In this document: in pieces, positions 1 through 64,000 of the stretch
Layout of the letters: every line of letters starts with the position of its first letter
Numbering within the stretch: position 1 is the first letter of the stretch
NCBI RefSeq assembly: GCF_003574735.1
Contig: NZ_QORW01000005.1
Location: 1 to 64,000, forward strand
Direction of reading: 5' to 3'
DNA length: 64,000 nt
Source: Dongia deserti
GTDB lineage: Bacteria > Pseudomonadota > Alphaproteobacteria > Dongiales > Dongiaceae
Notes under the pieces: generated by a model
Database searches by the model: none
What the model was told of the DNA's origin: nothing
What the model saw: the letters and a program-made list of their open reading frames with translations, nothing else
Position numbers and translations under genes: made by a program

Positions 1-1677
1 CGCGAAGCGGCGGATACGTTCGAGCGGCGAGAGGCTGGCATTGACGCGTTCGACGGCCGCGCCCACCGCACGGTTGAACGCCGAATTTCCGGCCAATGTC
101 GCGAGATCGTTTTCAACGCCGTTGCGCGCCGCCCAGTCCTTCGCGAACTCCGGGTCCGGGACGATCACCGCCACGAGGTGCGGGTGGCGGTCGCCATGTA
201 CCATGGCCTGGGCGACCTCCGGCTGCAGCACCAGGAAACCCTCGATCCGTGCGGGCGACACATTGTCGCCGCCGGACAGCACGATGATGTCCTTCTTGCG
301 GTCGGTGATCTTGAGATAGCCGTCGGCATCGAACTCGCCGATATCGCCGGTATAGAGCCAGCCGTCACCGATGGCGCGCTCGGTCGCTTCCGGATCGCGC
401 CAGTAGCCTTTCATGACGGCTTCGCCCTTGACCAGGATCTCGCCATCCTCGGCGATGCGCGCCTGCAGCCCATCGCAGATCGGCCCGACGGTATCGATCT
501 TGATCCTTTTCGGGCGGTTGGCGCTGATGACGGGCGAAGCCTCGGTCTGCCCATAGCCCTGCAGCAGCGGAACGCCGAGCGCCAGGAAAAACACGCCGAT
601 CTCGTAGTTCAGCGCCGCGCCGCCGGAGACGAAGGCCTTGAGCCGGCCGCCGAAGCGCTTGCGCACCTTGCGACGCACCAGCAGCTCGCAGACGAGATTC
701 TGGAGACGTTGCTTGAAGGTCAGGCTGCCGGGATGTTCGTAGTTCTTGCGGCCGAGCGTATAGGCGAGATCAAACATCTTGCGCTGGAACGGCGTGGCCT
801 TGACAAGGCCGCGCTGGATGCGCTGGTGAATCACTTCATAGAGCCGCGGCACTGCCGTCATGATGGTCGGCCTGGCTTCCGCCATGTTCTCCGTCAGCTT
901 GTCGATGCTCTCGGCGTAATAGATCTGCGCGCCGATGGAGATCGGCAGGAACTGGCCCGCAGTGTGTTCGTAGGAGTGCGACAGGGGCAGGAAGGACAGG
1001 AACACATCGTTGCCCATGCCCACTTCCTGCAGCAGCCTGTAGGCGCCCGTGATGTTGCACAGGATGGATCCGTGGGTCAGCATCACGCCCTTAGGCACGC
1101 CGCCGGTGCCGGACGTGTAGATGATGCAGCAGGTCTCATCGCGGGCCAGCGCACCAATGCGCTCCTCGATATCGGAGTCGAGCTTGGCGTCGCCCAGGCT
1201 CATCGCCTCGGCCCAGCTCAGGGAACGCAGCGGAAGCTGGTGCACCCGGTCCAGCTTCTCCATCGCGATGAGGAAGTTCAGCTCCGGCGCCAGGATGGCC
1301 GCCGGCAAGGCGCGCTTCGCGATCGAGGGACCGGAGATGATGACCCCGCGCGCTCCGCTGTGTGTCAGAACGTGCCTATTGTCATCGACGGTGTTGGTGG
1401 AGAAGGCCGGGACAGTGATGGCGCCGACCGACATGATCGCGAGATCGGAGATCAGCCACTCCGGACGGTTTTCCGCGATGAGCGCCACGCGATCGCCTGG
1501 CTTCACGCCGAGCGCGATCAGGCCGCGCGCCAGCGCCCGCACATCGGCCGCGACCCGCGCCCAGCGGATCGGCCGGAACGTCCCGTCCTCCTTGCGCCAC
1601 AGAAACGGTTTTCCGCCGAACTCTTGCGCCTGGTCGAAGAACAACCGCGGCAGGCTCGGGATTGAATCGTAGTTCAT
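1..1677 (-). CDS. AMP-dependent long-chain acyl-CoA ligase (3' end outside window)
   Basis: Activates fatty acids to acyl-AMP and then acyl-CoA. The minus-strand frame starts at the ATG 1675-1677 (MNYDSIPSLPRLFFDQ) and stays open to the window edge, so about 559 N-terminal residues are visible and the C-terminal tip is missing. The AMP-binding P-loop YTSGTGGVPKG lies near residue 183, LLQGYGQTEASP follows, then YTGDIGEFDADGYLKITDRK and the hinge region with LSGGDNVSPARIE. Long plus-strand frames over this region are shadows. The start codon overlaps the stop of the upstream GNAT gene as ATGA, so the two are probably co-translated. Family is certain; chain-length specificity cannot be read. 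Confidence 0.93.
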   Translation of the reverse strand, partial: MNYDSIPSLPRLFFDQAQEFGGKPFLWRKEDGTFRPIRWARVAADVRALARGLIALGVKPGDRVALIAENRPEWLISDLAIMSVGAITVPAFSTNTVDDNRHVLTHSGARGVIISGPSIAKRALPAAILAPELNFLIAMEKLDRVHQLPLRSLSWAEAMSLGDAKLDSDIEERIGALARDETCCIIYTSGTGGVPKGVMLTHGSILCNITGAYRLLQEVGMGNDVFLSFLPLSHSYEHTAGQFLPISIGAQIYYAESIDKLTENMAEARPTIMTAVPRLYEVIHQRIQRGLVKATPFQRKMFDLAYTLGRKNYEHPGSLTFKQRLQNLVCELLVRRKVRKRFGGRLKAFVSGGAALNYEIGVFFLALGVPLLQGYGQTEASPVISANRPKRIKIDTVGPICDGLQARIAEDGEILVKGEAVMKGYWRDPEATERAIGDGWLYTGDIGEFDADGYLKITDRKKDIIVLSGGDNVSPARIEGFLVLQPEVAQAMVHGDRHPHLVAVIVPDPEFAKDWAARNGVENDLATLAGNSAFNRAVGAAVERVNASLSPLERIRRFA

Positions 1678-2207
1678 GGATCTTCCTCGACCGGCAGAGC
1701 GCCGAATGCCTCGGCGTAGCGGACAGTTCCCTTGGCACGCAAGGCGCCAGGCTTCAGCTCCAGCGCCATGAACGCGTCACCCGGATAAGGCGATTGCAGG
1801 CTCCGCGCGGCGGCGGCCGAAAAGCCGAAGCGCTGATAGAATCTCGGATCACCGACCACGATGATGGCTGCCAGATCCAACGCTGTGCAGGCCCTGATCC
1901 CGGCTTTGGTGAGCGCGCTCCCGACGCCCTTGCCTTGATGCTCCGGCCGGACCGCGAGGGGCGCGAGCGCGGCGGCCTCTGTCACGCGGCCTTTCGCCCC
2001 TTTGATCGGAAGGCGGCTGAACAGGATGTGCCCCACCAGTTCGCCCCTCTCGGCAACTGCAACCAGCGAGATGAGGGCGTCGCCGTCGGCCCGCAGCCGG
2101 TCGACCAAGTCGGCTTCCGCGCGCTGGCCGAACGCGTGCGCGACGATGTCACGGATGTGCGGAATGTCGCCCGGCTGCTCGACGCGGATCACAATCGGCG
2201 CGCTCAT
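1674..2207 (-). CDS. GNAT family N-acetyltransferase
   Basis: Predicted acetyl-CoA-dependent acetyltransferase of about 177 residues. The protein starts MSAPIVIRVEQPGDIPHIR, has the beta-strand-4 segment LAPLAVRPEHQGKGVGSAL, where the Q/R-x-x-G-x-G acetyl-CoA pyrophosphate loop is intact, and continues AAIIVVGDPRFYQRFGF, typical of the YhbS-like subgroup. I chose the ATG at 2205-2207 rather than the open frame up to 2252, because similarity to GNAT N-termini begins there. Its stop overlaps the acyl-CoA ligase start by four bases. Substrate unknown; protein acetylation or small-molecule acetylation are both possible. Confidence 0.88.
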   Translation of the reverse strand: MSAPIVIRVEQPGDIPHIRDIVAHAFGQRAEADLVDRLRADGDALISLVAVAERGELVGHILFSRLPIKGAKGRVTEAAALAPLAVRPEHQGKGVGSALTKAGIRACTALDLAAIIVVGDPRFYQRFGFSAAAARSLQSPYPGDAFMALELKPGALRAKGTVRYAEAFGALPVEEDP

Positions 2208-2378
2208 GATGCGGCCACCGCGCGGATCTGATGAAGGAAGGGGCAGGAACACGTCATTTCAGTGCTGAATTTGTGACAGTTGCCTCACTTGGCGGGGCGG
2301 TGGGTGTTCCCATATAAATCAGGTCGAGCCAAATGCCAAAGCCCCGAACGAACTCAGGATATCATCAGGATCACTGCC

Positions 2379-4169
2379 ATGACCCCCGACCACGGCGCCA
2401 CCCCTCAAGCCCTCCCGACCTGGAATCTCGGCGATCTCTATGCCGGCCCGAACGCGCCGGAGGTGGAGCGCGACTTGAAGGACGCGGGGACCAAGGCCGC
2501 CGCCTTCCGCCAGCAATATGAGGGGAAGCTGGCCAGCCTCGGCGGCGTGGAGTTCCTGGCGGCGGTCCTGGACTATGAACGGATCCAGGAAACGCTCGGG
2601 CGGGTGATGAGCTATGCCCAGCTGCTCTATGCCGGCGACATGTCCAATCCCGAATACGGACGGTTCCAGCAGAACATCAACGAGCGTGCGACGCAGATCT
2701 CGCTCGAGACCCTGTTCTTCACGCTCGAGATCAACAAGGTCCCCGACTCCGAGATGGAGGCGAAGTTCCAGCACGAGCCCCTGCGCCGCTATAGGCCGTG
2801 GCTCGACGTCGTGCGTTCGTTCCGCCCGCATCAGCTGTCCGATGACCTGGAGAAGATGTTGCACGAGCGCGACGTGGCCGGCCGGCAGGCCTGGATGCGC
2901 CTGTTCGACGAAACCATGGCCGACCTGCGCTTCGAGGTGGACGGCAAGAAGCTGACCAGCAACGAGGCCTTGAACCTGCTCTACGAGCAGGATCCGGCCA
3001 AGCGCAAGGCGGCGGCCCATGCCATCGCGAAGGGCCTCGGCGAGAACAAGCGCATCTTCGCGCTCGTCACCAACACGCTCGCGAAGGAAAAAGAGATCGA
3101 CGACAAATGGCGCAAGTTCGCGCGTCCGGTTTCTTCCCGCAACTTGGCCAACCAGGTCGAGGACGAGGTGGTGGATGCGCTGGTTGCCGCGGTGAAGGCC
3201 GGCTACCCGAAGCTCTCGCATCGTTACTACAGCCTGAAAGCCAAATGGCTCGGCATGCCGAAGCTCAATTACTGGGACCGCAACGCGCCGCTGCCTGACA
3301 AGGAGGACAAGCCGATCGCGTGGGGCGAGGCGCAATCTCTGGTGCTCAATGCCTACAATGCGTTCTCGCCCAAGCTGGCGGAGGTCGGCCGCACGTTCTT
3401 CGAGAAGGGCTGGATCGACGTGCCGCCGCGTCCCGGCAAGGCGCCCGGCGCTTTTGCGCATCCCACGGTGCCGAGCGCGCATCCCTATCTGCTATTGAAC
3501 TATCACGGCCGCACGCGCGACTTGATGACCCTGGCGCACGAACTGGGCCATGGCGTGCATCAGGTGCTGGCCGCGCCGCAGGGCCAGCTCCTGTGCGACA
3601 CGCCACCGACCCTGGCGGAGACCGCATCGGTGTTCGGCGAGATGCTGACCTTCCAGGCGCTGTTGAAGCGCGAGACCGATCCGGAGGAACGCAAGGTCCT
3701 GCTGGCCGGCAAGGTCGAGGACATGCTGAACACGGTGGTGCGCCAGATCGCCATGCATGAATTCGAGCGGCGGCTGCACGATGCGCGGCGCGAGGGCGAG
3801 CTGATGCCGGAGCAGATCTCGGAGATCTGGTTATCGACCCAGCGCGAAGCGCTGGGTGACGGCGTCGATCTGCCGGACGGCGTCGGATACGCGATCTACT
3901 GGGCCTATATCCCGCATTTCATCCACACGCCCTTCTACGTCTATGCGTACGCCTTCGGCGATTGCCTGGTGAACTCGCTCTATGCGGCCTATCAACAGGC
4001 CGAAGCGGGATTTGCGGAGAAATACCTCGACATGCTGAGGGCCGGCGGCACCAAGCGGCATAAGGAACTGCTGGCGCCTTTCGGTCTCAATGCCGCCGAT
4101 CCGGCTTTCTGGTCCAAAGGGCTCGGCGTGATTTCCGGGTTCATCGACGAACTGGAAAAGATGGGGTGA
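2379..4169 (+). CDS. pepF: M3 family oligoendopeptidase F (PepF-like)
   Basis: Cytoplasmic zinc metallopeptidase that degrades short peptides. The 596-residue protein has the zinc motif HELGH at residues 387-391, and Glu414 in LAETASVFGE is the expected third ligand, about the usual distance downstream. Length fits PepF-type M3 peptidases. I start at ATG 2379 (MTPDHGATPQALPTWNLGDLY) because AGGA lies 8 bases upstream and family similarity begins at the WNLGDLY segment; the frame is open back to 2280. The ABC1 kinase gene begins 16 bases after the stop, suggesting an operon. Confidence 0.95.
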   Translation: MTPDHGATPQALPTWNLGDLYAGPNAPEVERDLKDAGTKAAAFRQQYEGKLASLGGVEFLAAVLDYERIQETLGRVMSYAQLLYAGDMSNPEYGRFQQNINERATQISLETLFFTLEINKVPDSEMEAKFQHEPLRRYRPWLDVVRSFRPHQLSDDLEKMLHERDVAGRQAWMRLFDETMADLRFEVDGKKLTSNEALNLLYEQDPAKRKAAAHAIAKGLGENKRIFALVTNTLAKEKEIDDKWRKFARPVSSRNLANQVEDEVVDALVAAVKAGYPKLSHRYYSLKAKWLGMPKLNYWDRNAPLPDKEDKPIAWGEAQSLVLNAYNAFSPKLAEVGRTFFEKGWIDVPPRPGKAPGAFAHPTVPSAHPYLLLNYHGRTRDLMTLAHELGHGVHQVLAAPQGQLLCDTPPTLAETASVFGEMLTFQALLKRETDPEERKVLLAGKVEDMLNTVVRQIAMHEFERRLHDARREGELMPEQISEIWLSTQREALGDGVDLPDGVGYAIYWAYIPHFIHTPFYVYAYAFGDCLVNSLYAAYQQAEAGFAEKYLDMLRAGGTKRHKELLAPFGLNAADPAFWSKGLGVISGFIDELEKMG

Positions 4170-4185
4170 CGGCCCAGCCGCCTAA

Positions 4186-5535
4186 ATGACAGACGAGCGC
4201 AACTCTCTCGGCGGACGCGTCATGCGTTATGCCCGCGTCGGCCGCGCGGTCGGCGGCTTAGCGGCGCGCGTGGCGGGGCAGCGTTACCTCGGCCTCAAGA
4301 TCGATCGTGCCGAGCACGCGGCGGAGCTGAAGGCCGCGCTTGGCGGGCTGAAGGGGCCGCTGATGAAGGTGGCGCAGATCATGGCCACCATCCCCGATGC
4401 TCTGCCCAAGGAATACGTGGAGGAGCTGCAGCAACTTCAGGCCAACGCGCCGGCCATGGGTTGGCCGTTCGTCAAGCGCCGTATGGCGGCGGAGCTCGGC
4501 CACGACTGGTTGTCCAAGTTCAAGAAGTTCGAGCATGTGGCGGCCGCGGCGGCTTCGCTGGGCCAGGTGCACCGCGCGGTATCGCACGATGGCGAAGCGC
4601 TGGCCTGCAAGCTGCAATACCCGGATATGGCGTCAGCAGTGGAAGCCGACCTCTCTCAGCTCAGCATCATCTTCTCGATCTACGAGCGCTACGACCGCGC
4701 GATCCACACCAAGGAGATCCATGGCGAGATCGCGGACCGGCTGCGCGAGGAGCTGGATTACGAGCTGGAGGCGCGGCACATGGGCCTCTATCGGCGCATG
4801 CTGGCGGGCGAGAAGCACGTGCATCTGCCGGAACCGATGCCGACGCTCTCGACCAAACGCTTGTTGACCATGAGCTGGATCGAGGGCAAGCCGATCATGC
4901 AGGTGCTGTCGGGCAAGCCCTCGCTCGAGCTCAGGAACCGCATCGCCTACAACATGTTCCGCGCCTGGTACGTCCCGTTCTACGACTACGGCGTGATCCA
5001 CGGCGACCCGCATCTCGGCAACTACACGACGCGGCCGAACGGCGATGTGAATCTGATGGATTTCGGCTGCATCCGGATCTTCGAGCCGAAATTCGTGCAG
5101 GGCGTGATCGATCTCTATTACGCTCTGCTCAACGACGACCGGGACCTGGCGGTCTCCGCCTATGAGAGTTGGGGCTTCAAGGGACTATCGCGCGAGGTGA
5201 TCGATGTCCTCAATCGCTGGGCCCACTTCGTTTATGGCCCGCTGCTCGAGGACAAGGAGCGCAAGATCCAGGACGCCGAGACGGGTGTCTATGGCCGCGA
5301 AGTGGCGGAAGGCGTGCATGCGGAGCTGCGCCGCTTAGGCCCGGTGACGCCGCCCAAGGAATTCGTGTTCATGGACCGCGCGGCCATCGGCCTCGGCTCG
5401 GTCTTCATGCATCTCAAGGCCGAGATCAACTGGTACCGCCTGTTCCACGAGCTCATCACCGGCTTCGACATCAAGGCGCTCGACAAGCGGCAGAAGGCCG
5501 CGCTCAAGGAAGCCGGCGTCAAGAAACAGCGCTAA
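4186..5535 (+). CDS. ABC1 (UbiB/AarF) family atypical kinase
   Basis: Member of the ABC1 atypical kinase family, whose best-known members support ubiquinone biosynthesis or lipid handling. Of 449 residues: the N-terminal nucleotide-selectivity motif reads KVAQ (family KxGQ), the A-rich loop is AAAAASLGQVH, the ATP lysine is K142 in ACKLQYP, the catalytic segment is HGDPHLGN at 272-279, and the metal DFG is at 292-294. No obvious membrane anchor is present. It lies between pepF (16-base gap) and a glutathione transferase (10-base gap), so it is probably co-transcribed with both. Kinase fold is sure; the substrate is not known. Confidence 0.92.
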   Translation: MTDERNSLGGRVMRYARVGRAVGGLAARVAGQRYLGLKIDRAEHAAELKAALGGLKGPLMKVAQIMATIPDALPKEYVEELQQLQANAPAMGWPFVKRRMAAELGHDWLSKFKKFEHVAAAAASLGQVHRAVSHDGEALACKLQYPDMASAVEADLSQLSIIFSIYERYDRAIHTKEIHGEIADRLREELDYELEARHMGLYRRMLAGEKHVHLPEPMPTLSTKRLLTMSWIEGKPIMQVLSGKPSLELRNRIAYNMFRAWYVPFYDYGVIHGDPHLGNYTTRPNGDVNLMDFGCIRIFEPKFVQGVIDLYYALLNDDRDLAVSAYESWGFKGLSREVIDVLNRWAHFVYGPLLEDKERKIQDAETGVYGREVAEGVHAELRRLGPVTPPKEFVFMDRAAIGLGSVFMHLKAEINWYRLFHELITGFDIKALDKRQKAALKEAGVKKQR

Positions 5536-5545
5536 GGAAAACATC

Positions 5546-6190
5546 ATGGCACTCACGTTCTATTTCGGATCCGGCTCGCCTTTTGCCTGGAAGGTTTGGC
5601 TGGTGCTGGAGCACAAGGCCATTCCGCATACGGCCACGCGCCTGTCGTTCGACAATGACGACACCAAGTCACCCGATTTCCTGAAGGTCAATCCGCGCGG
5701 CCGCGTGCCGGCCATCGTGGATGACGGTTTCGCGCTCTACGAGTCCAATGCGATCTGCGAGTATCTGGAAGAGAAGTATCCGCAGAATCCGCTGCTGCCG
5801 AAGGATGTGCAGGCTCGTGCGATCATCCGCCGCTTGATCGCCGAAGCGGACAACTATCTCTATGCCGCCGGCAGTGCCCTGATGGAACAGACGCTTTACG
5901 TGTCGCCCTCGGAGCGCAGCCCCGCGCGTATCGAAGAAGCCAAGGCCAAGGTAAGGGCCGAGCTTCCCTTCTGGGCAAATTCCCTGAAGGGTGATTTCTT
6001 CGCCGACCGGCTCAGCCTCGCCGATTTCGCAATCTATCCGTATATGCGGATACCGGTGCGGGTGGAGGAACGTGTGCCGGGTCAGGGCATCAAGCGGGAG
6101 GAGCTGCCGGCGAACATCGCCGCCTGGATGAAACGCATCGAGGCGTTGCCCTATTTCGAGCGCACGATCCCGCCGCATTGGAAGGCATGA
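5546..6190 (+). CDS. Glutathione S-transferase family protein
   Basis: A 214-residue cytosolic GST-fold protein. The N-terminal thioredoxin-like domain (about 1-80) opens MALTFYFGSGSPFAWKVWLVLEH and carries the cis-Pro region NPRGRVPAIVDDG and the glutathione-binding ESNAICEYLEEKYP. The C-terminal helical domain runs from about 90 to 210. The ATG follows AAGGAAAAC, a reasonable ribosome site, 10 bases behind the ABC1 gene. Usual role is conjugating glutathione to electrophiles or acting as a reductase; the substrate cannot be told from the sequence. Confidence 0.9.
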   Translation: MALTFYFGSGSPFAWKVWLVLEHKAIPHTATRLSFDNDDTKSPDFLKVNPRGRVPAIVDDGFALYESNAICEYLEEKYPQNPLLPKDVQARAIIRRLIAEADNYLYAAGSALMEQTLYVSPSERSPARIEEAKAKVRAELPFWANSLKGDFFADRLSLADFAIYPYMRIPVRVEERVPGQGIKREELPANIAAWMKRIEALPYFERTIPPHWKA

Positions 6191-6199
6191 CGCGCTGCG

Positions 6200-6872
6200 T
6201 CAGCTTGGGTCGCGCGCTGCCCGCACCTGCTCGCGTAGCGCGGTGAGCTTGCGTTCGTCCTCGTCACTGACGAAGGTGTCGCCGATCGCGTAGTTGCCGA
6301 CCAGGATGCGTTCCACGCGGTGATCGTTGCCATGGGCAGAATGAGCCGCACCCAAGAGCGGTTTCCGAAAATGACCATCGCAGGGCTGACGGTGAAGAGC
6401 GGCTCTCGCCGCTGCAGCAGCGCGCGATAGCCTGCCAGGTAAAACGCGGGACCCGGTCCCTTCAGGGTCCGCCCATGTCGTCCACTGTCCGGCCGGTCCA
6501 GTCGAGCCGGGCGGCTTCCGCTACTGCCGTGCCGAATAGGCGGAAGCGGAAGTCCGCGCCACCCTCGAGCACATCGAGGATGATGATGTTGCCCAGCACC
6601 GGCTTCAGCGCCAATGCGTCGATGGCTGAAACCGGCGGCATCGTTGCCTGGTCGCGCGCGTCGTCCCAATATTTGAGGAGAAAGCGCAGCCCATCGAGCG
6701 GCAAAGAGCCCGGGGGCGGCGACCAAACGACGATGGGTGCCGCCCGATCAAGCGCCGTAAAAAGGTCATCTGCAGTTGGGGAGAAACTCGATTTCGCCAG
6801 CTCCTCGGCCATCCGGCCTACCGTCTGCAGGTCGACTTCATCAGCCTCGGAGCCGAGCTGCGTATCAGGCAT
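6200..6872 (-). pseudogene. PAS-domain (PAS_5-like) protein gene with two frameshifts
   Basis: Three consecutive minus-strand frames together make one PAS_5-like protein. Frame one runs from ATG 6872 (MPDTQLGSEADEVD) through FRFRLFGTAVAEAARLDWTG to a TGA near 6465. The homology then continues in another frame (GPAFYLAGYRALLQRREPLF), and after about 6333 in a third (GNDHRVERILVGNYAIGD) to the stop at 6200-6202. Each switch is explained by one missing base. Alphaproteobacterial PAS_5 proteins normally have this whole sequence in one frame. Either this is a decaying gene or the assembly has two single-base deletions. Its role was probably sensory; no effector domain is visible. Confidence 0.72.
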
Positions 6873-7192
6873 GGATCCACACGATGCGCGGTCGGTCTAA
6901 AGGCATTCTAGTCCCAGTTCGTCTCCGGCTAGTCGGTGCAAAAGGGTGGTAGCAGACAATCGCGTCGCCTGCGCTCATTTCACACATCAACTTGGCCTTT
7001 GGCACGCCTTGTTCACTCCGGCCAAACTGTGCAATATGCGCGCGCCTAGGGGCGGGTGAGTGGATTCGACGCGGCAAACGGTCGAAAATCGGCCAATCGC
7101 AGGGGAGAATCGCACATTCTGGCGAGACGGCGACGCTAGCCTTGAAGCCTGCCTTCAGGGGTAACACCGGATTTGTAAACCGGGGAGAGAGC
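6873..7192 (+). other. Intergenic region upstream of pntAA
   Basis: Non-coding stretch of 320 bases between the divergent PAS gene and pntAA. A weak sigma70-like pair is visible on the plus strand: TTGTTC at 7009-7014 and CAATAT at 7032-7037, 17 bases apart. The pntAA ribosome site GGGGAGAG sits at 7182-7189. The plus frame is open back to 6992, but nothing upstream of 7193 resembles transhydrogenase, so I treat it as leader. No riboswitch fold was recognised. Confidence 0.4.
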
Positions 7193-8341
7193 ATGAAAAT
7201 CGGCGTGGCGAAGGAGCGGCGGCCTGACGAAAAGCGCTGCGCGGTTTCTCCCGATACGATCAAGAAATATGTGGGTATGGGCGTGGAGGTGCTGGTCGAG
7301 GCCGGTGCCGGCGAAGGCTGCTCGATCCCGGACAGCGTCCTGGAGGCGGCAGGGGCCAAGATCGTGCCGGATGCGCGCGCGGCCCTCTCCGAGGCCGATG
7401 TGGTGCTGAAGGTCCAGCGCCCGCTAACCGCCGCGGAAGGCGGGCCGGACGAACTCTCCTTCATGAAGCGCGGCGCCATGCTGGTCGCCAGCCTCAATCC
7501 CTATGTCGCCAAGGACCAGATCGGTGGCTATGCCCAGGCCGGCATCATCGCCTGCGCCATGGAGCTGATGCCGCGCATCAGCCGCGCGCAGAACATGGAC
7601 GTGCTCAGCTCGCAATCGAACCTGGCGGGCTACAAGGCCGTGATCGACGCGGCGGCGGAATTCGGCCGCGCCTTCCCCATGATGATGACCGCGGCGGGCA
7701 CGGTCGCACCGGCCCGCGTGTTCGTGATGGGCGTCGGCGTCGCGGGCCTGCAGGCGATCGCGACCGCACGGCGCTTGGGCGCCATCGTCTCGGCCACTGA
7801 CGTGCGACCGGCGACCAAGGAGCAGGTGGAAAGTTTGGGTGCCACCTTCATCGCGGTCGAAGATGAGGAGTTCAAGCAGGCCGAAACGGCCGGCGGCTAC
7901 GCCAAGGAAATGAGCGACACCTACAAGGCGAAGCAGGCCGCTTTGGTCGCCGAGCACATCAAGAAGCAGGATGTCATCATCACCACCGCTTTGATCCCCG
8001 GCCGCAAGGCGCCGGTGCTGGTCACCGAGGAGATGGTGAAAAGTATGAAACCGGGCTCGATCATCGTCGATCTGGCGGTGGAGCAGGGCGGCAACTGCCC
8101 GCTCTCGGAAGTCGGCAAGGTGGTGGAGAAGCAAGGCGTCAAGATTGTTGGCCATGCCAACGTGCCGAGCCGCCTCGCCGCCGATGCGAGCTCGCTTTAT
8201 GCCCGGAACCTGCTGAACTTCCTGACGCTCCTGATCGACAAGGAGACCAAGGGGCTGAAGATCAACTGGGAGGATGAGATCGTGAAAGGCGTGGCGCTGA
8301 CCCGCGACGGCCAGATCATCCATCCGAACTTCAAGGCGTAA
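7193..8341 (+). CDS. pntAA: NAD(P) transhydrogenase subunit alpha part 1 (NAD(H)-binding dI)
   Basis: Soluble NAD(H)-binding domain I of the proton-translocating transhydrogenase, which drives hydride transfer between NADH and NADP+ at the inner membrane. The 382-residue protein starts MKIGVAKERRPDEKRCAVSP; SRAQNMDVLSSQSNLAGYKA is the family signature and the Rossmann segment VFVMGVGVAGLQAIATARRLGA follows. The start is ATG 7193, preceded by GGGGAGAG. Separate pntAA and pntAB genes, rather than one fused pntA, are typical of Rhodospirillum and relatives. pntAB follows 12 bases later. Confidence 0.97.
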   Translation: MKIGVAKERRPDEKRCAVSPDTIKKYVGMGVEVLVEAGAGEGCSIPDSVLEAAGAKIVPDARAALSEADVVLKVQRPLTAAEGGPDELSFMKRGAMLVASLNPYVAKDQIGGYAQAGIIACAMELMPRISRAQNMDVLSSQSNLAGYKAVIDAAAEFGRAFPMMMTAAGTVAPARVFVMGVGVAGLQAIATARRLGAIVSATDVRPATKEQVESLGATFIAVEDEEFKQAETAGGYAKEMSDTYKAKQAALVAEHIKKQDVIITTALIPGRKAPVLVTEEMVKSMKPGSIIVDLAVEQGGNCPLSEVGKVVEKQGVKIVGHANVPSRLAADASSLYARNLLNFLTLLIDKETKGLKINWEDEIVKGVALTRDGQIIHPNFKA

Positions 8342-8353
8342 GGAGAGCGCGCC

Positions 8354-8689
8354 ATGGAAACCACCGTCGCGGAAACCGCAGGACAGATGGCCGAAGGCAT
8401 TGCCCACGCGCCCTTCGTGTTCCTGTTCACCGTGTTCGTGCTCGCGTGCTTCGTCGGCTACTACGTGGTCTGGCGGGTGACGCCCGCCTTGCACTCGCCG
8501 CTGATGGCGGTCACCAACGGCATCTCCTCGGTCATCATCGTTGGTGCGCTGATCGCAGCGGGTCCGGCCGATTTCAGCTTCAGCCAGATCATGGGCTTCA
8601 TCGGCGTGACGCTCGCCTCGGTCAACATCTTCGGCGGATTCCTGGTGACCTACCGCATGTTGTCCATGTTCAAGAAGAAGGGCCGCTGA
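8354..8689 (+). CDS. pntAB: NAD(P) transhydrogenase subunit alpha part 2 (membrane dII)
   Basis: Small membrane subunit of the transhydrogenase, 111 residues, carrying the alpha half of the proton-conducting domain II. It has at least three hydrophobic helices (about 22-42, 51-72 and 77-102), with the family pattern FVFLFTVFVLACFVGYYVVW, then LHSPLMAVTNGISSVIIVGA. Sits 12 bases after pntAA and 22 bases before pntB; the three form one operon. A short family-like N-terminus (TTVAETAGQMAEGIAHAPF) precedes the first helix. Confidence 0.96.
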   Translation: METTVAETAGQMAEGIAHAPFVFLFTVFVLACFVGYYVVWRVTPALHSPLMAVTNGISSVIIVGALIAAGPADFSFSQIMGFIGVTLASVNIFGGFLVTYRMLSMFKKKGR

Positions 8690-8711
8690 GGCGGATCGAG
8701 GGAACAAAGAC

Positions 8712-10106
8712 ATGAACGAGACCCTGATCGCCTTCCTCTACCTGATCGCATCGGTCTGCTTCATCATGGCGTTGCGCGGACTGTCCTCGCCGGAGACCTC
8801 GCGCGGCGGCCTGCTCTACGGCGTGGTTGGCATGGTGATCGCGATCGTCACGACGGTCGCGCTTCCGATCGTGCAGAGTTACTGGTGGATTGTCGGCGGC
8901 ATCATCGCCGGCGGCTTGGTCGGCACCGTGATCGCCCAGCGCATCCAGATGACGGCCCTGCCGCAGTTGGTCGCTGCCTTCCACTCGCTGGTCGGTCTCG
9001 CCGCGGTTGCCGTGGCTGCGGCGGCCTTCTACGCGCCGCACAAGTTCGGCATCGGCGAAGTGGGCAACATCCATGCCGGCAGTCTGGTGGAAATGGGGCT
9101 CGGTGTTGCAGTCGGCGCCGTTACCTTCACCGGCTCGGTCATCGCCTTCGCGAAGCTGCAGGCGCTGATGTCCGGTGCGCCGCTGGTGTTCACGGGCCAA
9201 CACATCCTCAATGCGGCACTGGGCATCGCCATCGTTGTGCTCATCGTTGCGCTCATCGTCACACAGTCGCAGGCTGCCTTCTGGGCCCTGGTGGTGGTCT
9301 CGCTGCTGCTCGGCTTCCTGCTGATCCTGCCGATCGGCGGTGCGGACATGCCGGTCGTGGTCTCGATGCTGAACTCCTATTCCGGCTGGGCGGCCTGCGG
9401 CATCGGCTTCACGCTGTCGAACAGCTTGCTGATCATCACCGGCGCGCTGGTCGGCTCCTCGGGCGCCATCCTCAGCTACATCATGTGCAAGGGCATGAAC
9501 CGCTCGATCTTCAATGTGATCCTGGGCGGCTTCGGCACGGACAGCGGTGCAGCCGCAGCAGGCGCCAAGAGCGGTGACAAGCCGATCAAGGCCGGCAGTG
9601 CGGAGGACGCGGCCTTCATCATGAAGAACGCCTCCAGCGTCATCATCGTGCCAGGCTACGGTATGGCGGTGGCGCAGGCGCAGCACGCCCTGCGCGAGAT
9701 GGCCGACCTGCTGAAGGATGAGGGCGCCAAGATCTCCTACGCTATCCACCCGGTGGCGGGCCGCATGCCGGGCCACATGAACGTGCTGCTGGCCGAGGCC
9801 AGCGTGCCGTACGACGAGGTGTTCGAGCTGGAGGACATCAACCGCGACTTCGCGCAAGCCGACGTCGCCTTTGTGATCGGCGCCAACGACGTCACCAACC
9901 CTGCCGCCAAGACCGACCCCAAGAGCCCAATCTATGGCATGCCGATCCTGGATGTGGAGCAGGCGAAGACGGTGTTGTTCGTGAAGCGCTCGATGGCATC
10001 CGGCTATGCCGGCGTCGACAACGAGCTGTTCTTCCGCAACAACACCATGATGCTGTTCGGCGATGCCAAGAAGATGTGCGAGGACATCGTAAAGTCGCTG
10101 GGGTGA
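8712..10106 (+). CDS. pntB: NAD(P) transhydrogenase subunit beta (dII and NADP(H)-binding dIII)
   Basis: Beta subunit of proton-translocating transhydrogenase, 464 residues. The first 270 or so residues hold about eight or nine transmembrane helices (including GADMPVVVSMLNSYSGWAA), and the C-terminal domain III binds NADP(H): VIIVPGYGMAVAQAQH is the modified Rossmann loop, followed by YAIHPVAGRMPGHMNVLLAEA and VIGANDVTNPAA. Last gene of the pnt operon. Its TGA abuts, end to end, the stop of the convergent Lrp gene. Confidence 0.97.
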   Translation: MNETLIAFLYLIASVCFIMALRGLSSPETSRGGLLYGVVGMVIAIVTTVALPIVQSYWWIVGGIIAGGLVGTVIAQRIQMTALPQLVAAFHSLVGLAAVAVAAAAFYAPHKFGIGEVGNIHAGSLVEMGLGVAVGAVTFTGSVIAFAKLQALMSGAPLVFTGQHILNAALGIAIVVLIVALIVTQSQAAFWALVVVSLLLGFLLILPIGGADMPVVVSMLNSYSGWAACGIGFTLSNSLLIITGALVGSSGAILSYIMCKGMNRSIFNVILGGFGTDSGAAAAGAKSGDKPIKAGSAEDAAFIMKNASSVIIVPGYGMAVAQAQHALREMADLLKDEGAKISYAIHPVAGRMPGHMNVLLAEASVPYDEVFELEDINRDFAQADVAFVIGANDVTNPAAKTDPKSPIYGMPILDVEQAKTVLFVKRSMASGYAGVDNELFFRNNTMMLFGDAKKMCEDIVKSLG

Positions 10107-10568
10107 TCAGACCTGCGTGAGGGGCAGGGCCGTCGTCTCCTTGATCTTCTCCATCACGAAGCTCGACGACACGTCGCTGAGCGCGATGCGGGCGATCAGC
10201 CGCTTGTAGAGCGCGTCATAGCCCGCAACGTCGGGCACCACCGCCTGCAGCAGATAGTCGATATCGCCGGTCGTGCGATAGACGCCGACGATCTCCGGGA
10301 TGTCTCGCACGGCGGCGGAGAACTTCTCGAGCCAGCCCGCTTCGTGATGGGCCGTCCGCACCGCGATAAAAGCGGTGAGGCCGAGATTGAGCTTCGCCGC
10401 GTCCAGCAGCGCAACCCGGGCCTTGATGATGCCTTCTTCCTCCAGCCGTTTGACACGCCGCCAGCAGGCGTTGCGCGACAGATGCACCCGCTCCGACAGC
10501 TCGTCGACGGAGAGGCTGGCATCCTTCTGCAAGGCGCCGAGCAGAGCGCGATCTATGTCATCTATCAC
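10107..10568 (-). CDS. Lrp/AsnC family transcriptional regulator
   Basis: DNA-binding regulator of 153 residues: an N-terminal winged helix-turn-helix (about 3-60; DRALLGALQKDASLSVDELSERVHLS) and a C-terminal RAM ligand domain (about 65-145). The start is GTG 10568; no ATG in frame lies before the first helix. RAM segment DIPEIVGVYRTTGDIDYLLQAV is typical of AsnC members. It stops against pntB with no gap, and the next upstream gene is the divergent DUF6356 gene. Target and effector are unknown; amino-acid sensing is usual. Confidence 0.92.
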   Translation of the reverse strand: MIDDIDRALLGALQKDASLSVDELSERVHLSRNACWRRVKRLEEEGIIKARVALLDAAKLNLGLTAFIAVRTAHHEAGWLEKFSAAVRDIPEIVGVYRTTGDIDYLLQAVVPDVAGYDALYKRLIARIALSDVSSSFVMEKIKETTALPLTQV

Positions 10569-10683
10569 AGAATCTTCCAGTAAGCTGGGATATCATCCTG
10601 CAATGATAGCATATCAGGGGACATATTGGGACAAATTCTCGCGCGATCCGGTGTATGGTCTCACCTCTCTGCTGGAGATTGTC

Positions 10684-10950
10684 ATGCAATTGCTGGATCG
10701 CGTTTTCCTGGCCCATCCGCACACTGTTGGTGAGACCTACCTGCAGCACTGCGCCTTTGCCTTGCGCATCGGCGCTCGGCTTCTGGCGGCCGGATCGGCG
10801 GCTCTGATCCACGCGGTCGTGCCGTGCCTGTGCCAGACCACGGCATCGCGCATCATCCTGGCGATGAACGCCGACATCGTGGCGCGCCGCGCGAAGTCGA
10901 ACCAGGTGCAGACGCCGACGCCCTCGTTCGGCTTCGCTGAGTATATCTGA
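10684..10950 (+). CDS. DUF6356 family small protein
   Basis: An 88-residue protein of unknown function resembling DUF6356: MQLLDRVFLAHPHTVGETYLQH, then a hydrophobic helix around residues 30-50 (IGARLLAAGSAALIHAVVP), then a basic tail. The conserved HPxxVGETYxxH is clear. The frame is open further upstream (ATG 10603), but GGAG at 10673-10676 is well placed for the ATG at 10684 and similarity begins there. Probably one membrane helix. It lies divergent from the Lrp regulator gene with about 115 bases between the starts. Confidence 0.7.
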   Translation: MQLLDRVFLAHPHTVGETYLQHCAFALRIGARLLAAGSAALIHAVVPCLCQTTASRIILAMNADIVARRAKSNQVQTPTPSFGFAEYI

Positions 10951-11180
10951 TATCCAACACGTCTCGTCGCATGCCGGCTCAGTTCGCTGGAGCGGAGCGG
11001 ATGTCTTCTTTTTGCCTGCCCGGAGCGCCGGCAAGGAATCGTAAACCATATTCCCGGTAGGATTGCGGCGCGCTATTGCTCGACTTGCGCTACTATGTGT
11101 GAGTTTCGGTCGAGTCTTGGGCTGGAAAGTCTCGGCGTCACCGTGCTAGACGCCTTTCCTGCGGGGGCCAAGTTCAACCA

Positions 11181-12092
11181 ATGAATATACCGATGGCAGA
11201 TAAGTTGTTGCTGATCAACGCCTCGATTGCGAATCGGGCGGTGTTCAAGATTACCTTCAAGGGCCGCCGCGACATTCAGGCCGCGAATGACGCCGGCGAG
11301 GCAATGCGCTTCGCCGATCGCATACCGCCCGACCTGATCGCCCTCGATATCGGCGATGACCAGGGCGCCGGCATCGTCCATGGCATGATCAGGCATTTCC
11401 GCAACGCGCCGAGCACGCGCAACACGCCGATCGTGCTGCTGGCCAGCACGGCCCAGGAGCCAATCGCGATCCGCGGCCTGGCCCTGGGCGCGGTCGATTT
11501 CATTTCCAAGCCGCTGAGCCCGCTGGTGCTGGCGGCGCGCGTGCAGCGCCATTTGGACCTCAAGCAGGAGCGCGACACACTCGCGCACCACTCTGGCATC
11601 GACGAGGTGAGCGGCGTCGCCAGCCTGTCGCACTTCGACGCTCACGCCGACCGCGAATGGCGCCGCGCGCTGCGCCATCACACCAAGGTTTCGGTGGCTG
11701 TGATCGACATCGACAATTTTCGCGCGTACAACGAGCAGCACGGCTATATCGCCGGCGACGAGGTGCTGCGCCAATTGGCCGGCGCTTTGGCTGACGAGAT
11801 CCGCCGCCCGTCGGACTTGCTGGCGCGCTATCATGGTGACCAGTTCGTGGCCCTGCTGCCCGATACTGATGGGACGGGAGCCAGCCACGTCGCCGACCGG
11901 CTGCTCAGCCGCGTGCGCAACCTGCGTTTGCCCTACGCCGACAACAACGGCGGCCACGTCACGATCTCGATCGGCCTCGCGACCCTGGAGCCGAAATCGC
12001 GCGACGGACTGCCGGAATTCCTGAGCCTTGCCGCCGACGCGCTCTCTTCCGCGAAGCAGGGCGGGCGCAATCAGCTGAAGACGCTGCCCTGA
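11181..12092 (+). CDS. Receiver-GGDEF response regulator with degenerate active site
   Basis: Two-domain signalling protein of 303 residues. Residues 8-125 form a CheY-like receiver with the phospho-acceptor Asp56 (LIALDIGDD) and Lys110 (ISKPL). Residues about 140-300 form a GGDEF domain: VAVIDIDNFRAYNEQHG and AGDEVLRQLA are canonical, but the signature is HGDQF at 218-222 in place of GGDEF or GGEEF. His replaces the first Gly and Gln replaces the catalytic Glu, so diguanylate cyclase activity is doubtful; it may bind GTP or work through protein contacts. PleD-like architecture with one receiver. Stands alone, without a neighbouring kinase. Confidence 0.9.
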   Translation: MNIPMADKLLLINASIANRAVFKITFKGRRDIQAANDAGEAMRFADRIPPDLIALDIGDDQGAGIVHGMIRHFRNAPSTRNTPIVLLASTAQEPIAIRGLALGAVDFISKPLSPLVLAARVQRHLDLKQERDTLAHHSGIDEVSGVASLSHFDAHADREWRRALRHHTKVSVAVIDIDNFRAYNEQHGYIAGDEVLRQLAGALADEIRRPSDLLARYHGDQFVALLPDTDGTGASHVADRLLSRVRNLRLPYADNNGGHVTISIGLATLEPKSRDGLPEFLSLAADALSSAKQGGRNQLKTLP

Positions 12093-12237
12093 TGGGGCTA
12101 AGTGGTCGCATTTTCTACGCCGAACCGGCATCCACTTCGGCGGAAATTGCTCCGGACGTCACAGCAAATTCGGTCGCTAGGGCCGCCGGAATTGGCTAGG
12201 GTCCGCCCGTTTTCTTCCCGCGACTCGGAAATCCTGA

Positions 12238-13038
12238 ATGCAAGAACTCGGTCCGCTTATCAAAGCCGCTATCCTTGGCATCGTCGAAGGTCTCACCGAA
12301 TTCCTGCCGATTTCCAGCACCGGGCACCTGATCCTCGCCGGCGAGCTGCTCGCCTTCAATGACGAGAAGGGCAAGGCCTTTCTCATCATGATCCAGACCG
12401 GCGCGATGCTGGCGGTGATGTGGCAATACCGTGTCAAGTTCTGGGGCCTGACCGTTGGCCTCTTCACGCAGCGCGACGCCCAGATCTTCGTGGGCAAACT
12501 GTTCGTCGCGTTCCTGCCTGCTGCAATCATCGGTCTGTTGTTCGGCAGCCTGATCAAGGCGCATCTGTTCGGGTCGATCCCCGTGGCGATCGCGCTGATT
12601 GCCGGCGCTTTCGTCATCTTGGCGGTGGAGCGCTTCTACAAGAGCTGGCGCGTGGAAAGCATCGACGCCATGACCTGGCGCGATGCCTTCCTGATCGGCA
12701 TTGCCCAGTGTTTCTCGCTCGTCCCCGGCGTTTCGCGCGCCGGCGCTACAATCATCGGCGGCATGCTGTGCGGCCTGTCGCGCAAGGCGGCGACCGAGTT
12801 CTCCTTCTTCCTTGCCGTGCCAACCCTGATCGCAGCCGGCGGCTACGACCTCATGCAGCACCGGAGCGAGTTCTCGGCCGACGATGTCGAGATCCTCTCG
12901 GTCGGATTGATCGTGTCCTTCATCTCGGCGCTGGTCTGCATCCGCTGGCTGCTGCGCTACGTCGCTAGCCACACCTTCAACATCTTCGCCTGGTACCGCA
13001 TCGCGCTCGGCGCGATCATCCTGATCGTGCTGTGGTAG
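12238..13038 (+). CDS. uppP: Undecaprenyl-diphosphate phosphatase (UppP/BacA)
   Basis: Integral inner-membrane phosphatase that recycles undecaprenyl diphosphate to the monophosphate for peptidoglycan and polysaccharide synthesis. 266 residues, about eight helices. Both family motifs are intact: EGLTEFLPISSTGHL near residues 17-31 and PGVSRAGATIIGGMLCGLSR near 162-182. The start is ATG 12238 (MQELGPLIKAAILGIVEGL). It faces rpsU, with a terminator between them. Confidence 0.97.
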   Translation: MQELGPLIKAAILGIVEGLTEFLPISSTGHLILAGELLAFNDEKGKAFLIMIQTGAMLAVMWQYRVKFWGLTVGLFTQRDAQIFVGKLFVAFLPAAIIGLLFGSLIKAHLFGSIPVAIALIAGAFVILAVERFYKSWRVESIDAMTWRDAFLIGIAQCFSLVPGVSRAGATIIGGMLCGLSRKAATEFSFFLAVPTLIAAGGYDLMQHRSEFSADDVEILSVGLIVSFISALVCIRWLLRYVASHTFNIFAWYRIALGAIILIVLW

Positions 13039-13041
13039 CCC

Positions 13042-13074
13042 AAAAACAAATCGGGGCCGGCGAGCCGACCCCGA
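13042..13074 (-). terminator. Rho-independent terminator of rpsU
   Basis: On the minus strand, downstream of rpsU, an about 10-base-pair GC stem with one mismatch (arms within 13051-13074, loop CTCG) is followed by TTTGTTTTTGGG at 13050-13042. This is a classical intrinsic terminator. The plus strand has no T-run after the stem, so it is directional. Confidence 0.85.
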
Positions 13075-13102
13075 CGAACCTTCGCTCCAAACAGCGTGGG
13101 GA

Positions 13103-13306
13103 CTAGTAGCCTTCGCGCTCCAGGCGCTTGCGCAACAACTTCCGGTGACGCCGCACAGCTTCCGCCTTCTCCCGCGCCTTCCGCTCCGAGGGCTTCTCGT
13201 AGTTCCGGCGCATCTTCATTTCGCGGAAAATACCCTCGCGCTGCATCTTCTTCTTCAGCGCGCGCAGGGCCTGGTCGACATTGTTGTCACGGACGAGGAC
13301 TTGCAC
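13103..13306 (-). CDS. rpsU: 30S ribosomal protein S21
   Basis: Small-subunit ribosomal protein S21, 67 residues, starting at GTG 13306 (read as [20 protein letters not shown]). [21 protein letters not shown] and a basic C-terminus are the usual S21 features. The frame is open 58 codons further upstream, but S21 always begins at QVLVRDNN, and GGAG lies about 11 bases before the GTG. The def-COQ9 genes are transcribed divergently; the COQ9 family model is named for divergence from rpsU, which supports the assignment. Confidence 0.95.
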
Positions 13307-13509
13307 GGTTGACTCAGCTCCTATCTCTGTCACATCGGCCAGTCCATCCACCGGCCGGTTGAAACCGCAAAAAAACATCGGGCGACGTTCGGCCGCCCGT
13401 TGATTGGCGCGGTGTGTAGCACAGGCCGGCCACCTTGTGAAGGGCTCTCGGGGCTTCCGATGGCAGTGATTCTGTCCCATATTTCAAAGGGAAAGGGAGA
13501 AATCGCGAG

Positions 13510-14061
13510 ATGGCGATCTTGAAAATCGCGCGCATGGGGCACCCGGTTCTGAAGGCCCGGGCGGAGCCTGTTCCAGATCCCAAATCCAAAGAGATTCAAT
13601 GGCTTGTTCGCGACATGGTGGAGACGCTGGAGGATGTAGGCGGGATCGGGTTGGCCGCGCCACAGGTCCACGTCACCAAGCGAATCGTGATCTTCTACGT
13701 GCCGGGGGAGCGCCGGGCAGCCAGTGGCGAGCCCGCCGAGGACATCCCGCTGACCGTCCTGATCAACCCGGAGATCGAGCCTTTATCGGAAGAGAAGGCC
13801 GCGGGCGTCGAGGCGTGCCTGTCCGTGCCTGGGCTGGCCGGCCCAGTGCCGCGTTTCACCCACATCCGCTACCGCGCGCTCGATTTGCATGGCCGCATGT
13901 TCGAGCGCGAGGCCAGGGGCTATCATGCGCGCGTGGTGCAGCATGAATGCGATCATCTGGACGGCATCCTCTATCCGATGCGGATGACGGACCTTTCGCA
14001 ACTGGCGTTTGTTGAGGAACTGCGCCGCTTCGGCGACGGGCAGAAACTGGAAGAGGAGTAG
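13510..14061 (+). CDS. def: Peptide deformylase
   Basis: Iron/zinc hydrolase removing the N-formyl group from nascent proteins, 183 residues. Motif 1 is GIGLAAPQ at 45-52, motif 2 is EACLS at 101-105 (usually EGCLS; Cys103 is the metal ligand), motif 3 is HECDH at 145-149. The Gly-to-Ala change in motif 2 occurs in some second deformylase paralogues; no fmt gene is adjacent, so this may be an additional copy. The gene for COQ9 begins 5 bases after the stop. Confidence 0.94.
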   Translation: MAILKIARMGHPVLKARAEPVPDPKSKEIQWLVRDMVETLEDVGGIGLAAPQVHVTKRIVIFYVPGERRAASGEPAEDIPLTVLINPEIEPLSEEKAAGVEACLSVPGLAGPVPRFTHIRYRALDLHGRMFEREARGYHARVVQHECDHLDGILYPMRMTDLSQLAFVEELRRFGDGQKLEEE

Positions 14062-14066
14062 AGCCC

Positions 14067-14750
14067 ATGAGCCATGAGCGCACCTATGACCGCGACGCAG
14101 ACCGGCTGGCGCTGCTGGAGGCGACCTTGTCGCACGCCGCCTTCGATGGCTGGTCGCAGAAGGCGCTCGATCTCGGCGCCAAGGACGCCGGCATTCCCCT
14201 CGACCGCGCGCTCAACGCGTTCCCGGGCGGGATGGCGGAGCTGCTCGCCTTCTATCACGAGGTCGAGGACCGCCACATGCTGGAAGCGATGGCGCGGGCG
14301 AACGTCGCCGACATGCGCGTGCGTGACCGCATCGCCTTCGCCGTGAAGACGCGGCTGCAACGCAATATGCGGCATCGCGAAGCCATCAAGTCCGCCTGCA
14401 GCTTCCTGGCCATGCCGCACAATGCGGCGTTGGCTTTACGAGTGCTCTATCGCTCGGTGGATGCGATGTGGTACGGCGCGGGCGACACGGCGACTGATTT
14501 CAACTTCTATACCAAGCGCGCGCTGCTGGCGGGCGTCTATTCCTCGACCGTCCTCTATTGGCTGAACGACAAGTCGGCGGGTGCGGCCGATACCTGGTCC
14601 TTCCTCGATCGCCGCATCGATGAGGTCATGCAGGTACCGAAAGTGCTCGGCAAGGTCGGCGCCATCACCAGCCGCCTGCCCAATCCGTTCCGCGTCGCGC
14701 AACGCATGCGCCCACGCGGCTTCCGCGGCGCCAGGGCGGCCCGCGGCTAG
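14067..14750 (+). CDS. COQ9 family ubiquinone biosynthesis lipid-binding protein
   Basis: A 227-residue protein of the COQ9/rpsU-divergently-transcribed family. Eukaryotic COQ9 binds isoprenoid lipids and presents ubiquinone precursors to COQ7. Visible family features: LLEATLSHAAFDGWSQKALDLGAKDAG, the TetR-like N-terminal helices, RDRIAFAVKTRL, and YRSVDAMWYGAGDTATDFNFYTKRALLAGVYSSTVLYWL. It follows def by 5 bases and precedes the DCC protein by 4, so the three are likely one transcript. Role in quinone synthesis is by family. Confidence 0.93.
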   Translation: MSHERTYDRDADRLALLEATLSHAAFDGWSQKALDLGAKDAGIPLDRALNAFPGGMAELLAFYHEVEDRHMLEAMARANVADMRVRDRIAFAVKTRLQRNMRHREAIKSACSFLAMPHNAALALRVLYRSVDAMWYGAGDTATDFNFYTKRALLAGVYSSTVLYWLNDKSAGAADTWSFLDRRIDEVMQVPKVLGKVGAITSRLPNPFRVAQRMRPRGFRGARAARG

Positions 14751-14754
14751 TCGC

Positions 14755-15234
14755 ATGCTGGCGACGCGGCCAGCGCGCACAGAGCGGCCGCGCGAAGCCG
14801 GCCGAGTCGGGTTTGATCCCATCCTGACCGGCTTGTCGCGCGGGGCGCCTGTCATGGTCTATGACGGCGCCTGCAATCTCTGCCACGGCTGGGTGCGTTT
14901 TGCGCTGAAGCGCGACCGCCACGAACGCCTGAAGTTCCTCGCGGCCCAATCGCCGCTGGGCCAGGAATTTCTGAAGCGCGCCGGTTTGCCCGCGCAGACC
15001 TTCGACAGCTTCTACCTGGTCGAGAACGCGGTGATCCTGCACAAATCACGCGGCTTCCTCAGCATGGTGCAGTACCTACGCTGGCCCTGGCCGTGGCTTG
15101 CGGTGTTCTCGATCCTGCCCACGCGTTCGCTTGATCGTCTCTACGATTTCATCGCGCGGAACCGCTACCGCTGGTTCGGGCGGCGCGAGTTGTGCCTGGT
15201 GGCCGACGAAGCGCACGCCGAGCGCTTCCTGTAG
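14755..15234 (+). CDS. DCC family thiol-disulfide oxidoreductase-like protein (DUF393)
   Basis: About 159 residues with the defining DCC motif YDGACNLCHGWVRF, where two cysteines in a DGxCxxC arrangement suggest thiol redox activity. FLAAQSPLGQEFLKRAG and LPTRSLDRLYDFIARNRYRWFG are typical of the family. The first possible ATG (14755) gives a 33-residue poorly conserved leader; ATG 14854 (MVYDGACN) would give a 126-residue protein and is a plausible alternative. Its stop is 2 bases before the convergent GST stop. Confidence 0.85.
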   Translation: MLATRPARTERPREAGRVGFDPILTGLSRGAPVMVYDGACNLCHGWVRFALKRDRHERLKFLAAQSPLGQEFLKRAGLPAQTFDSFYLVENAVILHKSRGFLSMVQYLRWPWPWLAVFSILPTRSLDRLYDFIARNRYRWFGRRELCLVADEAHAERFL

Positions 15235-15236
15235 CC

Positions 15237-15848
15237 TCAGGACATCAAATCATATGGATGCTTCCAGCCGGGCAGGGCGCTGATGTCGCCCAGCCAGCGC
15301 TGGACGTGCGGCCACGCCGAGAGGTCGATATCGGCCTGATCCGCCCAGAACAGGTAGCCGCAGCAGCTGATGTCCGCGACGGTCGGGATCTCGCCCAGCA
15401 GGAACTTGCGTTCGCCAAATTCGCTGTTCATGCGGTCGAGATCCGCCAAAGCGCGGGCGCGCAGCCAATCCAGCACCTCCGGCTTGGTATCGGGGATCCA
15501 CCGCAAGCAGAAGCGCAGATTGGGAACCGAGATGCCGATGCGGTTGGCTTCCCAGAACAGCCATTCGCGCACCTGGTCGTGGTCGACGGCATCGCGCCCG
15601 TAGAACTTCATGGTGCGCTGCGCCAGGTGCAATAGGATCGCGTTGGACTGGACATAAGCTTGGCCGCGATCCAGCAACACCGGAACCTCGCCATACCTGC
15701 TCACCTGCTGAAACTCGGCGGGGCGCCGATCGCGCGGCAGCTCGATATCGATCGGCCGATATTCGTGCGGCGTTTGCGTCAGCGTCAGCATCAGCCTAGC
15801 CTTGTAGGAATGGCCGGACTCGCGATTGCCGTAGAGGATGAATTCCAT
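15237..15848 (-). CDS. Glutathione S-transferase family protein
   Basis: A 203-residue GST-fold protein: MEFILYGNRESGHSYKARLMLTL at the thioredoxin-like N-terminus, RYGEVPVLLDRGQAYVQSNAILLHLA at the glutathione-binding region, and a helical C-terminal domain. It is the third gene of a minus-strand run Lrp-ChaC-GST, 33 bases downstream of ChaC. That context links it to glutathione turnover. Substrate unknown. Confidence 0.9.
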   Translation of the reverse strand: MEFILYGNRESGHSYKARLMLTLTQTPHEYRPIDIELPRDRRPAEFQQVSRYGEVPVLLDRGQAYVQSNAILLHLAQRTMKFYGRDAVDHDQVREWLFWEANRIGISVPNLRFCLRWIPDTKPEVLDWLRARALADLDRMNSEFGERKFLLGEIPTVADISCCGYLFWADQADIDLSAWPHVQRWLGDISALPGWKHPYDLMS

Positions 15849-15881
15849 AACATCACCAGCGGGGAAGCTCTCGACCCCATC

Positions 15882-16571
15882 CTAACGCGTTTCGTCCACC
15901 GTGCGCATCCGTTCCGCGACCAGCTCCTGCAAGCGCCACAGGAATGGATCGTGGATGCCAAGCTCCTCGCATCTGAGCACGGTTTCGAGCAGGTATTCCG
16001 CACTGGTGCCGGCTTCGCCGCAGGCACTCGCGATGTGATCGGCGGCGATCTCGTCGGAGATGCGGCCAGCGTAACGCCCGCCTTCGTGATTCACGACGAA
16101 GGTGAGGCCGCGCAGCGCGCCCTGCATGGTTGTCAGGTTCACCCAGCGCGGGCGATAGCCGTTGCCGCCCATTTCGCGCTCCCAGACCTTCGCAACCTTC
16201 TCCCGCACCCTGGGCGCCGCGATGCGATAGGCGACGCCGCGGCAGGCGCCGCCGCGATCAAGCGCCAGCATCAGGCCTGGGTGATGGCGCGAACCGCGCC
16301 AACGCCATTGCCACAGGCAGAAGCGCCGATGCCAGCCCTTGAGCAAGGCCGGGCGGCTTTCCGCAAAGTCCAGGTCGGGTTTCCACATGAGCGAGCCATA
16401 GCCGAACAGCCACAGATCTCCCTCGTCATGCTCCAACAGGATGCGATCGAGCCATGCGGAGAGCTCTTCTTCGGTCAATTGCTTGTGGGCGCCGGGATCG
16501 TCTTTCACGGAATCTGGAAAGCGCGCGGAGATCATCGCGCGGGTGAGAGAAGGTTGGCGCCTTTGCTTCAT
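15882..16571 (-). CDS. ChaC-like gamma-glutamylcyclotransferase
   Basis: Glutathione-specific gamma-glutamylcyclotransferase family: cleaves glutathione to 5-oxoproline and Cys-Gly in the cytosol. 229 residues; the substrate-binding loop FGYGSLMW is at 56-63, the catalytic Glu is Glu131 in WEREM, and RPRWVNL is typical of ChaC rather than GGACT. The ATG overlaps the Lrp-gene stop as ATGA, so synthesis of the two is coupled. Together with the downstream GST and the divergent sulfur-amino-acid enzyme, it points to cysteine recovery from glutathione. Confidence 0.92.
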   Translation of the reverse strand: MKQRRQPSLTRAMISARFPDSVKDDPGAHKQLTEEELSAWLDRILLEHDEGDLWLFGYGSLMWKPDLDFAESRPALLKGWHRRFCLWQWRWRGSRHHPGLMLALDRGGACRGVAYRIAAPRVREKVAKVWEREMGGNGYRPRWVNLTTMQGALRGLTFVVNHEGGRYAGRISDEIAADHIASACGEAGTSAEYLLETVLRCEELGIHDPFLWRLQELVAERMRTVDETR

Positions 16572-17074
16572 CGCCTGGCGCTGGGCGCGGGGCGTGGCTC
16601 GAAGGCACGCGGGCGCATCTCCACCTCGCGTAGGGCGAAGGCCGTCTCCATCGAGCTGATGTTGCCGACGGAACGCAGGACGGTCTTGACGAACTCGTCA
16701 TATTCCTCGAGATCGTCCACCAGCACGCGCAGGTAATAGTCGCGCTGGCCGGTCATCAGGAAGCATTCCTGCACCTGCGGCGCCTCGCTGATGGCTCGCT
16801 CGAACCGCTCGATTGCTTCGTCGCTGTGGATGGCGAGCTTGATCTCGACGAAGGCCATCATCTTGCGCCCGAGCTTGCGCCGGTCGACCAGCGCGGTGTA
16901 GCCGGTGATGTAGCCTTCCTCCTCCAAGCGCCGCCATCTGCGCATGCAGGGCGATTGGGAGAGCCCGACATGCTCCGACAATTCTGCTAGCGTAAGGCGG
17001 CAATTCTTCTGCAGCGCCGCCAGGATCTTGATGTCCAGGGCGTCCAGCTCAGCGTTGGCAATATTTTGCGCCAT
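16568..17074 (-). CDS. Lrp/AsnC regulator, MdeR-like by position
   Basis: A 168-residue Lrp-family regulator: N-terminal helix-turn-helix (LDIKILAALQKNCRLTLAELSEHVGLSQSPCMRRWRRLEEEGYI) and RAM domain (about 75-150; ECFLMTGQRDYYLRVLVDDLEEYDEF). It is divergent from a PLP trans-sulfuration enzyme with 124 bases between starts, and that enzyme is followed by an AceE-like E1. This order matches mdeR-mdeA-mdeB of Pseudomonas putida, where MdeR activates methionine catabolism. Role inferred from synteny. The intergenic region is A/T-richer than its surroundings and carries TTTTTGGTGAATTTTG near 17080, a plausible Lrp site. Confidence 0.9.
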   Translation of the reverse strand: MAQNIANAELDALDIKILAALQKNCRLTLAELSEHVGLSQSPCMRRWRRLEEEGYITGYTALVDRRKLGRKMMAFVEIKLAIHSDEAIERFERAISEAPQVQECFLMTGQRDYYLRVLVDDLEEYDEFVKTVLRSVGNISSMETAFALREVEMRPRAFEPRPAPSARR

Positions 17075-17198
17075 GGCGCCAATTTTTGGTGAATTTTGCC
17101 GCCAAAGTCAATTGCGAGGTGGAATTAGGCGCATCTTTGCGCAACGCGCGGCGTAACGTGGTTAACCTGAACGACGTCTCGAGTCTGGGAAGACCGCC

Positions 17199-18482
17199 AT
17201 GAAACAGCAGCCCTATCACAAGCGCTTTGTGGGCACCCACAAGCTCAGCCCCGACACTCTGATGATGAGCTACGGGTATGACCCGAAGTTCTCCGAGGGC
17301 GCGGTCAAGCCGCCCTTGTTCATGAGTTCGACCTTCGCGTTCCGCTCGGCGGAGGAGGGCGCCCACTTCTTCGACGTGACCGCAGGCCGCGTCAAGCTGA
17401 ACACCGAAGAGACCGCGGGCCTGGTCTATTCCCGCTTCAACAATCCGAACCTGGAGATGCTGGAGGACCGCCTCTCGATCCTAGAAGAGGCGGATGACGC
17501 CTGCGTCTTCTCGAGCGGCATGTCGGCGATCACCACGGCGGCGATGGCGTTCCTGCGCCCTGGGATGTCGATGGTGATGTCGAAGCCGATCTATGGCGGC
17601 ACCTCGTCCTTGTTCTCCAGCTTCTTCCCGGATTTCGGAATCACCGTAGTGCCGATGACCGATGGTCTTAGCGTGGAAGGCATTACCTCGGCCATGAACG
17701 AGGCGGCGCGGCACGGCCAGCTTGGCTTGGTGCTGGTAGAAACGCCAGCCAACCCGACCAACACGCTCATCGATATCAGCCTGGTCGGCGGACAGTGTTT
17801 GCAGCACGGGTTGCGCACGGGGCACAAGCCGATCCTGGTCGTGGACAATACCTTCCTGGGGCCCATCTATCAGAAGCCGATCCTGCACGGCGCCGACATC
17901 GTCGCCTATTCGGTGACCAAGTATCTCGCCGGTCACAGCGATTTGGTGGCGGGCGCGGTCGCCGGGCGCGAGGACCTCATGTTCGCTGTGCGCAAGTTGC
18001 GCGGCCTGCTTGGCACGCAACTCGACCCGCACAGTGCTTGGCTGATCGGCCGCTCGCTGGAAACGTTGAGCCTGCGCATGCAGCGCGCCAACGAGAGTGC
18101 GCGCATCATCGCGGAGCGCCTGCGCGAGCATCCGATGGTGGAGAGCGTCAATTATCTCGGCTTCATCAAACCCGGCACGCGCGAGGCCACGATCTTCGCA
18201 AAGCAATGCCATAGCGCCGGTTCGACCTTCACCTTCAATGTCAAGGGCGGGCGAGAGGTGGCGTTCCGCATCCTCAACAGGATCCAACTGATCAAGCTGG
18301 CGGTCAGTCTGGGCGGGACGGAGTCGCTGATCTGCCATCCGGCTTCGACGACTCATTCCGGCATCAAGGCGGAGGAGCGCAAGGCGCTGGGCATCACCGA
18401 AGGCACCATCCGGCTGTCGATCGGTGTCGAGGATCCGGGCGATCTGCTCGCCGACCTTGAGCAGGCGATGCAGGCGGCCTAG
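17199..18482 (+). CDS. Trans-sulfuration family PLP enzyme (cystathionine/methionine gamma-lyase-like)
   Basis: Cys/Met-metabolism PLP enzyme of 427 residues. Lys241 in SVTKYLAGHSD forms the Schiff base; YSRFNNPNLEMLE holds the phosphate-binding Tyr and Arg of the neighbouring subunit; ETPANPTN and TTHSGIKAEERKALGITEGTIRLSIGVED are family features. In methionine gamma-lyase of Pseudomonas putida the Tyr-Gly pair near the active site is followed by Cys116; here the sequence is IYGGTSSL, with Gly in that place. A cystathionine or homocysteine lyase activity is therefore as likely as methionine gamma-lyase. Such reactions give 2-oxobutyrate, a substrate that would suit the E1 enzyme starting 26 bases downstream. 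Confidence 0.9.
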   Translation: MKQQPYHKRFVGTHKLSPDTLMMSYGYDPKFSEGAVKPPLFMSSTFAFRSAEEGAHFFDVTAGRVKLNTEETAGLVYSRFNNPNLEMLEDRLSILEEADDACVFSSGMSAITTAAMAFLRPGMSMVMSKPIYGGTSSLFSSFFPDFGITVVPMTDGLSVEGITSAMNEAARHGQLGLVLVETPANPTNTLIDISLVGGQCLQHGLRTGHKPILVVDNTFLGPIYQKPILHGADIVAYSVTKYLAGHSDLVAGAVAGREDLMFAVRKLRGLLGTQLDPHSAWLIGRSLETLSLRMQRANESARIIAERLREHPMVESVNYLGFIKPGTREATIFAKQCHSAGSTFTFNVKGGREVAFRILNRIQLIKLAVSLGGTESLICHPASTTHSGIKAEERKALGITEGTIRLSIGVEDPGDLLADLEQAMQAA

Positions 18483-18508
18483 AACGGAACTGGGGTGGGG
18501 GCGGATTG

Positions 18509-20905
18509 ATGGCTCAGGCGGCGAATGCGCCGGCGGTGATTGGCGCGCAGACCTTTCCGATCGATGTGCTGCGGGACATCGAGCACAAAGTGCTGTGGCT
18601 GTCGACCCAGATCATCCACCATGCCAACCACGAGCGCGACAGCGACGACGGGCTGAAGGTCGGCGGGCATCAGGCCTCCTCCGCGTCGCTCGTCACCATC
18701 ATGACTGCGCTCTATTTCGCGATCCTGCGGCCACAGGACCGCGTCGCCGTGAAGCCGCATGCCTCGCCGGTGTTCCACGCGATCCAGTATCTGCTGGGCA
18801 ACCAGAGTCTCGGTCAGCTGAAGGCCTTCCGCGGCTTGGGCGGCGCGCAATCCTATCCGTCGCGTACGAAAGACGTAGACGACGTGGATTTCTCCACCGG
18901 TTCTGTCGGGCTCGGCGTTGCCATGACTTCGTTCGCCAGCCTGGTGCAGGACTACATCCGCGCCCATGGCTGGGGTCGCCATTGGCCGGAAGGGCGCATG
19001 GTGGCACTGGTCGGCGATGCGGAGCTGGATGAAGGCAATATCTATGAGGCGCTGATCGAGGGGTGGAAGCACGATCTGCGCAATACCTGGTGGGTGGTGG
19101 ATTACAACCGGCAGAGCCTGGACGCGGTGATCTCCGCGCCCTTGACCGGCAAGCTCACCAACGTGTTCGAGAACATGGGCTGGCGGGTCGTCACCGTGAA
19201 ATACGGTAGGCGCCTGCAGGCTTTGCGCGCGAAGCCGGGCGGACAGGCGATCCTCGACTGGATCGATGCATGCGACAACAGCCTCTATTCGGCGTTGACC
19301 TTCCAGGGCGCTGCCGGTTGGCGCGCGCAGCTGGCCGAGGATCTGGCCGACAAGGATGCGCGCGCGCTGATCGATGGGATGGATGACGAGACGCTGGCTG
19401 CCACCATGACGGACCTCGGCGGCCATTGCCTGGAAAGCCTGCTCGAGGCGTTCTCGGAGGCGAGCAGCACCGATCAGCCGGTCTGTTTCATCTGCTACAC
19501 CATCAAGGGCTACGGCCTGCCTCTGGCAGGGCACAAGGACAATCACGCCGGACTGATGACGCCGGAGCAGATGCGGGGCTTCAAGGCGGCGAACAACATC
19601 CTGGACGGACAGGAATGGTCCAAGAGCGCCGGCCTCAACCGCTCGGAAAGCGATTTCGAGGCGCTGCTGGCAGAGACGCCGTTCAACGCCAAGGGGACGC
19701 GGCGGCTGAACGCAGAGCGGATCGAGGTGGGCACGCTGCCCTTGCCGCCGATCAAGGGCGCGATGTCGACCCAGCAAGGGTTCGGCCAGATTCTGGCGGA
19801 GATCGCCCGAGCGGGTGGCAAATTGGCGGAGCGGATCGTCACCACATCGCCCGATGTGACGGTGTCGACTAACCTGGGCCCGTGGGTCAATCGCCGCGGC
19901 GTATTCGCCATGCAGCCGCAGGAGGACGTGTTCCAGGCACGCAAGCTGATGTCGGCGCAGCGCTGGAGCAAGGGGCCGGCCGGGCAGCACATCGAGCTCG
20001 GCATCGCGGAGAACAATCTGTTCCTTATGCTGGCGGCGATGGGCATCAGCCACAGCATCTTCGGCGAGCGGCTGCTGCCGATCGGCACCCTCTATGATCC
20101 TTTCATCGCGCGCGGCCTCGATGCGCTCAACTACGCCTGCTATCAGGATGCGCGCTTCATCCTGGTGGCGACGCCGTCCGGCATCACGCTGGCGCCCGAA
20201 GGCGGCGCGCATCAATCCATCGGCACGCCGCTGATCGGCATGGTGCAAGACGGCATCGCGAGCTTCGAGCCGTCCTATGTCGACGAGCTGGCCGTCATCC
20301 TGGAATGGGCGCTGGAATACATCCAGCGCGCGCCGAAGGCGGAGAAGGGCGATGCCTGGCTGCATGAGCGGGACGGCGGCTCGGTCTATCTGCGCTTGTC
20401 GACGCGGGCGATCGACCAGGTGCTGCGGCCGATGACGCCGGAGTTGCGCGACGGGATCATCCAGGGTGGCTATTGGATGCGCCCGCCGGCCGAGGGCGCG
20501 CCGCTCGCCATCGCCTTCACCGGCGCCGTAGCGCCAGAGGCCGCAACGGCTATGGGCGAGTTGCTCGAGTATTTCCCCGGTGCGGGCCTGCTGGCAGTCA
20601 CTTCAGCCGATCGCTTGAATGCCGGCTGGAAAGCGGCGCAGACCGCACAGCAGCACGGCCAGCCAACGGAATCGCACATCGAGCAGCTGTTGGCGCCATT
20701 GGCGCACAATGCCCGGATCGTGACCGTGCTGGATGGGCATCCAACCACCTTGTCCTGGCTGGGCGGTGTCCACGGGCACCGCGTGCACGCGCTGGGCGTC
20801 GAGCATTTCGGCCAGACGGGCACCATCCCCGACCTCTATCGCCATTACCGCATCGACGCCGCGGCGATCGTGGAAGCAGCGCTCGCGCCCCGCCGCAGGA
20901 CGTAG
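18509..20905 (+). CDS. AceE/transketolase-like thiamine-diphosphate enzyme (MdeB-like 2-oxoacid dehydrogenase E1)
   Basis: Homodimeric E1-type protein of 798 residues, somewhat shorter than AceE. The thiamine-diphosphate motif begins GDAELDEGNIYEAL and ends VVDYNRQSLDAV; the pyrimidine-binding part has GIAENNLFLMLAAMG, with the catalytic Glu. The last 130 residues form the transketolase C-domain (LLAVTSADRLNAGWKAA). ATG 18509 follows a GGGGTGGGGG tract. No E2 or E3 gene is nearby, as expected for an accessory E1 that borrows the pyruvate complex. Paired with the PLP lyase it fits MdeB, which acts on 2-oxobutyrate; pyruvate is the alternative. Confidence 0.88.
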   Translation: MAQAANAPAVIGAQTFPIDVLRDIEHKVLWLSTQIIHHANHERDSDDGLKVGGHQASSASLVTIMTALYFAILRPQDRVAVKPHASPVFHAIQYLLGNQSLGQLKAFRGLGGAQSYPSRTKDVDDVDFSTGSVGLGVAMTSFASLVQDYIRAHGWGRHWPEGRMVALVGDAELDEGNIYEALIEGWKHDLRNTWWVVDYNRQSLDAVISAPLTGKLTNVFENMGWRVVTVKYGRRLQALRAKPGGQAILDWIDACDNSLYSALTFQGAAGWRAQLAEDLADKDARALIDGMDDETLAATMTDLGGHCLESLLEAFSEASSTDQPVCFICYTIKGYGLPLAGHKDNHAGLMTPEQMRGFKAANNILDGQEWSKSAGLNRSESDFEALLAETPFNAKGTRRLNAERIEVGTLPLPPIKGAMSTQQGFGQILAEIARAGGKLAERIVTTSPDVTVSTNLGPWVNRRGVFAMQPQEDVFQARKLMSAQRWSKGPAGQHIELGIAENNLFLMLAAMGISHSIFGERLLPIGTLYDPFIARGLDALNYACYQDARFILVATPSGITLAPEGGAHQSIGTPLIGMVQDGIASFEPSYVDELAVILEWALEYIQRAPKAEKGDAWLHERDGGSVYLRLSTRAIDQVLRPMTPELRDGIIQGGYWMRPPAEGAPLAIAFTGAVAPEAATAMGELLEYFPGAGLLAVTSADRLNAGWKAAQTAQQHGQPTESHIEQLLAPLAHNARIVTVLDGHPTTLSWLGGVHGHRVHALGVEHFGQTGTIPDLYRHYRIDAAAIVEAALAPRRRT

Positions 20906-20991
20906 CCATCGCATTGTCACAAAATCTGTTGATGAGTCGCTGGCTCCGCTCAATGATCGAGGGTTGCTGATCATTTGAGGGAGGCAATCAG

Positions 20992-21927
20992 ATGAAAGTG
21001 CCTTTTATAGGCGCGGCCGTTGCCGCCGTGCTGGTCACTGCGTGCGCGTCGCCGCAGGACAAGGAGAGGGACTCGTTCTGGGCTCTCTATGAGAGCACAT
21101 TCAAGACCGCGAAATATGTCGATCTGACCCACGCGTTCGAGCCGACCCAACCGGTGTGGCCCGGCTTCGGCCCGGCGAAGTTCAAGCCCGCGATCGCCGG
21201 CGCCGATCTCGGCGACTTCGCCAAGAAGGGCGACGAGTTCACGTACGAGAAGCATGGGTTCATCGCCACTGCTTACGAACTCACCACGGATCAGTACGGC
21301 ACCCAGCTCGACCCGCCGGCGCATTGGGACAATCTCGGCGCGACCATCAGCGATTTGCCGGCGAGCTTCACGTTGCGGCCGCTGGTAGTGGTCGACATCC
21401 ATGGGCAGGTCGCAAAAGACCCTGGCTACCATGCCACCATCGAGGACGTGAAAGCATGGGAGGCCAAGCACGGCAGGGTGCCGGAAGGCTCGGTGGTGAT
21501 GTTCCGCTCCGACTGGTACAAGAGGTGGAGCGATGTCGCGAACTTCGCCAAGGCCCCGTTCCCGGGCGTGAAGCTCGACACGCTGCAATTCCTGCACAAC
21601 GAGCGCAAGATCCTGTTCCACGGTCACGAGCCGCTGGATACCGACACCACGCCGACTCTGGAAGGCGAGTACTGGCTGATGCACAACCACTTCGCCCAGG
21701 CAGAGGGCGTCGCCAATCTCGACCAGGTGCCGGAGGCCGGCGCGCTGATCGCCATCGGCTTCGCCAAGCCCAAGGGCGGTGTCGGCGGCTATGCGCGTTA
21801 CATCGCGATCTGCCCGCCGAGCTGGCCTCATGGCGTCTCGGTCATCGACGCGCCCGGCGCGCCGTTGCCCAAGCAGCCATATCCCCTGAAGCGCAACGCC
21901 GACGGTGTGCTGGTGCCGACACCCTGA
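20992..21927 (+). CDS. Cyclase family (kynurenine formamidase-like) lipoprotein
   Basis: A 311-residue metal-dependent hydrolase of the cyclase superfamily. The N-terminus is a lipoprotein signal (MKVPFIGAAVAAVLVTACAS, Cys18), so it is probably anchored in the envelope, unlike cytoplasmic kynurenine formamidase. DLTHAFEPTQPVWPG and QYGTQLDPPAHWD hold the family metal-binding pattern (HxxxD-type, here QLDPPAHWD), and HGHEPLDTDTTP follows. A plus-strand terminator lies 29 bases behind the stop. Substrate unknown. Confidence 0.88.
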   Translation: MKVPFIGAAVAAVLVTACASPQDKERDSFWALYESTFKTAKYVDLTHAFEPTQPVWPGFGPAKFKPAIAGADLGDFAKKGDEFTYEKHGFIATAYELTTDQYGTQLDPPAHWDNLGATISDLPASFTLRPLVVVDIHGQVAKDPGYHATIEDVKAWEAKHGRVPEGSVVMFRSDWYKRWSDVANFAKAPFPGVKLDTLQFLHNERKILFHGHEPLDTDTTPTLEGEYWLMHNHFAQAEGVANLDQVPEAGALIAIGFAKPKGGVGGYARYIAICPPSWPHGVSVIDAPGAPLPKQPYPLKRNADGVLVPTP

Positions 21928-21955
21928 CCATTGCTGTGCAGTCTGGAATGCGCGA

Positions 21956-21981
21956 GGCCCCGCTGTTCGGCGGGGCCTTTT
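21956..21981 (+). terminator. Rho-independent terminator after the cyclase gene
   Basis: Perfect 8-base-pair stem GGCCCCGC (21956-21963) and GCGGGGCC (21970-21977), six-base loop, followed by TTTT. Placed 29 bases after the cyclase stop on the plus strand. Confidence 0.9.
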
Positions 21982-22057
21982 GTTCAAGGGCCTTTGGATG
22001 GTGTGAACGGCATCACTGCGGCCATTCGGCAACGGGTTCATACACCGGGGAGGCTCG

Positions 22058-22297
22058 ATGGAGGTACCCTTGCCGAGAACCACAGCGATATTCCTTGGAG
22101 CGCTGTTCGTGTTGAGCACCATCACGGCGGGCGTGGTCGGATCGGATGTGCAGGACGTGCTGGGCGAGAATGAGGGACCCGGCGAATGGCACATCTCTGC
22201 AAGCCCCGGGCCTGCGGTGTGGAAGCTGAACACCAGGAGCGGCGCGCTCTATTACTGCACGCGCGCCAATTCTTGCATCTTGGTCGCGAACCGATAG
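22058..22297 (+). CDS. Small exported protein with WKLNTRSGxLYYC motif
   Basis: A 79-residue hypothetical protein. Residues 7-27 form a hydrophobic signal or anchor (TTAIFLGALFVLSTITAGVVG). The C-terminal part carries VWKLNTRSGALYYCTRANSC, a short motif seen in many small proteobacterial exported proteins of unknown function. A good ribosome site (GGGGAGG) lies just before the ATG, supporting a real gene despite its size. Stands alone between a terminator and the TSUP gene. Confidence 0.68.
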   Translation: MEVPLPRTTAIFLGALFVLSTITAGVVGSDVQDVLGENEGPGEWHISASPGPAVWKLNTRSGALYYCTRANSCILVANR

Positions 22298-22366
22298 CCC
22301 TGTAGTCTGCGTCGATCGTTTTGGGTCTCGCCGTCCGGCGGGGCTGCCTCCCGGGGGCGCAGCTAC

Positions 22367-23125
22367 ATGGATCTATCGAGCGCGGCGCTGTTGTTCGCTG
22401 CGGGGTTTGGCGGCGGGATCGCCGCGGCGATTGCGGGCGGCGCATCCCTGGTCACCTTTCCGACCTTGCTTGCCATGGGCCTGCCGCCGGTAGCGGCTAA
22501 CGCCACGAACGCCGTCGGCCTGTCGCTCAGCAATTTCATGGCGGCGCTCGCGGACTGGCGTCGGCGGCCGAGCTGGGGCCGCTCCTTGAGCTGGCTGTTC
22601 ATCATCAACGTGATCGGCGGAGCCATTGGCGCATTCCTGATGTTGGAGACGCCGGCGGATCTCCTGGTCCTGCTGGTGCCGGCCTTGATCGGCGGTGCCA
22701 CCCTGCTGTTCGCCGTCGGGCCCTGGGTGCAGGGGAAACTGCCGGGCAAGGGCGACAACGTGCTGCAGGCGTGGCGCGTGGCCTTGCCACTGTTCCTGTC
22801 CGCGATCTATGGCGGCTATTTCGGGGCGGCGCTTGGCGTCATCAATCTCGCAATCCTCTCGATCGGAGGATTGACGGATCTGCGCAGCACGAACGTGCTG
22901 AAGAACATCCTCATCACGGGCGTGAGTGCGTCGTCGGTCTGGGTCTATGTCTGGCAGGGTGCCGTCGTGTGGCCGGCGATGATGGTGCTGATGGCTGGTT
23001 CGGTCGGCGGGGGCTATGCCGGCGGGCACCTCATCCGCATCCTGCCGCCGCGCGCCGTGCGCCTCGGCATCATCGCCTTCGGCACCGCGGCAACCGCGAT
23101 CTACGCGAACAAATACTGGCTCTAG
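22367..23125 (+). CDS. TSUP (TauE/SafE) family anion permease
   Basis: A 252-residue inner-membrane protein with about eight hydrophobic helices. FAAGFGGGIAAAIAGGASLVTFPTLLAMGLPPVAANATNAVGLS is the N-terminal repeat signature, and GGYFGAALGVINLAILSIGG the second. TSUP proteins move sulfite, sulfonates or other organic anions across the membrane. Substrate cannot be read, though the sulfur module lies 1.5 kb upstream. Its stop overlaps the convergent LysR stop by four bases. Confidence 0.92.
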   Translation: MDLSSAALLFAAGFGGGIAAAIAGGASLVTFPTLLAMGLPPVAANATNAVGLSLSNFMAALADWRRRPSWGRSLSWLFIINVIGGAIGAFLMLETPADLLVLLVPALIGGATLLFAVGPWVQGKLPGKGDNVLQAWRVALPLFLSAIYGGYFGAALGVINLAILSIGGLTDLRSTNVLKNILITGVSASSVWVYVWQGAVVWPAMMVLMAGSVGGGYAGGHLIRILPPRAVRLGIIAFGTAATAIYANKYWL

Positions 23126-24045
23126 CGAACCCTGCCGAGCGCCTGGGCGAGCTCGTTCTCGAGCCAGGTGAGGCCCGCGTCTTGCGCCGTGTTCTCGTGA
23201 CGGAGCGTGGCGACCTCGAAACCGGCCAGGGGAAACGGCACCTCGTACTGCTTGAGTCCGAAGGCGGCGGCGTGACGTTTGGCGAGCCGGCGCGGGGCGG
23301 TCGTGATCATGTCTGATCCGGCGACTGCGGCAAAGCCGGCGAGGAATTGCGGCACGGCCGCGACGACACGGCGCTCCTTGCCGATTTTCACCAGCGCGTT
23401 GTCCACCGTTCCGCGCGCGTCACCCGCTGCCGAAACCAGCAGGTGCCCGCATTTCAGATACCGCGCAAGGTCCAGCTTGCGGCCGACGACCGGATGATGA
23501 GGACGCGCCAGAACCACGAAATCCTCCGTCATCAGCGTGCGCTGCAGGAATGGTCCGCTAGGTGCTGGAATGCCCAGGATCAGGTCGATCGATCCGCTGG
23601 CGAGTGCCGTTCTGCCCGCTTCGTAGCCCATGGAGCGGAAGGCCAAGCGACAGCCTGGGGCGATGGTGCTGAAGCGCGCCAGGAAGTCGGGCACCAGCAT
23701 CGCAATCGCGTAGTCCAGGGCCGCGACGCGGAACTCGCGGGTGGCACAGCTCGGGTCAAAGCAGCGGCCTTGCTGCAGCGCGTCGCGCAAGGTGGCCAGC
23801 GCCTGTGCGACCGGTTGGGCGAGCGCGAGCGCGCGTGGTGTCGGTTGCACGCCATTGGCGCGGCGCACGAACAGCGGGTCGCCGAGAATGTCGCGCAATC
23901 TCGTCACGGCGTGGCTGATCGCGGGCTGGGTCAAGCCGAGCTGATCGGCGACGGTCGTCAGCTTGCGATGCCTGAGGGCGCCGTCCAGCACCATGAGCAG
24001 CGTCAGGTCCAGCCGGCGGAGTTCAATGTCGTTAATATCCTTCAT
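23122..24045 (-). CDS. LysR family transcriptional regulator
   Basis: A 307-residue LysR regulator: winged helix-turn-helix at about 10-70 (LDLTLLMVLDGALRHRKLTTVADQLGLTQPAISHAVTRLRDILGDPLFVR) and a substrate-binding co-inducer domain from about 95. The N-terminal DINDIELRRLDLTLL pattern is of the NodD/NahR-like branch. Divergent from the quinone-reductase gene, with 74 bases between starts, so it most likely controls that gene. Confidence 0.93.
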   Translation of the reverse strand: MKDINDIELRRLDLTLLMVLDGALRHRKLTTVADQLGLTQPAISHAVTRLRDILGDPLFVRRANGVQPTPRALALAQPVAQALATLRDALQQGRCFDPSCATREFRVAALDYAIAMLVPDFLARFSTIAPGCRLAFRSMGYEAGRTALASGSIDLILGIPAPSGPFLQRTLMTEDFVVLARPHHPVVGRKLDLARYLKCGHLLVSAAGDARGTVDNALVKIGKERRVVAAVPQFLAGFAAVAGSDMITTAPRRLAKRHAAAFGLKQYEVPFPLAGFEVATLRHENTAQDAGLTWLENELAQALGRVR

Positions 24046-24119
24046 AAAGCTATTTCAATTACATTCATGACGTGGACTCCATACATCGGGAGCCGAGCAA
24101 TGTCACCTGCGAGGCCCCG

Positions 24120-24845
24120 ATGGACACGATCAGCCGCCAAGACACCCCAGCCACGGCCAAAATCGGAGCGCCGCTTAAGGTCTTTCTCGTCCTGGCGCAT
24201 CCGGAGCGGCGCAGTTTCAATGGAGCCATGGCGGACACCGCGCTGGAGACGCTACGCGGGCTTGGCCACGACGTCGCCTTCTCGGACCTTTACCGGATGG
24301 GTTGGGATCCGGTCTCGGACCGGCGCAATTTCGCGACCGTGAAGAATCCCGACTTCTTCAAGCAGCAGATGGAAGAAGATCACGCCACCGAATCCAATGG
24401 CTTTGCGCCGGACGTGGAGGCCGAGATCGCCAAGCTGGAAGCCGCCGACCTTATGATCTGGCAGTTTCCGCTCTGGTGGTTCGGTCTGCCGGGTATCCTC
24501 AAGGGCTGGGTGGACAAGGTGTTTGCGTTCAACCGGATCTATGGCCGCGGCCGGTTCTACGAGAAGGGACTCTATCGCGGCCGCTGCGCACTACTCTCCT
24601 TGACGACCGGCGGTGAGGGCATAGCAGCCTACCAGCCCGGTGGTTTCAACGGCGACATCAACGGCATTCTGCGCCCGATCCAGCGTGGCATGCTGCAATT
24701 CATCGGCTACGATGTGCTGCAGCCGCAGATCGTCTGGGGACCCGCGCAGATGACGGAGGAGAAGCGCACGGCGGCCCTGACCGCTTGGCGCGAGCGTTTG
24801 ACACGCATCGCCCAGGAGGAGCCGATCGTAGTGGGGCAATACTGA
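24120..24845 (+). CDS. NAD(P)H dehydrogenase (quinone), flavodoxin fold
   Basis: Flavodoxin-2 family oxidoreductase of about 241 residues (NQO1/MdaB/YwrO group), expected to reduce quinones or drugs by two electrons. FLVLAHPERRSFNGAMAD is the FMN-binding start; DLMIWQFPLWWFGLPGILKGWVDKVF is the family signature; LLSLTTGGEG follows. The start is ATG 24120, with GAGG five bases upstream; an in-frame ATG at 24072 would add 16 residues and run into the promoter between the divergent genes. Probably induced by the adjacent LysR regulator. Confidence 0.92.
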   Translation: MDTISRQDTPATAKIGAPLKVFLVLAHPERRSFNGAMADTALETLRGLGHDVAFSDLYRMGWDPVSDRRNFATVKNPDFFKQQMEEDHATESNGFAPDVEAEIAKLEAADLMIWQFPLWWFGLPGILKGWVDKVFAFNRIYGRGRFYEKGLYRGRCALLSLTTGGEGIAAYQPGGFNGDINGILRPIQRGMLQFIGYDVLQPQIVWGPAQMTEEKRTAALTAWRERLTRIAQEEPIVVGQY

Positions 24846-24896
24846 ATGCAAAAAGGGCGGGCACGACTGCCGGGCTTGGGAGAGAGGCCCGGCATC

Positions 24897-25229
24897 CTAG
24901 AGACCGCAGGCAGCGGCAACACTCGGTTGATCAGTGTTCGTTCGGATCGAATAGATTCGATGGAACGCCCTCATTTCGTTTTCTGTCAGCTTCTGGTCAC
25001 CCTGCGCAATCGCCTCGAGGCGCTCCATCTCCGCTGGATCCGTTGTTCGCATAATCTCATCGACTACGCAGACCGCTTTATCGCGCGGCACTCCGTTCGC
25101 GAGCGCAAAGCCAAAGAGCAGGTGGCGCGCAGTGCCCCACTCCGTTGGCTCTTCTTTATCAATGCCCCCCGGTTCGCTTGCGCAGCTAGCCAGTAGCACG
25201 ACCGCGAGGACCCAACTAACGTTCCTCAT
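24897..25229 (-). CDS. Small hypothetical lipoprotein
   Basis: A 110-residue protein with lipoprotein signal MRNVSWVLAVVLLASCAS (Cys16). The mature part (WGTARHLLFGFALANGVPRDKAVCVVDEIMRTTDP) contains a C-x-V-D-E segment common in small envelope proteins that end in Cys. No domain was recognised. Stands alone, followed by the convergent quinone-reductase gene. Confidence 0.7.
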   Translation of the reverse strand: MRNVSWVLAVVLLASCASEPGGIDKEEPTEWGTARHLLFGFALANGVPRDKAVCVVDEIMRTTDPAEMERLEAIAQGDQKLTENEMRAFHRIYSIRTNTDQPSVAAACGL

Positions 25230-25422
25230 GAACCCCCCACGAGTTGGACGATGCCGTCAATGCCCACAGTTGATCGCGTTGCAGCGCACCTCAGCCCACT
25301 CTGCCGCGCGTTGCTTCGCTAAAATTCGGAACGGGCCTTTCTTTCGTAAGCACACCAGGCCGCTCCGTCGCAGGTCAGCTACTGGCGGATCGCTTGCGGG
25401 AATTCCACTAATCAGGCGAGTG

Positions 25423-25444
25423 GGGCCGGCATGACTGCCGGCCC
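25423..25444. repeat. Inverted repeat downstream of the alcohol dehydrogenase
   Basis: Perfect 9-base-pair palindrome GGGCCGGCA (25423-25431), loop TGAC, TGCCGGCCC (25436-25444). On the plus strand it is followed by TTTCGCG; on the minus strand, where the alcohol dehydrogenase ends 24 bases before, no T-run follows. It could be a weak terminator or an mRNA-stabilising hairpin. The rest of 25230-25468 holds nothing recognisable. Confidence 0.5.
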
Positions 25445-25468
25445 TTTCGCGTTGGAAGGGATCGTGGT

Positions 25469-26650
25469 CTACGCCGCCAGCTTGCCTTCGAGGCCGTTGA
25501 CGAACATTACGCGCAGCTCCTTGGCGCCGACCTGGATCGGGTTGCCGCCGGCGCTGGGATCGGCGGCGGCCATCTCTGCCACCTTGTCGACCTGCTTGTC
25601 GTCGACACCGATCTCCTTCAGCGTGTGCGGGATGCCGATCTCCTTGCGCAGGGCGAGGATCCAGTCCAGCACCGCTTTATAGGAGGGGTTCGGCAGCCGC
25701 AGATAAGCGGCCAGCCGCGTCAGCTTCTCGTCGATCGCGGTGCGATTGAACTCCAGCACATACGGCATCACGACCGCGTTGGTGAGGCCATGGTGCGTGT
25801 TGTAGAGCGCACCCAAGGGATGGCTGATGGCGTGCATGCCGCCGAGACCCTTCTGGAACGCAGTCGCGCCCATGCTTGCGGCCGCCATCATGTTCGAGCG
25901 CGCGACCAGGCTCTTGCCGTCCTTCACCGCCGCCGGCAATGCGTCCTTGATGAGGCGCATGCCCTCGAGCGCGATGCCGTCGGCCAGCGGATGATAGCCG
26001 GGCGCGCAATAGGCCTCGAGGCAGTGGGAGAGCGCATCCATGCCCGTGGCCGCCGTGATATGCGGCGGCAGACCGACCGTCAGCTCCGGATCGTCGATCA
26101 CGATCGAGGGCAGCATCTTCGGGTGGAAGATGATCTTCTTTACGTGGATGCTCTCGTCGGTGATGACCGAGGCGCGACCCACTTCCGAGCCGGTGCCCGA
26201 CGTGGTTGGCACCGCGATGATGGTGGCGATGCCATTGGGGTCGACGCGGGTCCACCAATCACCGATATCTTCGAAATCCCAGATCGGACGTTTCTGTCCG
26301 ATCATCAGCGCGACCGCCTTGGCCGCGTCGAGCGCAGAGCCGCCGCCGAACGCGATCACGCCATCATGGTCGCCGGCCTTGTAGGCCGCGATGCCATCCT
26401 CGACGTTCTTGCCCGTGGGATTGCCTTGCACGTTGCTGAACAGGCCGGTCGGCACGCCGGCCGCTTCGTTGCGCGCGATCGCATCCTTGATCATCGGAAG
26501 GCTGGCGAGGCCGGGATCGGTGATGAGCAATGGGCGCCTCATGCCCAGCGCCTTGCAGTGATCGGCCAGCTCCTTGATGCGGCCGCAGCCGAACTTGACC
26601 GAGGTCGGGTAGTTCCAATTGCCGCGAAGCGCGGCGGCGTCGGTGGTCAT
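25469..26650 (-). CDS. Iron-containing alcohol dehydrogenase
   Basis: Group III metal-dependent NAD(P)-linked alcohol dehydrogenase, 393 residues. Nucleotide-binding GGGSALDAAKAVALM lies near 101-115, and TTSGTGSEVGRASVITD follows. Metal ligands are in DPELT and GMDALSHCLEAYCAPG (signature 2) and in GGMHAISHPLGALYNTHHG. It would oxidise a primary alcohol to an aldehyde or the reverse. It stands alone on the minus strand 6 kb from an aldehyde dehydrogenase with which it could form an alcohol-to-acid path; that link is inference. Confidence 0.95.
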   Translation of the reverse strand: MTTDAAALRGNWNYPTSVKFGCGRIKELADHCKALGMRRPLLITDPGLASLPMIKDAIARNEAAGVPTGLFSNVQGNPTGKNVEDGIAAYKAGDHDGVIAFGGGSALDAAKAVALMIGQKRPIWDFEDIGDWWTRVDPNGIATIIAVPTTSGTGSEVGRASVITDESIHVKKIIFHPKMLPSIVIDDPELTVGLPPHITAATGMDALSHCLEAYCAPGYHPLADGIALEGMRLIKDALPAAVKDGKSLVARSNMMAAASMGATAFQKGLGGMHAISHPLGALYNTHHGLTNAVVMPYVLEFNRTAIDEKLTRLAAYLRLPNPSYKAVLDWILALRKEIGIPHTLKEIGVDDKQVDKVAEMAAADPSAGGNPIQVGAKELRVMFVNGLEGKLAA

Positions 26651-26739
26651 TGTCTCTAGGGTCCTTGGGTTTAGCCTGAAGGCCGGAGTGGCGGCATTCT
26701 AGCCGGTTCCCGGCGGCAGGGAAGGGGCTGAAAATCCGC

Positions 26740-27315
26740 CTAGAAGGCGCGGAAGTGCCCGGTAATCCGGTATGCGAACAACGCGTCCTCTTCTCTGGTG
26801 CCCCAGCCGATATTGTGGATGACGAGCGGCCTTGCGCCATCCGCGGACCGCTGATCCGACACGATGCCGATATGTGGCCGGCCATTGGCCAAGGTCCAGG
26901 TCACGATGTCGCCTGGCTGATATGCGGCAGGCTCTTGCTTCACGGGCAGTGCATAGCCTTGCCGTTTGAACCAGGTGCCGAGGTTCGGCACGCGCCGGTG
27001 ATCGATGTTCGGATCCGGTGCCGAGAGGCCCCAGCTCTTCGGGTATGCGGCGAAGTGCCGCTTCATGTCACGGTGCAGCTCCTGCTGCAGGTCGATCCCG
27101 ACGGCACGAAAGGCGCGGATCACGACGTCGCTGCACACGCCGCGCTCCAGCGGCACATCGCCCATCGGATAGGCGATGCGCTGATAGCTGGGATCGTAGA
27201 TGAGCGTGACGCCGACCTGCGCGCGGGCGGCAGCGAGCAGATCCCTGGACGGGGACTCGTCAGCATTGGCTGATTGGGTCAGCAAGAACAGAACGGCGAC
27301 TACCAGCCGGTGCAT
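26740..27315 (-). CDS. DUF1287 family exported protein
   Basis: A 191-residue protein with signal peptide MHRLVVAVLFLLTQSANA. DUF1287 proteins have an NlpC/P60-like papain fold and are thought to act in the periplasm on the cell wall. Candidate catalytic residues are Cys in LERGVCSDVVIRAF and His in NGRPHIGIVSD, with QPGDIVTWTL between. GHFRAF is at the C-terminus. Stands alone; function is not established. Confidence 0.88.
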   Translation of the reverse strand: MHRLVVAVLFLLTQSANADESPSRDLLAAARAQVGVTLIYDPSYQRIAYPMGDVPLERGVCSDVVIRAFRAVGIDLQQELHRDMKRHFAAYPKSWGLSAPDPNIDHRRVPNLGTWFKRQGYALPVKQEPAAYQPGDIVTWTLANGRPHIGIVSDQRSADGARPLVIHNIGWGTREEDALFAYRITGHFRAF

Positions 27316-27503
27316 CCGGAGCCCTCAGACCTACTGCGGAGCGACGCTGACCGACGATCATGGCAATTCCAGGGCGTCGAATCCTTCCTCATCCAGCACA
27401 GTACCAGGAACGTGAGCAAGTACGGGCTGAACCACGGCGCGCTCGTTCGTTGAAGCGCCGGCGGACGCAGGCCGATCCACGATCCGGACAGACTCTCGGA
27501 TGA

Positions 27504-28661
27504 CTATGTTCGTGCCAGGCATACGGCCGGCCAGGTGTAGCGTTCCGCCTCGCGCATGATATCGCGCGCCTTGCGCTCCACATCGGACCGGTAGATCGTC
27601 GGCCGCACGTTGTAATGCTTCAGGTAGGCGGCAGCCGCCTCCGGAATGATCGCGAAGGATACGCCTTCGATGTACGTGCCGCCGTCATTCACTTGGCCCG
27701 AGTACTTTCCGGTAACCACGCCGATCACGAGGCCGCTTGCATCCAGCACCGGGCCGCCGGAATTGCCCGGTTGAACGGGGATGGTGAGCTGGAGCCGCGT
27801 GTCGTCGCCCCCTGGGCCGGTCAGGCCGGAGACGATCCCGTCCGTGATCTTGATACCCGACAAGTCGCCGAGTAGCGGATAGCCGACGGCATAGGCATCA
27901 TCGCCAGGCTCGGGCAGCCATTCCGCGAACGCAGCGAACGGCATGCCTGCCTTCCGAACTTTGAGGATCGCAAGATCCAACCACTCGTTGGCAGCCACGA
28001 CCTTTGCTGGATACGTGTTGTCGGCGGTGATTACCATCATCGCGTCGCAACCCGCCACGACATGATGGTTGGTGAGTAGATGGCCGTCGGAAGAGACGAA
28101 GAAGGCGCTTCCGTATCCGACCGGGACGAGTTCGTCCTTAGGCTCGGTCGCGCTGGGCTTTGCCTTGGCAGGTAGCCGTGCCGGTGTCGGTACGGCTGGC
28201 GGCGGAGCGGCGGCCGGCGCAGGCTGCGGTGGCGCCGGGCTCGCAGCCACCACCGGCTGAGTCACGGCTGACGCGGGCGGCTGGCCCGAGCGGCGATAGG
28301 CGGCCATCTCAGCATCCGACATCGCGACGTCGTCGTGCTGACATGTCCCGACCGCGATCGCATAGGGGTGGCCTTTCGCGAGATCCCAGCAGTAGCGATA
28401 AGTGGGTTGAGGTTGTGACGCGCGCTCGAGATAGTTCCGATATGCCTCCTCGGTGGCGGGAAAATGGTCAGCCGGACAGTCGTACGAAGTGTGCTCGTAG
28501 TACCGATCGCTGTTCGGTTCGTAGCAATAATGCGCGCGCTGATAATGCGCGCCGCCGGCATCGCGACGTGCATCGCCGCTACAGGCCGCTGCGCTCAGCA
28601 CGATCGCCATGGCGGCGAGCGAAAGGAGCGCCCGACGGCTTGTCGATATCCCGCCCAGCAT
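27504..28661 (-). CDS. Trypsin-like serine protease lipoprotein with Cys-rich N-terminal region
   Basis: About 385 residues. The lipoprotein signal ends at Cys27 (AIVLSAAACSG). Residues 37-107 contain two Cys pairs (46/62 and 91/107) in a Tyr/His-rich region, then a Pro/Ala linker runs to about 174. The DegP-like trypsin fold (about 178-360) has the triad His200 (TNHHVVAG), Asp229 (WLDLAILKV) and Ser301 (PGNSGGPV). No PDZ domain follows, unlike DegP. ATG 28661 has GAGG in front; a GTG at 28673 is possible. Probably a membrane-tethered periplasmic protease. Confidence 0.88.
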   Translation of the reverse strand: MLGGISTSRRALLSLAAMAIVLSAAACSGDARRDAGGAHYQRAHYCYEPNSDRYYEHTSYDCPADHFPATEEAYRNYLERASQPQPTYRYCWDLAKGHPYAIAVGTCQHDDVAMSDAEMAAYRRSGQPPASAVTQPVVAASPAPPQPAPAAAPPPAVPTPARLPAKAKPSATEPKDELVPVGYGSAFFVSSDGHLLTNHHVVAGCDAMMVITADNTYPAKVVAANEWLDLAILKVRKAGMPFAAFAEWLPEPGDDAYAVGYPLLGDLSGIKITDGIVSGLTGPGGDDTRLQLTIPVQPGNSGGPVLDASGLVIGVVTGKYSGQVNDGGTYIEGVSFAIIPEAAAAYLKHYNVRPTIYRSDVERKARDIMREAERYTWPAVCLART

Positions 28662-28731
28662 TGCGGCCCTCACCCCCTGGTCGAATTTCGAGGGTTAACC
28701 GAAGGAAGCAGAATGGCAAGTGGTTATCGCG

Positions 28732-30165
28732 TCACCGCCATGCTTTCGCACGTTCCACGGCACGCTCGAACCGCGCCCGGGCCTGATCCGGCAGGAGCCC
28801 GGGCTCAATCTCCGATCGGGGTGGAGGTGCCGCTGGCAGCGTGTCGATTGTTGCGAGACCGGCGCCGATGGCGGCGAACTGGGCCGCGCCGAGACCGGTC
28901 AGCTCGGTGCTGGCTGGGACGCGCACCCGCTTGCCCGCGGCGTCCGCCAGGAAGCGGTTGAAGTAGCGGTTCCGTGTCAGGCCGCCATCCACCGAAATCG
29001 TGCCGCCGAGTGGAGACAGTCGATCGATCGCCGCCAGAACGCGCTCCGACAGGAGCGCGATGCCTTCGAGCAGTGCCTGCATCATGTCGGCGCGGGTTGT
29101 GTCCAATCCCATGCCAAGCCACAAGCCGGCGGCGCGTCGGTCCCAGTAGGGGCAGGAGAGGCCACTCAACGCCGGCACGAAGACCAGGCCGCGCGCAATG
29201 GCCGGCTCGGCGGCGAAATCGTCGATCTCCTTGTAGTCGGCGAAAAGACCGAGATTACGCGCCCAATTGACCGCAGAGGCCGCGTTGTAGATGCCGCCCT
29301 GGAGCGCGTAGGCGCAGGGCGCATCGCCGATCTTCCACGCGATGGTGGCTTCGAGTCCGCTTTCGGTGTCGCGCGGGACGGCGGCGTCCGCCACCGCGAG
29401 CGCGAAGGCGCCGGTGCCGAAGGTGATCTTGGCGTCGCCCTTGCGGCGGCAGCCGTGGCCGAACAAGGCCGCCTGCTGATCGACCAGGCTGGCGGCGACG
29501 GGAATGCCGCGCGCGTCGCCGAACACGCCGGCGGTCGGTCGGATCTCCGGCAGGCACTCGATCGGCACGCCGAAGAGATCGGCCAGTCGTTCGTCCCACT
29601 GCAGTGTCTCGAGATTCATCAGGCTGGTGCGCGAGGCTGTGGTGACGTCGGTCGCGAACCGCCCGGTGAAGCGGTCGAGGAAAAAGGCATCGCTGGTGCC
29701 AAGCCGCAAGCGGCCGGCGCGGCGCAGCTCTTGCGCTTCCGGCACGTTGTCTAGCAGCCACCGCAGCTTGGTTGCGGAGTAGTAGGGATCGAGCGGCAGG
29801 CCGGCGACTTGCAGCGTCAAGGTCTCCGCGCCCTCGGATTTCGTGCGCTCCGTGACATCGGACGTGCGCGCATCCTGCCAGACGATGGCGTTGTGGATCG
29901 GCCGCTTGGTCGCGGCGTCCCAGGCGATCACCGTCTCGCCCTGGTTCGCGATGCCGATGGCGCCTGCATCACCTGCTTGGTCGAGGGCCGCCTCGACATG
30001 GCGCGCGATCTCCTCGGGATCGTGCTCGACCCAACCCTGCCGCGGATAGATCTGGCGATGCTCGAATGCGGCGATGGTTTCGAACGTGCCGTCGCTGCGC
30101 AGCCGGTGCGCCTTGGTGCCCGTGGTGCCCTGATCGATGGCGATGACGGAAGCTTCAGGCGGCAT
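28732..30165 (-). CDS. FGGY family glycerol kinase-like protein
   Basis: Sugar/polyol kinase, 477 residues, closest in appearance to GlpK: phosphate-1 loop IAIDQGTTGTKA (residues 8-19), GIANQGETVIAWD and NAIVWQDART like the glycerol-contact segments, SLVDQQAALFGHG with the catalytic Asp, and GTGAFAL plus DGGLTRNRYF for ATP. It is the last gene of a three-gene operon; its ATG lies 11 bases inside the preceding FAD-oxidoreductase gene. The context supports glycerol phosphorylation to glycerol-3-phosphate, but another polyol cannot be excluded. Confidence 0.9.
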   Translation of the reverse strand: MPPEASVIAIDQGTTGTKAHRLRSDGTFETIAAFEHRQIYPRQGWVEHDPEEIARHVEAALDQAGDAGAIGIANQGETVIAWDAATKRPIHNAIVWQDARTSDVTERTKSEGAETLTLQVAGLPLDPYYSATKLRWLLDNVPEAQELRRAGRLRLGTSDAFFLDRFTGRFATDVTTASRTSLMNLETLQWDERLADLFGVPIECLPEIRPTAGVFGDARGIPVAASLVDQQAALFGHGCRRKGDAKITFGTGAFALAVADAAVPRDTESGLEATIAWKIGDAPCAYALQGGIYNAASAVNWARNLGLFADYKEIDDFAAEPAIARGLVFVPALSGLSCPYWDRRAAGLWLGMGLDTTRADMMQALLEGIALLSERVLAAIDRLSPLGGTISVDGGLTRNRYFNRFLADAAGKRVRVPASTELTGLGAAQFAAIGAGLATIDTLPAAPPPRSEIEPGLLPDQARARFERAVERAKAWR

Positions 30166-31372
30166 CGACTTCCACCGACACTTGCTGGCAAGACCTCATG
30201 TCCCGATTGGGCAGCCGCCAGGCGATGCGGCGCTCGGGCAGGGCGGAGATGCGGCGCGACCACACGACCTTGCCATCGACCACAACCGACAGGCGGCCGC
30301 GCACCGCGCGCGACACGCGGGCCTTGAACAGCAAGGGATGGTCCGGCGCGTCGCGATAGATGCGCTGGGGATAGACATAGGCGAGCGGGCCCTGCAGCGT
30401 GACGTGCGCGTCGGGCTCTCTCGCGGGCAAGCGGTTCTCCAGCTCAGCGATCACCATTTCCGCCACCGCACGGCCTTCGCGCCAGCATTGACCAGCCGTT
30501 TCGATGCCGCGCAGCATGTTGCCGGCTGCGAAGTAGTTATGGTCGGAGCACCGGAAGTAGGGATCGATCGAGGGACCTCTGGTACCGGCATCGATCTCGA
30601 GATGGCTAGGTGCGATCAGCGCCGTCTCAGGTCGGAATTTGCCGGTCAGGATGACGCCATCGCATTCCATCTCTTCCGAGCCAAGACCGCGATCGATCTC
30701 GATCCCCGTCACCTTGTCCCGGCCGATGATGCGGATGAGGCGCGTGCGGGTCAGCACGGGCACGCCGAAGCCCAGCCGTGCTACCCAGGTGCCCGGCTCG
30801 CGCGCGGTAATGCGTTCGTTCTCCTCGATGATGGCGAGCGGCTTGATGCCGACGTGGCGCAGGGTGAGCAGGGTGGAGAAGGCGACCAGCTCGCTGCCGA
30901 TGACGACAGGCCGCTGGAACGGGCATTTGCCGTGCAGATAGACGAATTGCTGCAGCGCGCCGGTATTCATGACGCCGAACGGCCGTGAGCCGGAGATGAG
31001 GCGCGCGCTGCGCGGCGTTTCGCGCGCGCCGAACGCCAGCACGACGGCCTTGGCCTGGAAGTCTTCCGGGCCGTTGGGCCCGGTCGTGCGCACCAGCCCG
31101 CCGGGCTCGAGCTTCAGGGCCGTCATGCGCAAACGCAGGTCAGTGCCGGCCGCCTGATCAGCCAGACGCTTCGCATAGTCGGGACCGCTACAGATCCTGC
31201 CGAACTCGCGCAGACCAAAGCCGACATGGCCGCAGTGACGCGGAATGCCGCCGAGCGCGCTCTCGCGTTCCAGCAGCACTGCGTTGTGGACGCCAAGGCC
31301 ACGCAGGGCGCGTGCGCAGGACAGGCCTGCCGGTCCGCCGCCCAGGATCAGCACGTCGCTCTTGTGGGTCAT
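30155..31372 (-). CDS. FAD/NAD(P)-dependent oxidoreductase (NoxA/HcnB-like)
   Basis: A 405-residue pyridine-nucleotide disulfide-type flavoprotein: dinucleotide-binding LILGGGPAGLSCARALRGLG at the N-terminus, VVLAFGARETPRSAR, a second Rossmann segment (VVIGSELVAFSTLLTLRHVG), and DHNYFAAGNMLRGIETAG near the FAD ribityl site. The ATG at 31370-31372 overlaps the upstream gene's stop as ATGA. Similar proteins pair with GlpA-like dehydrogenases and pass electrons to or from NAD. Here it lies between that dehydrogenase and the kinase. Confidence 0.9.
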   Translation of the reverse strand: MTHKSDVLILGGGPAGLSCARALRGLGVHNAVLLERESALGGIPRHCGHVGFGLREFGRICSGPDYAKRLADQAAGTDLRLRMTALKLEPGGLVRTTGPNGPEDFQAKAVVLAFGARETPRSARLISGSRPFGVMNTGALQQFVYLHGKCPFQRPVVIGSELVAFSTLLTLRHVGIKPLAIIEENERITAREPGTWVARLGFGVPVLTRTRLIRIIGRDKVTGIEIDRGLGSEEMECDGVILTGKFRPETALIAPSHLEIDAGTRGPSIDPYFRCSDHNYFAAGNMLRGIETAGQCWREGRAVAEMVIAELENRLPAREPDAHVTLQGPLAYVYPQRIYRDAPDHPLLFKARVSRAVRGRLSVVVDGKVVWSRRISALPERRIAWRLPNRDMRSCQQVSVEVDAA

Positions 31373-32730
31373 GACGCCAGCCGTCCTTCGGCCAACGCGA
31401 AGACTTGAGCGCTGCAATAAAAACCCTGGCAGCGGCCCATCATGCAGCGCGTGCGGCGTTTGAGGCCGCCAAGATCGCCAGCAGGCAAGGGGCCTGCGAG
31501 CGCGGCCTCGATCTCGCTACGCGTCACCAGCTCACAGTGGCAAACGACATCGCCGCCAGCCTCGGTCAAGTACGGGCGTGCACGGTCCTCCGCGAGGTTG
31601 GGCACTGGTGTCCAGATCGGCTCCTCGTCGCGCACGCCGTCGAACGCCTCGGCGAAGTCGCGCCCGACCATCTGCGCAATGCCGAGCGCGGCGGTGAGGC
31701 CGGTGGAGCGGATGCCGCCGACCGTGACCCAGCGGCGCTGGCGGTCGACCGCGATCTGATAGTCCTTGAATTGCGTCGCGGGCCTGAGGCCGGCATAGAT
31801 CGCATTGACCGAATGGTCCGCAAGGCCGGGGATCATCTCGATCCCTTTTGCGATCAGGCGCTCCAAGGTCGCCTGGTCCACTTCGGCACGGCTGCGGTCC
31901 TGCTGATCCTCCGCGGTCGGACCGACCAGCAGATTGCCGAAAGCGGTGCGGCAGGCGACGATGCCCTTGCTGCGCTCCGTCGGCACCGGCAGGATGATGG
32001 CGTGCAGCAGCTTGGAAGCCGGCTTATCAAACACGACAAACTGGCCTTTGCGCGGCGTGATGGTGAAGGGGCTCTCCCGGTTGATCGCTTCCACCAGGTC
32101 GCCGTAGTTGCCGGCGGCGTTGATCACCACATCCGCGGCGATATCGCCGAGCGTCGTCTGCAGCATCCAGCGCTGACCGTCGAGTTCGCCGCCGGTGACG
32201 CGGCAGCGCCGCAGGATCCGCCCCCCGTGCGCCAGTCCCTGATGCGCGTAGGCGAGCGGCGCGGACCATGGATCGATGATGTGCTCACCGGGAATCAGTA
32301 CGGCACCGAGTGCCCGGTCGCTAAGGAACGGCTCGCGCTTGCGCAGCTCGTCGCGTTCGATCTGCATCACGTCGGTGACGCCGTTGCGGTGCGCCCTCTC
32401 GACGATGGCAGGCAGCTTCGCGAACTGCTCCTCATCCCACGCCACCACCAGCGCGCCGCTTTCCACCAGCGGCAGGTTGAGCTTGTGCTTGATCGCCATG
32501 TATTCGCGATAGCCGGCCTGCACGCAGGCGAGTTCGATGCTATTCTCCGGCGCGTCGAAGCCGGTATGCAGCAAAGCGCTGTTGCCCTTGCTCGCGCCGT
32601 CGAGGATGTCCGCAGCCGCTTCGACCAGGATCGGCTGGAGACCGGCGATGGCCAAGCGCCGAAAGATGGCGCAACCGACCACTCCGCCGCCGATAATGAC
32701 CACCCTGCTGCTTGCGATGGGTTCCCTCAC
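31369..32730 (-). CDS. GlpA-like FAD dehydrogenase with C-terminal BFD [2Fe-2S] domain
   Basis: FAD-dependent glycerol-3-phosphate dehydrogenase-like protein, about 453 residues. VVIIGGGVVGCAIFRRLAIAG binds FAD; the DAO domain spans about 8-370; the tail holds a BFD-like iron-sulfur domain with CHC followed by CMMGRCQGFYC (four Cys ligands). I start at GTG 32730 (VREPIASSRVV), since the TTG at 32775 lies inside the T-rich end of the upstream terminator. Similar dehydrogenase plus FAD-oxidoreductase pairs occur with glycerol kinase in Thermotoga-type loci, often with a DUF1667 protein, which is absent here. Substrate probably glycerol-3-phosphate. Confidence 0.85.
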   Translation of the reverse strand: MREPIASSRVVIIGGGVVGCAIFRRLAIAGLQPILVEAAADILDGASKGNSALLHTGFDAPENSIELACVQAGYREYMAIKHKLNLPLVESGALVVAWDEEQFAKLPAIVERAHRNGVTDVMQIERDELRKREPFLSDRALGAVLIPGEHIIDPWSAPLAYAHQGLAHGGRILRRCRVTGGELDGQRWMLQTTLGDIAADVVINAAGNYGDLVEAINRESPFTITPRKGQFVVFDKPASKLLHAIILPVPTERSKGIVACRTAFGNLLVGPTAEDQQDRSRAEVDQATLERLIAKGIEMIPGLADHSVNAIYAGLRPATQFKDYQIAVDRQRRWVTVGGIRSTGLTAALGIAQMVGRDFAEAFDGVRDEEPIWTPVPNLAEDRARPYLTEAGGDVVCHCELVTRSEIEAALAGPLPAGDLGGLKRRTRCMMGRCQGFYCSAQVFALAEGRLAS

Positions 32731-32771
32731 GGGGCGCAGATTTGCAGGGGTTTGAGGGTCTGTCCAGAGGC

Positions 32772-32804
32772 TCAAAAGGAAACGGCCGCCTCGCGGCGGC
32801 CGTT
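32772..32804 (-). terminator. Rho-independent terminator after the aldehyde dehydrogenase
   Basis: Perfect 10-base-pair stem AACGGCCGCC/GGCGGCCGTT (32781-32790 and 32795-32804), four-base loop, followed on the minus strand by TCCTTTTG. It ends the regulator-ligase-aldehyde dehydrogenase operon and separates it from the glycerol-type operon. Confidence 0.92.
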
Positions 32805-32819
32805 CGTCGAAGCCTTGGA

Positions 32820-34208
32820 TCAGATCTTCCGCAGATGGAACGACTTGGGCCGCGTCAGCATCTCGTAGCCCACCCGGCTCAAGGTGGCGCCGCGGCCGGA
32901 ATCCTTGACGCCGACCCAGGCGAGGGCGGGGTCCAGATAGTCGCAGCGGTTCATGTAGATCGTTCCGGTCTCCAGGCGATCACCGATCTTCTCGGCTTCC
33001 TTCTCGTCAGACGTCCAGAGCGCGGCGGTGAGGCCGTATTTGCTGTCATTCATGAGGCGGATCGCCTCGTCGTCTGACTTCACCTTCATGATGCCGATCA
33101 CGGGGCCAAAGCTCTCCTCCGACATCACGCCCATGGAATGGTCGACATTCACCAGGACCTGCGGCGCCAGATAGGGCGTGCCCGGCTTGTCGGCGGCGAA
33201 GCTTTTGGGATCGATCAGCGGCTTGGCGCCGTGCTTCACCGCATCGGCGATCTGGCCGCGTACGAACTCGGCCGCCGACGTGCGCACCATGGGGCCAAGG
33301 TTGGTGCTCGGGTCGAGCGGGTTGCCGAGCTTGTATTTCTTGGTGAGATCGGCGAAGCCCTCGACGAACTTGTCGAACAGCTTCTCGTGCACATAGATGC
33401 GCTCGATGGCGCAGCAGCATTGGCCGGAGTTGAACATGGCGCCATCGACCAGGTTCTCGATGGCATGGTCGAGGTTGGCATCGGCGCGCACATAGGCCGG
33501 GTCCTTGCCGCCGAGCTCGAGCCCGAGACCGATGAACTTGCCGAGCGCGGCCTGCTGAACGGCATGGCCGCCGGCGACCGAGCCGGTGAAATTGCAGTAG
33601 GCGACTTCGGGTGCCGCAATAACCTTCGCCGTGTCGTCATGGGTCAGCACCAGATGCTGGAACAGGCCCTTGGGCAGGCCCGCGGCATCGAAGGCCTGCT
33701 GGTAGTCCTCGGCACAGATCGGCGTCTGGGCGGAGTGCTTGAGCACCACCGCGTTGCCCGCCATCAGCGCGGGCACCACGCCATTCACTGACGTGAGATA
33801 CGGATAGTTCCACGGCGCAACGATGAAGACGACACCCAGCGGCTCACGCCGGATGAACCGCACGAAACCAGCCTTGTCCTTCGCTTCGATGTCGGCCAGC
33901 GCCTCCCCGGCGATCTGGATCATGTAGCGGGCACGCTCCTCGAAGCCGCGCATCTCGCCTGGGCTCTGGGCGATCGGCCGGCCCATCTGGCGTGTGATCT
34001 GCTCGGCGTGCGCGTCCTTGTGCGAGAGGAAGATGTCGATCGCCTTGCTCAGGATCTTCGCACGCTCGGCAACGGGTGTGACCTTCCACTGCTGTTGCGC
34101 CTCCGCCGCGGCCTTCAACGTGGCGGCGATTTCCGCCGGGGTGGCGTAGGGCCGCTCGACATAGACGCTGTTATCGATCGGGGTGATGGTTTTCTGCGTG
34201 GCTGCCAT
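32820..34208 (-). CDS. NAD(P)-dependent aldehyde dehydrogenase
   Basis: Aldehyde dehydrogenase superfamily, 462 residues. VFIVAPWNYPYLTSVNGVVPALMAGNAVVLKHS binds NAD(P); GLELGGKDPAYV contains the general-base Glu; NSGQCCCAIERIYVHE contains the catalytic Cys; EESFGPVIGIM is near the C-terminal end. It starts at ATG 34208 (MAATQKTITPIDNS), 14 bases after the glutamine-synthetase-like gene, with which it shares the riboswitch-led transcript. It would oxidise an aldehyde produced from an amine or alcohol. Ends at a strong terminator. Confidence 0.94.
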   Translation of the reverse strand: MAATQKTITPIDNSVYVERPYATPAEIAATLKAAAEAQQQWKVTPVAERAKILSKAIDIFLSHKDAHAEQITRQMGRPIAQSPGEMRGFEERARYMIQIAGEALADIEAKDKAGFVRFIRREPLGVVFIVAPWNYPYLTSVNGVVPALMAGNAVVLKHSAQTPICAEDYQQAFDAAGLPKGLFQHLVLTHDDTAKVIAAPEVAYCNFTGSVAGGHAVQQAALGKFIGLGLELGGKDPAYVRADANLDHAIENLVDGAMFNSGQCCCAIERIYVHEKLFDKFVEGFADLTKKYKLGNPLDPSTNLGPMVRTSAAEFVRGQIADAVKHGAKPLIDPKSFAADKPGTPYLAPQVLVNVDHSMGVMSEESFGPVIGIMKVKSDDEAIRLMNDSKYGLTAALWTSDEKEAEKIGDRLETGTIYMNRCDYLDPALAWVGVKDSGRGATLSRVGYEMLTRPKSFHLRKI

Positions 34209-34222
34209 GGTGATGCCGTCCG

Positions 34223-35596
34223 TTAGATGATCTCGAAGTAACGCGCCAGTTCCCAATCCGTGATGTGCTTGCGGAACTCGCGCTCCTCCCACTCGCGGGT
34301 CGAAGCCCAATGATCGACGAAGGCTTCGCCGAACAGTTCGGCGGCCGCCTTCGATTTGCGCAGCCGCTGCGCTGCTTCCCAGAGCGTTCGCGGCAGGTCG
34401 AGCTTGGCTGGATGCTTCATGTCATAAGAGTTGCCCACGATCGCTTCCGTCGGCTCGATCTTGTTCTCGATGCCATAGAGGCCCGATCCGATGGCGACTG
34501 CAATAGCCAGATAGGGATTCATATCGGCGGCGGCGATCCGGTATTCAACCCGCTGCGACTTTTCGCTGCCCGGAATGACGCGCAGTGCGCAGGTGCGGTT
34601 CTCGACGCCCCAGGTGGAATTGGTCGGCGCCCAGAAGCCGGGAATGAGGCGCGAATAGGAATTGACCGTGTTGCTCACCATCGACAGCAGTTCCGGCATC
34701 AGGGCCTGCTGACCGCCGACAAACCAGCGCTGCTTGTCGCTCATGGTATGCGGCTTCTTGGCGTCGTAGAAGGCGGACTTGCCGTCCTTGTTTTTAAGGC
34801 TGACGTGAATGTGGCCGCTCTGGCCCGGCCAGTTGTTGGACCACTTAGCCATGAACGTCGCCATCAGGCCGCGGCGCTGTGCCAGCACCTTCATGAAGGT
34901 CTTGAACAGGGCCGCGCGATCGGCACTTTCCAGCGCCTTGTCGACGGTCAAGGCCGCTTCCAGCACGCCGGGACCGGTTTCAGTGTGCAGGCCCTCGATC
35001 GGCATGCGCATCTTCTCGCAGGTATCCAGGATCTCGTGATAGAGCTCCGCCCAGACCGAGCCGCGCAGCACCGAATAGCCGAAATAGCCCGGCGTCATGG
35101 GCACCAGATTGCGGAAGCCCTTCTCGCGCACGCTCTCCGGCGTCTCGTCGAACATGAAGAACTCGTATTCGGCGGCGGCATAGGCCTCGTAACCCATCTT
35201 CGCCGCCTTGCCGAGCACGCGGCGCAGGACGCCGCGAGGGCAGATCTCCTCCGCCTTGTTCACGAACTCGCAGAGAAAAAAGAGCATCCCGTCCTCGAAC
35301 GGGATCTCGCGGCAAGTCTCCGGAATCACGCGCACCCAGGCGTCGGGGTAGGCGGTGTGCCAGCCGGTATATTTGACGTTGTCGAACAGCTGGTCGTTGC
35401 TGTCCCAGCCCAGCACCACGTCGCAGAATCCGAAGCCGTTTTCCAGCGCCGAGAGGAACTTCGCCTTCGACACGTACTTGCCACGCAGGATCGCATCGCC
35501 ATCGAACACGCCGACCTTGATGTGGGCGAGGCCGCGCTCCTCCACGATCTTTTTGGCGTCAGCGACGCTCTTCACCTGCTCCGGCTTCAAAGGCAT
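34223..35596 (-). CDS. Glutamine synthetase-like gamma-glutamyl-amine ligase
   Basis: Glutamine-synthetase-fold enzyme, 457 residues. EYEFFMFDE (first metal Glu), EGLHTETGPGVLEAAL, SGHIHVSL (catalytic His region) and NSTWGVENRTCALRV are visible. The divergent N-terminus (LKPEQVKSVADAKKIVEERGLAHIKVGVFDGDAILRGKYV) and the lack of the GlnA adenylylation-loop pattern suggest a gamma-glutamylpolyamine or gamma-glutamylethanolamide synthetase-type ligase rather than GlnA. GGGGG precedes the ATG. Operon: AraC-type regulator 47 bases upstream, aldehyde dehydrogenase 14 bases downstream, tandem glycine riboswitch in the leader. Amine substrate is not known. Confidence 0.9.
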   Translation of the reverse strand: MPLKPEQVKSVADAKKIVEERGLAHIKVGVFDGDAILRGKYVSKAKFLSALENGFGFCDVVLGWDSNDQLFDNVKYTGWHTAYPDAWVRVIPETCREIPFEDGMLFFLCEFVNKAEEICPRGVLRRVLGKAAKMGYEAYAAAEYEFFMFDETPESVREKGFRNLVPMTPGYFGYSVLRGSVWAELYHEILDTCEKMRMPIEGLHTETGPGVLEAALTVDKALESADRAALFKTFMKVLAQRRGLMATFMAKWSNNWPGQSGHIHVSLKNKDGKSAFYDAKKPHTMSDKQRWFVGGQQALMPELLSMVSNTVNSYSRLIPGFWAPTNSTWGVENRTCALRVIPGSEKSQRVEYRIAAADMNPYLAIAVAIGSGLYGIENKIEPTEAIVGNSYDMKHPAKLDLPRTLWEAAQRLRKSKAAAELFGEAFVDHWASTREWEEREFRKHITDWELARYFEII

Positions 35597-35643
35597 GACG
35601 TAAACCCCCGTTTTATCGTCGTGATTTTATCGTGGATGGATCT

Positions 35644-36741
35644 CTAGGCGGCGTGGCGACGCGCGCCGGAAGGGCGTTTGGTGGGTGAGTGCTTGAGCGT
35701 CGGCGCGTCCCCCGTGAGGCCGTCTCCCGGCTGGTCGCCGGGCGTGGTGAAGTGACGTTGGCGGTCCTCGCTTGGCCTGATTCCGTGGGCGTCCATATAG
35801 CATTTCGAGAAATGCGAAAGCGAGTCGAAACCCACCGCTTCCGCCACCTGCGCCAGCCCCATCATCGTGCCCTGCACCAAGTCGCGCGCGCGAGCCAGAC
35901 GTAAGCGCTGATAATAGCCGCGCGGACTGACGCCGAGATGGCGGTGGAACAGTCGTTCCAGGTGACGCAGGTGAATGCCGGCCTCCGCCGCGATCCTGGG
36001 CAGCGGAACGGGATCGGAGACCGTGCTGCGCATCAGCGCGACCGCCCGCTTGATCGGCGGTGCCACCTGGGTCTCGATCGATTGCTGCTGGTCAGCTGCC
36101 GGCTCGATCTTCTTGCGCATCCGCTGGCGGGCGAGGCGCATCATCACCTGTTGCGCGATCGGCGCTCCCAGCAACGCTTCGACATTGGCGAGGGCGAAAT
36201 CCGAGGTCGCGCAGCCACCGCGGCAGCCGAAGAAATCGTCCTTGCGCCAGAACAGTTCCTTGCGCTGGGCGTGGCCGCGCGCGCGCTCCTTGGGCATCGC
36301 GGAAATGCGCCCCAGGACAGAGCAGCCGCCGCCAACGCCGCCGAGCCGCTGGATTGATGCCGGATGGGCGCTGAGCCAGGCGGCGAGCCCGGCGCAATCG
36401 TCGCCAGAAGCATCGGAATCGCTGAACACCATGACCGTGGAAAACGGGCGCAGCTCCGTCACGTCGCCATCGGCCGCAACCGGAATGCCGGCGGAACTGG
36501 TCACAGAGCGGCCCGAAATGGCCACGACCTCCCATAGGAACATGCGGCGATGCGCCAGTTCGTTGGCTGAGGTGAAGACATCAAGCAGACGTGCCAGATC
36601 GCCCAGCGCGAATCCGTTCATCAAGACGAGGCTGAGGCGCGCGCGGCGCTCGATATCGAGCGCGAAGGGCGAAGCCGGCGCGCGCAACGTCTCCGCCATA
36701 CTGGGCGGCCGCCACGCACGATGATCCTCACCTTCCGCCAT
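35644..36741 (-). CDS. GlxA family regulator (DJ-1/PfpI-like domain plus AraC HTH)
   Basis: A 365-residue regulator of the GlxA/GbdR type. Residues about 28-205 are a catalytically inactive DJ-1/PfpI-like sensor domain (LSLVLMNGFALGDLARLLDVF); residues 225-325 are the two AraC helix-turn-helix units (LPRIAAEAGIHLRHLERLFHRHLGVSPRGYYQRLRL and VAEAVGFDSLSHFSKCY). Relatives such as GbdR and CdhR control catabolism of glycine betaine, carnitine and related amines. ATG 36741 follows GGGGGAA. It is the first gene after a tandem glycine riboswitch, which is an unusual target. A run of small residues between 330 and 365 looks disordered. Confidence 0.92.
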   Translation of the reverse strand: MAEGEDHRAWRPPSMAETLRAPASPFALDIERRARLSLVLMNGFALGDLARLLDVFTSANELAHRRMFLWEVVAISGRSVTSSAGIPVAADGDVTELRPFSTVMVFSDSDASGDDCAGLAAWLSAHPASIQRLGGVGGGCSVLGRISAMPKERARGHAQRKELFWRKDDFFGCRGGCATSDFALANVEALLGAPIAQQVMMRLARQRMRKKIEPAADQQQSIETQVAPPIKRAVALMRSTVSDPVPLPRIAAEAGIHLRHLERLFHRHLGVSPRGYYQRLRLARARDLVQGTMMGLAQVAEAVGFDSLSHFSKCYMDAHGIRPSEDRQRHFTTPGDQPGDGLTGDAPTLKHSPTKRPSGARRHAA

Positions 36742-36800
36742 CAAGCTTCCCCCGGGCTGACCGATGGTCCGTCCTCCTGCCCCGCGGCAGGCGAGCGGTC

Positions 36801-37020
36801 CCCCCTCTGTCTATTGGACCTGAGAGATTCACCGTCACACCGCGATCAGCGAGAACGGCTTACCCCTTCGGTGAGGCATCAACGGCCGACCGCCGCCATG
36901 CCCGCTTTCCAGAGCATTCGGCCGCGATCGGTCCTTTTGCCTGAGAGGTTCCGGGGGCGGTTGCTCCTTCGGCGCTACGATCCCCAGTAGTCTCTCATTC
37001 GGGTCGCAGTCTCTCCCGAC
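36801..37020 (-). promoter_or_regulatory. Tandem glycine riboswitch
   Basis: On the minus strand, two consecutive glycine aptamers. Aptamer 1 (about 37020-36928) has GGGAGAGAC, then GCGCCGAAGGAGCAA, then CCTCTCAGGCAAAAGGACCG, close to the Rfam-type consensus. Aptamer 2 (about 36916-36805) has GCTCTGGAAAGCGGGC, then CACCGAAGGGGTAAGCC, then AATCTCTCAGGTCCAATAG and CAGAG pairing with CTCTG. A short linker joins them. Between it and the ATG at 36741 is a CCTGCC-GCGG-GGCAGG hairpin and the AGGAGG-like purine tract, but no T-run, so control may be on translation. Such riboswitches normally precede gcvT; here it precedes a GlxA-type regulator, a glutamine-synthetase-like gene and an aldehyde dehydrogenase gene. 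Confidence 0.93.
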
Positions 37021-37039
37021 GGCGGCGAAACAAGCGGCA

Positions 37040-37068
37040 AGTCTGTGTTGCCGCCCATGCTCCGTCAA
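37040..37068 (-). promoter_or_regulatory. Candidate promoter of the riboswitch operon
   Basis: Minus-strand TTGACG (37068-37063) and CAGACT (37045-37040), 17 bases apart, resemble a sigma70 promoter. Transcription would begin near 37033, just before aptamer 1, which fits. The -10 match is poor, so this is tentative. Confidence 0.4.
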
Positions 37069-37350
37069 GTCCCGCCAAGGACCAGGACTGGGCCCTGCAC
37101 GATGGCTGGCACCATCGGGCACCAACCGTCTGTACCGGTTACGCTTGCAGCCGGCCAAGCTGCCCTGATATTCAAGCATGGGGTTCGCTCTGCCTCATCT
37201 TCCCTGAAGTTGGGCCGATGGTTAACCGGTTCACCGGAGCGTCGGGCTTTTTGGGCGAGGCAGCAATAAGAAAAAAGGGGAGGCGACGCGGTGGTGTGCG
37301 CATGATGACCGATCGGACAGGCAAGCGGTCCCGGACGCAGGTAGCAGTCT
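37069..37350 (+). other. Intergenic region upstream of the TRAP operon
   Basis: Non-coding stretch between the riboswitch promoter and dctQ. It probably carries the TRAP promoter and the binding sites of a regulator acting on both divergent units, perhaps the GlxA-type protein. I see no clear palindrome and no small gene with a ribosome site. An A-rich patch (AATAAGAAAAAAGGGGAGG) lies at about 37266-37284. Confidence 0.4.
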
Positions 37351-37863
37351 ATGCCTAGATTCATCGTGGCTTACGTCCGGTACGTCGAAGCGTTCAACCG
37401 GGCCGTTGGCAAGTTCGCCATGTACCTGATCCTGCTGCTGCTCGGGATCTTGCTGTATGCCGCCTTTTCAAAGGCAAGCACCGATATCTCGCCGATCTGG
37501 ACCGTAGAAATGGCCCAGTTCACGCTGACGGCGTACTTCATGCTCGGAGGCGCCTACGCGTTGCAGAACAACGCGCTGGTGCGCATGGACCTGTTCTACA
37601 GCCACTGGAAACCCAGGACGCGTGCGATCGTCGACTGCATCACGATCATCGGGCTACTGATCTATCTTGCTATCCTGCTTTACGGCGCCGTGATCAGCAC
37701 GCATTACACCTTCGAGATCGGACAGCGCAGGCCGAGCGCTTGGCAGCCCTATCTCTGGCCGATCCGCACGATCATGTCGATTGGCGTCCTAATGATGCTG
37801 TTGCAGGCGATTGCGACCTTTTTCAAGGACCTGGCGATCGCGCGCGGGAAGCCGATCGAATGA
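37351..37863 (+). CDS. TRAP transporter small permease (DctQ family)
   Basis: Small membrane subunit of a TRAP transporter, 170 residues, with four hydrophobic helices (about 24-44, 58-78, 97-117 and 134-156). Segment WTVEMAQFTLTAYFMLGGAYALQNNALVRMDLFYSHW is typical DctQ. It pairs with the large permease, whose ATG overlaps its TGA by four bases. Divergent from the glycine-riboswitch operon. TRAP systems import organic acids or amino-acid-like anions using a sodium or proton gradient. Confidence 0.93.
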   Translation: MPRFIVAYVRYVEAFNRAVGKFAMYLILLLLGILLYAAFSKASTDISPIWTVEMAQFTLTAYFMLGGAYALQNNALVRMDLFYSHWKPRTRAIVDCITIIGLLIYLAILLYGAVISTHYTFEIGQRRPSAWQPYLWPIRTIMSIGVLMMLLQAIATFFKDLAIARGKPIE

Positions 37864-39182
37864 GCTACGAACTCATCGCCCTGACGATGTTCGTATCCAT
37901 GCTGATGCTGCTGGCCACGGGCCAGCGAGTCTTCGGCATGATCGGTTTTGTCGGCGCAACGGCCGCGTTGCTGCTCTGGGGCGATGGTGGCAGCAACATG
38001 GCTTTCGCTGGCGCAGGCAAGCTTGAGAGCTGGTATGCGCTCGTTACCGTGCCGATGTTCATCTTGATGGGCTACGTGCTCGCCGAATCCGGCATCGCGG
38101 GCGACCTCTATCGGATGTTTCACGTGTGGATGGGCGGCATCCGTGGTGGGCTTGCCCTCGGCACCATCGGGCTCATGGTCATGATTTCCGTCATCAACGG
38201 CCTGTCCATCGCCGGCATGGCGATCGGTGCGACCATCGCACTGCCCGAGTTGCTGCGGCGCGGCTACGACAAGCTGATGGTTACGGGTGTGGTGCAGGCC
38301 GGCAGCACGCTTGGGATTCTTATCCCGCCGAGCGTCGTGCTCGTTCTCTACGCGATGATCGCACGCCAGCCGGTCGACCAGCTGTGGCTCGCCGGCATCT
38401 TTCCCGGTCTGCTGTTGGCCGGATTGTTCATGATCTATATCGCCGGGCGCTGCTGGCTGCAGCCGCATCTGGGACCTGCGCTTCCCAAGGAAGAGCGCAA
38501 CATCCCGATGCGGGAGAAGCTGAAGCTGCTCTGGGTGGGGATCGTGCCGCTCCTGGTGTTCGGGTTGATGATCGGCCTGTTTGTCACCGGCATCACCAGC
38601 CTGGTCGAGAGTTCAGCTGTCGGCGCCGCGGCAGCCTGCCTGGCTGCACTGCTCAAGGGCAAAATGAACAAGGCATTGATCGAGAGTACGTTCCGGAAGA
38701 CTCTCGATGTCACTTGCATGTTCATGTGGATCATCCTGGCAGCACTGTGCTTCGGTGCCGTGTTCGACGGACTAGGTGCTGTCAATGCCGTGAAATCGCT
38801 GTTCCTGGAGAAGCTGGGCCTGGAGCCGTGGGAAGTGCTGATCCTGATGCAGCTTTCCTTCCTGGTCATGGGCATGTTCCTGGACGACACGGCCATGCTG
38901 GTGATTGTCGCGCCGCTCTACATTCCACTGGTGCGGGTGCTGGGATTCGACCTCATCTGGTACGGCGTGCTCTACACGATCACCTGCCAGATCGCCTACA
39001 TCACGCCACCATTCGGCTACAATTTATTCCTGATGCGCACCATGGCCCCGCCCGGCATCACGATGCGCGACATCTATCACTCGATTTATCCGTTCGTCGT
39101 CGTGATGGTGATTGCATTGGCGCTGGTGATGATATTCCCGGAGATCGCGCTTTATCTGCCGCAGCTTTATCGCGGACAATAG
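37860..39182 (+). CDS. TRAP transporter large permease (DctM family)
   Basis: A 440-residue membrane subunit with about twelve helices that carries out the ion-coupled transport step. NGLSIAGMAIGATIALPELLRRGYDKLMVTGVVQAGSTLGILIPPSV and MGMFLDDTAMLVIVAPLYIPLV and the closing TPPFGYNLFLMRTMAP are DctM signatures. ATG 37860 lies in an ATGA overlap with dctQ. Followed after 122 bases by the binding-protein gene. Confidence 0.95.
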   Translation: MSYELIALTMFVSMLMLLATGQRVFGMIGFVGATAALLLWGDGGSNMAFAGAGKLESWYALVTVPMFILMGYVLAESGIAGDLYRMFHVWMGGIRGGLALGTIGLMVMISVINGLSIAGMAIGATIALPELLRRGYDKLMVTGVVQAGSTLGILIPPSVVLVLYAMIARQPVDQLWLAGIFPGLLLAGLFMIYIAGRCWLQPHLGPALPKEERNIPMREKLKLLWVGIVPLLVFGLMIGLFVTGITSLVESSAVGAAAACLAALLKGKMNKALIESTFRKTLDVTCMFMWIILAALCFGAVFDGLGAVNAVKSLFLEKLGLEPWEVLILMQLSFLVMGMFLDDTAMLVIVAPLYIPLVRVLGFDLIWYGVLYTITCQIAYITPPFGYNLFLMRTMAPPGITMRDIYHSIYPFVVVMVIALALVMIFPEIALYLPQLYRGQ

Positions 39183-39304
39183 CGCGCTTTTGGGGCTTGC
39201 CTTGGCTTGCACCGTCAGTTCATACTTTTTCTTACTGTGAAAAGGTCAGAGAGCTCCAATTGGAGAAGCGGACCCAAGAACGGTCCAGATAAAGGGGAGG
39301 TCAA

Positions 39305-40354
39305 ATGGATAAGAACAGACGCAAGTTCCTGCGAACGGCGGGCGTAGCCGCGGCCGCCGCCGGATCGGTGATCGCCGCGCCGCACGTGAAGGCGCAGTCC
39401 ACCATCAAGTGGCGTCTTCAAACCTATGCCGGCCCGGCGCTGGCCGAGCATGTGATCAAGCCGTCGCTTGACGCATTCAACAAGGCGGCGAACGGTCAGA
39501 TGATGATCGAGCTCTACACGTCGGACCAACTGGTGCCGACTGCGGAGCTGTTCCGTGCCGTACAGGACGGCACCCTCGACGCAATCCAGACGGACGACGA
39601 TTCCGTCGGCGCACCGGTCGACGTGGCGGTGTTCTCGGCCTATTTCCCGCTGGGATATCGCTATTCGCTCGACATCCCGGTGCTGTGGCACCATTACGGC
39701 ATCAAGGAGATCTGGGAAGAAGCCTATAAGGACGTGCCGAACGTCACCTGGCTTTCGACAGGTGCCTGGGATCCGTGTAACTTCGCGACCACGAAGCCGA
39801 TCCGCTCGCTCGGGGATCTGAAGGGCTTGCGAGTCTTCTCGCCGCCAACGGCCGGGCGCTTCCTCACCCGCTTCGGGGTGGTGCCTGTCACGCTGCCTTG
39901 GGAAGACATCCAGGTCGCGATCCAGACCGGCGAGCTTGACGGCATCGCCTGGTGCGGCGCGACGGAGACCTATACGGTCGGCTGGGCGGACGTGACCAAG
40001 TACTACCTCACCAACAACATCTCGGGCGCGTGGGCTGGCTCCTACTTCGTCAACTCGGCGAAGTGGAAAGAGGTGCCCGAGCATCTGAAGACGCTGTTCC
40101 AGCTCTCGATCGATTCCTCGCACTACTACCGGCAGCATTGGTACTGGTGGGGTGAGGCGCACTACCGCACGACGGGCGGCAAGCTCGAGCTCACCACCAT
40201 TCCCGAATCCGAATGGAACCAGGTCGAGGAAGAGGCGCACAAGTTCTGGGACGAGATCGCGGCCAAGAGCGAGCGGAGCGCGAAGATCGTGAAGATCCTG
40301 CGCGACTACGCCGAAACCATGCGCAAGGCGGGCCCGCCGTACCGCTACGGCTGA
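39305..40354 (+). CDS. TRAP transporter substrate-binding protein (DctP family)
   Basis: Periplasmic binding protein, 349 residues. The N-terminus is a Tat-type signal (NRRKFLRTAGVAAAAAGSVIAAPHVKAQ), so it is probably exported folded. The mature part has family features IELYTSDQLVPTAELFRAVQDGTLDAIQ, NFATTKPIRSLGDLKGLRVFSPPTAGRFLTRFG and LPWEDIQVAIQTGELDGI. A strong ribosome site (GGGGAGG) precedes ATG. The ligand cannot be assigned; the neighbouring catabolic genes suggest a carboxylate or amine-derived acid. A terminator follows. Confidence 0.94.
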   Translation: MDKNRRKFLRTAGVAAAAAGSVIAAPHVKAQSTIKWRLQTYAGPALAEHVIKPSLDAFNKAANGQMMIELYTSDQLVPTAELFRAVQDGTLDAIQTDDDSVGAPVDVAVFSAYFPLGYRYSLDIPVLWHHYGIKEIWEEAYKDVPNVTWLSTGAWDPCNFATTKPIRSLGDLKGLRVFSPPTAGRFLTRFGVVPVTLPWEDIQVAIQTGELDGIAWCGATETYTVGWADVTKYYLTNNISGAWAGSYFVNSAKWKEVPEHLKTLFQLSIDSSHYYRQHWYWWGEAHYRTTGGKLELTTIPESEWNQVEEEAHKFWDEIAAKSERSAKIVKILRDYAETMRKAGPPYRYG

Positions 40355-40375
40355 TCGGTTTGCAGCAGACGTTGA

Positions 40376-40412
40376 AGCGCGCGCGATGCCACGGTCGCGC
40401 GCGCTTTTTCTT
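40376..40412 (+). terminator. Rho-independent terminator after the TRAP operon
   Basis: Perfect 11-base-pair stem AGCGCGCGCGA (40376-40386) and TCGCGCGCGCT (40395-40405), eight-base loop, followed by TTTTCTTG. It lies 22 bases after the binding-protein stop and 3 bases from the end of the convergent LhgO-like gene. Confidence 0.9.
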
Positions 40413-40414
40413 GC

Positions 40415-41533
40415 TCATCCGAGCCCGAGCCGCGCGGCGACCTCATCCGCAATGGCAAGGGACGACGTCAGGCCCGGCGACTCAATGCCATAGAGATGCA
40501 CCTGGCCCGACAGGCCATGCACCTCCGGCCCGTCAATACGAAAGTCCAGCGCAGGGGTGCCAGGGGGCTGGATCTTTGGCCGGATGCCGGCATAGGCGGG
40601 CTGCAGCGTCCCGTCGCGCAGGCCCGGCCAATAGGTGCGGATCGCGGCATAGAATGCGTCGCCGCGCTTGGCGGCGACATCATATTGAGGCTGATCGATC
40701 CATTCGACATCCGGTCCGAAGCGAGCCTGCCCGGCCAGATCGAGCGTCAGGTGCACCCCGAGGCCGGCGGCTTCGGGCATAGGATAGATCAGTCGCGAAA
40801 AGGGCGAACGCCCGCTGAGGCTGAAATAGTTGCCCTTCGCATAGTAAAGCGGCGGGATGCGATCGGCTGGATACCCCCGCAAATTGCGCGCGATCTTCTG
40901 TGCTCCGAGGCCGGCTGCATTCACGAGCAGCCGCGCCGTCACTTGCATCGGCTCCGCACCGCCGACCGCGAGTGTCACCCGCCCATCGTCCTCCATCCAG
41001 CTGCGTTCGACTGGGGCATGGAGCGCGAGCGCGGCACCGCGCGTTTCCGCTTGGCCCAGCAGGCTCAGCATCAATCCGTGCGTGTCGATGATGCCGGTTG
41101 ATGGTGAGTGGAAAGCCGCGACGCAGTTGAGTTCAGGTTCCAGCCTGCGCGCGTCGTCCGCGCTCAGCAGGGCGAGATCGTCGACGCCGTTGGCCTGCGC
41201 CTGCTCCATCAATTTGTGCAAGGCCGGGATCTGCTCCGAAGTCGTGGCGACCACCAGCTTCCCGACCTTGCGCGCCGTGACGCTGTGCCCTGCGCAATAG
41301 GCGTAGAGCATCTCGCGGCCGGTGACGCACAAGCGCGCTTTCAAGCTGCCGGTCGGATAATAGAGGCCGGCATGGATGACTTCGCTGTTGCGCGCGGAGA
41401 CGCCCGATCCGATCTCGCCTTCCGCCTCCAGGATCAGAACCTCGCGGCCGGCTTGCGCAAGGCGGCGCGCGCAGGCGAGGCCGATCACACCGGCGCCGAC
41501 GATGACGCAATCGATCTGCGCCCGCTCCATCAA
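40415..41533 (-). CDS. LhgO-like FAD-dependent oxidoreductase
   Basis: A 372-residue DAO-family flavoprotein similar to L-2-hydroxyglutarate dehydrogenase. It has [29 protein letters not shown] for [43 protein letters not shown] and [22 protein letters not shown]. Such enzymes oxidise 2-hydroxyacids and feed electrons to quinones. Its ATG overlaps the DMT transporter stop as ATGA. The TRAP transporter next to it is a possible supplier of a hydroxyacid substrate. Confidence 0.91.
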
Positions 41534-42414
41534 TGCTCCATGGTGCGCGTGATGTAGAGGCAGGCCGCGACGATGATGACAACGCCGATGATGGCGACCG
41601 GCCCCAGCACGTCACCCCAGAAAATGTAGCCGTAGAAGCAGGCCCAGACCAGCGCGCTGTATTCGAAGGGCGCCAGCAGGGACATCGGCGCATAGCGCAG
41701 GGCGAGGATCAGGAAATACTGGCCGAGGCAGCCGAAGATCCCGACGGCAATAATCGCCGCCCATTCCAGCGGCGTCGGATTGACCCAGACGAACGGCGTC
41801 GCGATCCCGAGGATGATCACGCCGCCGACCGCGTAGTAGAACAGGATCGTGAGATTGCTCTCAGTTGTGCTGAGCCGCCGCGCGAACAGCTGGGCGAAGC
41901 ACCAGAGAACAACCGACGTGAGCACAGCACCTGTCCCTAAGAGACTGTTCGCGCCTTCTTCGGGCTGCACCACCAGGAGCATGCCGATGAAGCCCGCGAA
42001 CACGGCGAACCAGCCGCGGAGGCGCAGCCGCTCGCGCAGGAACACAATGCCGAGCAGCGTACCGAAGATCGGAGACGCAGCGACGATGCTCATTGCAGTC
42101 GGCAAGGGAATGAGGCTGATCGCGAAATAGAACGCCGTCAGTTCAACCGCCGCGCAGAAGGCGCGCGCGGCATGCTCGATCGGCCGCTTGGTGCGCAGGG
42201 CTGTGAAGCCCGGCTGCGACCGCCCCACCAGCCAGAGCACCATGATCAGCGACACGACGAAGCGCGAGAATCCGATCTGGATCGGGTCGACATTGTTGGT
42301 CGACCATTTGACGATGGCATCGGTGCTGCCGAGCACGAAGATTGCTCCCAGCATGTAGAGCACGCCCAATCTGGGCTTGAACTGGAGCTGGCCGGCCGCC
42401 GCCAAACTTGTCAC
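41530..42414 (-). CDS. EamA/DMT family transporter
   Basis: A membrane protein of about 294 residues with ten hydrophobic helices in two EamA repeats (helices from [17 protein letters not shown] to [14 protein letters not shown]). The frame is open back to 42666, but I start at GTG 42414 ([21 protein letters not shown]), where GGGG lies upstream and length becomes normal for the family. Co-transcribed with the LhgO-like gene. Exports or imports a metabolite that cannot be named from sequence. Confidence 0.9.
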
Positions 42415-42526
42415 GATACATCCCCAATGAGCCGACCGGCCCCTGGAAGTGCGGAGCGTCGGCGGGTAAAGTCGCGGCACTCTAGGTATTTTGGAGCGTG
42501 CCGCCAAGAGCGGCCCCGAGATTTCG

Positions 42527-44626
42527 ATGCCCTTGGACACTACCCCGAACGCCAAACCGGAGATCGTGCATAGCGCCTGCCCGCACGACTGTCCTTCGAC
42601 GTGCGCGTTGGAGGTCGAACGCCTGAGCCCAACCCGGATCGGCCGCGTGCACGGCGCAAAGGACAATCCCTATACGGCCGGCGTGATCTGCGCCAAGGTC
42701 GCGCGCTACGCCGAGCGGCAGCATCATCCCGACAGGCTGGCGCAGCCGATGCGGCGCGTCGGTGAAAAGGGCGTCGGCATCGCCGCCTTTGAACCGATCC
42801 CGTGGAAACAGGCGCTCGATGAAATCGCCGAGCGCTTCATGCAGGCCGAGCAGACCTGGGGTGCGGAGTCGGTCTGGCCGTACTATTACGCCGGCACCAT
42901 GGGGCTGGTGCAGCGCGACGGCATACACCGCCTCCGGCACGAGAAGAAGTATTCCCGGCAGAAGGACACGATCTGCGTCCAACTGTCGGATTCCGGCTGG
43001 ATGGCTGGCGTCGGCGTGATGCGCGGCGTCGATGCACGCGAGATCGCGGAGAGCGACCTGATCATCGCCTGGGGCACCAATCCGGTTTCGACCCAGGTGA
43101 ATGTGATGACCCATGTGGCGCGCGCTCGGAAAGAGCGCGGCGCCAAGTTCATCTGCGTCGATCCGTATCGCAATCCGACGGCGGAGGTCGCGGACCAACA
43201 CATCATGCTGCGGCCCGGCACCGATGCCGCCTTGGTGCTCGGTATGATGCACGTGCTGTTCGCGGAGGGGTATGCCGATCGCGACTACATGGCGCGCTAC
43301 GCCGATGATCCCGCCGCGCTCGAGGCGCATGTGCGCGACCGCACGCCGGACTGGGCCGAAGTAGTGACCGGCGTGCCGGCCGAAACAATCCGCGAATTCG
43401 CGCGGCTCTATGGGCGGTCCAAGCGCGCCTACATCCGGGTCGGCTTCGGCTTCTCGCGCGCCCGCAATGGTGCGGTGTCCTTGCATGCGGTCACCTGCCT
43501 CCCGACCATCACCGGCGCGTGGGCGCACAAGGGCGGCGGCGCGCTCTATTCCAACCGCTCGCTCTACCGGATCGACAATTCCTTCATCATCGGAAGCGAT
43601 CTGCTGGACCGCAGCGTGCGGGAGTTGGATCAGTCGCGCATCGGTGCGGTGCTGACGGGCGACCAGCGCGACCTGGGCGACGGACCGCCGGTGATGGCGA
43701 TGATCGTGCAGAACACCAATCCGATGATGGTCTGCCCGAACACCAATCTGGTACGGAAGGGGCTATCGCGCTCTGATCTGTTCCTGTGCGTGCATGAGCA
43801 GTTCATGACCGAGACCGCGGCGATGGCGGACATCGTGCTGCCGGCCACCACATTCCTGGAGCATGACGACATCTATCGCGGCAGTGGCCATACCTTCCTG
43901 CAGGTGACGCGCAAGGTCGTGGAGCCCTATGCCGAAGCGCGGACCAATCACTACGTGATTTGCGAACTGGCCAAGCGTCTGGGCTGCCAGCATCCGGCCT
44001 TTGCCATGACCGAGTGGGAGATCATCGCGGAGACGCTGAAGCGCTCCAACTGGCCCGCGCCGGATGAGATGTATGAAAAGCATTGGCAGGAATGCGCGCT
44101 GGATTTCGAGACCGCGCATTTTTTGAACGGCTTCGGCCATGCCGACGAGAAGTTCCACTTCAAGGCCGACTGGGCGAAGATCGGGCCCAACCATGCCCGC
44201 CTGCCCAGCCTGCCGGACATGGCGCCGGTGTTCGATGCGCCGACGCCGGAGCGGCCGTTCCGCATGGTGACCGCGCCGGCCCGGTCGTTCCTCAATTCCA
44301 CCTTCACGGAAACGCCAGGATCCAAGAAGCGGGAAGGGCGCCCGACCTTGCTGATCCACCCAGACGACGCAGCGCGACTCGGGCTCCTCGAGGGCGACCT
44401 GGCGGAGGTCGGCAACGAGAGGGGCCTAGTCTTCATTCATGTGAAGCCCTTCCATGGCCTGCTGCCGGGCGTCGTGATCGTCGAGTCGATCTGGCCCAAC
44501 GCGGCCTTCGTGGGCGGCAACGGCATCAACACGCTGACCAGCGACGAGCCGGGCTTGCCAAACGGCGGTGCTGTGTTTCATGACACTGCGGTATGGATTG
44601 GCAAAGCAGCCGAGTCGGGAGCGTGA
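42527..44626 (+). CDS. Molybdopterin-dependent oxidoreductase
   Basis: DMSO-reductase-family protein of 699 residues. The N-terminal [4Fe-4S] motif is CPHDCPSTC with a fourth Cys in GVICAKVARY. Bis-MGD domains follow: DLIIAWGTNPVSTQVNVM, TEVADQHIMLRPGTDAAL-like segment, MVQNTNPMMVCPN region, and the C-terminal MGD-binding PTLLIHPDDAARLGLLEGDLAEVGNE. No Tat signal is present, so it is cytoplasmic. ATG 42527 begins MPLDTTPNAKPEIVHSACPHDC. Substrate unknown; this subfamily is found without partner subunits. The 3' end overlaps the MipZ-like start by 34 bases. Confidence 0.94.
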   Translation: MPLDTTPNAKPEIVHSACPHDCPSTCALEVERLSPTRIGRVHGAKDNPYTAGVICAKVARYAERQHHPDRLAQPMRRVGEKGVGIAAFEPIPWKQALDEIAERFMQAEQTWGAESVWPYYYAGTMGLVQRDGIHRLRHEKKYSRQKDTICVQLSDSGWMAGVGVMRGVDAREIAESDLIIAWGTNPVSTQVNVMTHVARARKERGAKFICVDPYRNPTAEVADQHIMLRPGTDAALVLGMMHVLFAEGYADRDYMARYADDPAALEAHVRDRTPDWAEVVTGVPAETIREFARLYGRSKRAYIRVGFGFSRARNGAVSLHAVTCLPTITGAWAHKGGGALYSNRSLYRIDNSFIIGSDLLDRSVRELDQSRIGAVLTGDQRDLGDGPPVMAMIVQNTNPMMVCPNTNLVRKGLSRSDLFLCVHEQFMTETAAMADIVLPATTFLEHDDIYRGSGHTFLQVTRKVVEPYAEARTNHYVICELAKRLGCQHPAFAMTEWEIIAETLKRSNWPAPDEMYEKHWQECALDFETAHFLNGFGHADEKFHFKADWAKIGPNHARLPSLPDMAPVFDAPTPERPFRMVTAPARSFLNSTFTETPGSKKREGRPTLLIHPDDAARLGLLEGDLAEVGNERGLVFIHVKPFHGLLPGVVIVESIWPNAAFVGGNGINTLTSDEPGLPNGGAVFHDTAVWIGKAAESGA

Positions 44627-45450
44627 CGCCGCAGCGCGCGGGAAAGCCGCATACTATTGTGCTGGGCAACGAAAAGGGCGGGTCGGGCAAGTCGACCACT
44701 GCCATGCATCTGGTCGTCGCCCTGCTGCATGACGGCTACAAGGTCGGCTCGATCGATTGCGACGCGCGGCAGGGCTCCTTCAGCCGCTATGTGGAGAACC
44801 GCAAGGCGACGGCGGCCGCGATGCTGGTGCCTTTGCCGATGCCGCGGCACATCCCGGTCGAGAATTCAACAGCCGACAGCGCAATCGCCAGGCGGGACGA
44901 TGAAGCCGACCGGCTGGGCGGCGCGCTTTCCGAGCTTGCGGATTGCGATTTCATCGTGATCGACACGCCGGGTTCCGATACCTCGCTGTCGCGACTGGCG
45001 CATACGCTGGCGGATACGCTGATCACACCGCTGAACGATAGTTTCCTCGATCTCGACCTGCTCGGGCGCATCGATGGCGCCGGCGAGAAGATCCTGAAGC
45101 CCAGCGTCTATAGCGAGATGGTGTGGGACCAGCGCAAGCAGCGCGCGGTCAATCGCGGCCGGCCGATCGACTGGATCGTGATGCGCAACCGTCTCAGCAG
45201 CCTCGATGCCAAGAACAAGCGCGATATCGGCCGCCTGCTGGAGCAGCTGTCGCGCCGCATCGGATTCCGGCTCGCGCCCGGCTTCACCGAGCGCGTCATC
45301 TTCCGCGAGCTGTTCCCGCGAGGCCTCACCCTACTGGACCTCAGCCGCAAGGATGCAGGCATCACCTGGCGCATTTCCCATGTCGCGGCCCGCCAGGAAG
45401 TGCGGGAGCTGGTAGCCGCCCTGGGCCTCAACAACGCGCACGCCGCCTAG
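44593..45450 (+). CDS. MipZ/ParA family ATPase
   Basis: ParA-type P-loop ATPase of about 285 residues. The deviant Walker A GNEKGGSGKST is at 25-35, DCDARQGSFSRYVENR follows, and DCDFIVIDTPGSDTSLSRLAH is switch II/Walker B. The spacing and RQGSFSRYVENR resemble MipZ, which forms gradients that place the FtsZ ring in alphaproteobacteria. An alternative start is GTG 44623, which makes a GTGA overlap with the molybdopterin gene stop. Cell-division role is by family. Confidence 0.9.
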   Translation: MDWQSSRVGSVTPQRAGKPHTIVLGNEKGGSGKSTTAMHLVVALLHDGYKVGSIDCDARQGSFSRYVENRKATAAAMLVPLPMPRHIPVENSTADSAIARRDDEADRLGGALSELADCDFIVIDTPGSDTSLSRLAHTLADTLITPLNDSFLDLDLLGRIDGAGEKILKPSVYSEMVWDQRKQRAVNRGRPIDWIVMRNRLSSLDAKNKRDIGRLLEQLSRRIGFRLAPGFTERVIFRELFPRGLTLLDLSRKDAGITWRISHVAARQEVRELVAALGLNNAHAA

Positions 45451-45583
45451 TTGGAATAAAGATAAATTAATTCAATAGCATAGCCTTCTGCGCTAGAGCT
45501 GCCCGTTGCCGCTCAGGGTCTGCTGTGGCACAACCTCGGCCACTATCAGCACGAGAACAACACTCGGGAACAAGGATCAAGGA

Positions 45584-46468
45584 ATGCGCAAGCCGCTACG
45601 CAAGGCGATCTTTCCGGTCGGCGGGTTGGGGACGCGGTTCTTGCCGGCGACCAAGGCGATGCCGAAGGAAATGCTCCCCGTGGTGGACAAGCCGCTGATC
45701 CAGTATGCGGTGGAGGAAGCGCGCGCCGCGGGCATCGAGGAGATGATCTTCGTGACGGGCCGGGGCAAGAGCGCGATCGAGGATCACTTCGACTATTCCT
45801 ACGAGCTGCAGGATCTGCTGAAGGAGCGGAACAAGGACGCCGAGCTGGCGATGATCGACAATTTGCTGCCGAACCCGGGGGAGTTCGCCTATGTGCGCCA
45901 GCAGGAGGCGCGGGGCTTGGGCCACGCGGTCTGGTGCGCCCGCAACCTGGTCGGCAACGAGCCGTTTGCGGTGCTGCTGGCCGACGACCTGGTGCAGGCC
46001 AAGACACCGTGCCTGAAGCAGATGGTGGAGGTCTACAACGAGGTCGGCGGCAACGTCGTCGCGGTGATGGACGTGCCGAAGGCGCACACCGACCGCTATG
46101 GCATCCTGAAGACCGGCAAGGAAAGCGGCCGCCTGGTGGAAGCGGCTGGGCTGGTCGAGAAGCCGAAGCCGGACGTGGCGCCGTCGACGCTCTCGATCAT
46201 CGGGCGCTACATCCTGCAGCCGGACGTGTTCGCGCATCTTGACCAGCAGACGCCGGGGGCCGGCGGCGAGATCCAGCTGACCGACGCGATGGCCAAGATG
46301 TGCGGCCGCGGCCGGTTCCACGGCTACCGCTTCGAAGGCCGGCGTTTCGATTGCGGCGACAAGGCCGGCTTCATCGAGGCCAACATCGCCTATGCCCTCA
46401 ATCACCCGAAGATCGGAAGCAAGGTGCGGGAGGCCGTACTCGCTCTCGCGCGAGATCTGCAGCACTGA
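45584..46468 (+). CDS. galU: UTP-glucose-1-phosphate uridylyltransferase
   Basis: Makes UDP-glucose from UTP and glucose-1-phosphate in the cytosol; 294 residues. Nucleotide-binding FPVGGLGTRFLPATKAMPKEMLPV is at the N-terminus, DKPLIQYAVEEARAAGIEEMIFVTGRGKSAIEDHFD and GLGHAVWCARNLVGNEPFAVLLADDL follow, and GGEIQLTDAM is near the C-terminus. Start ATG 45584 (MRKPLRKAIFPVGG) follows AAGGATCAAGG. 21 bases upstream of the UDP-glucose dehydrogenase gene, with which it makes UDP-glucuronate. Confidence 0.97.
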   Translation: MRKPLRKAIFPVGGLGTRFLPATKAMPKEMLPVVDKPLIQYAVEEARAAGIEEMIFVTGRGKSAIEDHFDYSYELQDLLKERNKDAELAMIDNLLPNPGEFAYVRQQEARGLGHAVWCARNLVGNEPFAVLLADDLVQAKTPCLKQMVEVYNEVGGNVVAVMDVPKAHTDRYGILKTGKESGRLVEAAGLVEKPKPDVAPSTLSIIGRYILQPDVFAHLDQQTPGAGGEIQLTDAMAKMCGRGRFHGYRFEGRRFDCGDKAGFIEANIAYALNHPKIGSKVREAVLALARDLQH

Positions 46469-46489
46469 AACGACAGGGGAACAGGCGCC

Positions 46490-47794
46490 ATGCAAATCGC
46501 AATGATTGGAGCCGGCTACGTTGGCCTGGTGTCTGGCGCCTGCTTCTCCGAGTTCGGTCACCGCGTCACCTGCATCGACCAGGATGAGCTGAAGATCGGC
46601 CGGCTGCGCCGCAATGAGATTCCGATCTATGAGCCTGGGCTCGAACCGCTGGTCGCCCGCAACGCCGCGGCCGGCCGGCTCAAGTTCGAGAAGGATCTAT
46701 CGGCGGCCGTCGCGGATGCCGACCTAGTATTCATCGCGGTCGGCACGCCAAGCCGGCGCGGCGACGGCCATGCCGATCTGACCTATGTGCGCGAGGCAGC
46801 CAAGCAGATCGCCCAGGCGATCCGCCGTTACACCGTGGTCGTCACCAAGTCCACCGTCCCGGTCGGCACGGGGCGGGAGGTCGCGGAGATCATCCGCGCG
46901 ACCAATCCCAAGGCCGAGTTCGATGTGGTCTCCAATCCGGAGTTCCTACGCGAAGGCTCGGCGATTGACGATTTCATGCGCCCGAACCGTGTCGTGATCG
47001 GCGCGGAGAGCGAGCGTGCCCGCGAAAGGATGCGTGAGCTCTATCGGCCGCTCTACTTGATCGAGACGCCGATTCTGTTCACGGGATTGGAGACGGCGGA
47101 ACTCATCAAATATGCGGCCAATGGTTTTCTCGCGATGAAGATCTCCTTCATCAACCAGATTGCAGATCTGTGCGAGAAGGTGAGCGCGGACGTTCACGAT
47201 GTGGCGCGTGGCGTCGGCCTCGATGGGCGCATTGGCCAGAAGTTCCTGCACCCCGGGCCCGGCTATGGCGGGTCCTGTTTCCCGAAGGACACGCGCGCGC
47301 TCGTCGAGATCGCACGCCAAGCCGGCGCACCGCTCAGCTTGATCGAGGCGACCCAGGAATTCAACGAAGCGCGCAAGCTGAAGATGGCCGACCGCGTCAT
47401 CGCGGTCCTCGGCGGATCGGTGGCGGGCAAAGTGATTGCGCTGCTGGGCCTGACCTTCAAACCCAATACCGATGATATGCGCGAAGCGCCCAGCCTCGCC
47501 ATCGCGCCGGCCCTGATCGAGGCCGGCGCCGAAGTCAGGGCGCACGATCCGGAAGGCATGGCGGAAGCCAAGAAGCTGGTGCCGGACGTGATCTACTGCG
47601 CCGATCCGTACGAAGCGATGACCGGCGCTGACGCAGTGGTCTTCCTGACAGAGTGGAACTCCTATCGCGCGCTCGATCTCACTCGGATGAAGGCGCTTCT
47701 CAGGCAGCCGGTCGTGGTCGATCTGCGCAACATCTATCGGCCGGCGGAAATGCGTGCGGCCGGCTTCCGCTATTCGAGCATCGGGCGCGCTTAG
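46490..47794 (+). CDS. UDP-glucose 6-dehydrogenase
   Basis: NAD-dependent oxidation of UDP-glucose to UDP-glucuronate, 434 residues. MIGAGYVGLVSGACFSEFGH is the Rossmann start, STVPVGTG and VSNPEFLREGSAIDDFMRPNRVVIG are family motifs, and Cys263 in PGYGGSCFPKDT is catalytic. The C-terminal part has LGLTFKPNTDDMREAPS. Follows galU, so the pair supplies precursor for acidic polysaccharide. Its stop overlaps the stop of the convergent membrane gene by four bases. Confidence 0.97.
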   Translation: MQIAMIGAGYVGLVSGACFSEFGHRVTCIDQDELKIGRLRRNEIPIYEPGLEPLVARNAAAGRLKFEKDLSAAVADADLVFIAVGTPSRRGDGHADLTYVREAAKQIAQAIRRYTVVVTKSTVPVGTGREVAEIIRATNPKAEFDVVSNPEFLREGSAIDDFMRPNRVVIGAESERARERMRELYRPLYLIETPILFTGLETAELIKYAANGFLAMKISFINQIADLCEKVSADVHDVARGVGLDGRIGQKFLHPGPGYGGSCFPKDTRALVEIARQAGAPLSLIEATQEFNEARKLKMADRVIAVLGGSVAGKVIALLGLTFKPNTDDMREAPSLAIAPALIEAGAEVRAHDPEGMAEAKKLVPDVIYCADPYEAMTGADAVVFLTEWNSYRALDLTRMKALLRQPVVVDLRNIYRPAEMRAAGFRYSSIGRA

Positions 47795-48252
47795 TCGGTG
47801 TGGCGGCCACCGTAGGAAAGTGCAGCCCCGACGGCGCATAGAAGAGCCGCAAAAGTCACAAACGCATTGACTGCGTGGGAATACTCCCACTGAGTGCGGA
47901 GCTGCTCCCAATCTTCCGGAGCAGAGGTCCAGTTTGCCGTCGCCTGATTGGCGGGAAAGGTCCAGGCGAAGAAGATAGCCAACATCGCCGCGATCAGCAG
48001 CCCCGCGGTCATCGACAACCAAAACTGCCGTGCGTTACGACGTGCGAGGAACGCACTCGCGAAGTTCGCGAACATCGCAGCAAGAATCACCACGCCAAAT
48101 AAGGCCCAGCCGCGATAGATCTGCTGGACAACGAAGTAAGGCTGCTCCGGCATGTCGATCTTCGCGGGCAGCTCGATTAGATGTGCGCCAGCCGGAACAA
48201 GCGCGAGAGCGGTAAGGATGGTGGCTACAAACTGGAATGTCTTGGTAGCCAT
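47791..48252 (-). CDS. DUF1772-like four-helix membrane protein
   Basis: A hypothetical inner-membrane protein of 153 residues with four hydrophobic segments (about 6-25, 50-72, 80-100 and 126-147). Sequence such as TALALVPAGAHLIELPAKIDMPEQPYFVVQQIYRGWALFG and a conserved W-E-x-S/T-H segment (TQWEYSHAVNAFVTFAALL) recall DUF1772 proteins. ATG 48252 (MATKTFQFVATIL). Function unknown. Confidence 0.75.
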   Translation of the reverse strand: MATKTFQFVATILTALALVPAGAHLIELPAKIDMPEQPYFVVQQIYRGWALFGVVILAAMFANFASAFLARRNARQFWLSMTAGLLIAAMLAIFFAWTFPANQATANWTSAPEDWEQLRTQWEYSHAVNAFVTFAALLCAVGAALSYGGRHTD

Positions 48253-48263
48253 CAACCGAGCGA

Positions 48264-48599
48264 TCAGCGCGATCTCTTGGCCGTCTTGCGTCCGCTTTTT
48301 GCTCTGCGCTTGCGTGTGGCGGCCGCCTTCCGCGCCGAGGCGGAGCGCGCCGCGGCCGATCGCTTGGCAGCAGCCTTGCTGCCAAGACGCCCGCCCTTGC
48401 GTGCCGGCGCCTTGTTGGTCTTTTTGCCGCGACCAGATCCACCGGCTCTCCGGCCACCGCCGGTCATCTTGTTGATAGTCGCCCAGGCCCGCCGCTCTGC
48501 TTCCCCTTCGCTAACACCGCGCTTCTCGTACCCTGTCTCAATCTTCTCCGCCTGGCGTTTCTGCTTGCGCGAATATTTCGATTTGTCACCTCGGGGCAT
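48264..48599 (-). CDS. Small basic protein with Lys/Arg/Ala-rich tail
   Basis: 111 residues. The N-terminal 45 residues (MPRGDKSKYSRKQKRQAEKIETGYEKRGVSEGEAERRAWATINKMTGGG) are a conserved module annotated in many proteobacteria as plasmid-stabilisation-like or stress protein. The remaining 60 residues are low-complexity Ala/Lys/Arg, resembling histone-H1-like tails, which suggests nucleic-acid binding. The ribosome site GAGGAGGT is very strong. Starts at ATG 48599; the open frame upstream is not conserved. Exact role unknown. Confidence 0.78.
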   Translation of the reverse strand: MPRGDKSKYSRKQKRQAEKIETGYEKRGVSEGEAERRAWATINKMTGGGRRAGGSGRGKKTNKAPARKGGRLGSKAAAKRSAAARSASARKAAATRKRRAKSGRKTAKRSR

Positions 48600-48706
48600 C
48601 AATACCTCCTCAGAACACTTTGTGAACAGCCAACAGGCTGCCCGCACCAATGTTCCCGGTTGGACGCCCGGATCGGTAGCAAGCACAACGCCTCATGAGT
48701 GATGGA

Positions 48707-49096
48707 CTAGGGCCGGCCGCCAACTATTTCCCGGATGCGACGCGCGATCATGACGGCGGAAATCGGTTTCACCAGGACAGCGACGCCTGGCCAACGACGG
48801 AACCGTTCGTCCTCCTGGTCGTAGCCTGAGAGATAGAGGAAAGGCACCTGCCGTTCGCGCGCAGCTTTGGCGATCGGTTCACTGGTCTCGCGGCCCAGTT
48901 CGAAATCGAGCACGGCGAAATCCAGCGCCGAGCTTGCTACAACCTGAAGCGCGGCAGCGACATTGGCAGAGGTTACTACCACAGCGCCCATTTCCGACAG
49001 ACTCGATTCCAGATCGAGACAAATCAGTGGATCGTCCTCCACCAGGAGGATTTGCAGGCCTCGAAGAGACTCCCACGCTTTGTCCTGACTGGACAT
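48707..49096 (-). CDS. Single-domain response regulator (CheY-like)
   Basis: A stand-alone receiver domain, 129 residues. QILLVEDDPLICLDLESSLSEMGA has the acidic pocket, Asp in FAVLDFELG is the phospho-acceptor, SGYD has the conserved Ser/Thr position, and VKPISAVMIARRI has the Lys. No output domain and no kinase in the window. Receivers of this type in alphaproteobacteria often act downstream of HWE-kinases in stress signalling; that is inference. Confidence 0.88.
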   Translation of the reverse strand: MSSQDKAWESLRGLQILLVEDDPLICLDLESSLSEMGAVVVTSANVAAALQVVASSALDFAVLDFELGRETSEPIAKAARERQVPFLYLSGYDQEDERFRRWPGVAVLVKPISAVMIARRIREIVGGRP

Positions 49097-49148
49097 CCTG
49101 TCTCCTGACTGAGGAATGAACTGGGCGTGCTCTCCCGCGAGCCGGATG

Positions 49149-49535
49149 TTATCTCACCGGCGCTTCTTCCGTCGGCACGAAATCCAGTTCGACACGCGCG
49201 CCGTTCGGATCATGGAAGAATAGCTGCCACGTCCCCGTCTCAGCCTGTCGGCCAAGCTGGTACTTTACGCCTTTTTCCTCGAGCTTGCGAACGGTGTTGG
49301 CAAGGTCGACGGCGCTGAACGCCATGTGGTCGAGCACGCCGGCACGCGGCTGCGGCAGGGGAGTCCGGATCACCACATGCAGCACCGCCTGCTCGCCGGC
49401 ATAGAGCCAGGCGCCAGGGAAGCCCATGTCGGGGCGATAGCCTTCGGTCAGACCGAGCAGATCGCGATAGAAATCGCAGGTCTCGCGCAGGTTCTCGGCC
49501 AGGATGGTGAAATGGTTCATGGCGCGCACGGGCAT
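49149..49535 (-). CDS. VOC family (glyoxalase/bleomycin-resistance fold) protein
   Basis: A 128-residue vicinal-oxygen-chelate protein: MNHFTILAENLRETCDFYRDLLGLTEGYRP in the first beta-alpha-beta-beta-beta unit and LDHMAFSAVDLANTVRKLEEKGVKY plus FFHDPNGARVELDF in the second. Metal-binding positions His (NHFTI), His (VLHVV or LDHMAF) and Glu (ARVELDF) are present. Could be a small lyase or dioxygenase; the substrate is not known. Confidence 0.9.
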   Translation of the reverse strand: MPVRAMNHFTILAENLRETCDFYRDLLGLTEGYRPDMGFPGAWLYAGEQAVLHVVIRTPLPQPRAGVLDHMAFSAVDLANTVRKLEEKGVKYQLGRQAETGTWQLFFHDPNGARVELDFVPTEEAPVR

Positions 49536-49595
49536 GCGACGTCTCCTTCCGAACTGGGATCAGGCGGCGATCTTACCCGGCCGGAATGGATGGCG

Positions 49596-50180
49596 CTATT
49601 TCAGGATATCGGCGATACGGGCGCGCAACTCCGGCAGCATCTCGGCCTCGAACCAAGGATTGCGCCGCGCCCATCCCAGCGTGCGCCAGGACGGATGCGG
49701 CAGCGGCACATGAGTGGGGAGGTAATCCCGCCAATGGGCGACGGCCTCGGACATCGAGCCGCGCGGGTCCGGCAGGTAGCGCAGCTGCGCCAGCCTGCCC
49801 ACCAGCAGGGTCAACCTGACCTGTGTGAGGTGCGCGAACAAAGGCGCATGCCAGGTCTGGGAGCAGCGCGCTTCAGGCAGAAAGTCGCCCCCATCTTCCT
49901 GCGTGCCGGGATAGCAGAGGCCCATGGGGATGATGGCGATGCGCGTGGAATCATAGAACAGCTCCGGCGGCAGGCCGAGCCAGGCGCGCAGCCGGTCGCC
50001 GGATGCATCGGCGAAGGTGCGGCCCGCCTCATGGGCGCGCCGGCCGGGCGCCTGGCTGGTGATCAGCAGACGTGCGGTCGGCGTGGCGGACAGGATGGGC
50101 CGCGGCCCAAGCGGCAGTTCGCACGCGGCACAGGCACGAACCCGCCTCAGCAGCCGCGCCCAGTCGTTGGTATCGGTCAT
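49596..50180 (-). CDS. Uracil-DNA glycosylase superfamily protein
   Basis: A 194-residue UDG-fold protein, the subgroup that begins with a CxxC (RACAACELPLGPRPILSATP) and has LLITSQAPGRRAHEAGRTFADASGDRLRAWLG in place of the canonical water-activating loop, plus LPHPSWRTLGWARRNPWFEAEMLPELR near the end. Cys residues in CAAC and CSQTW could bind an iron-sulfur cluster, although the usual four-Cys pattern is incomplete. Active DNA repair enzyme or divergent relative; not certain. Confidence 0.85.
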   Translation of the reverse strand: MTDTNDWARLLRRVRACAACELPLGPRPILSATPTARLLITSQAPGRRAHEAGRTFADASGDRLRAWLGLPPELFYDSTRIAIIPMGLCYPGTQEDGGDFLPEARCSQTWHAPLFAHLTQVRLTLLVGRLAQLRYLPDPRGSMSEAVAHWRDYLPTHVPLPHPSWRTLGWARRNPWFEAEMLPELRARIADILK

Positions 50181-50232
50181 GGAGTTGTAGATAGGCGTAG
50201 CGGCGCCAGAAAGCTATGCGTCGCCGTCGGCG

Positions 50233-50571
50233 CTAAGAGCGCCGGGCGGGACGGAGCTGCCGCATCAGCAGCACCTCGCCATCACGGGCGGTTGCCGGAA
50301 AGCTGGCACGCCTTTCCGGCGGCAGCGCGCGCACGTGATAAAGCTGCTCGTCATTGAGGCCGGAGCGGCGGCTGGGACTTTCGTTGCCGACTGGCGTCCA
50401 GTCCGGCGAGAGGGCGCGCTGTTCCGCCGCGAGCCGCGCGAAGGCGGGGTTGGGCGCGGCGACCACGATCTCAGCCCAGATCGGCCGGTCCTGCCACATC
50501 TGATCGCCGGCATCGGCCACCGGCTCGATCAGCCACAGTTTCATTCCGGTTTCGACTTTCTCCTCAGCCAT
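50233..50571 (-). CDS. Hypothetical protein coupled to the SDR gene
   Basis: About 112 residues (MAEEKVETGMKLWLIEPVADAGDQMWQDRPIWAEIVVAAPNPAFARLAAE). No domain recognised; cytosolic, with a C-terminal Arg-rich end (RQLRPARRS). The ATG at 50571 overlaps the SDR stop by eight bases, so it is translated with it. Function unknown. Confidence 0.72.
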   Translation of the reverse strand: MAEEKVETGMKLWLIEPVADAGDQMWQDRPIWAEIVVAAPNPAFARLAAEQRALSPDWTPVGNESPSRRSGLNDEQLYHVRALPPERRASFPATARDGEVLLMRQLRPARRS

Positions 50572-51424
50572 TGATGATCTCGCCGCCATTGGGATGCAGC
50601 GCTTGGCCGGTCATGTAGCTGGAATCGGAACTCGCCAGAAAAACGAAACAGGGTGCCACTTCATCCGGCTGGCCGGGCCTCCCCAGCGGGACGCTCTGGC
50701 CGAATGCGCCCACGTCCTTGGCTTCGAAGCTCGCGGGGATGAGCGGCGTCCAGATCGGACCGGGCGCCACGGCGTTGACGCGGATGCCCTTGTCCGCCAG
50801 TTGGGTGGACAAGGAGCGTGTGAAGGCCACCATTGCGCCCTTGGTCGAGGCGTAGTCCACAAGATGCTTGCTGCCGCGATAGGCCGTCACGGAGGTGCAG
50901 TTGATGATCGAAGCGCCTTCGCGCATGTGCTTCAGCGCGGCCTGGGTCATGAAGAAGGTGCCGAAGAAGTTGGTGCGGAAGGTGCGCAGGAGCTGATCTT
51001 CGCTGATGTTGGTCAGGTCGTCGCTCTCATGCTGTTCGCCGGCATTGTTGACCAGGATATCCAGCCGGCCGAATTCTTTCACCACGCGTTCCACGAACCT
51101 CTCGCATGCCTTCTTCACTCCGACGTCGCCGTCGAGCTTGAGGCACTTGCGCCCTTGTGCCTGAACCAGCTGCTGGGTCTTGGCTGCATCGTCGTGTTCC
51201 ACGAGATAGGTGATGGCAACATCGGCGCCTTCCATCGCGAACATCACTGCGACGGCGCGGCCAATGCCGCTGTCGCCGCCGGTGACGATCGCAACCTTGC
51301 CAGCCAGCTTGCCGGACGGCTTGTAGCCGCGGCCCTCATCCTGTGGTTGGGGACGCATCTCGGTCTCGATACCGGGCTGGTGCGGTTGCGACTGCGGAGG
51401 AACCTTGTCGGGTCTATCGGTCAT
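50564..51424 (-). CDS. SDR family oxidoreductase (YhdF/YghA-like)
   Basis: NAD(P)-dependent short-chain dehydrogenase with an N-terminal extension, 286 residues. AIVTGGDSGIGRAVAVMFAMEGADV binds the nucleotide, LVNNAGEQ is the NNAG motif, Ser in NCTSVTAY and YASTK hold the catalytic residues. The extension (MTDRPDKVPPQSQPHQPGIETEMRPQPQDEGRGYKPSGKL) is typical of the general-stress SDRs YhdF and YghA. Start ATG 51424. Followed by an overlapping small gene. Confidence 0.93.
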   Translation of the reverse strand: MTDRPDKVPPQSQPHQPGIETEMRPQPQDEGRGYKPSGKLAGKVAIVTGGDSGIGRAVAVMFAMEGADVAITYLVEHDDAAKTQQLVQAQGRKCLKLDGDVGVKKACERFVERVVKEFGRLDILVNNAGEQHESDDLTNISEDQLLRTFRTNFFGTFFMTQAALKHMREGASIINCTSVTAYRGSKHLVDYASTKGAMVAFTRSLSTQLADKGIRVNAVAPGPIWTPLIPASFEAKDVGAFGQSVPLGRPGQPDEVAPCFVFLASSDSSYMTGQALHPNGGEIING

Positions 51425-51541
51425 GTTTTCATGCCCATCTGCGGAAAAGACAGGCAATCAACATCGGCCATCAAGCGGCGTTGCAGGTTAGGCCGGCAAC
51501 ATCGGCTGCCGACGGGGGTTGTTACCAGCAGGAGGCTTCAC

Positions 51542-51616
51542 ATGAGCGACCGGAAAAACAGCGCCTGCCGGGAGTCTAAGCCGAAGGGCTGGCCGAAAAC
51601 CGAACGGCCACCCTAA
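51542..51616 (+). CDS. Possible 24-residue small protein
   Basis: A very short frame (MSDRKNSACRESKPKGWPKT...) starting at ATG 51542, preceded by GGAGG at 51531-51535, a near-perfect ribosome site. Basic and Pro-rich. It lies in an otherwise empty 300-base region (51425-51725), divergent from the SDR gene. No homology is evident, so it may be chance; the ribosome site is the only argument for it. The rest of the region holds nothing I recognise. Confidence 0.3.
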   Translation: MSDRKNSACRESKPKGWPKTERPP

Positions 51617-51725
51617 ACGCCTCCAACCTCGAAAAACGACGACATCAGCAGCGCGGCGGATGAGAGCCGGGAACGCGGCTGAGCGGGGCGACAGGGGCTT
51701 TGACGAATGTCAATCAGCGTCCCCG

Positions 51726-52016
51726 CTAGCTGGTCAGCGCTTTGGCAATTGCGCGCCATTCGTCGGGAAGCGGCGTCTCGGCCATCGGCTTGCCGACGCG
51801 GCGATACCAATAACCGGCGTTGGAGGCGTCACCCTCCTTGCGGTGCAAATAGGCGTGCACCCAATCGCAAGACGAATCGCCTTCGTCCGCCTGCGCGCAT
51901 TGATGCGCCTTGTCCCAGTCGCCTTTCGCGTCCCACCAGAGCGCCTGCAACGCGAGGTGCAGCGAAGAAGGCGGTTCCTTCGTTTCCAGAGAGGATTCAA
52001 ACTCGGAAAGCGTCAT
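51726..52016 (-). CDS. Hypothetical short protein (QALWWDAKGDW family)
   Basis: A 96-residue cytosolic protein, MTLSEFESSLETKEPPSSLHLALQALWWDAKGDWDKAHQCAQ. The LQALWWDAKGDWDKAHQ and WVHAYLHRKEGDASNAGYWYRRVGKP segments are seen in many proteobacterial hypothetical proteins and look like a short TPR-like helical repeat. ATG 52016 chosen; ATG 52031 adds five residues. Function unknown. Confidence 0.75.
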   Translation of the reverse strand: MTLSEFESSLETKEPPSSLHLALQALWWDAKGDWDKAHQCAQADEGDSSCDWVHAYLHRKEGDASNAGYWYRRVGKPMAETPLPDEWRAIAKALTS

Positions 52017-52156
52017 GGCGATGCCTTTCAATCAGCAGGAGCCAAGCTCCTTCCAGTTTCGGGCCTAATGCTCTGATTTGTAAAGGTGGATAGCCGGAAC
52101 AGCACTCGTTCCGAGCTGTTGTAGAAGGACGCCCGATCGAAGGAGAGGAGCGTCGG

Positions 52157-52477
52157 ATGAAACGCATCTATGTGCTCGTCCCGACCCTGACGCTGGCCTT
52201 GGCCACGACGGGCACGGCGCAGGACATAGCACAGTCGCAATACCCGCCGGGCTTGGATTGCACGAGCATTCCTGGGGGATCAGAGCGCGAAGCGTGCGAA
52301 GAGTCACAGCTCAGCCCGGAGGTCGGCGACGATCTGAATGAGCATCGCTCGACGACCGGCGCCGAAGAAAGGACTCCTGGAACGGTGAGCCCGCCGACTT
52401 TCCCTGACGAGCCTGATGGTGAGACCCGCGATAGCGGTCCCGGAACTCAAGGCGGCGCCGGCGGCGTGGGCAATTGA
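52157..52477 (+). CDS. Small exported hypothetical protein
   Basis: A 106-residue protein with signal peptide MKRIYVLVPTLTLALATTGTAQD. The mature part is acidic, Gly/Pro/Glu-rich and probably disordered (ACEESQLSPEVGDDLNEHRSTTGAEERTPGTV), with one Cys pair (DCTSIPGGSEREACEE). GAGGAG precedes the ATG, supporting expression. Function unknown. Confidence 0.65.
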   Translation: MKRIYVLVPTLTLALATTGTAQDIAQSQYPPGLDCTSIPGGSEREACEESQLSPEVGDDLNEHRSTTGAEERTPGTVSPPTFPDEPDGETRDSGPGTQGGAGGVGN

Positions 52478-52555
52478 TCGCGGAACGCGCGTGGGCTGGA
52501 ACTCAGCCCGCATAGGCCGGGTTTCACGTTTGTGGCACGGAGCAAGGCAAAAACG

Positions 52556-54460
52556 ATGCCTGGTCGGCGCATCGCGCGCACCGCGGCGATTACTTTGGGA
52601 GCGCTGGTTCTTCTCGTTATCGCAGCGATGACAGCGCTGATCACCTATGCCGGCTCGAGCGCGTTCCGCGGCGAAGTGGAACGGCGGGCGGGCGTGGCAC
52701 TCGGCCGGGAAGTCAAGTTGGGCGATCTGCAGATCGACTGGTCTTGGTCTCCACGCATCCGGATGCGCGAAGTGATGTTGGGCGGGGCGGCGAAGGACGC
52801 GCCGCCTCTGCTTGAAGCGCAATCCATTTTGGTTCAACTGCGCCTTCCTCCTCTGCTGCGCGGTGAAGTGGTGCTGCCGGAACTGGAGCTCGAGAAACCT
52901 GAGCTCGCCCTCTCAATCGACGAAAAGGGCGTGCCGAACTGGAGCTTCTCGAAGAATCCAACCGCTGCGGCAGCGGCCGAAGTTGCAGCACCGGAAGAGC
53001 GCACGGAAGCCCCGGTGATCGGGAAGCTGGTGATCAAGGACGGCCACTTCAAATACGAAGATCAGGTGAAGGACCTGCAGTTGGAAGGCGCCATCGCGAC
53101 GGCAATTGGCGAGGCGGAGAAGACGGAAAGGATCCAGCTTGACGGAAAAGGGAAGCTGGAAGGCAGGCCGTTGATCGTGAAATTCGATGGCGGGTCCGTT
53201 TTGGCGCTGCGTGAGGGAGACAAGCCCTATCCGCTCGACCTCGCGGCCAAGTACAGCGCCACCGAAGTCACGGTCAAAGGCACCGCTCTGGATCCGTTCA
53301 AGCTCGAAGCCGCTGATCTGGATATCACCTTGAAAGGGCCCGATCTTGCAGACGTATTTCCGCTGCTGGGCGTGCCCGCGCCACCGACGCCGCCTTATGA
53401 GCTCAAGGGCCATCTGCTGCGTGACGGTGACAAATGGCAATTCACGAACGTGGAAGGGAGAGTTGGTGACAGCGACATGGCCGGCGACATCACCATCGAC
53501 TACGGCAGGGAGAAGCCGCTGCTCACGGCCGATCTGGTTTCGGACAAATTGGACTTCGACGACTTGGCGCCACTGGTGGGCGCACCGCCGGACACGGATG
53601 AAACGGCCTCGGCAGAGCAGAAGGAGGCGGCGGCGCAGCTGAAACAGCAAGACGAGCTGTTTCCAGACATACCCCTGAACCTCAATCTGCTCGACGTCAT
53701 GGACATGGAAGTGAAGCTCGATGCCAAGAAGGTGACGGCAGAGAACTACCTGCCGGTCGAAGCGCTGGCGGGCACAGTCACGATCGAGGGTGGCAAGGCG
53801 GTCGTAAAACCGCTGCAGATTGCGATTGCCGGGGGCAGTCTGGAAGGAGCGCTTTCGCTGGATGCGAATCATAAGCCGTCCGTCGCGGCGGCGGATCTCG
53901 CGATGCGGAATGTGGACTTCAAGGCGTTCTTCCAGGGCACGCAGTATTTCGATACCACCGGCGGGAAGGTCGGTGCGGAGGTCGATATCGAGGGTCAGGG
54001 CAAGTCCCTGGCGGAGGTCATGGGCACGTCCAACGGCAAGATGTTTCTCACAATGAATGGCGGCGCGATGAGTGGACTCCTGATTGAAGCGGCGGGTCTG
54101 GATATTGCGGAAGCTCTGGCGCTCTACATTGGCGAGGATGCGCGTGTCCCGATCCGCTGCGCGGCGGGCGAGATCGAACTCACCAAGGGTGTCGCAAGAT
54201 TCGACCGCTTCATCATGGATACAACCGACTCCGTCCTCTACTTCCGCGGTCAGAGCAATTTGCGGCAGCAAACCATCGTCATGGACATCTTTGCAGACGC
54301 GAAGGATTTCAGCATTCTCGACATGGATGCACCCGTGCATCTGGAGGGCAAGATTCGCGAGCCGGCCATCTCCATCGGCAAGGGCGTTCCAATCCCACTG
54401 ATCGAACCCGGCGACGCAGAGAACATTTCCTGCGACCTGCTACTTGAAGGCAAGCTCTAG
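52556..54460 (+). CDS. AsmA family envelope protein
   Basis: A large AsmA-like protein of about 634 residues, related to bridge-like lipid transport proteins that span the periplasm. An N-terminal transmembrane helix (TAAITLGALVLLVIAAMTALITYA) anchors it; YAGSSAFRGEVERRAGVALGREVKLGDLQIDWSWSPRIRMREV is the AsmA start, and the repeated beta-strand region extends to MDAPVHLEGKIREPAISIGKGVPIPLIEPG. ATG 52556 has AGCAAGG in front; a GTG at 52532 is possible. Helps outer-membrane lipid homeostasis by family. Confidence 0.9.
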   Translation: MPGRRIARTAAITLGALVLLVIAAMTALITYAGSSAFRGEVERRAGVALGREVKLGDLQIDWSWSPRIRMREVMLGGAAKDAPPLLEAQSILVQLRLPPLLRGEVVLPELELEKPELALSIDEKGVPNWSFSKNPTAAAAAEVAAPEERTEAPVIGKLVIKDGHFKYEDQVKDLQLEGAIATAIGEAEKTERIQLDGKGKLEGRPLIVKFDGGSVLALREGDKPYPLDLAAKYSATEVTVKGTALDPFKLEAADLDITLKGPDLADVFPLLGVPAPPTPPYELKGHLLRDGDKWQFTNVEGRVGDSDMAGDITIDYGREKPLLTADLVSDKLDFDDLAPLVGAPPDTDETASAEQKEAAAQLKQQDELFPDIPLNLNLLDVMDMEVKLDAKKVTAENYLPVEALAGTVTIEGGKAVVKPLQIAIAGGSLEGALSLDANHKPSVAAADLAMRNVDFKAFFQGTQYFDTTGGKVGAEVDIEGQGKSLAEVMGTSNGKMFLTMNGGAMSGLLIEAAGLDIAEALALYIGEDARVPIRCAAGEIELTKGVARFDRFIMDTTDSVLYFRGQSNLRQQTIVMDIFADAKDFSILDMDAPVHLEGKIREPAISIGKGVPIPLIEPGDAENISCDLLLEGKL

Positions 54461-55362
54461 ACGCGATCGCGCTGCAGGATGGTGCGCGACCACCAGCGGC
54501 CCTTGGTCTCTTCGCGCAGGAAGGTGAAAAGGCCGGAGATGCCGATCAGGCACATCCCGATGATCGCCGGCAGATCCGGAAATTCCGCGAAGAATAATCC
54601 GCCGATGACAATCGCCCAGACCATCTGGCTGTATTGCGCCGGCGCCACCCGGTTGGCAGGAGCTGAGTGGGTGGCGAGGATCAGGCAGAGCTGCGCAGTT
54701 CCGGCGAAGACTCCGGCTGCGATCAGGTATGGCAGGTCCTCAAGGACCGGCCAGCGGAAACCCTTGAGCATCAGAACGCCGTTCATCAGCAGCGATGTCA
54801 GGATGACGGCGGCCAGCAGGCTGACGCGCCGCTCGGTCTGACCGAGGGTGCGCAGGATGATGACCGTGCCGGCCGCGCAGAAGGACACTGCAAAAGCCGC
54901 GAGATGGCCTAGCCCCAGCGTCTCGAACCCGGGCCGCACGATAGCAAGCACGCCGCCAAAGCCCAGCGCAACCGCCAGCCAGCGCCGCCAGCCGACCTGC
55001 TCGCTGAGGATGAAGATCGACAGGATCGTTGCAATGGACGGCGACAGAAAGATGAGCGCGTACGCTTCGGCAAAAGGCAGTGTCGTGAACGCGTAGATGC
55101 CAAGGATGCCGGCCGCTGCGCCGGTCAGGCCGCGCAGGGCCACCAGTCCAGGACGATGCACCAGGATCGCATCACGCCAGCGCTCGTCGCGCGGCCTCAG
55201 AAACAGCAGCACCAGAGCCGCGAAGAGGGTCGAGAAGAACCCGATCTCGAAGACCGGCAGTTGCCCGCCCAAGGCTTTCACGTTCGCATCGCTGCACGAA
55301 AACAGAAAGTAGGCGAGGAAACCCAGGGCAATGCCCTTGATCGGCGAATGGGCGGGAGACAT
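54457..55362 (-). CDS. EamA/DMT family transporter
   Basis: A membrane protein of about 301 residues with ten helices in two EamA repeats (GIALGFLAYFLFSCSDANVKALGG starts the first; YLIAAGVFAGTAQLCLILATHSAPANRVAPAQYSQMVWAIVIGG lies in the second). Starts at ATG 55362 (MSPAHSPIKGIALG). Its stop overlaps the AsmA stop by four bases, convergent. Drug/metabolite exporter of unknown substrate. Confidence 0.91.
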   Translation of the reverse strand: MSPAHSPIKGIALGFLAYFLFSCSDANVKALGGQLPVFEIGFFSTLFAALVLLFLRPRDERWRDAILVHRPGLVALRGLTGAAAGILGIYAFTTLPFAEAYALIFLSPSIATILSIFILSEQVGWRRWLAVALGFGGVLAIVRPGFETLGLGHLAAFAVSFCAAGTVIILRTLGQTERRVSLLAAVILTSLLMNGVLMLKGFRWPVLEDLPYLIAAGVFAGTAQLCLILATHSAPANRVAPAQYSQMVWAIVIGGLFFAEFPDLPAIIGMCLIGISGLFTFLREETKGRWWSRTILQRDRV

Positions 55363-55465
55363 GCAAGAAATGAGGAGAAGGGAATTGTACGCTTGTAGGT
55401 AGCACGCCAAGCACCGGCTGCGAAGATAGTGTCTTGGCGGAGATCGCGCTAAATTGCGTCGAATG

Positions 55466-56716
55466 CTACCAGGCGGCGAGGCCCATCTGCTTCTTGCCCA
55501 GCGCCGTCAGATCATCGGCCTGCGCCCGGCCTTCAAAATCGACCTCGAAGTTCTCCGCGGAGAAATCGGGTGCGCTTTCGCCGGAGAGGAAAGCGAGCTT
55601 CTGGCGTTGAAGATAGGCCGCGTTCTTGGTGCAATAGGGTGCCGCACCGATATAGATAACGTTGCTGTAGCCCTTTCCCGTGTGCCGATCCTCGACCGCG
55701 TGAATGATATCGGTGTGCCACCAGACGGTATCGCCCGGCTCGACCAGCGGGATCGGCGTTATGGCGGGCTTCAGCAGCGCATGCCATTGATCGACCAGCG
55801 ACAAGGCGCGCCCAGGCTTGGCGCCGCATAGATCATCCTCGGGCACGTCCTTTGCCATCGGACGCAGCAGGAAATAGATGATGGAACGTGCGATCGGCAG
55901 CAACTGCAGGGTACCGTCGCCTCGCCCTTGGCGCGTCAAAGCGGTCCAGCCTTGGAAGGTGCGAAAGGCACTGCAGACGGCGGGCGAGGGGATTTCCTCC
56001 GTCTCGGTCCTGAAGGTGCCGTCGAACGGGTCATAGGCGCGCCAATTGCCGGCGAAGACTTCCCGATAGACTTGGGAATAAGCAGGATCCAGCCAGCGTT
56101 CCACCGATCCGGCATCCATGTGAGGAGAGAGGCCGAGGCTGACATCGCCTGGCTCGCGACGCCGGATGCGATCGGCATAGGTGCATTCGCGGTCGGGGTC
56201 GAAGTGCTGCTTGCCGTCGCTCTCGAAGCGCCAGAGGCGATTGAGAAAAGCACGGGCCTCCGCCATCGAGACGCCCTGCCGCGCCTCCATCTGCGGCTTC
56301 GACCAGTAGATGCCGAAGATCTGCGGACGGCTTGATTTGAGTGAGGTGAAGTAGCGATCGCCGGCGTCGCGCGTGGCCGCTTTGGTCACGTAATCATTGC
56401 GCGCCAGGTATTCTCCGATCTCATCATTCCAGGCTTCAGCCTGAGATCTCGGAAAGACGTTGCGTATGACCGCCGTGCCGCGCCGGCGGATCTCGGCCTT
56501 GGTGGCATCGGACACCTTGCCCGCGCGAACCTCCGCAAAGTCTATCTCGGGGATGACGGGCTTGCCGGCCGCGCGGCGCGTTGCGATGTCATCGACCTCG
56601 GCGTGCAGATCGGCCTCGATCTCAGCCAGAACCTTTTCGACATCGCCGATCTGTCTGCGTATCTGGGCTTTCTTGCCGCGAATGAGTTCAGGCAGCTTGC
56701 TCACATCGATGCTCAT
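55466..56716 (-). CDS. DUF1479 (YbiU-like) Fe(II)/2-oxoglutarate oxygenase-like protein
   Basis: A 416-residue protein of the YbiU family (DUF1479), predicted to adopt the double-stranded beta-helix fold of Fe/2-oxoglutarate oxygenases. His199 and Asp201 (SPHMDAGSV) and His339 (TDIIHAVED) give the 2-His-1-Asp facial triad. Length is normal for the family. It lies 18 bases downstream of the ribB-like gene. Substrate unknown. Confidence 0.92.
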   Translation of the reverse strand: MSIDVSKLPELIRGKKAQIRRQIGDVEKVLAEIEADLHAEVDDIATRRAAGKPVIPEIDFAEVRAGKVSDATKAEIRRRGTAVIRNVFPRSQAEAWNDEIGEYLARNDYVTKAATRDAGDRYFTSLKSSRPQIFGIYWSKPQMEARQGVSMAEARAFLNRLWRFESDGKQHFDPDRECTYADRIRRREPGDVSLGLSPHMDAGSVERWLDPAYSQVYREVFAGNWRAYDPFDGTFRTETEEIPSPAVCSAFRTFQGWTALTRQGRGDGTLQLLPIARSIIYFLLRPMAKDVPEDDLCGAKPGRALSLVDQWHALLKPAITPIPLVEPGDTVWWHTDIIHAVEDRHTGKGYSNVIYIGAAPYCTKNAAYLQRQKLAFLSGESAPDFSAENFEVDFEGRAQADDLTALGKKQMGLAAW

Positions 56717-56734
56717 GGCATCCGCCTTTCGCGC

Positions 56735-57856
56735 CTAATCTTCCACCAGAATGGTGCGGCTGATTTCGATGCCGAAACCCGCCAAGCCGATATAGCGTTG
56801 CTCCTGCGGCGCCAGCAGTGCAATGGACTTCACGCCCAGGCTCTTCAGGATCTGCGCACCGACCCCGATATCACGCCAGCGCTGCATGCGGGTGCGGGCG
56901 CTGTTGTGCTTCTCGCCGGCGGCGGAATTGCTGGAGATCGGCTCCGCATCAGGCCGCAGCAATTCGTCGGCCACCGGATTGCGGATCACGATCAGGATGC
57001 CGCGGCCTTCCCGCTTGAAATGATTGACCGCGTTCTCGAACCAGGTTCCCTGGTGCACCGCGCGGCGCAGCATGTCGACCACCGGCTGTTCGCGGTGGAT
57101 GCGGCAAGGGACATCGATACCATCCCCCACGTCGCCGAATACAGCAACGACATGTTGCAAGGTTTCGAATGGCGACTGAAATGCGTAGGCCGCAGCCTTC
57201 ATGCTGTCGACCGCCAGCTCGCGCGGGCCGATGCGCTCCAGCAACTGTTCGTTCTGCATCCGGTATTGGATGAGATCCTCGATCGTGACGATCTTCAGCT
57301 TGTGCTCGGCCGCGAAGGTTAGCAGCTCGGGCAGCCGCTTCACCGTACCGTCATCACTGACGACTTCCGCCAGCACGCCGACCGGCTCGAACCCAGCAAG
57401 TCGCGCCAGATCGGTGGCCGCTTCCGTGTGGCCGGAGCGCGTCAGGACGCCGCCCGCGCGGGCGATCAGCGGAAAGACATGGCCGGGCCGCAGGAAGTCA
57501 CTGGCGCCACAGTTGTCGTTGGCAAGCGCGCGGGCGGTGCTGGAGCGCTCCTCCGCGGAAATGCCCGTGGTCATGCCGACGCGGTAATCGACGCTGACGG
57601 TGAAGGCAGTCCGCATCGGGTCGAGGTTGTTGGCGACCATCGGATCGAGATGAAGGCGCTGCGCGCGGTCTGCCGTCATTGGCACGCAGATGATGCCGCT
57701 GGTGTGGCGGATCATGAAGGCCATCTTTTCCGGCGTGGCAGCGCCGGCCGCCATGATGAGGTCGCCCTCGTTCTCGCGATCGGTGTCGTCGACCACGATC
57801 ACCAGTTCTCCCTGGCGCATGGCGGCGATGGCGTCTTTGACGGTATCGAGTTTCAT
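56735..57856 (-). CDS. ribB: 3,4-dihydroxy-2-butanone-4-phosphate synthase with degenerate cyclohydrolase domain (RibBX-type)
   Basis: First step of the lumazine half of riboflavin synthesis. 373 residues: the N-terminal RibB domain (1-200) has DDTDRENEGDLIMAA, TGISAEERSSTARALAN and LRPGHVFPLIARAGGVLTRSGHTEAA. The C-terminal half (about 205-373) is GTP cyclohydrolase II-like in outline, but the zinc cysteines and the SECLTGD segment are missing (IHREQPVVDMLRRAVHQ instead). This is the RibBX arrangement described in Proteobacteria, where the second domain is not a cyclohydrolase. LysR gene 69 bases upstream; DUF1479 downstream. Confidence 0.92.
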   Translation of the reverse strand: MKLDTVKDAIAAMRQGELVIVVDDTDRENEGDLIMAAGAATPEKMAFMIRHTSGIICVPMTADRAQRLHLDPMVANNLDPMRTAFTVSVDYRVGMTTGISAEERSSTARALANDNCGASDFLRPGHVFPLIARAGGVLTRSGHTEAATDLARLAGFEPVGVLAEVVSDDGTVKRLPELLTFAAEHKLKIVTIEDLIQYRMQNEQLLERIGPRELAVDSMKAAAYAFQSPFETLQHVVAVFGDVGDGIDVPCRIHREQPVVDMLRRAVHQGTWFENAVNHFKREGRGILIVIRNPVADELLRPDAEPISSNSAAGEKHNSARTRMQRWRDIGVGAQILKSLGVKSIALLAPQEQRYIGLAGFGIEISRTILVED

Positions 57857-57925
57857 GATGGTCCTGGCAGTGAGCCTCTTCGGCGGGTCTTCTTGGCGGC
57901 GAAGCCGGTCCCGATCAAGGGCTTT

Positions 57926-58855
57926 TCACTTGCGGACGGACTTGAGGAACGCAGCCAAGGTATCCGCGCCCATCCCGGCCTCCTCGGCGATGCGCTGGGC
58001 GAGCGTCGCGGCCGCGGGCCGGATTGTCCCGTTGGGCCGGTCCAGCCAGTACGAGACGGGATTGAGGACGGTCCGCTCATCGACAGCGGCCAGCCGACCG
58101 GACGCCATCAACGCCTGCGCCAAAGGCGGCCGGGCCAGGGCAATGCCGAGGCCGCAGGCCGCTGCGTCCAGCACTAGGTTGTAGTCCTCGAACCGGCGGT
58201 CCTGCGGGCGTGGGCGGTAGTCCAGGCCGTGCGCCGCGAACCAGGCCCGCCAGCCGGACGCGTCGGAATCGTGGATCAAGGGCGAGGCCAGCAGCCGCTC
58301 CGGAGCGCCGCTCCCGATCCGCTTGGCCACGTCCGGCGCGGCGATGGGAAAGCACCATTCTTCGAACAGCTTGACCGATATGCGTCCCGGCAATCCGCCC
58401 CGGCCGCAGCGGACGGCGAGGTCGACGCCCTGGTCCGCAAGGTCGACCGTGCGTTGGTCGATCAGCAGGATGACGCGAAGCGGTGGATTGCCGGCCTCGA
58501 ACCGCGCCACGCGCGGCATGAGCCACAGGCTGCAGACGGACGGCATGGAATTGACCCGCACCACCGCCGGGCCCCGCGGCTCGCTCCAGCGATCGGAGGT
58601 GTCGGCGATGAGGGCGAAGGCCTCCTGCGTGCGCTGGAACAGGCGCTGGCCCTCCGGGGTCAGGGCGATCCCGCGCGCCCGCCGCTCGAACACGCGCAGG
58701 CCCAGCCAGCCCTCCAGCCGGGCAATTCGGCGGCTGATGGCGCCGTGGGTCAGGTTCAGGGCGGCGGCTGCCGCCGAAAAGCTGCCGGCACGAGCGGCGG
58801 CCTCGAAGGCGCGCAAGGTGTCCAGAGGCGGCAGGGTTTCCAAGCTGTGAGCCAT
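57926..58855 (-). CDS. GcvA-like LysR family regulator
   Basis: A 309-residue LysR protein with helix-turn-helix at 8-68 (LPPLDTLRAFEAAARAGSFSAAAAALNLTHGAISRRIARLEGWLGLRVFERRARGIALTPEG) of the GcvA branch, and a substrate domain from about 92. ATG 58855 chosen; a GTG two codons earlier is in frame. It is divergent from an EamA transporter (91 bases between starts), which it probably regulates. Confidence 0.93.
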   Translation of the reverse strand: MAHSLETLPPLDTLRAFEAAARAGSFSAAAAALNLTHGAISRRIARLEGWLGLRVFERRARGIALTPEGQRLFQRTQEAFALIADTSDRWSEPRGPAVVRVNSMPSVCSLWLMPRVARFEAGNPPLRVILLIDQRTVDLADQGVDLAVRCGRGGLPGRISVKLFEEWCFPIAAPDVAKRIGSGAPERLLASPLIHDSDASGWRAWFAAHGLDYRPRPQDRRFEDYNLVLDAAACGLGIALARPPLAQALMASGRLAAVDERTVLNPVSYWLDRPNGTIRPAAATLAQRIAEEAGMGADTLAAFLKSVRK

Positions 58856-58946
58856 GCGCACAGCTCAGGCCTTAATTGCTCGTTTGTCAATAGGCTGCCG
58901 GCGCCCTTAATTCCCGAGGATCGTTCCGAATCCAAGGGTCCCTTTC

Positions 58947-59840
58947 ATGAGTGTCATTACAGATCGTCCGAATGCCGGGCACTCGTTCGATGCCGCCACG
59001 GCAACAGCGCTGGTGATCACGATCGTCGCCTGGGCGTCAGCATTCCCTGCTATCCGGGCAGGTCTCGCTGCATTCGGCCCGCTCGAGCTCGGAGCAGCGC
59101 GCTTTGCTATCGCTGCGCTGCCTGCGGCAGCGTTCCTGCTTATCGCGCGCCCGGCCTTGCCGCGCTGGTCGGAGGCCTGGCGGTTCTTCGTCGGCGGGCT
59201 GTTCTTTGTGGCGCTCTATACGACGCTGCTCAATATCGGCGAGCAGACGGTGTCGTCAGGCCCCGCCAGTTTCATCATCAATGTCAATCCGATCATCACG
59301 GCCGTCCTCGCCATGATGTTCCTGGGCGAGCGATTTGGCCGCCGCGCTTGGGCTGGAACAGCCGTGTCGTTTGCTGGCATCGGCCTGATCGCGCTCGGCG
59401 AAGGCGATGAACTGAAGCTCGATGCAGGCGCGCTGCTCATTCTTGGCTCCGCCTTCTGCAATTCGATCACCTCGGTCGTGCAGAAGCCGCTGTTCGCCCG
59501 GCATAAGCCTTTGACGGTATCGGCCTGGAACATGGTGATCGGTGCTGTGCTGCTGGCTCCGGCTCTGCCATCCGCGGTCGCGCAGGTGCCATCGGCGTCG
59601 ACCGAAGGGCTGGTTGCGGCGATCTATCTTGGCCTCGTGCCCAGTCTCATCGCCTATGCGAGCTGGACGATCGTGTTGTCGCGTCTGCCTGCTAGCCGCG
59701 CCTCCAACTTCATGTATTGCGTGCCGCCGGTGGCAACCTTGATGGGATTCGTGTGGCTGGGTGAGACGCCCTCGGTGCTCAGCCTGGTCGGCGGTGCCAT
59801 GGCACTAGGTGGCGTGATCCTGGTCAATCTGCGGCGATAG
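58947..59840 (+). CDS. EamA/DMT family transporter
   Basis: A 297-residue exporter with ten transmembrane helices. [31 protein letters not shown] and [40 protein letters not shown] are EamA signatures; the second repeat begins at about 160. ATG 58947 ([13 protein letters not shown]). Divergent from a GcvA-like LysR gene; such pairs usually act in amino-acid or toxic-metabolite export. Third DMT gene in this window. Confidence 0.93.
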
Positions 59841-59847
59841 AGCCACT

Positions 59848-61371
59848 TCAGCGCGGCCGAATGCTCCAGGTGGCGGTGAGGACCAGCATCGCAATGATGG
59901 TCGGTGCGACTGCATACCAGGACTCGTTCATAGCCAGCGCCGCAGCCGAGGCCCAGGCGACGGATGAAAACGCTTCCGCAAACGTGGCGATCCGCGACGA
60001 CGTCTGACGTCGCCGGAAGTAGCGGCGCTTGGCCTGACTGCGGAACCAGATCTGGATCAGCGTCGAGGACGCCGCAGCGAGGAAGATGGCGCCCGCGATG
60101 ACGAGCGCCATAAGCCATGAGTGCATGAAGACGCCAATCAGGAAGGGCGCAAAGACCGCAAAGACCGCGATCAAGACCGCTTCGACCTTGGCTGTCAGAT
60201 TGTAGGTCGGGGAAATTGGCGCAGTTGCGATGAGATCCGGTGCATCTTCGCCAGAGACCGCCAGCCAGGCGAGGCCGCCGCCCAATTGTCCTGCGGCCAT
60301 TGTCAGCACTGGCGCCAGCACGAGCAAGGCGCCGCGACTATCGCCATAGAAGCGCCACAGCAGCAGGCCCGCTGGAATGAGGTATAACAGCTGCATCAGA
60401 CTTTGCGACGCCAGCCACGGGTCACGGACCAGCAGCATCCACTCCTTGCGCTGGAGTAGCTGCCGCGGAGATGCCGTGCGGAACAAGCGCGCGCCCCAGA
60501 CAGGGCGACTTCCGCCATGGCTGACGCTCGCAGTCGCGATCGCGTAGCCGCCGAGCCGGCCGGACAAGATCACCATCGGCACGATCAGCACAGAAGCAGC
60601 GCTGACGATCGTGAGAGCAAGGTCCGGCACGCTGCCGAGAACCGCGCGCGCCGGAATCCACAGCGCGTTGTCGGGCGGCGGCATGTAGCTCAAGACCAGA
60701 TCGGAATCGAAGAAGTCCCGGGGCGACAAGGTTCCGATCGACAGGATCGCCACCGCTTGCACGCCGATGATAAAGGCCGACCCGATGATCGCGGAGGCAA
60801 CCTGTGCTGCGAAGCGGGTCCGCCTCGGCCCCAGCGTGTCGAACAGGAGCGCGGCGAGGACAAGCGCGATACCGGCAGCCGCGAGCGCCGTCGCAACGGC
60901 GACGCCGAGCGCCGCGAACCAGCGTAGGCCGCCGAGCAGGGCAAGCATATTCACAGCGGGCAGGGCCACCACCAGAGACATCAGGATGCTGGAAACGGCG
61001 ATGGCCAGCACGCGGATCGCGAACAGGCGACGGAGCGGCGCGGGAGAGGATCGAAACAGGTCGAGATCGCCACGCCCGTAGAATAGACGCGTCACGTGCT
61101 CGAGCGATTGCGAGAGCAGGAGGAAGAAGGTCAGCAGCAAGGTGCCGGTGATGGAGGTGAAACCGCGCGTGCCCGCCTCCAACGTCATTTCGGCGTGGGG
61201 CGCCACGATGCCGAAGGCGAGCAGATGCAGGCCGACGGCCAGGAGCGCGAAGCTGATGGCGACGTTCCGTATGCGCCATCGTCCGCCGGCGGTCATCAAA
61301 TGGCGTAAATCGCGGATGGCCAGGCGGGCCTCATGCCGCGCGAGCCACAGCCAAGAGGCGGGTGTGCTCAC
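59848..61371 (-). CDS. ABC transporter permease (ABC-2-like exporter)
   Basis: A 507-residue membrane protein with about 12 hydrophobic segments and large soluble loops, characteristic of exporters paired with one small ATPase. First segment ISFALLAVGLHLLAFGIVAP; a short conserved FYGRGDLDLFRSSPAPLRRLFAIRVLAI follows, as in YdbJ-like permeases. Starts at GTG 61371, in a GTGA overlap with the ATPase stop. Substrate unknown. Confidence 0.87.
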   Translation of the reverse strand: MSTPASWLWLARHEARLAIRDLRHLMTAGGRWRIRNVAISFALLAVGLHLLAFGIVAPHAEMTLEAGTRGFTSITGTLLLTFFLLLSQSLEHVTRLFYGRGDLDLFRSSPAPLRRLFAIRVLAIAVSSILMSLVVALPAVNMLALLGGLRWFAALGVAVATALAAAGIALVLAALLFDTLGPRRTRFAAQVASAIIGSAFIIGVQAVAILSIGTLSPRDFFDSDLVLSYMPPPDNALWIPARAVLGSVPDLALTIVSAASVLIVPMVILSGRLGGYAIATASVSHGGSRPVWGARLFRTASPRQLLQRKEWMLLVRDPWLASQSLMQLLYLIPAGLLLWRFYGDSRGALLVLAPVLTMAAGQLGGGLAWLAVSGEDAPDLIATAPISPTYNLTAKVEAVLIAVFAVFAPFLIGVFMHSWLMALVIAGAIFLAAASSTLIQIWFRSQAKRRYFRRRQTSSRIATFAEAFSSVAWASAAALAMNESWYAVAPTIIAMLVLTATWSIRPR

Positions 61372-62126
61372 TGCGTGGTCTCTTGTTCGGCGACCAGCGT
61401 CAGGAAGACGTCCTCAAGGCTGGTGTTGCTGGAGCCGGATTGCTTGCGCAACTCTTCCAGCGTTCCCTCCGCGATCAGGCGCCCCCGGGAGATGACACCG
61501 ATCCGCTCCGCCATGCGTTCGGCGACCTCGAGGATATGGGTCGTCATGATAACGGTACAGCCCTCGCGCACGCGTGCCAGCAGCGCGTCCTTGACCAGCC
61601 GCGCGGCGCGCGCATCGAGGCCGGTCAGCGGCTCGTCAAGGATGATGAGCTTCGGCTCGTGGACCAGGGCGCCGGCCAAGGCGACTTTCTGGCGCATGCC
61701 TTTGGAGAAGTCTTCACACCTTTCGTGAGCATGCGGCTTGAGCTCCAGCCAGTCCAGCAGGGCCGCCGATTTCTTTTCGGCGAGGGTGGGATCCATCCCC
61801 CACAGGCCCGCGACGAAGGCGAGATATTCGGTGGGCGAGAGCTTGTCATAGATCATGGGCTCGTCGCTGACCCAGGCAGTGATGCGCTTGGCGGCGATCG
61901 GATTGGCCAAAGCATCGATGCCGAAGATCGATACCTCGCCGGCGTCGGGCTGCATCAGTCCGGCGATCATCCGCAGGGTCGTGGTTTTGCCCGCACCGTT
62001 GGGACCCAGGAGAGCATAGAACTCGCCCTGACCGACCCGAAGATCGAGCCCGTCGACCGCCGGGCGCTGGAACACCTTGCGCAAGCTGGCGACCCGCAGC
62101 GCGGAAACGCTTTGCACCATGTTCAT
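61368..62126 (-). CDS. ABC transporter ATP-binding protein
   Basis: A 252-residue ATPase: Walker A GPNGAGKTTTLRMIAG, Q-loop near WVSDEPMIYDKLSPTEYLAFVAGLWG, signature FSKGMRQKVALAGALVHEP, Walker B LIILDEPLTGLDARAA, H-loop MTTHI. The CcmA-like domain order and C-terminal stop (EDVFLTLVAEQE) match ABC-2 exporters. Four bases overlap with the permease gene. Probably exports a lipid, polysaccharide or drug. Confidence 0.95.
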   Translation of the reverse strand: MNMVQSVSALRVASLRKVFQRPAVDGLDLRVGQGEFYALLGPNGAGKTTTLRMIAGLMQPDAGEVSIFGIDALANPIAAKRITAWVSDEPMIYDKLSPTEYLAFVAGLWGMDPTLAEKKSAALLDWLELKPHAHERCEDFSKGMRQKVALAGALVHEPKLIILDEPLTGLDARAARLVKDALLARVREGCTVIMTTHILEVAERMAERIGVISRGRLIAEGTLEELRKQSGSSNTSLEDVFLTLVAEQETTQ

Positions 62127-62256
62127 GGATGGTTCTTCACAATCGTGACCGAACTACCGGGATTCTCTGGACCTAGAGGGAGAGTTGCCGTGCCTGGTTA
62201 AATATTCGTTCACGCCTCAGGCAGGCGGCGGCGCTTCGGGACGGGCGCCCCTGGAT

Positions 62257-62979
62257 TCATGGAGGAAGCGCGACGTTGGTCAAGCGAATCGGGCCCGGCC
62301 CCTGCCGGCCGGCTACCTCGCTTAGCGGCATCGAAATGAAGCCCTCTTCAGCCGGCCAATCGCCATCGTTCCACCAAGTCCAGCACTCATGCTTCTTGTA
62401 GATACCGACAATGCGCTCGGCTGCGGCGCGGTCGACGGGAAAGCAGCGTAGCTCAGAACCGGGGGCAGGCCCATAGCGAGCGGCGAGAACCGCCGACCAC
62501 GCTGAACAATAGGTCGGCATCCACATCGGAAAGCCGATCTCACTGCGTAGTCCATCGAGCACTCTGAACAGCTGGACATGATCCTCGTGTCCGTATTCGC
62601 CCCACGGGTTGTGTGTGAACACAGTAGTGTCCGGTGTCAGCTCCGAGTGCAGTCTGGAATGAAGGGTGCGAAAGTTCGTCTCGTACCGCAGAGCAGCCCC
62701 GCTGCTGCCATCAGAGGAGCTTAGCGCGAGGCCAAATTCGGTTACGAGCGGCTTTGTCCAGTCTGCCAGGTGCCATGATCCGGCCTCTGGAATTCCGAGA
62801 CATGTCATGTTGCGGTAAGGCAGTTCTGCCAGAGCATCGGCGCGGCGTCGGCCGAGCTCGGGCTTCGCATCGTAGTCCCGAAAGGCGACCACGATCCTAT
62901 CGACCTTCCACAGAATCGAGCCGAACCACAGCACTTCGTCATCCGGATGCGCGACGATGAGCACCGATCGCTCGAACAT
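62257..62979 (-). CDS. PIG-L family deacetylase
   Basis: LmbE/PIG-L-like zinc-dependent deacetylase of about 240 residues, with the zinc motif AHPDDE near the N-terminus (RSVLIVAHPDDEVLWFG) and the second His in the segment PWGEYGHEDHVQLF. Such enzymes remove acetyl groups from GlcNAc-type sugars in glycoconjugates. ATG 62979 follows the strong site GGAGGATTG. Starts 2 bases after the stop of the acetyltransferase-like gene, so both probably modify the same polysaccharide. Confidence 0.92.
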   Translation of the reverse strand: MFERSVLIVAHPDDEVLWFGSILWKVDRIVVAFRDYDAKPELGRRRADALAELPYRNMTCLGIPEAGSWHLADWTKPLVTEFGLALSSSDGSSGAALRYETNFRTLHSRLHSELTPDTTVFTHNPWGEYGHEDHVQLFRVLDGLRSEIGFPMWMPTYCSAWSAVLAARYGPAPGSELRCFPVDRAAAERIVGIYKKHECWTWWNDGDWPAEEGFISMPLSEVAGRQGPGPIRLTNVALPP

Positions 62980-62981
62980 CG

Positions 62982-64000
62982 TCAATCCTCCGCGCTCATG
63001 CCTGTCATGGGCATGCGCACGACCTCGTGCATCGGACTGCGGCTGCAGCCGAACCCTGCCTTGAACGCCTCGTCGCCGATGGTGAAATCGAAGATCTGGC
63101 CGCCGCCGTCAAACCAGTGCTCCATCACCCGATCGAACATGATCGTGCCGGGCGAGTATTTGCCGTAGCCTACATAGTCGGCGCCAAGCACAAGATAGCA
63201 AAAGCGGTTGCGATGGATGATGCCGAACAAAACGGCGACGGTTTCTCCACCAGCAGATAGGCGATAGGTCCGGGAGAATCCGGATGCAGCGCCGCGCGTG
63301 GCGACGTCGACATAGAACTCGAAGAATCGCTCTTGCTGGAGAGGATCGTCCGCAAATCGGCCCTCCCTGAAACACCTTGCCGCCGCAAACACGTCGCGAA
63401 TGCCAGTGCGATCAATGACCTCGAGGCGGAGAGGGCCTATTGCAGTCGCGAGCCTCCGGATCTTGCGCCGGACATCGGCGCGTCGACGTGGGCTTCGGGT
63501 TCGCTCGTACCAATCGGCAAAGGATCGGTCGCATTTCACCTCATGTGCACCGAAGCCAAGCCGCACCGGCGGTTCTCCGATCAATGCCTCCCAGGCGGTT
63601 AACCCATGAGGAGGCACGGGCGCGATCCGGATCGCATCATGTGATCCGGCAGCCTGAAGGAAAGCGCGCGCCAATTCGATCTTTCCACGCCCTGTCGCCA
63701 GCAGCGTTGGGCAGACGATGGGCAAGGCGTAGTCGGTGACACCGAGTGAGGCGTACTCGACGACCGTCGACCCGCCGGTCTTTCGCTTCAGCAGCGGAAC
63801 GACGAATGCCAAGCGTCCCGTTTCAGCCCATCGCCCGATGACAACAACCGGCTCGACGCACCGGGCCTGTACCAAGCTGATATAGAACGCCGTGAGCCAG
63901 TCCGGATGTTGAAATGCCGAGCAATTTGCACGCTGGAACAGGGTCCGATATTCAGCCGAACCGAAATTGAAGCTAGGCGATGCGGCAACGACCAGGCCCT
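62982..64000 (-). CDS. CelD/BioF2-like GNAT acetyltransferase (5' end outside window)
   Basis: The minus-strand frame ends at 62982 and is open to the right edge of the window, so the N-terminus is missing; about 338 residues are visible. SPSFNFGSAEYRTLFQRANCSAFQHPDWL and LAFVVPLLKRKTG are N-terminal features of CelD/BioF2-like (FemAB-related) acetyltransferases; CYLVLGADYVGYGKYSPGTIMFDRVMEHWFDGG and FDFTIGDEAFKAGFGCSR are the C-terminal motifs of the same family. These proteins acylate amino-sugars or peptides during polysaccharide synthesis. Coupled to a PIG-L deacetylase. Confidence 0.88.
   Translation of the reverse strand, partial: GLVVAASPSFNFGSAEYRTLFQRANCSAFQHPDWLTAFYISLVQARCVEPVVVIGRWAETGRLAFVVPLLKRKTGGSTVVEYASLGVTDYALPIVCPTLLATGRGKIELARAFLQAAGSHDAIRIAPVPPHGLTAWEALIGEPPVRLGFGAHEVKCDRSFADWYERTRSPRRRADVRRKIRRLATAIGPLRLEVIDRTGIRDVFAAARCFREGRFADDPLQQERFFEFYVDVATRGAASGFSRTYRLSAGGETVAVLFGIIHRNRFCYLVLGADYVGYGKYSPGTIMFDRVMEHWFDGGGQIFDFTIGDEAFKAGFGCSRSPMHEVVRMPMTGMSAED

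Follow-up and report, generated by a model that had tools for sequence, protein, structure and literature searches.

A tandem glycine riboswitch at the head of a probable ethanolamine gamma-glutamylation operon in Dongia deserti

A tandem glycine riboswitch in the alphaproteobacterium Dongia deserti heads an operon that is likely to serve ethanolamine catabolism, and in 10 of 15 ligase-bearing genomes of its family this RNA accompanies the ligase operon. The locus lies in a stretch of 64,000 nucleotides (contig NZ_QORW01000005.1, positions 1 to 64,000; hereafter the window), to which all coordinates refer.

We propose, with a probability of roughly 0.6, that a tandem of the gcvT type—switched on by glycine—heads an operon for the gamma-glutamylation of ethanolamine, with glycine raising translation of the first gene. 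Transcription would run from a promoter just before aptamer 1 and carry the aptamers in the transcript. Ethanolamine would be converted to gamma-glutamylethanolamide, then to the aldehyde and to gamma-glutamylglycine, which would yield glutamate and glycine. As the end product, glycine would stabilise a docked tandem with the pseudoknot P5, formed by a poly-C loop of aptamer 1 and a poly-G tract after aptamer 2, and this docked, glycine-bound state would raise translation of the first gene. The window's genus has a DJ-1/AraC regulator gene between riboswitch and ligase gene, and there glycine would also govern how much of the operon's probable regulator is made.

If true, this would add an amine-catabolism operon that ends in glycine as a new kind of target for the glycine riboswitch. 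It would also give a concrete case of a riboswitch that was copied to a new operon and came to head a transcription-factor gene, and it would place a catabolic route under product-driven positive feedback—the opposite of textbook end-product repression. An ethanolamine-type operon as target of this riboswitch is apparently unreported: no account of a glycine riboswitch on such an operon was found in the literature searched, which comprised mostly papers available without subscription.

The riboswitch and its leader

Aptamer 1 (36,919–37,028) and aptamer 2 (36,797–36,918), both on the minus strand, are adjacent matches to the covariance model RF00504 within one leader. They score 60.7 bits (E 4.3e-10) and 40.8 bits (E 7.8e-5) against a gathering score of 32 bits; repeat scoring of the leader returned identical values, and the genome-level scan placed aptamer 2 at 36,797–36,922 with 45.3 bits. 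An earlier interpretation made from the letters of the window alone (the sequence-only reading) had named a tandem glycine riboswitch from conserved core motifs and had proposed a covariance-model run as a check. The motifs are found in the leader, and the two scores confirm the identification. The span that it had given, 36,741–37,020, ends properly at the start codon of the regulator gene but leaves out 8 bases at the beginning of aptamer 1; it named no strand. The RNA is thus a standard tandem glycine riboswitch and no new kind of RNA; structural labels of the P1 and P3a type follow general usage for this riboswitch. The one other tandem of the genome stands immediately before a gcvT gene (PF01571, PF08669) on a different contig (C12), and the window locus is hence a second, separate glycine riboswitch.

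Upstream of aptamer 1, a predicted promoter spans 37,040–37,068 (minus strand) with TTGACG (37,068–37,063), a 17-nt spacer and CAGACT (37,045–37,040), two short boxes that we take to be the −35 and −10 elements. TTGAC recurs at a near-constant distance 5′ of aptamer 1 in all ten family leaders at the ligase operon (ethanolamine-type leaders in the following) and in all eight printed gcvT-type leaders of the family. By eye, CANACT stands 17 nt after it in nine of the ten ethanolamine-type leaders and GAGACT in the remaining one (G012). About 11 bases separate the end of the predicted −10 box from aptamer 1. On this arrangement, transcription is expected to start shortly before aptamer 1 and to take in both aptamers.

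Folding of the full leader gave a stability not clearly higher than that of shuffled sequences (z −1.56). An expression platform was also sought by folding; the alternative pairing was inconsistent and gave no clear switch, and folding was dropped as evidence on the direction of control.

The operon and the divergent transporter

The first gene downstream of the aptamers encodes the regulator (35,644–36,741, minus strand; AraC-type helix-turn-helix (HTH) PF12833, E 1.9e-21), whose ATG at 36,741 lies 55 bases past aptamer 2. On the same strand follow a glutamine-synthetase-like ligase, probably an ethanolamine gamma-glutamylase (34,223–35,596; PF00120, E 1.3e-99), and an aldehyde dehydrogenase that probably acts on gamma-glutamyl-aminoacetaldehyde (32,820–34,310; PF00171, E 2.9e-126), with a true start probably near 34,208. 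Then come a GlpA/GlpO-like FAD oxidoreductase with DAO and BFD [2Fe-2S] domains (31,369–32,775; PF01266, PF04324), an FAD/NAD(P) oxidoreductase assigned by Pfam to Pyr_redox_2 (30,155–31,417) and a glycerol-kinase-like FGGY kinase (28,732–30,165; PF00370/PF02782), all on the minus strand. An Fe-dependent alcohol dehydrogenase, probably for gamma-glutamylethanolamide, is encoded about 2 kb further on (25,469–26,650, minus strand; PF00465). Divergent from the ligase operon, the plus strand carries the TRAP transporter genes DctQ (37,351–37,863; PF04290), DctM (37,740–39,182; PF06808; its listed open reading frame overlaps DctQ and the true start is later) and DctP of the Csal_0678/EtoX type (39,305–40,354). 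The sequence-only reading had given the order regulator, glutamine-synthetase-like ligase, aldehyde dehydrogenase, with which the Pfam assignments agree. It had also seen no glycine-cleavage gene, and none occurs among the window's open reading frames that were scanned, a subset of those in the 64 kb.

Conservation in the family and across the class

All 17 genomes of the family set bear at least one tandem, and the ligase is found in 15 of them at E 1e-150; G015 and G016 have no ligase match. Ten of the 15 ligase-bearing genomes carry a second tandem at the ligase operon. It stands directly before the ligase gene in five (G003, G004, G006, G007 and G008) and before a regulator gene in five (G000 and G009–G012), and the ligase occurs without this riboswitch in a further five (G001, G002, G005, G013 and G014). 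Upstream of the riboswitch, four of the five ligase-first genomes bear a gene of the amino-acid-permease family and the fifth (G007) bears TRAP genes. Since half of the ten leaders run into the ligase gene without an intervening regulator, the riboswitch, as judged from these sequence comparisons, goes with the ligase operon rather than with the regulator.

An aptamer model built from the family found the riboswitch at seven of the best 80 (of 399) ligase loci, all seven within the family; its sensitivity is low, with aptamer 2 recovered in one of the seven. One further match of this model (E 0.18) was taken as chance. Among 190 genomes of the class, a ligase match at E 1e-200 occurs in 28, and 25 of the 28 lie outside the family. 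Beside these 25 ligases no riboswitch was seen adjacent, with several of the ligases near contig ends; RF00504 matches are present in 24 of the 25 genomes, on another contig or, in two (G211, G225), more than 300 kb away. Of 29 genomes reached through the ligase loci, three of them from the family, 11 have an RF00504 match, a count made irrespective of the distance to the ligase.

RF00504 matches occur in 107 genomes of the class, 104 of which lie outside the family. From 94 of these 104, 100 loci were surveyed, leaving aside the ten genomes whose best scores were lowest. This survey lists the first genes after glycine riboswitches across the class, as the sequence-only reading had recommended. 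At 94 of the 100 loci, the riboswitch is followed on its own strand by a GcvT match. The six others lead to a serine dehydratase (L156, L173), a PhyH-like gene followed by a serine dehydratase (L136), a Gly_transporter gene (L149), a DAO oxidoreductase (L175) and, in L157, to no assigned gene. Proteins of the window's operon gave no match in these six, and the operon is headed by none of the 100 class-wide riboswitches; the target is as unusual as had been supposed.

The regulator gene

The C-terminus of the regulator is an AraC-type HTH by Pfam, and the N-terminus gave no Pfam DJ-1 hit. In structure comparisons, the N-terminal part of the model (pLDDT 58) aligns with 3gra, an AraC-family regulator of P. 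putida (Z 13.3, rmsd 2.8, 138 aligned residues). It also resembles isocyanide hydratase and human DJ-1 (Z 9.6–10.9, mostly over residues 30–207 or so), while the HTH reaches Z 16.4. From this low-confidence model, the protein appears to be of the DJ-1/GATase1-like AraC type, the architecture common to GbdR/GlxA-type regulators. The sequence-only reading had placed it in the GbdR kind; the architecture is in keeping with this, whereas the best NCBIfam match, to GbdR (NF052371), reaches only 141.5 bits against an equivalog cut-off of 480, and in this respect the protein differs from GbdR.

Orthologues with 90, 92 and 73% identity are found in the window's genus; within the set of 17 family genomes, no close orthologue (at least 73%) was seen outside it. 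The regulator of G012, by comparison, is 39% identical to the window's over 334 residues, or 49% over 185 in a second comparison. Only four of the best 80 (of 399) ligase loci have a match to the regulator, all four in the family. The pair that is shared is thus riboswitch and ligase operon, and the regulator might therefore be a later insertion, or might have been lost elsewhere.

This distribution bears on the two-input circuit put forward in the sequence-only reading, according to which the purpose of the riboswitch is to adjust the amount of a transcription factor. The regulator is the first gene after five of the ten leaders, and in the genus its ribosome site is complementary to the loop of aptamer 1. 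On the other hand, the other five leaders have no regulator behind them, and the close orthologue is confined to one genus; hence, it was probably not for the regulator that the riboswitch evolved, and we consider this circuit possible but doubtful. Of the sequence-only interpretation as a whole, the tandem, the leading transcription-factor gene and the unusual target stand, while a switch specifically on the regulator does not, with half of the leaders ligase-first.

P5 tracts and the direction of control

A poly-C tract in the P3b loop of aptamer 1 (36,953–36,957, minus strand) and a poly-G tract directly after P1 of aptamer 2 (36,800–36,805, minus strand) are complementary and correspond to the two sides of P5. 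Such tracts are present in 10 of 10 ethanolamine-type and 11 of 11 extracted gcvT-type leaders of the 17 family genomes. Across the class, 94 of the 100 loci were parsed for this pairing (one of them, L136, was misparsed yet counted), and in 79 of the 94 the loop of aptamer 1 can form at least five contiguous Watson–Crick pairs with the sequence that follows aptamer 2. As controls, windows displaced by 14 or 28 bases matched this length in 2 of 94 loci each, and strands with shuffled letters did so in 19.5% of trials. Thirty loci depart from the majority type; their true partners give a mean helix of 5.8 (G–U allowed), above the means of all 5000 re-pairings, of which the largest was 5.27; in an earlier parse with 24 such loci, 0 of 2000 re-pairings reached the true-partner value. 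The tracts covary across the class, and the pseudoknot itself is predicted from them. As a new pseudoknot it was rejected: according to the available part of PMC13104608, it corresponds to the P5 of Torgerson 2020, and it serves here only as a diagnostic. The same text, citing Torgerson 2020, describes P5 as common among ON versions and missing from OFF versions.

Between genomes, aptamer 2 of the ethanolamine-type leaders is somewhat more alike (0.781) than aptamer 1 (0.733), and the gcvT leaders show the reverse (0.680 and 0.759). By score, aptamer 1 surpasses aptamer 2 in nine of the ten ethanolamine-type leaders, with G008 as the exception. Glycine switches of the gcvT type are usually ON. 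In a tree of 66 leaders, the ten ethanolamine-type leaders group with seven of the 11 gcvT-type family leaders at a support of 98/77, a value below the starred level in a tree whose bootstrap is unsettled and whose class part consists of the first 45 leaders found of 100. Taken together, the P5 tracts, the grouping with gcvT leaders and the aptamer 1 score predict a glycine-ON switch, despite the likeness of aptamer 2, which is weakly contrary. We infer ON over OFF at odds of about three to one.

An OFF switch on the same pathway, by which glycine would shut the ethanolamine operon in end-product repression, is improbable and yet deserves weighing. The product of the target is glycine, and a conserved aptamer 2 has been linked to transporter switches in other taxa in the portion of PMC6944388 at hand, which the slightly more conserved aptamer 2 resembles. 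Against this stand the P5 tracts in all ten leaders—P5 being described as absent from OFF versions in the accessible text of PMC13104608—as well as the grouping with family gcvT leaders and the higher-scoring aptamer 1 in nine of ten. The OFF riboswitches of sodium:alanine symporters belong to the same aptamer class and are said there to lack P5, whereas the window's leader has the tracts.

Translational control by glycine-ON has a parallel in the gcvT riboswitch of N. gonorrhoeae, for which the parts of PMC13104608 available describe a tandem, a translational ON model and a possible P5, as proposed here. There, nucleotides of aptamer 2 block the ribosome site, whereas the corresponding complement in the window is the loop of aptamer 1, in one genus only. 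The ribosome site of the window's regulator lies in CCGGGGG (36,749–36,755, minus strand), which holds the presumed Shine–Dalgarno sequence of the regulator and exactly complements CCCCCGG of the aptamer 1 loop in four of four genus leaders. In the ligase-first leaders the shared part shrinks to GGGGG, and no more than four contiguous pairs can form in G012 or in any of the six gcvT leaders that were compared. From the frequency of the 7-mer in the window (11 on both strands, this site included), the chance of such a complement is about 0.001 per site. In the genus, the poly-C loop might thus pair with the ribosome site when glycine is lacking, one loop serving two G tracts. Because these four genomes are relatives and a ribosome site would be rich in G in any case, we treat the toggle as a lead only.

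A more elaborate version of the favoured ON reading, tentative and on balance rather unlikely, would combine these elements. As a glycine-ON copy of the gcvT leader, the riboswitch would create positive feedback and bring ethanolamine use and glycine cleavage up together. In the genus, riboswitch and DJ-1/AraC regulator would form an AND gate through the poly-C loop, which would pair with the poly-G tract (ON) or with CCGGGGG (OFF).

The substrate

The DctP of the window matches 4uab at E 1.3e-149, and the structure titles of 4uab and 4xf5 name Csal_0678 of Chromohalobacter salexigens; the fold search, with a DctP model of mean pLDDT 37, was used for these titles only. DctP is 78% identical to its counterpart in a Modicisalibacter cluster of TRAP, ligase, aldehyde dehydrogenase and Fe-dependent alcohol dehydrogenase genes. 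In Phaeobacter, EtoX binds ethanolamine (Kd 7.9 µM), as does the C. salexigens homologue, and the same operon encodes an ethanolamine gamma-glutamylase, two dehydrogenases and a gamma-glutamylglycine amidohydrolase, as given in the available sections of PMC10132767.

Relatives of the ligase were examined at the best 80 of 399 loci, 70 of them outside the family and some ended by contig ends; they include Pseudomonas, relatives of Halomonas and Oceanospirillales. Within these 80, an aldehyde dehydrogenase accompanies the ligase at 69, and many loci have relatives of the Fe-dependent alcohol dehydrogenase after both. Ligase, aldehyde dehydrogenase and Fe-dependent alcohol dehydrogenase lie on one strand at 57 of the 70 loci outside the family, and 15 of these 70 have DctP. 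The DctP match and a gene set of ligase, aldehyde dehydrogenase and Fe-dependent alcohol dehydrogenase like that in the portion of PMC10132767 at hand point to ethanolamine as the probable substrate and to glycine as the probable end product.

In the terms of that source, so far as its text is accessible, the ethanolamine gamma-glutamylation system (EtoVWX, ETAGA, GAADDH, GETADH) shares with the window the Csal_0678-type TRAP transporter, the glutamine-synthetase-like ligase, the aldehyde dehydrogenase and the Fe-dependent alcohol dehydrogenase. Beyond the system as described there, the window's operon has the glycine riboswitch, the extra FAD enzymes and the FGGY kinase, its Fe-dependent alcohol dehydrogenase gene is not directly adjacent, and its regulator is of the DJ-1/AraC type in place of the RpiR type of Phaeobacter. 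Streptomyces GlnA4 is grouped with the same pathway, going by the accessible part of PMC6529630. The operon genes that were scanned include no gamma-glutamylglycine hydrolase; other contigs carry two strong Peptidase_C26 candidates. The sequence-only reading had supposed "another amine" as second input beside glycine. That amine can now be narrowed to ethanolamine, most likely, and glycine would then be the end product of its pathway.

The riboswitch might also be glycine-ON on an operon for a different amine (2-amino-1-propanol, methylamine or a polyamine), with glycine as a general nitrogen or one-carbon signal. The ligase scores below the NCBIfam cut-offs of GlnA, glutamine synthetase type III and gamma-glutamylputrescine synthetase, and so falls under every cut-off compared; the glycerol-kinase- and GlpA-like genes have no assigned role. 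Furthermore, a Csal_0678-type DctP is present in only five of the 17 family genomes, with the amino-acid-permease-family gene in its stead in four ligase-first genomes. Yet DctP and the ligase and dehydrogenase genes match the ethanolamine set in the PMC10132767 text available, and a pathway that yields glycine would explain the riboswitch, which leaves a different amine distinctly unlikely. For the glycerol-kinase- and GlpA-like genes, a role in glycerophosphoethanolamine use was considered and set aside, as no test for it was found.

Origin and retention of the leader

The grouping of ethanolamine-type with gcvT-type leaders fits a duplication of the gcvT leader within the family, though it is no proof; as far as the leader sequences tell, the ethanolamine-type leader probably arose in this way. 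Both kinds, matching RF00504, share the tandem, the conserved cores, the poly-C and poly-G tracts of the ON form with P5, and an upstream promoter-like box. They differ in the target, which in the ethanolamine type is the ligase and aldehyde dehydrogenase operon, with a regulator first in part of the family. A non-functional or passenger copy would likewise follow from such a derivation and is very improbable: ten genomes retain the core motifs, the promoter-like box and the P5 tracts, although the leader has changed elsewhere.

In the five ligase-first leaders, the ligase gene starts about 130–190 bases beyond aptamer 2. Four of them (G003, G004, G006 and G008) bear, by eye, a second promoter-like stretch, TTGCCG-N16/17-CTAAAT, between aptamer 2 and the ligase gene. 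Hence, the ligase may also be made there from transcripts without the riboswitch.

Gene content of the ligase operon and its transporter

The ligase operon is accompanied by three further genes, which in the window lie at 28732–32775 on the minus strand. Their products are a DAO-BFD protein that resembles GlpA, a member of the Pyr_redox group, and an FGGY protein of the glycerol-kinase-like type. This trio is found alongside the operon in eight of the ten riboswitch-bearing family genomes (the window counted); in the two exceptions, the contig stops early (G010) or the genes are absent from the stretch fetched (G007).

The DctP of the window (39305–40354, plus strand) matches a Modicisalibacter protein at 78%, whereas the four further DctPs known from the family reach only 61–62%. 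The TRAP genes are divergent in the window; in G011 and G007 they lie upstream and share the operon's orientation. This points to a possible replacement by transfer.

Riboswitch leaders

In the alphaproteobacterial gcvT leaders (among L105–L204, the loci outside the family), covariation of P5—the pseudoknot of the aptamer 1 P3b loop with a strand after aptamer 2—extends well past poly-C/poly-G, with partners like GCTCTC and GAGAGC or GGCCTC and GAGGCC. P5 is, therefore, a candidate addition to a tandem covariance model. By eye, similar P5-like complementarity is seen in some leaders of other classes (e.g., L207, L208, and L221).

In four of the leaders where the ligase gene directly follows the riboswitch (L006, L007, L009, and L012), the linkers have in common a hairpin directly 3' of aptamer 2 as well as a segment resembling CAACCCGACGTCGGGGAG and, as judged by eye, a promoter-like TTGCCG-N16/17-CTAAAT. 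Their GTCGGGGAG is similar to the gcvT ribosome site GTCGGAGGG.

Class-wide, serine dehydratase genes (SDH_alpha/SDH_beta) lie downstream of a few glycine riboswitches—L156 and L173 (genomes G211 and G085) and L136 (G218), the last with a PhyH-like gene in between. Contig C70 of G115 carries two riboswitch matches (L149 and L157) spaced by about 1.3 kb, the first of which is followed by a Gly_transporter (PF03458) gene.
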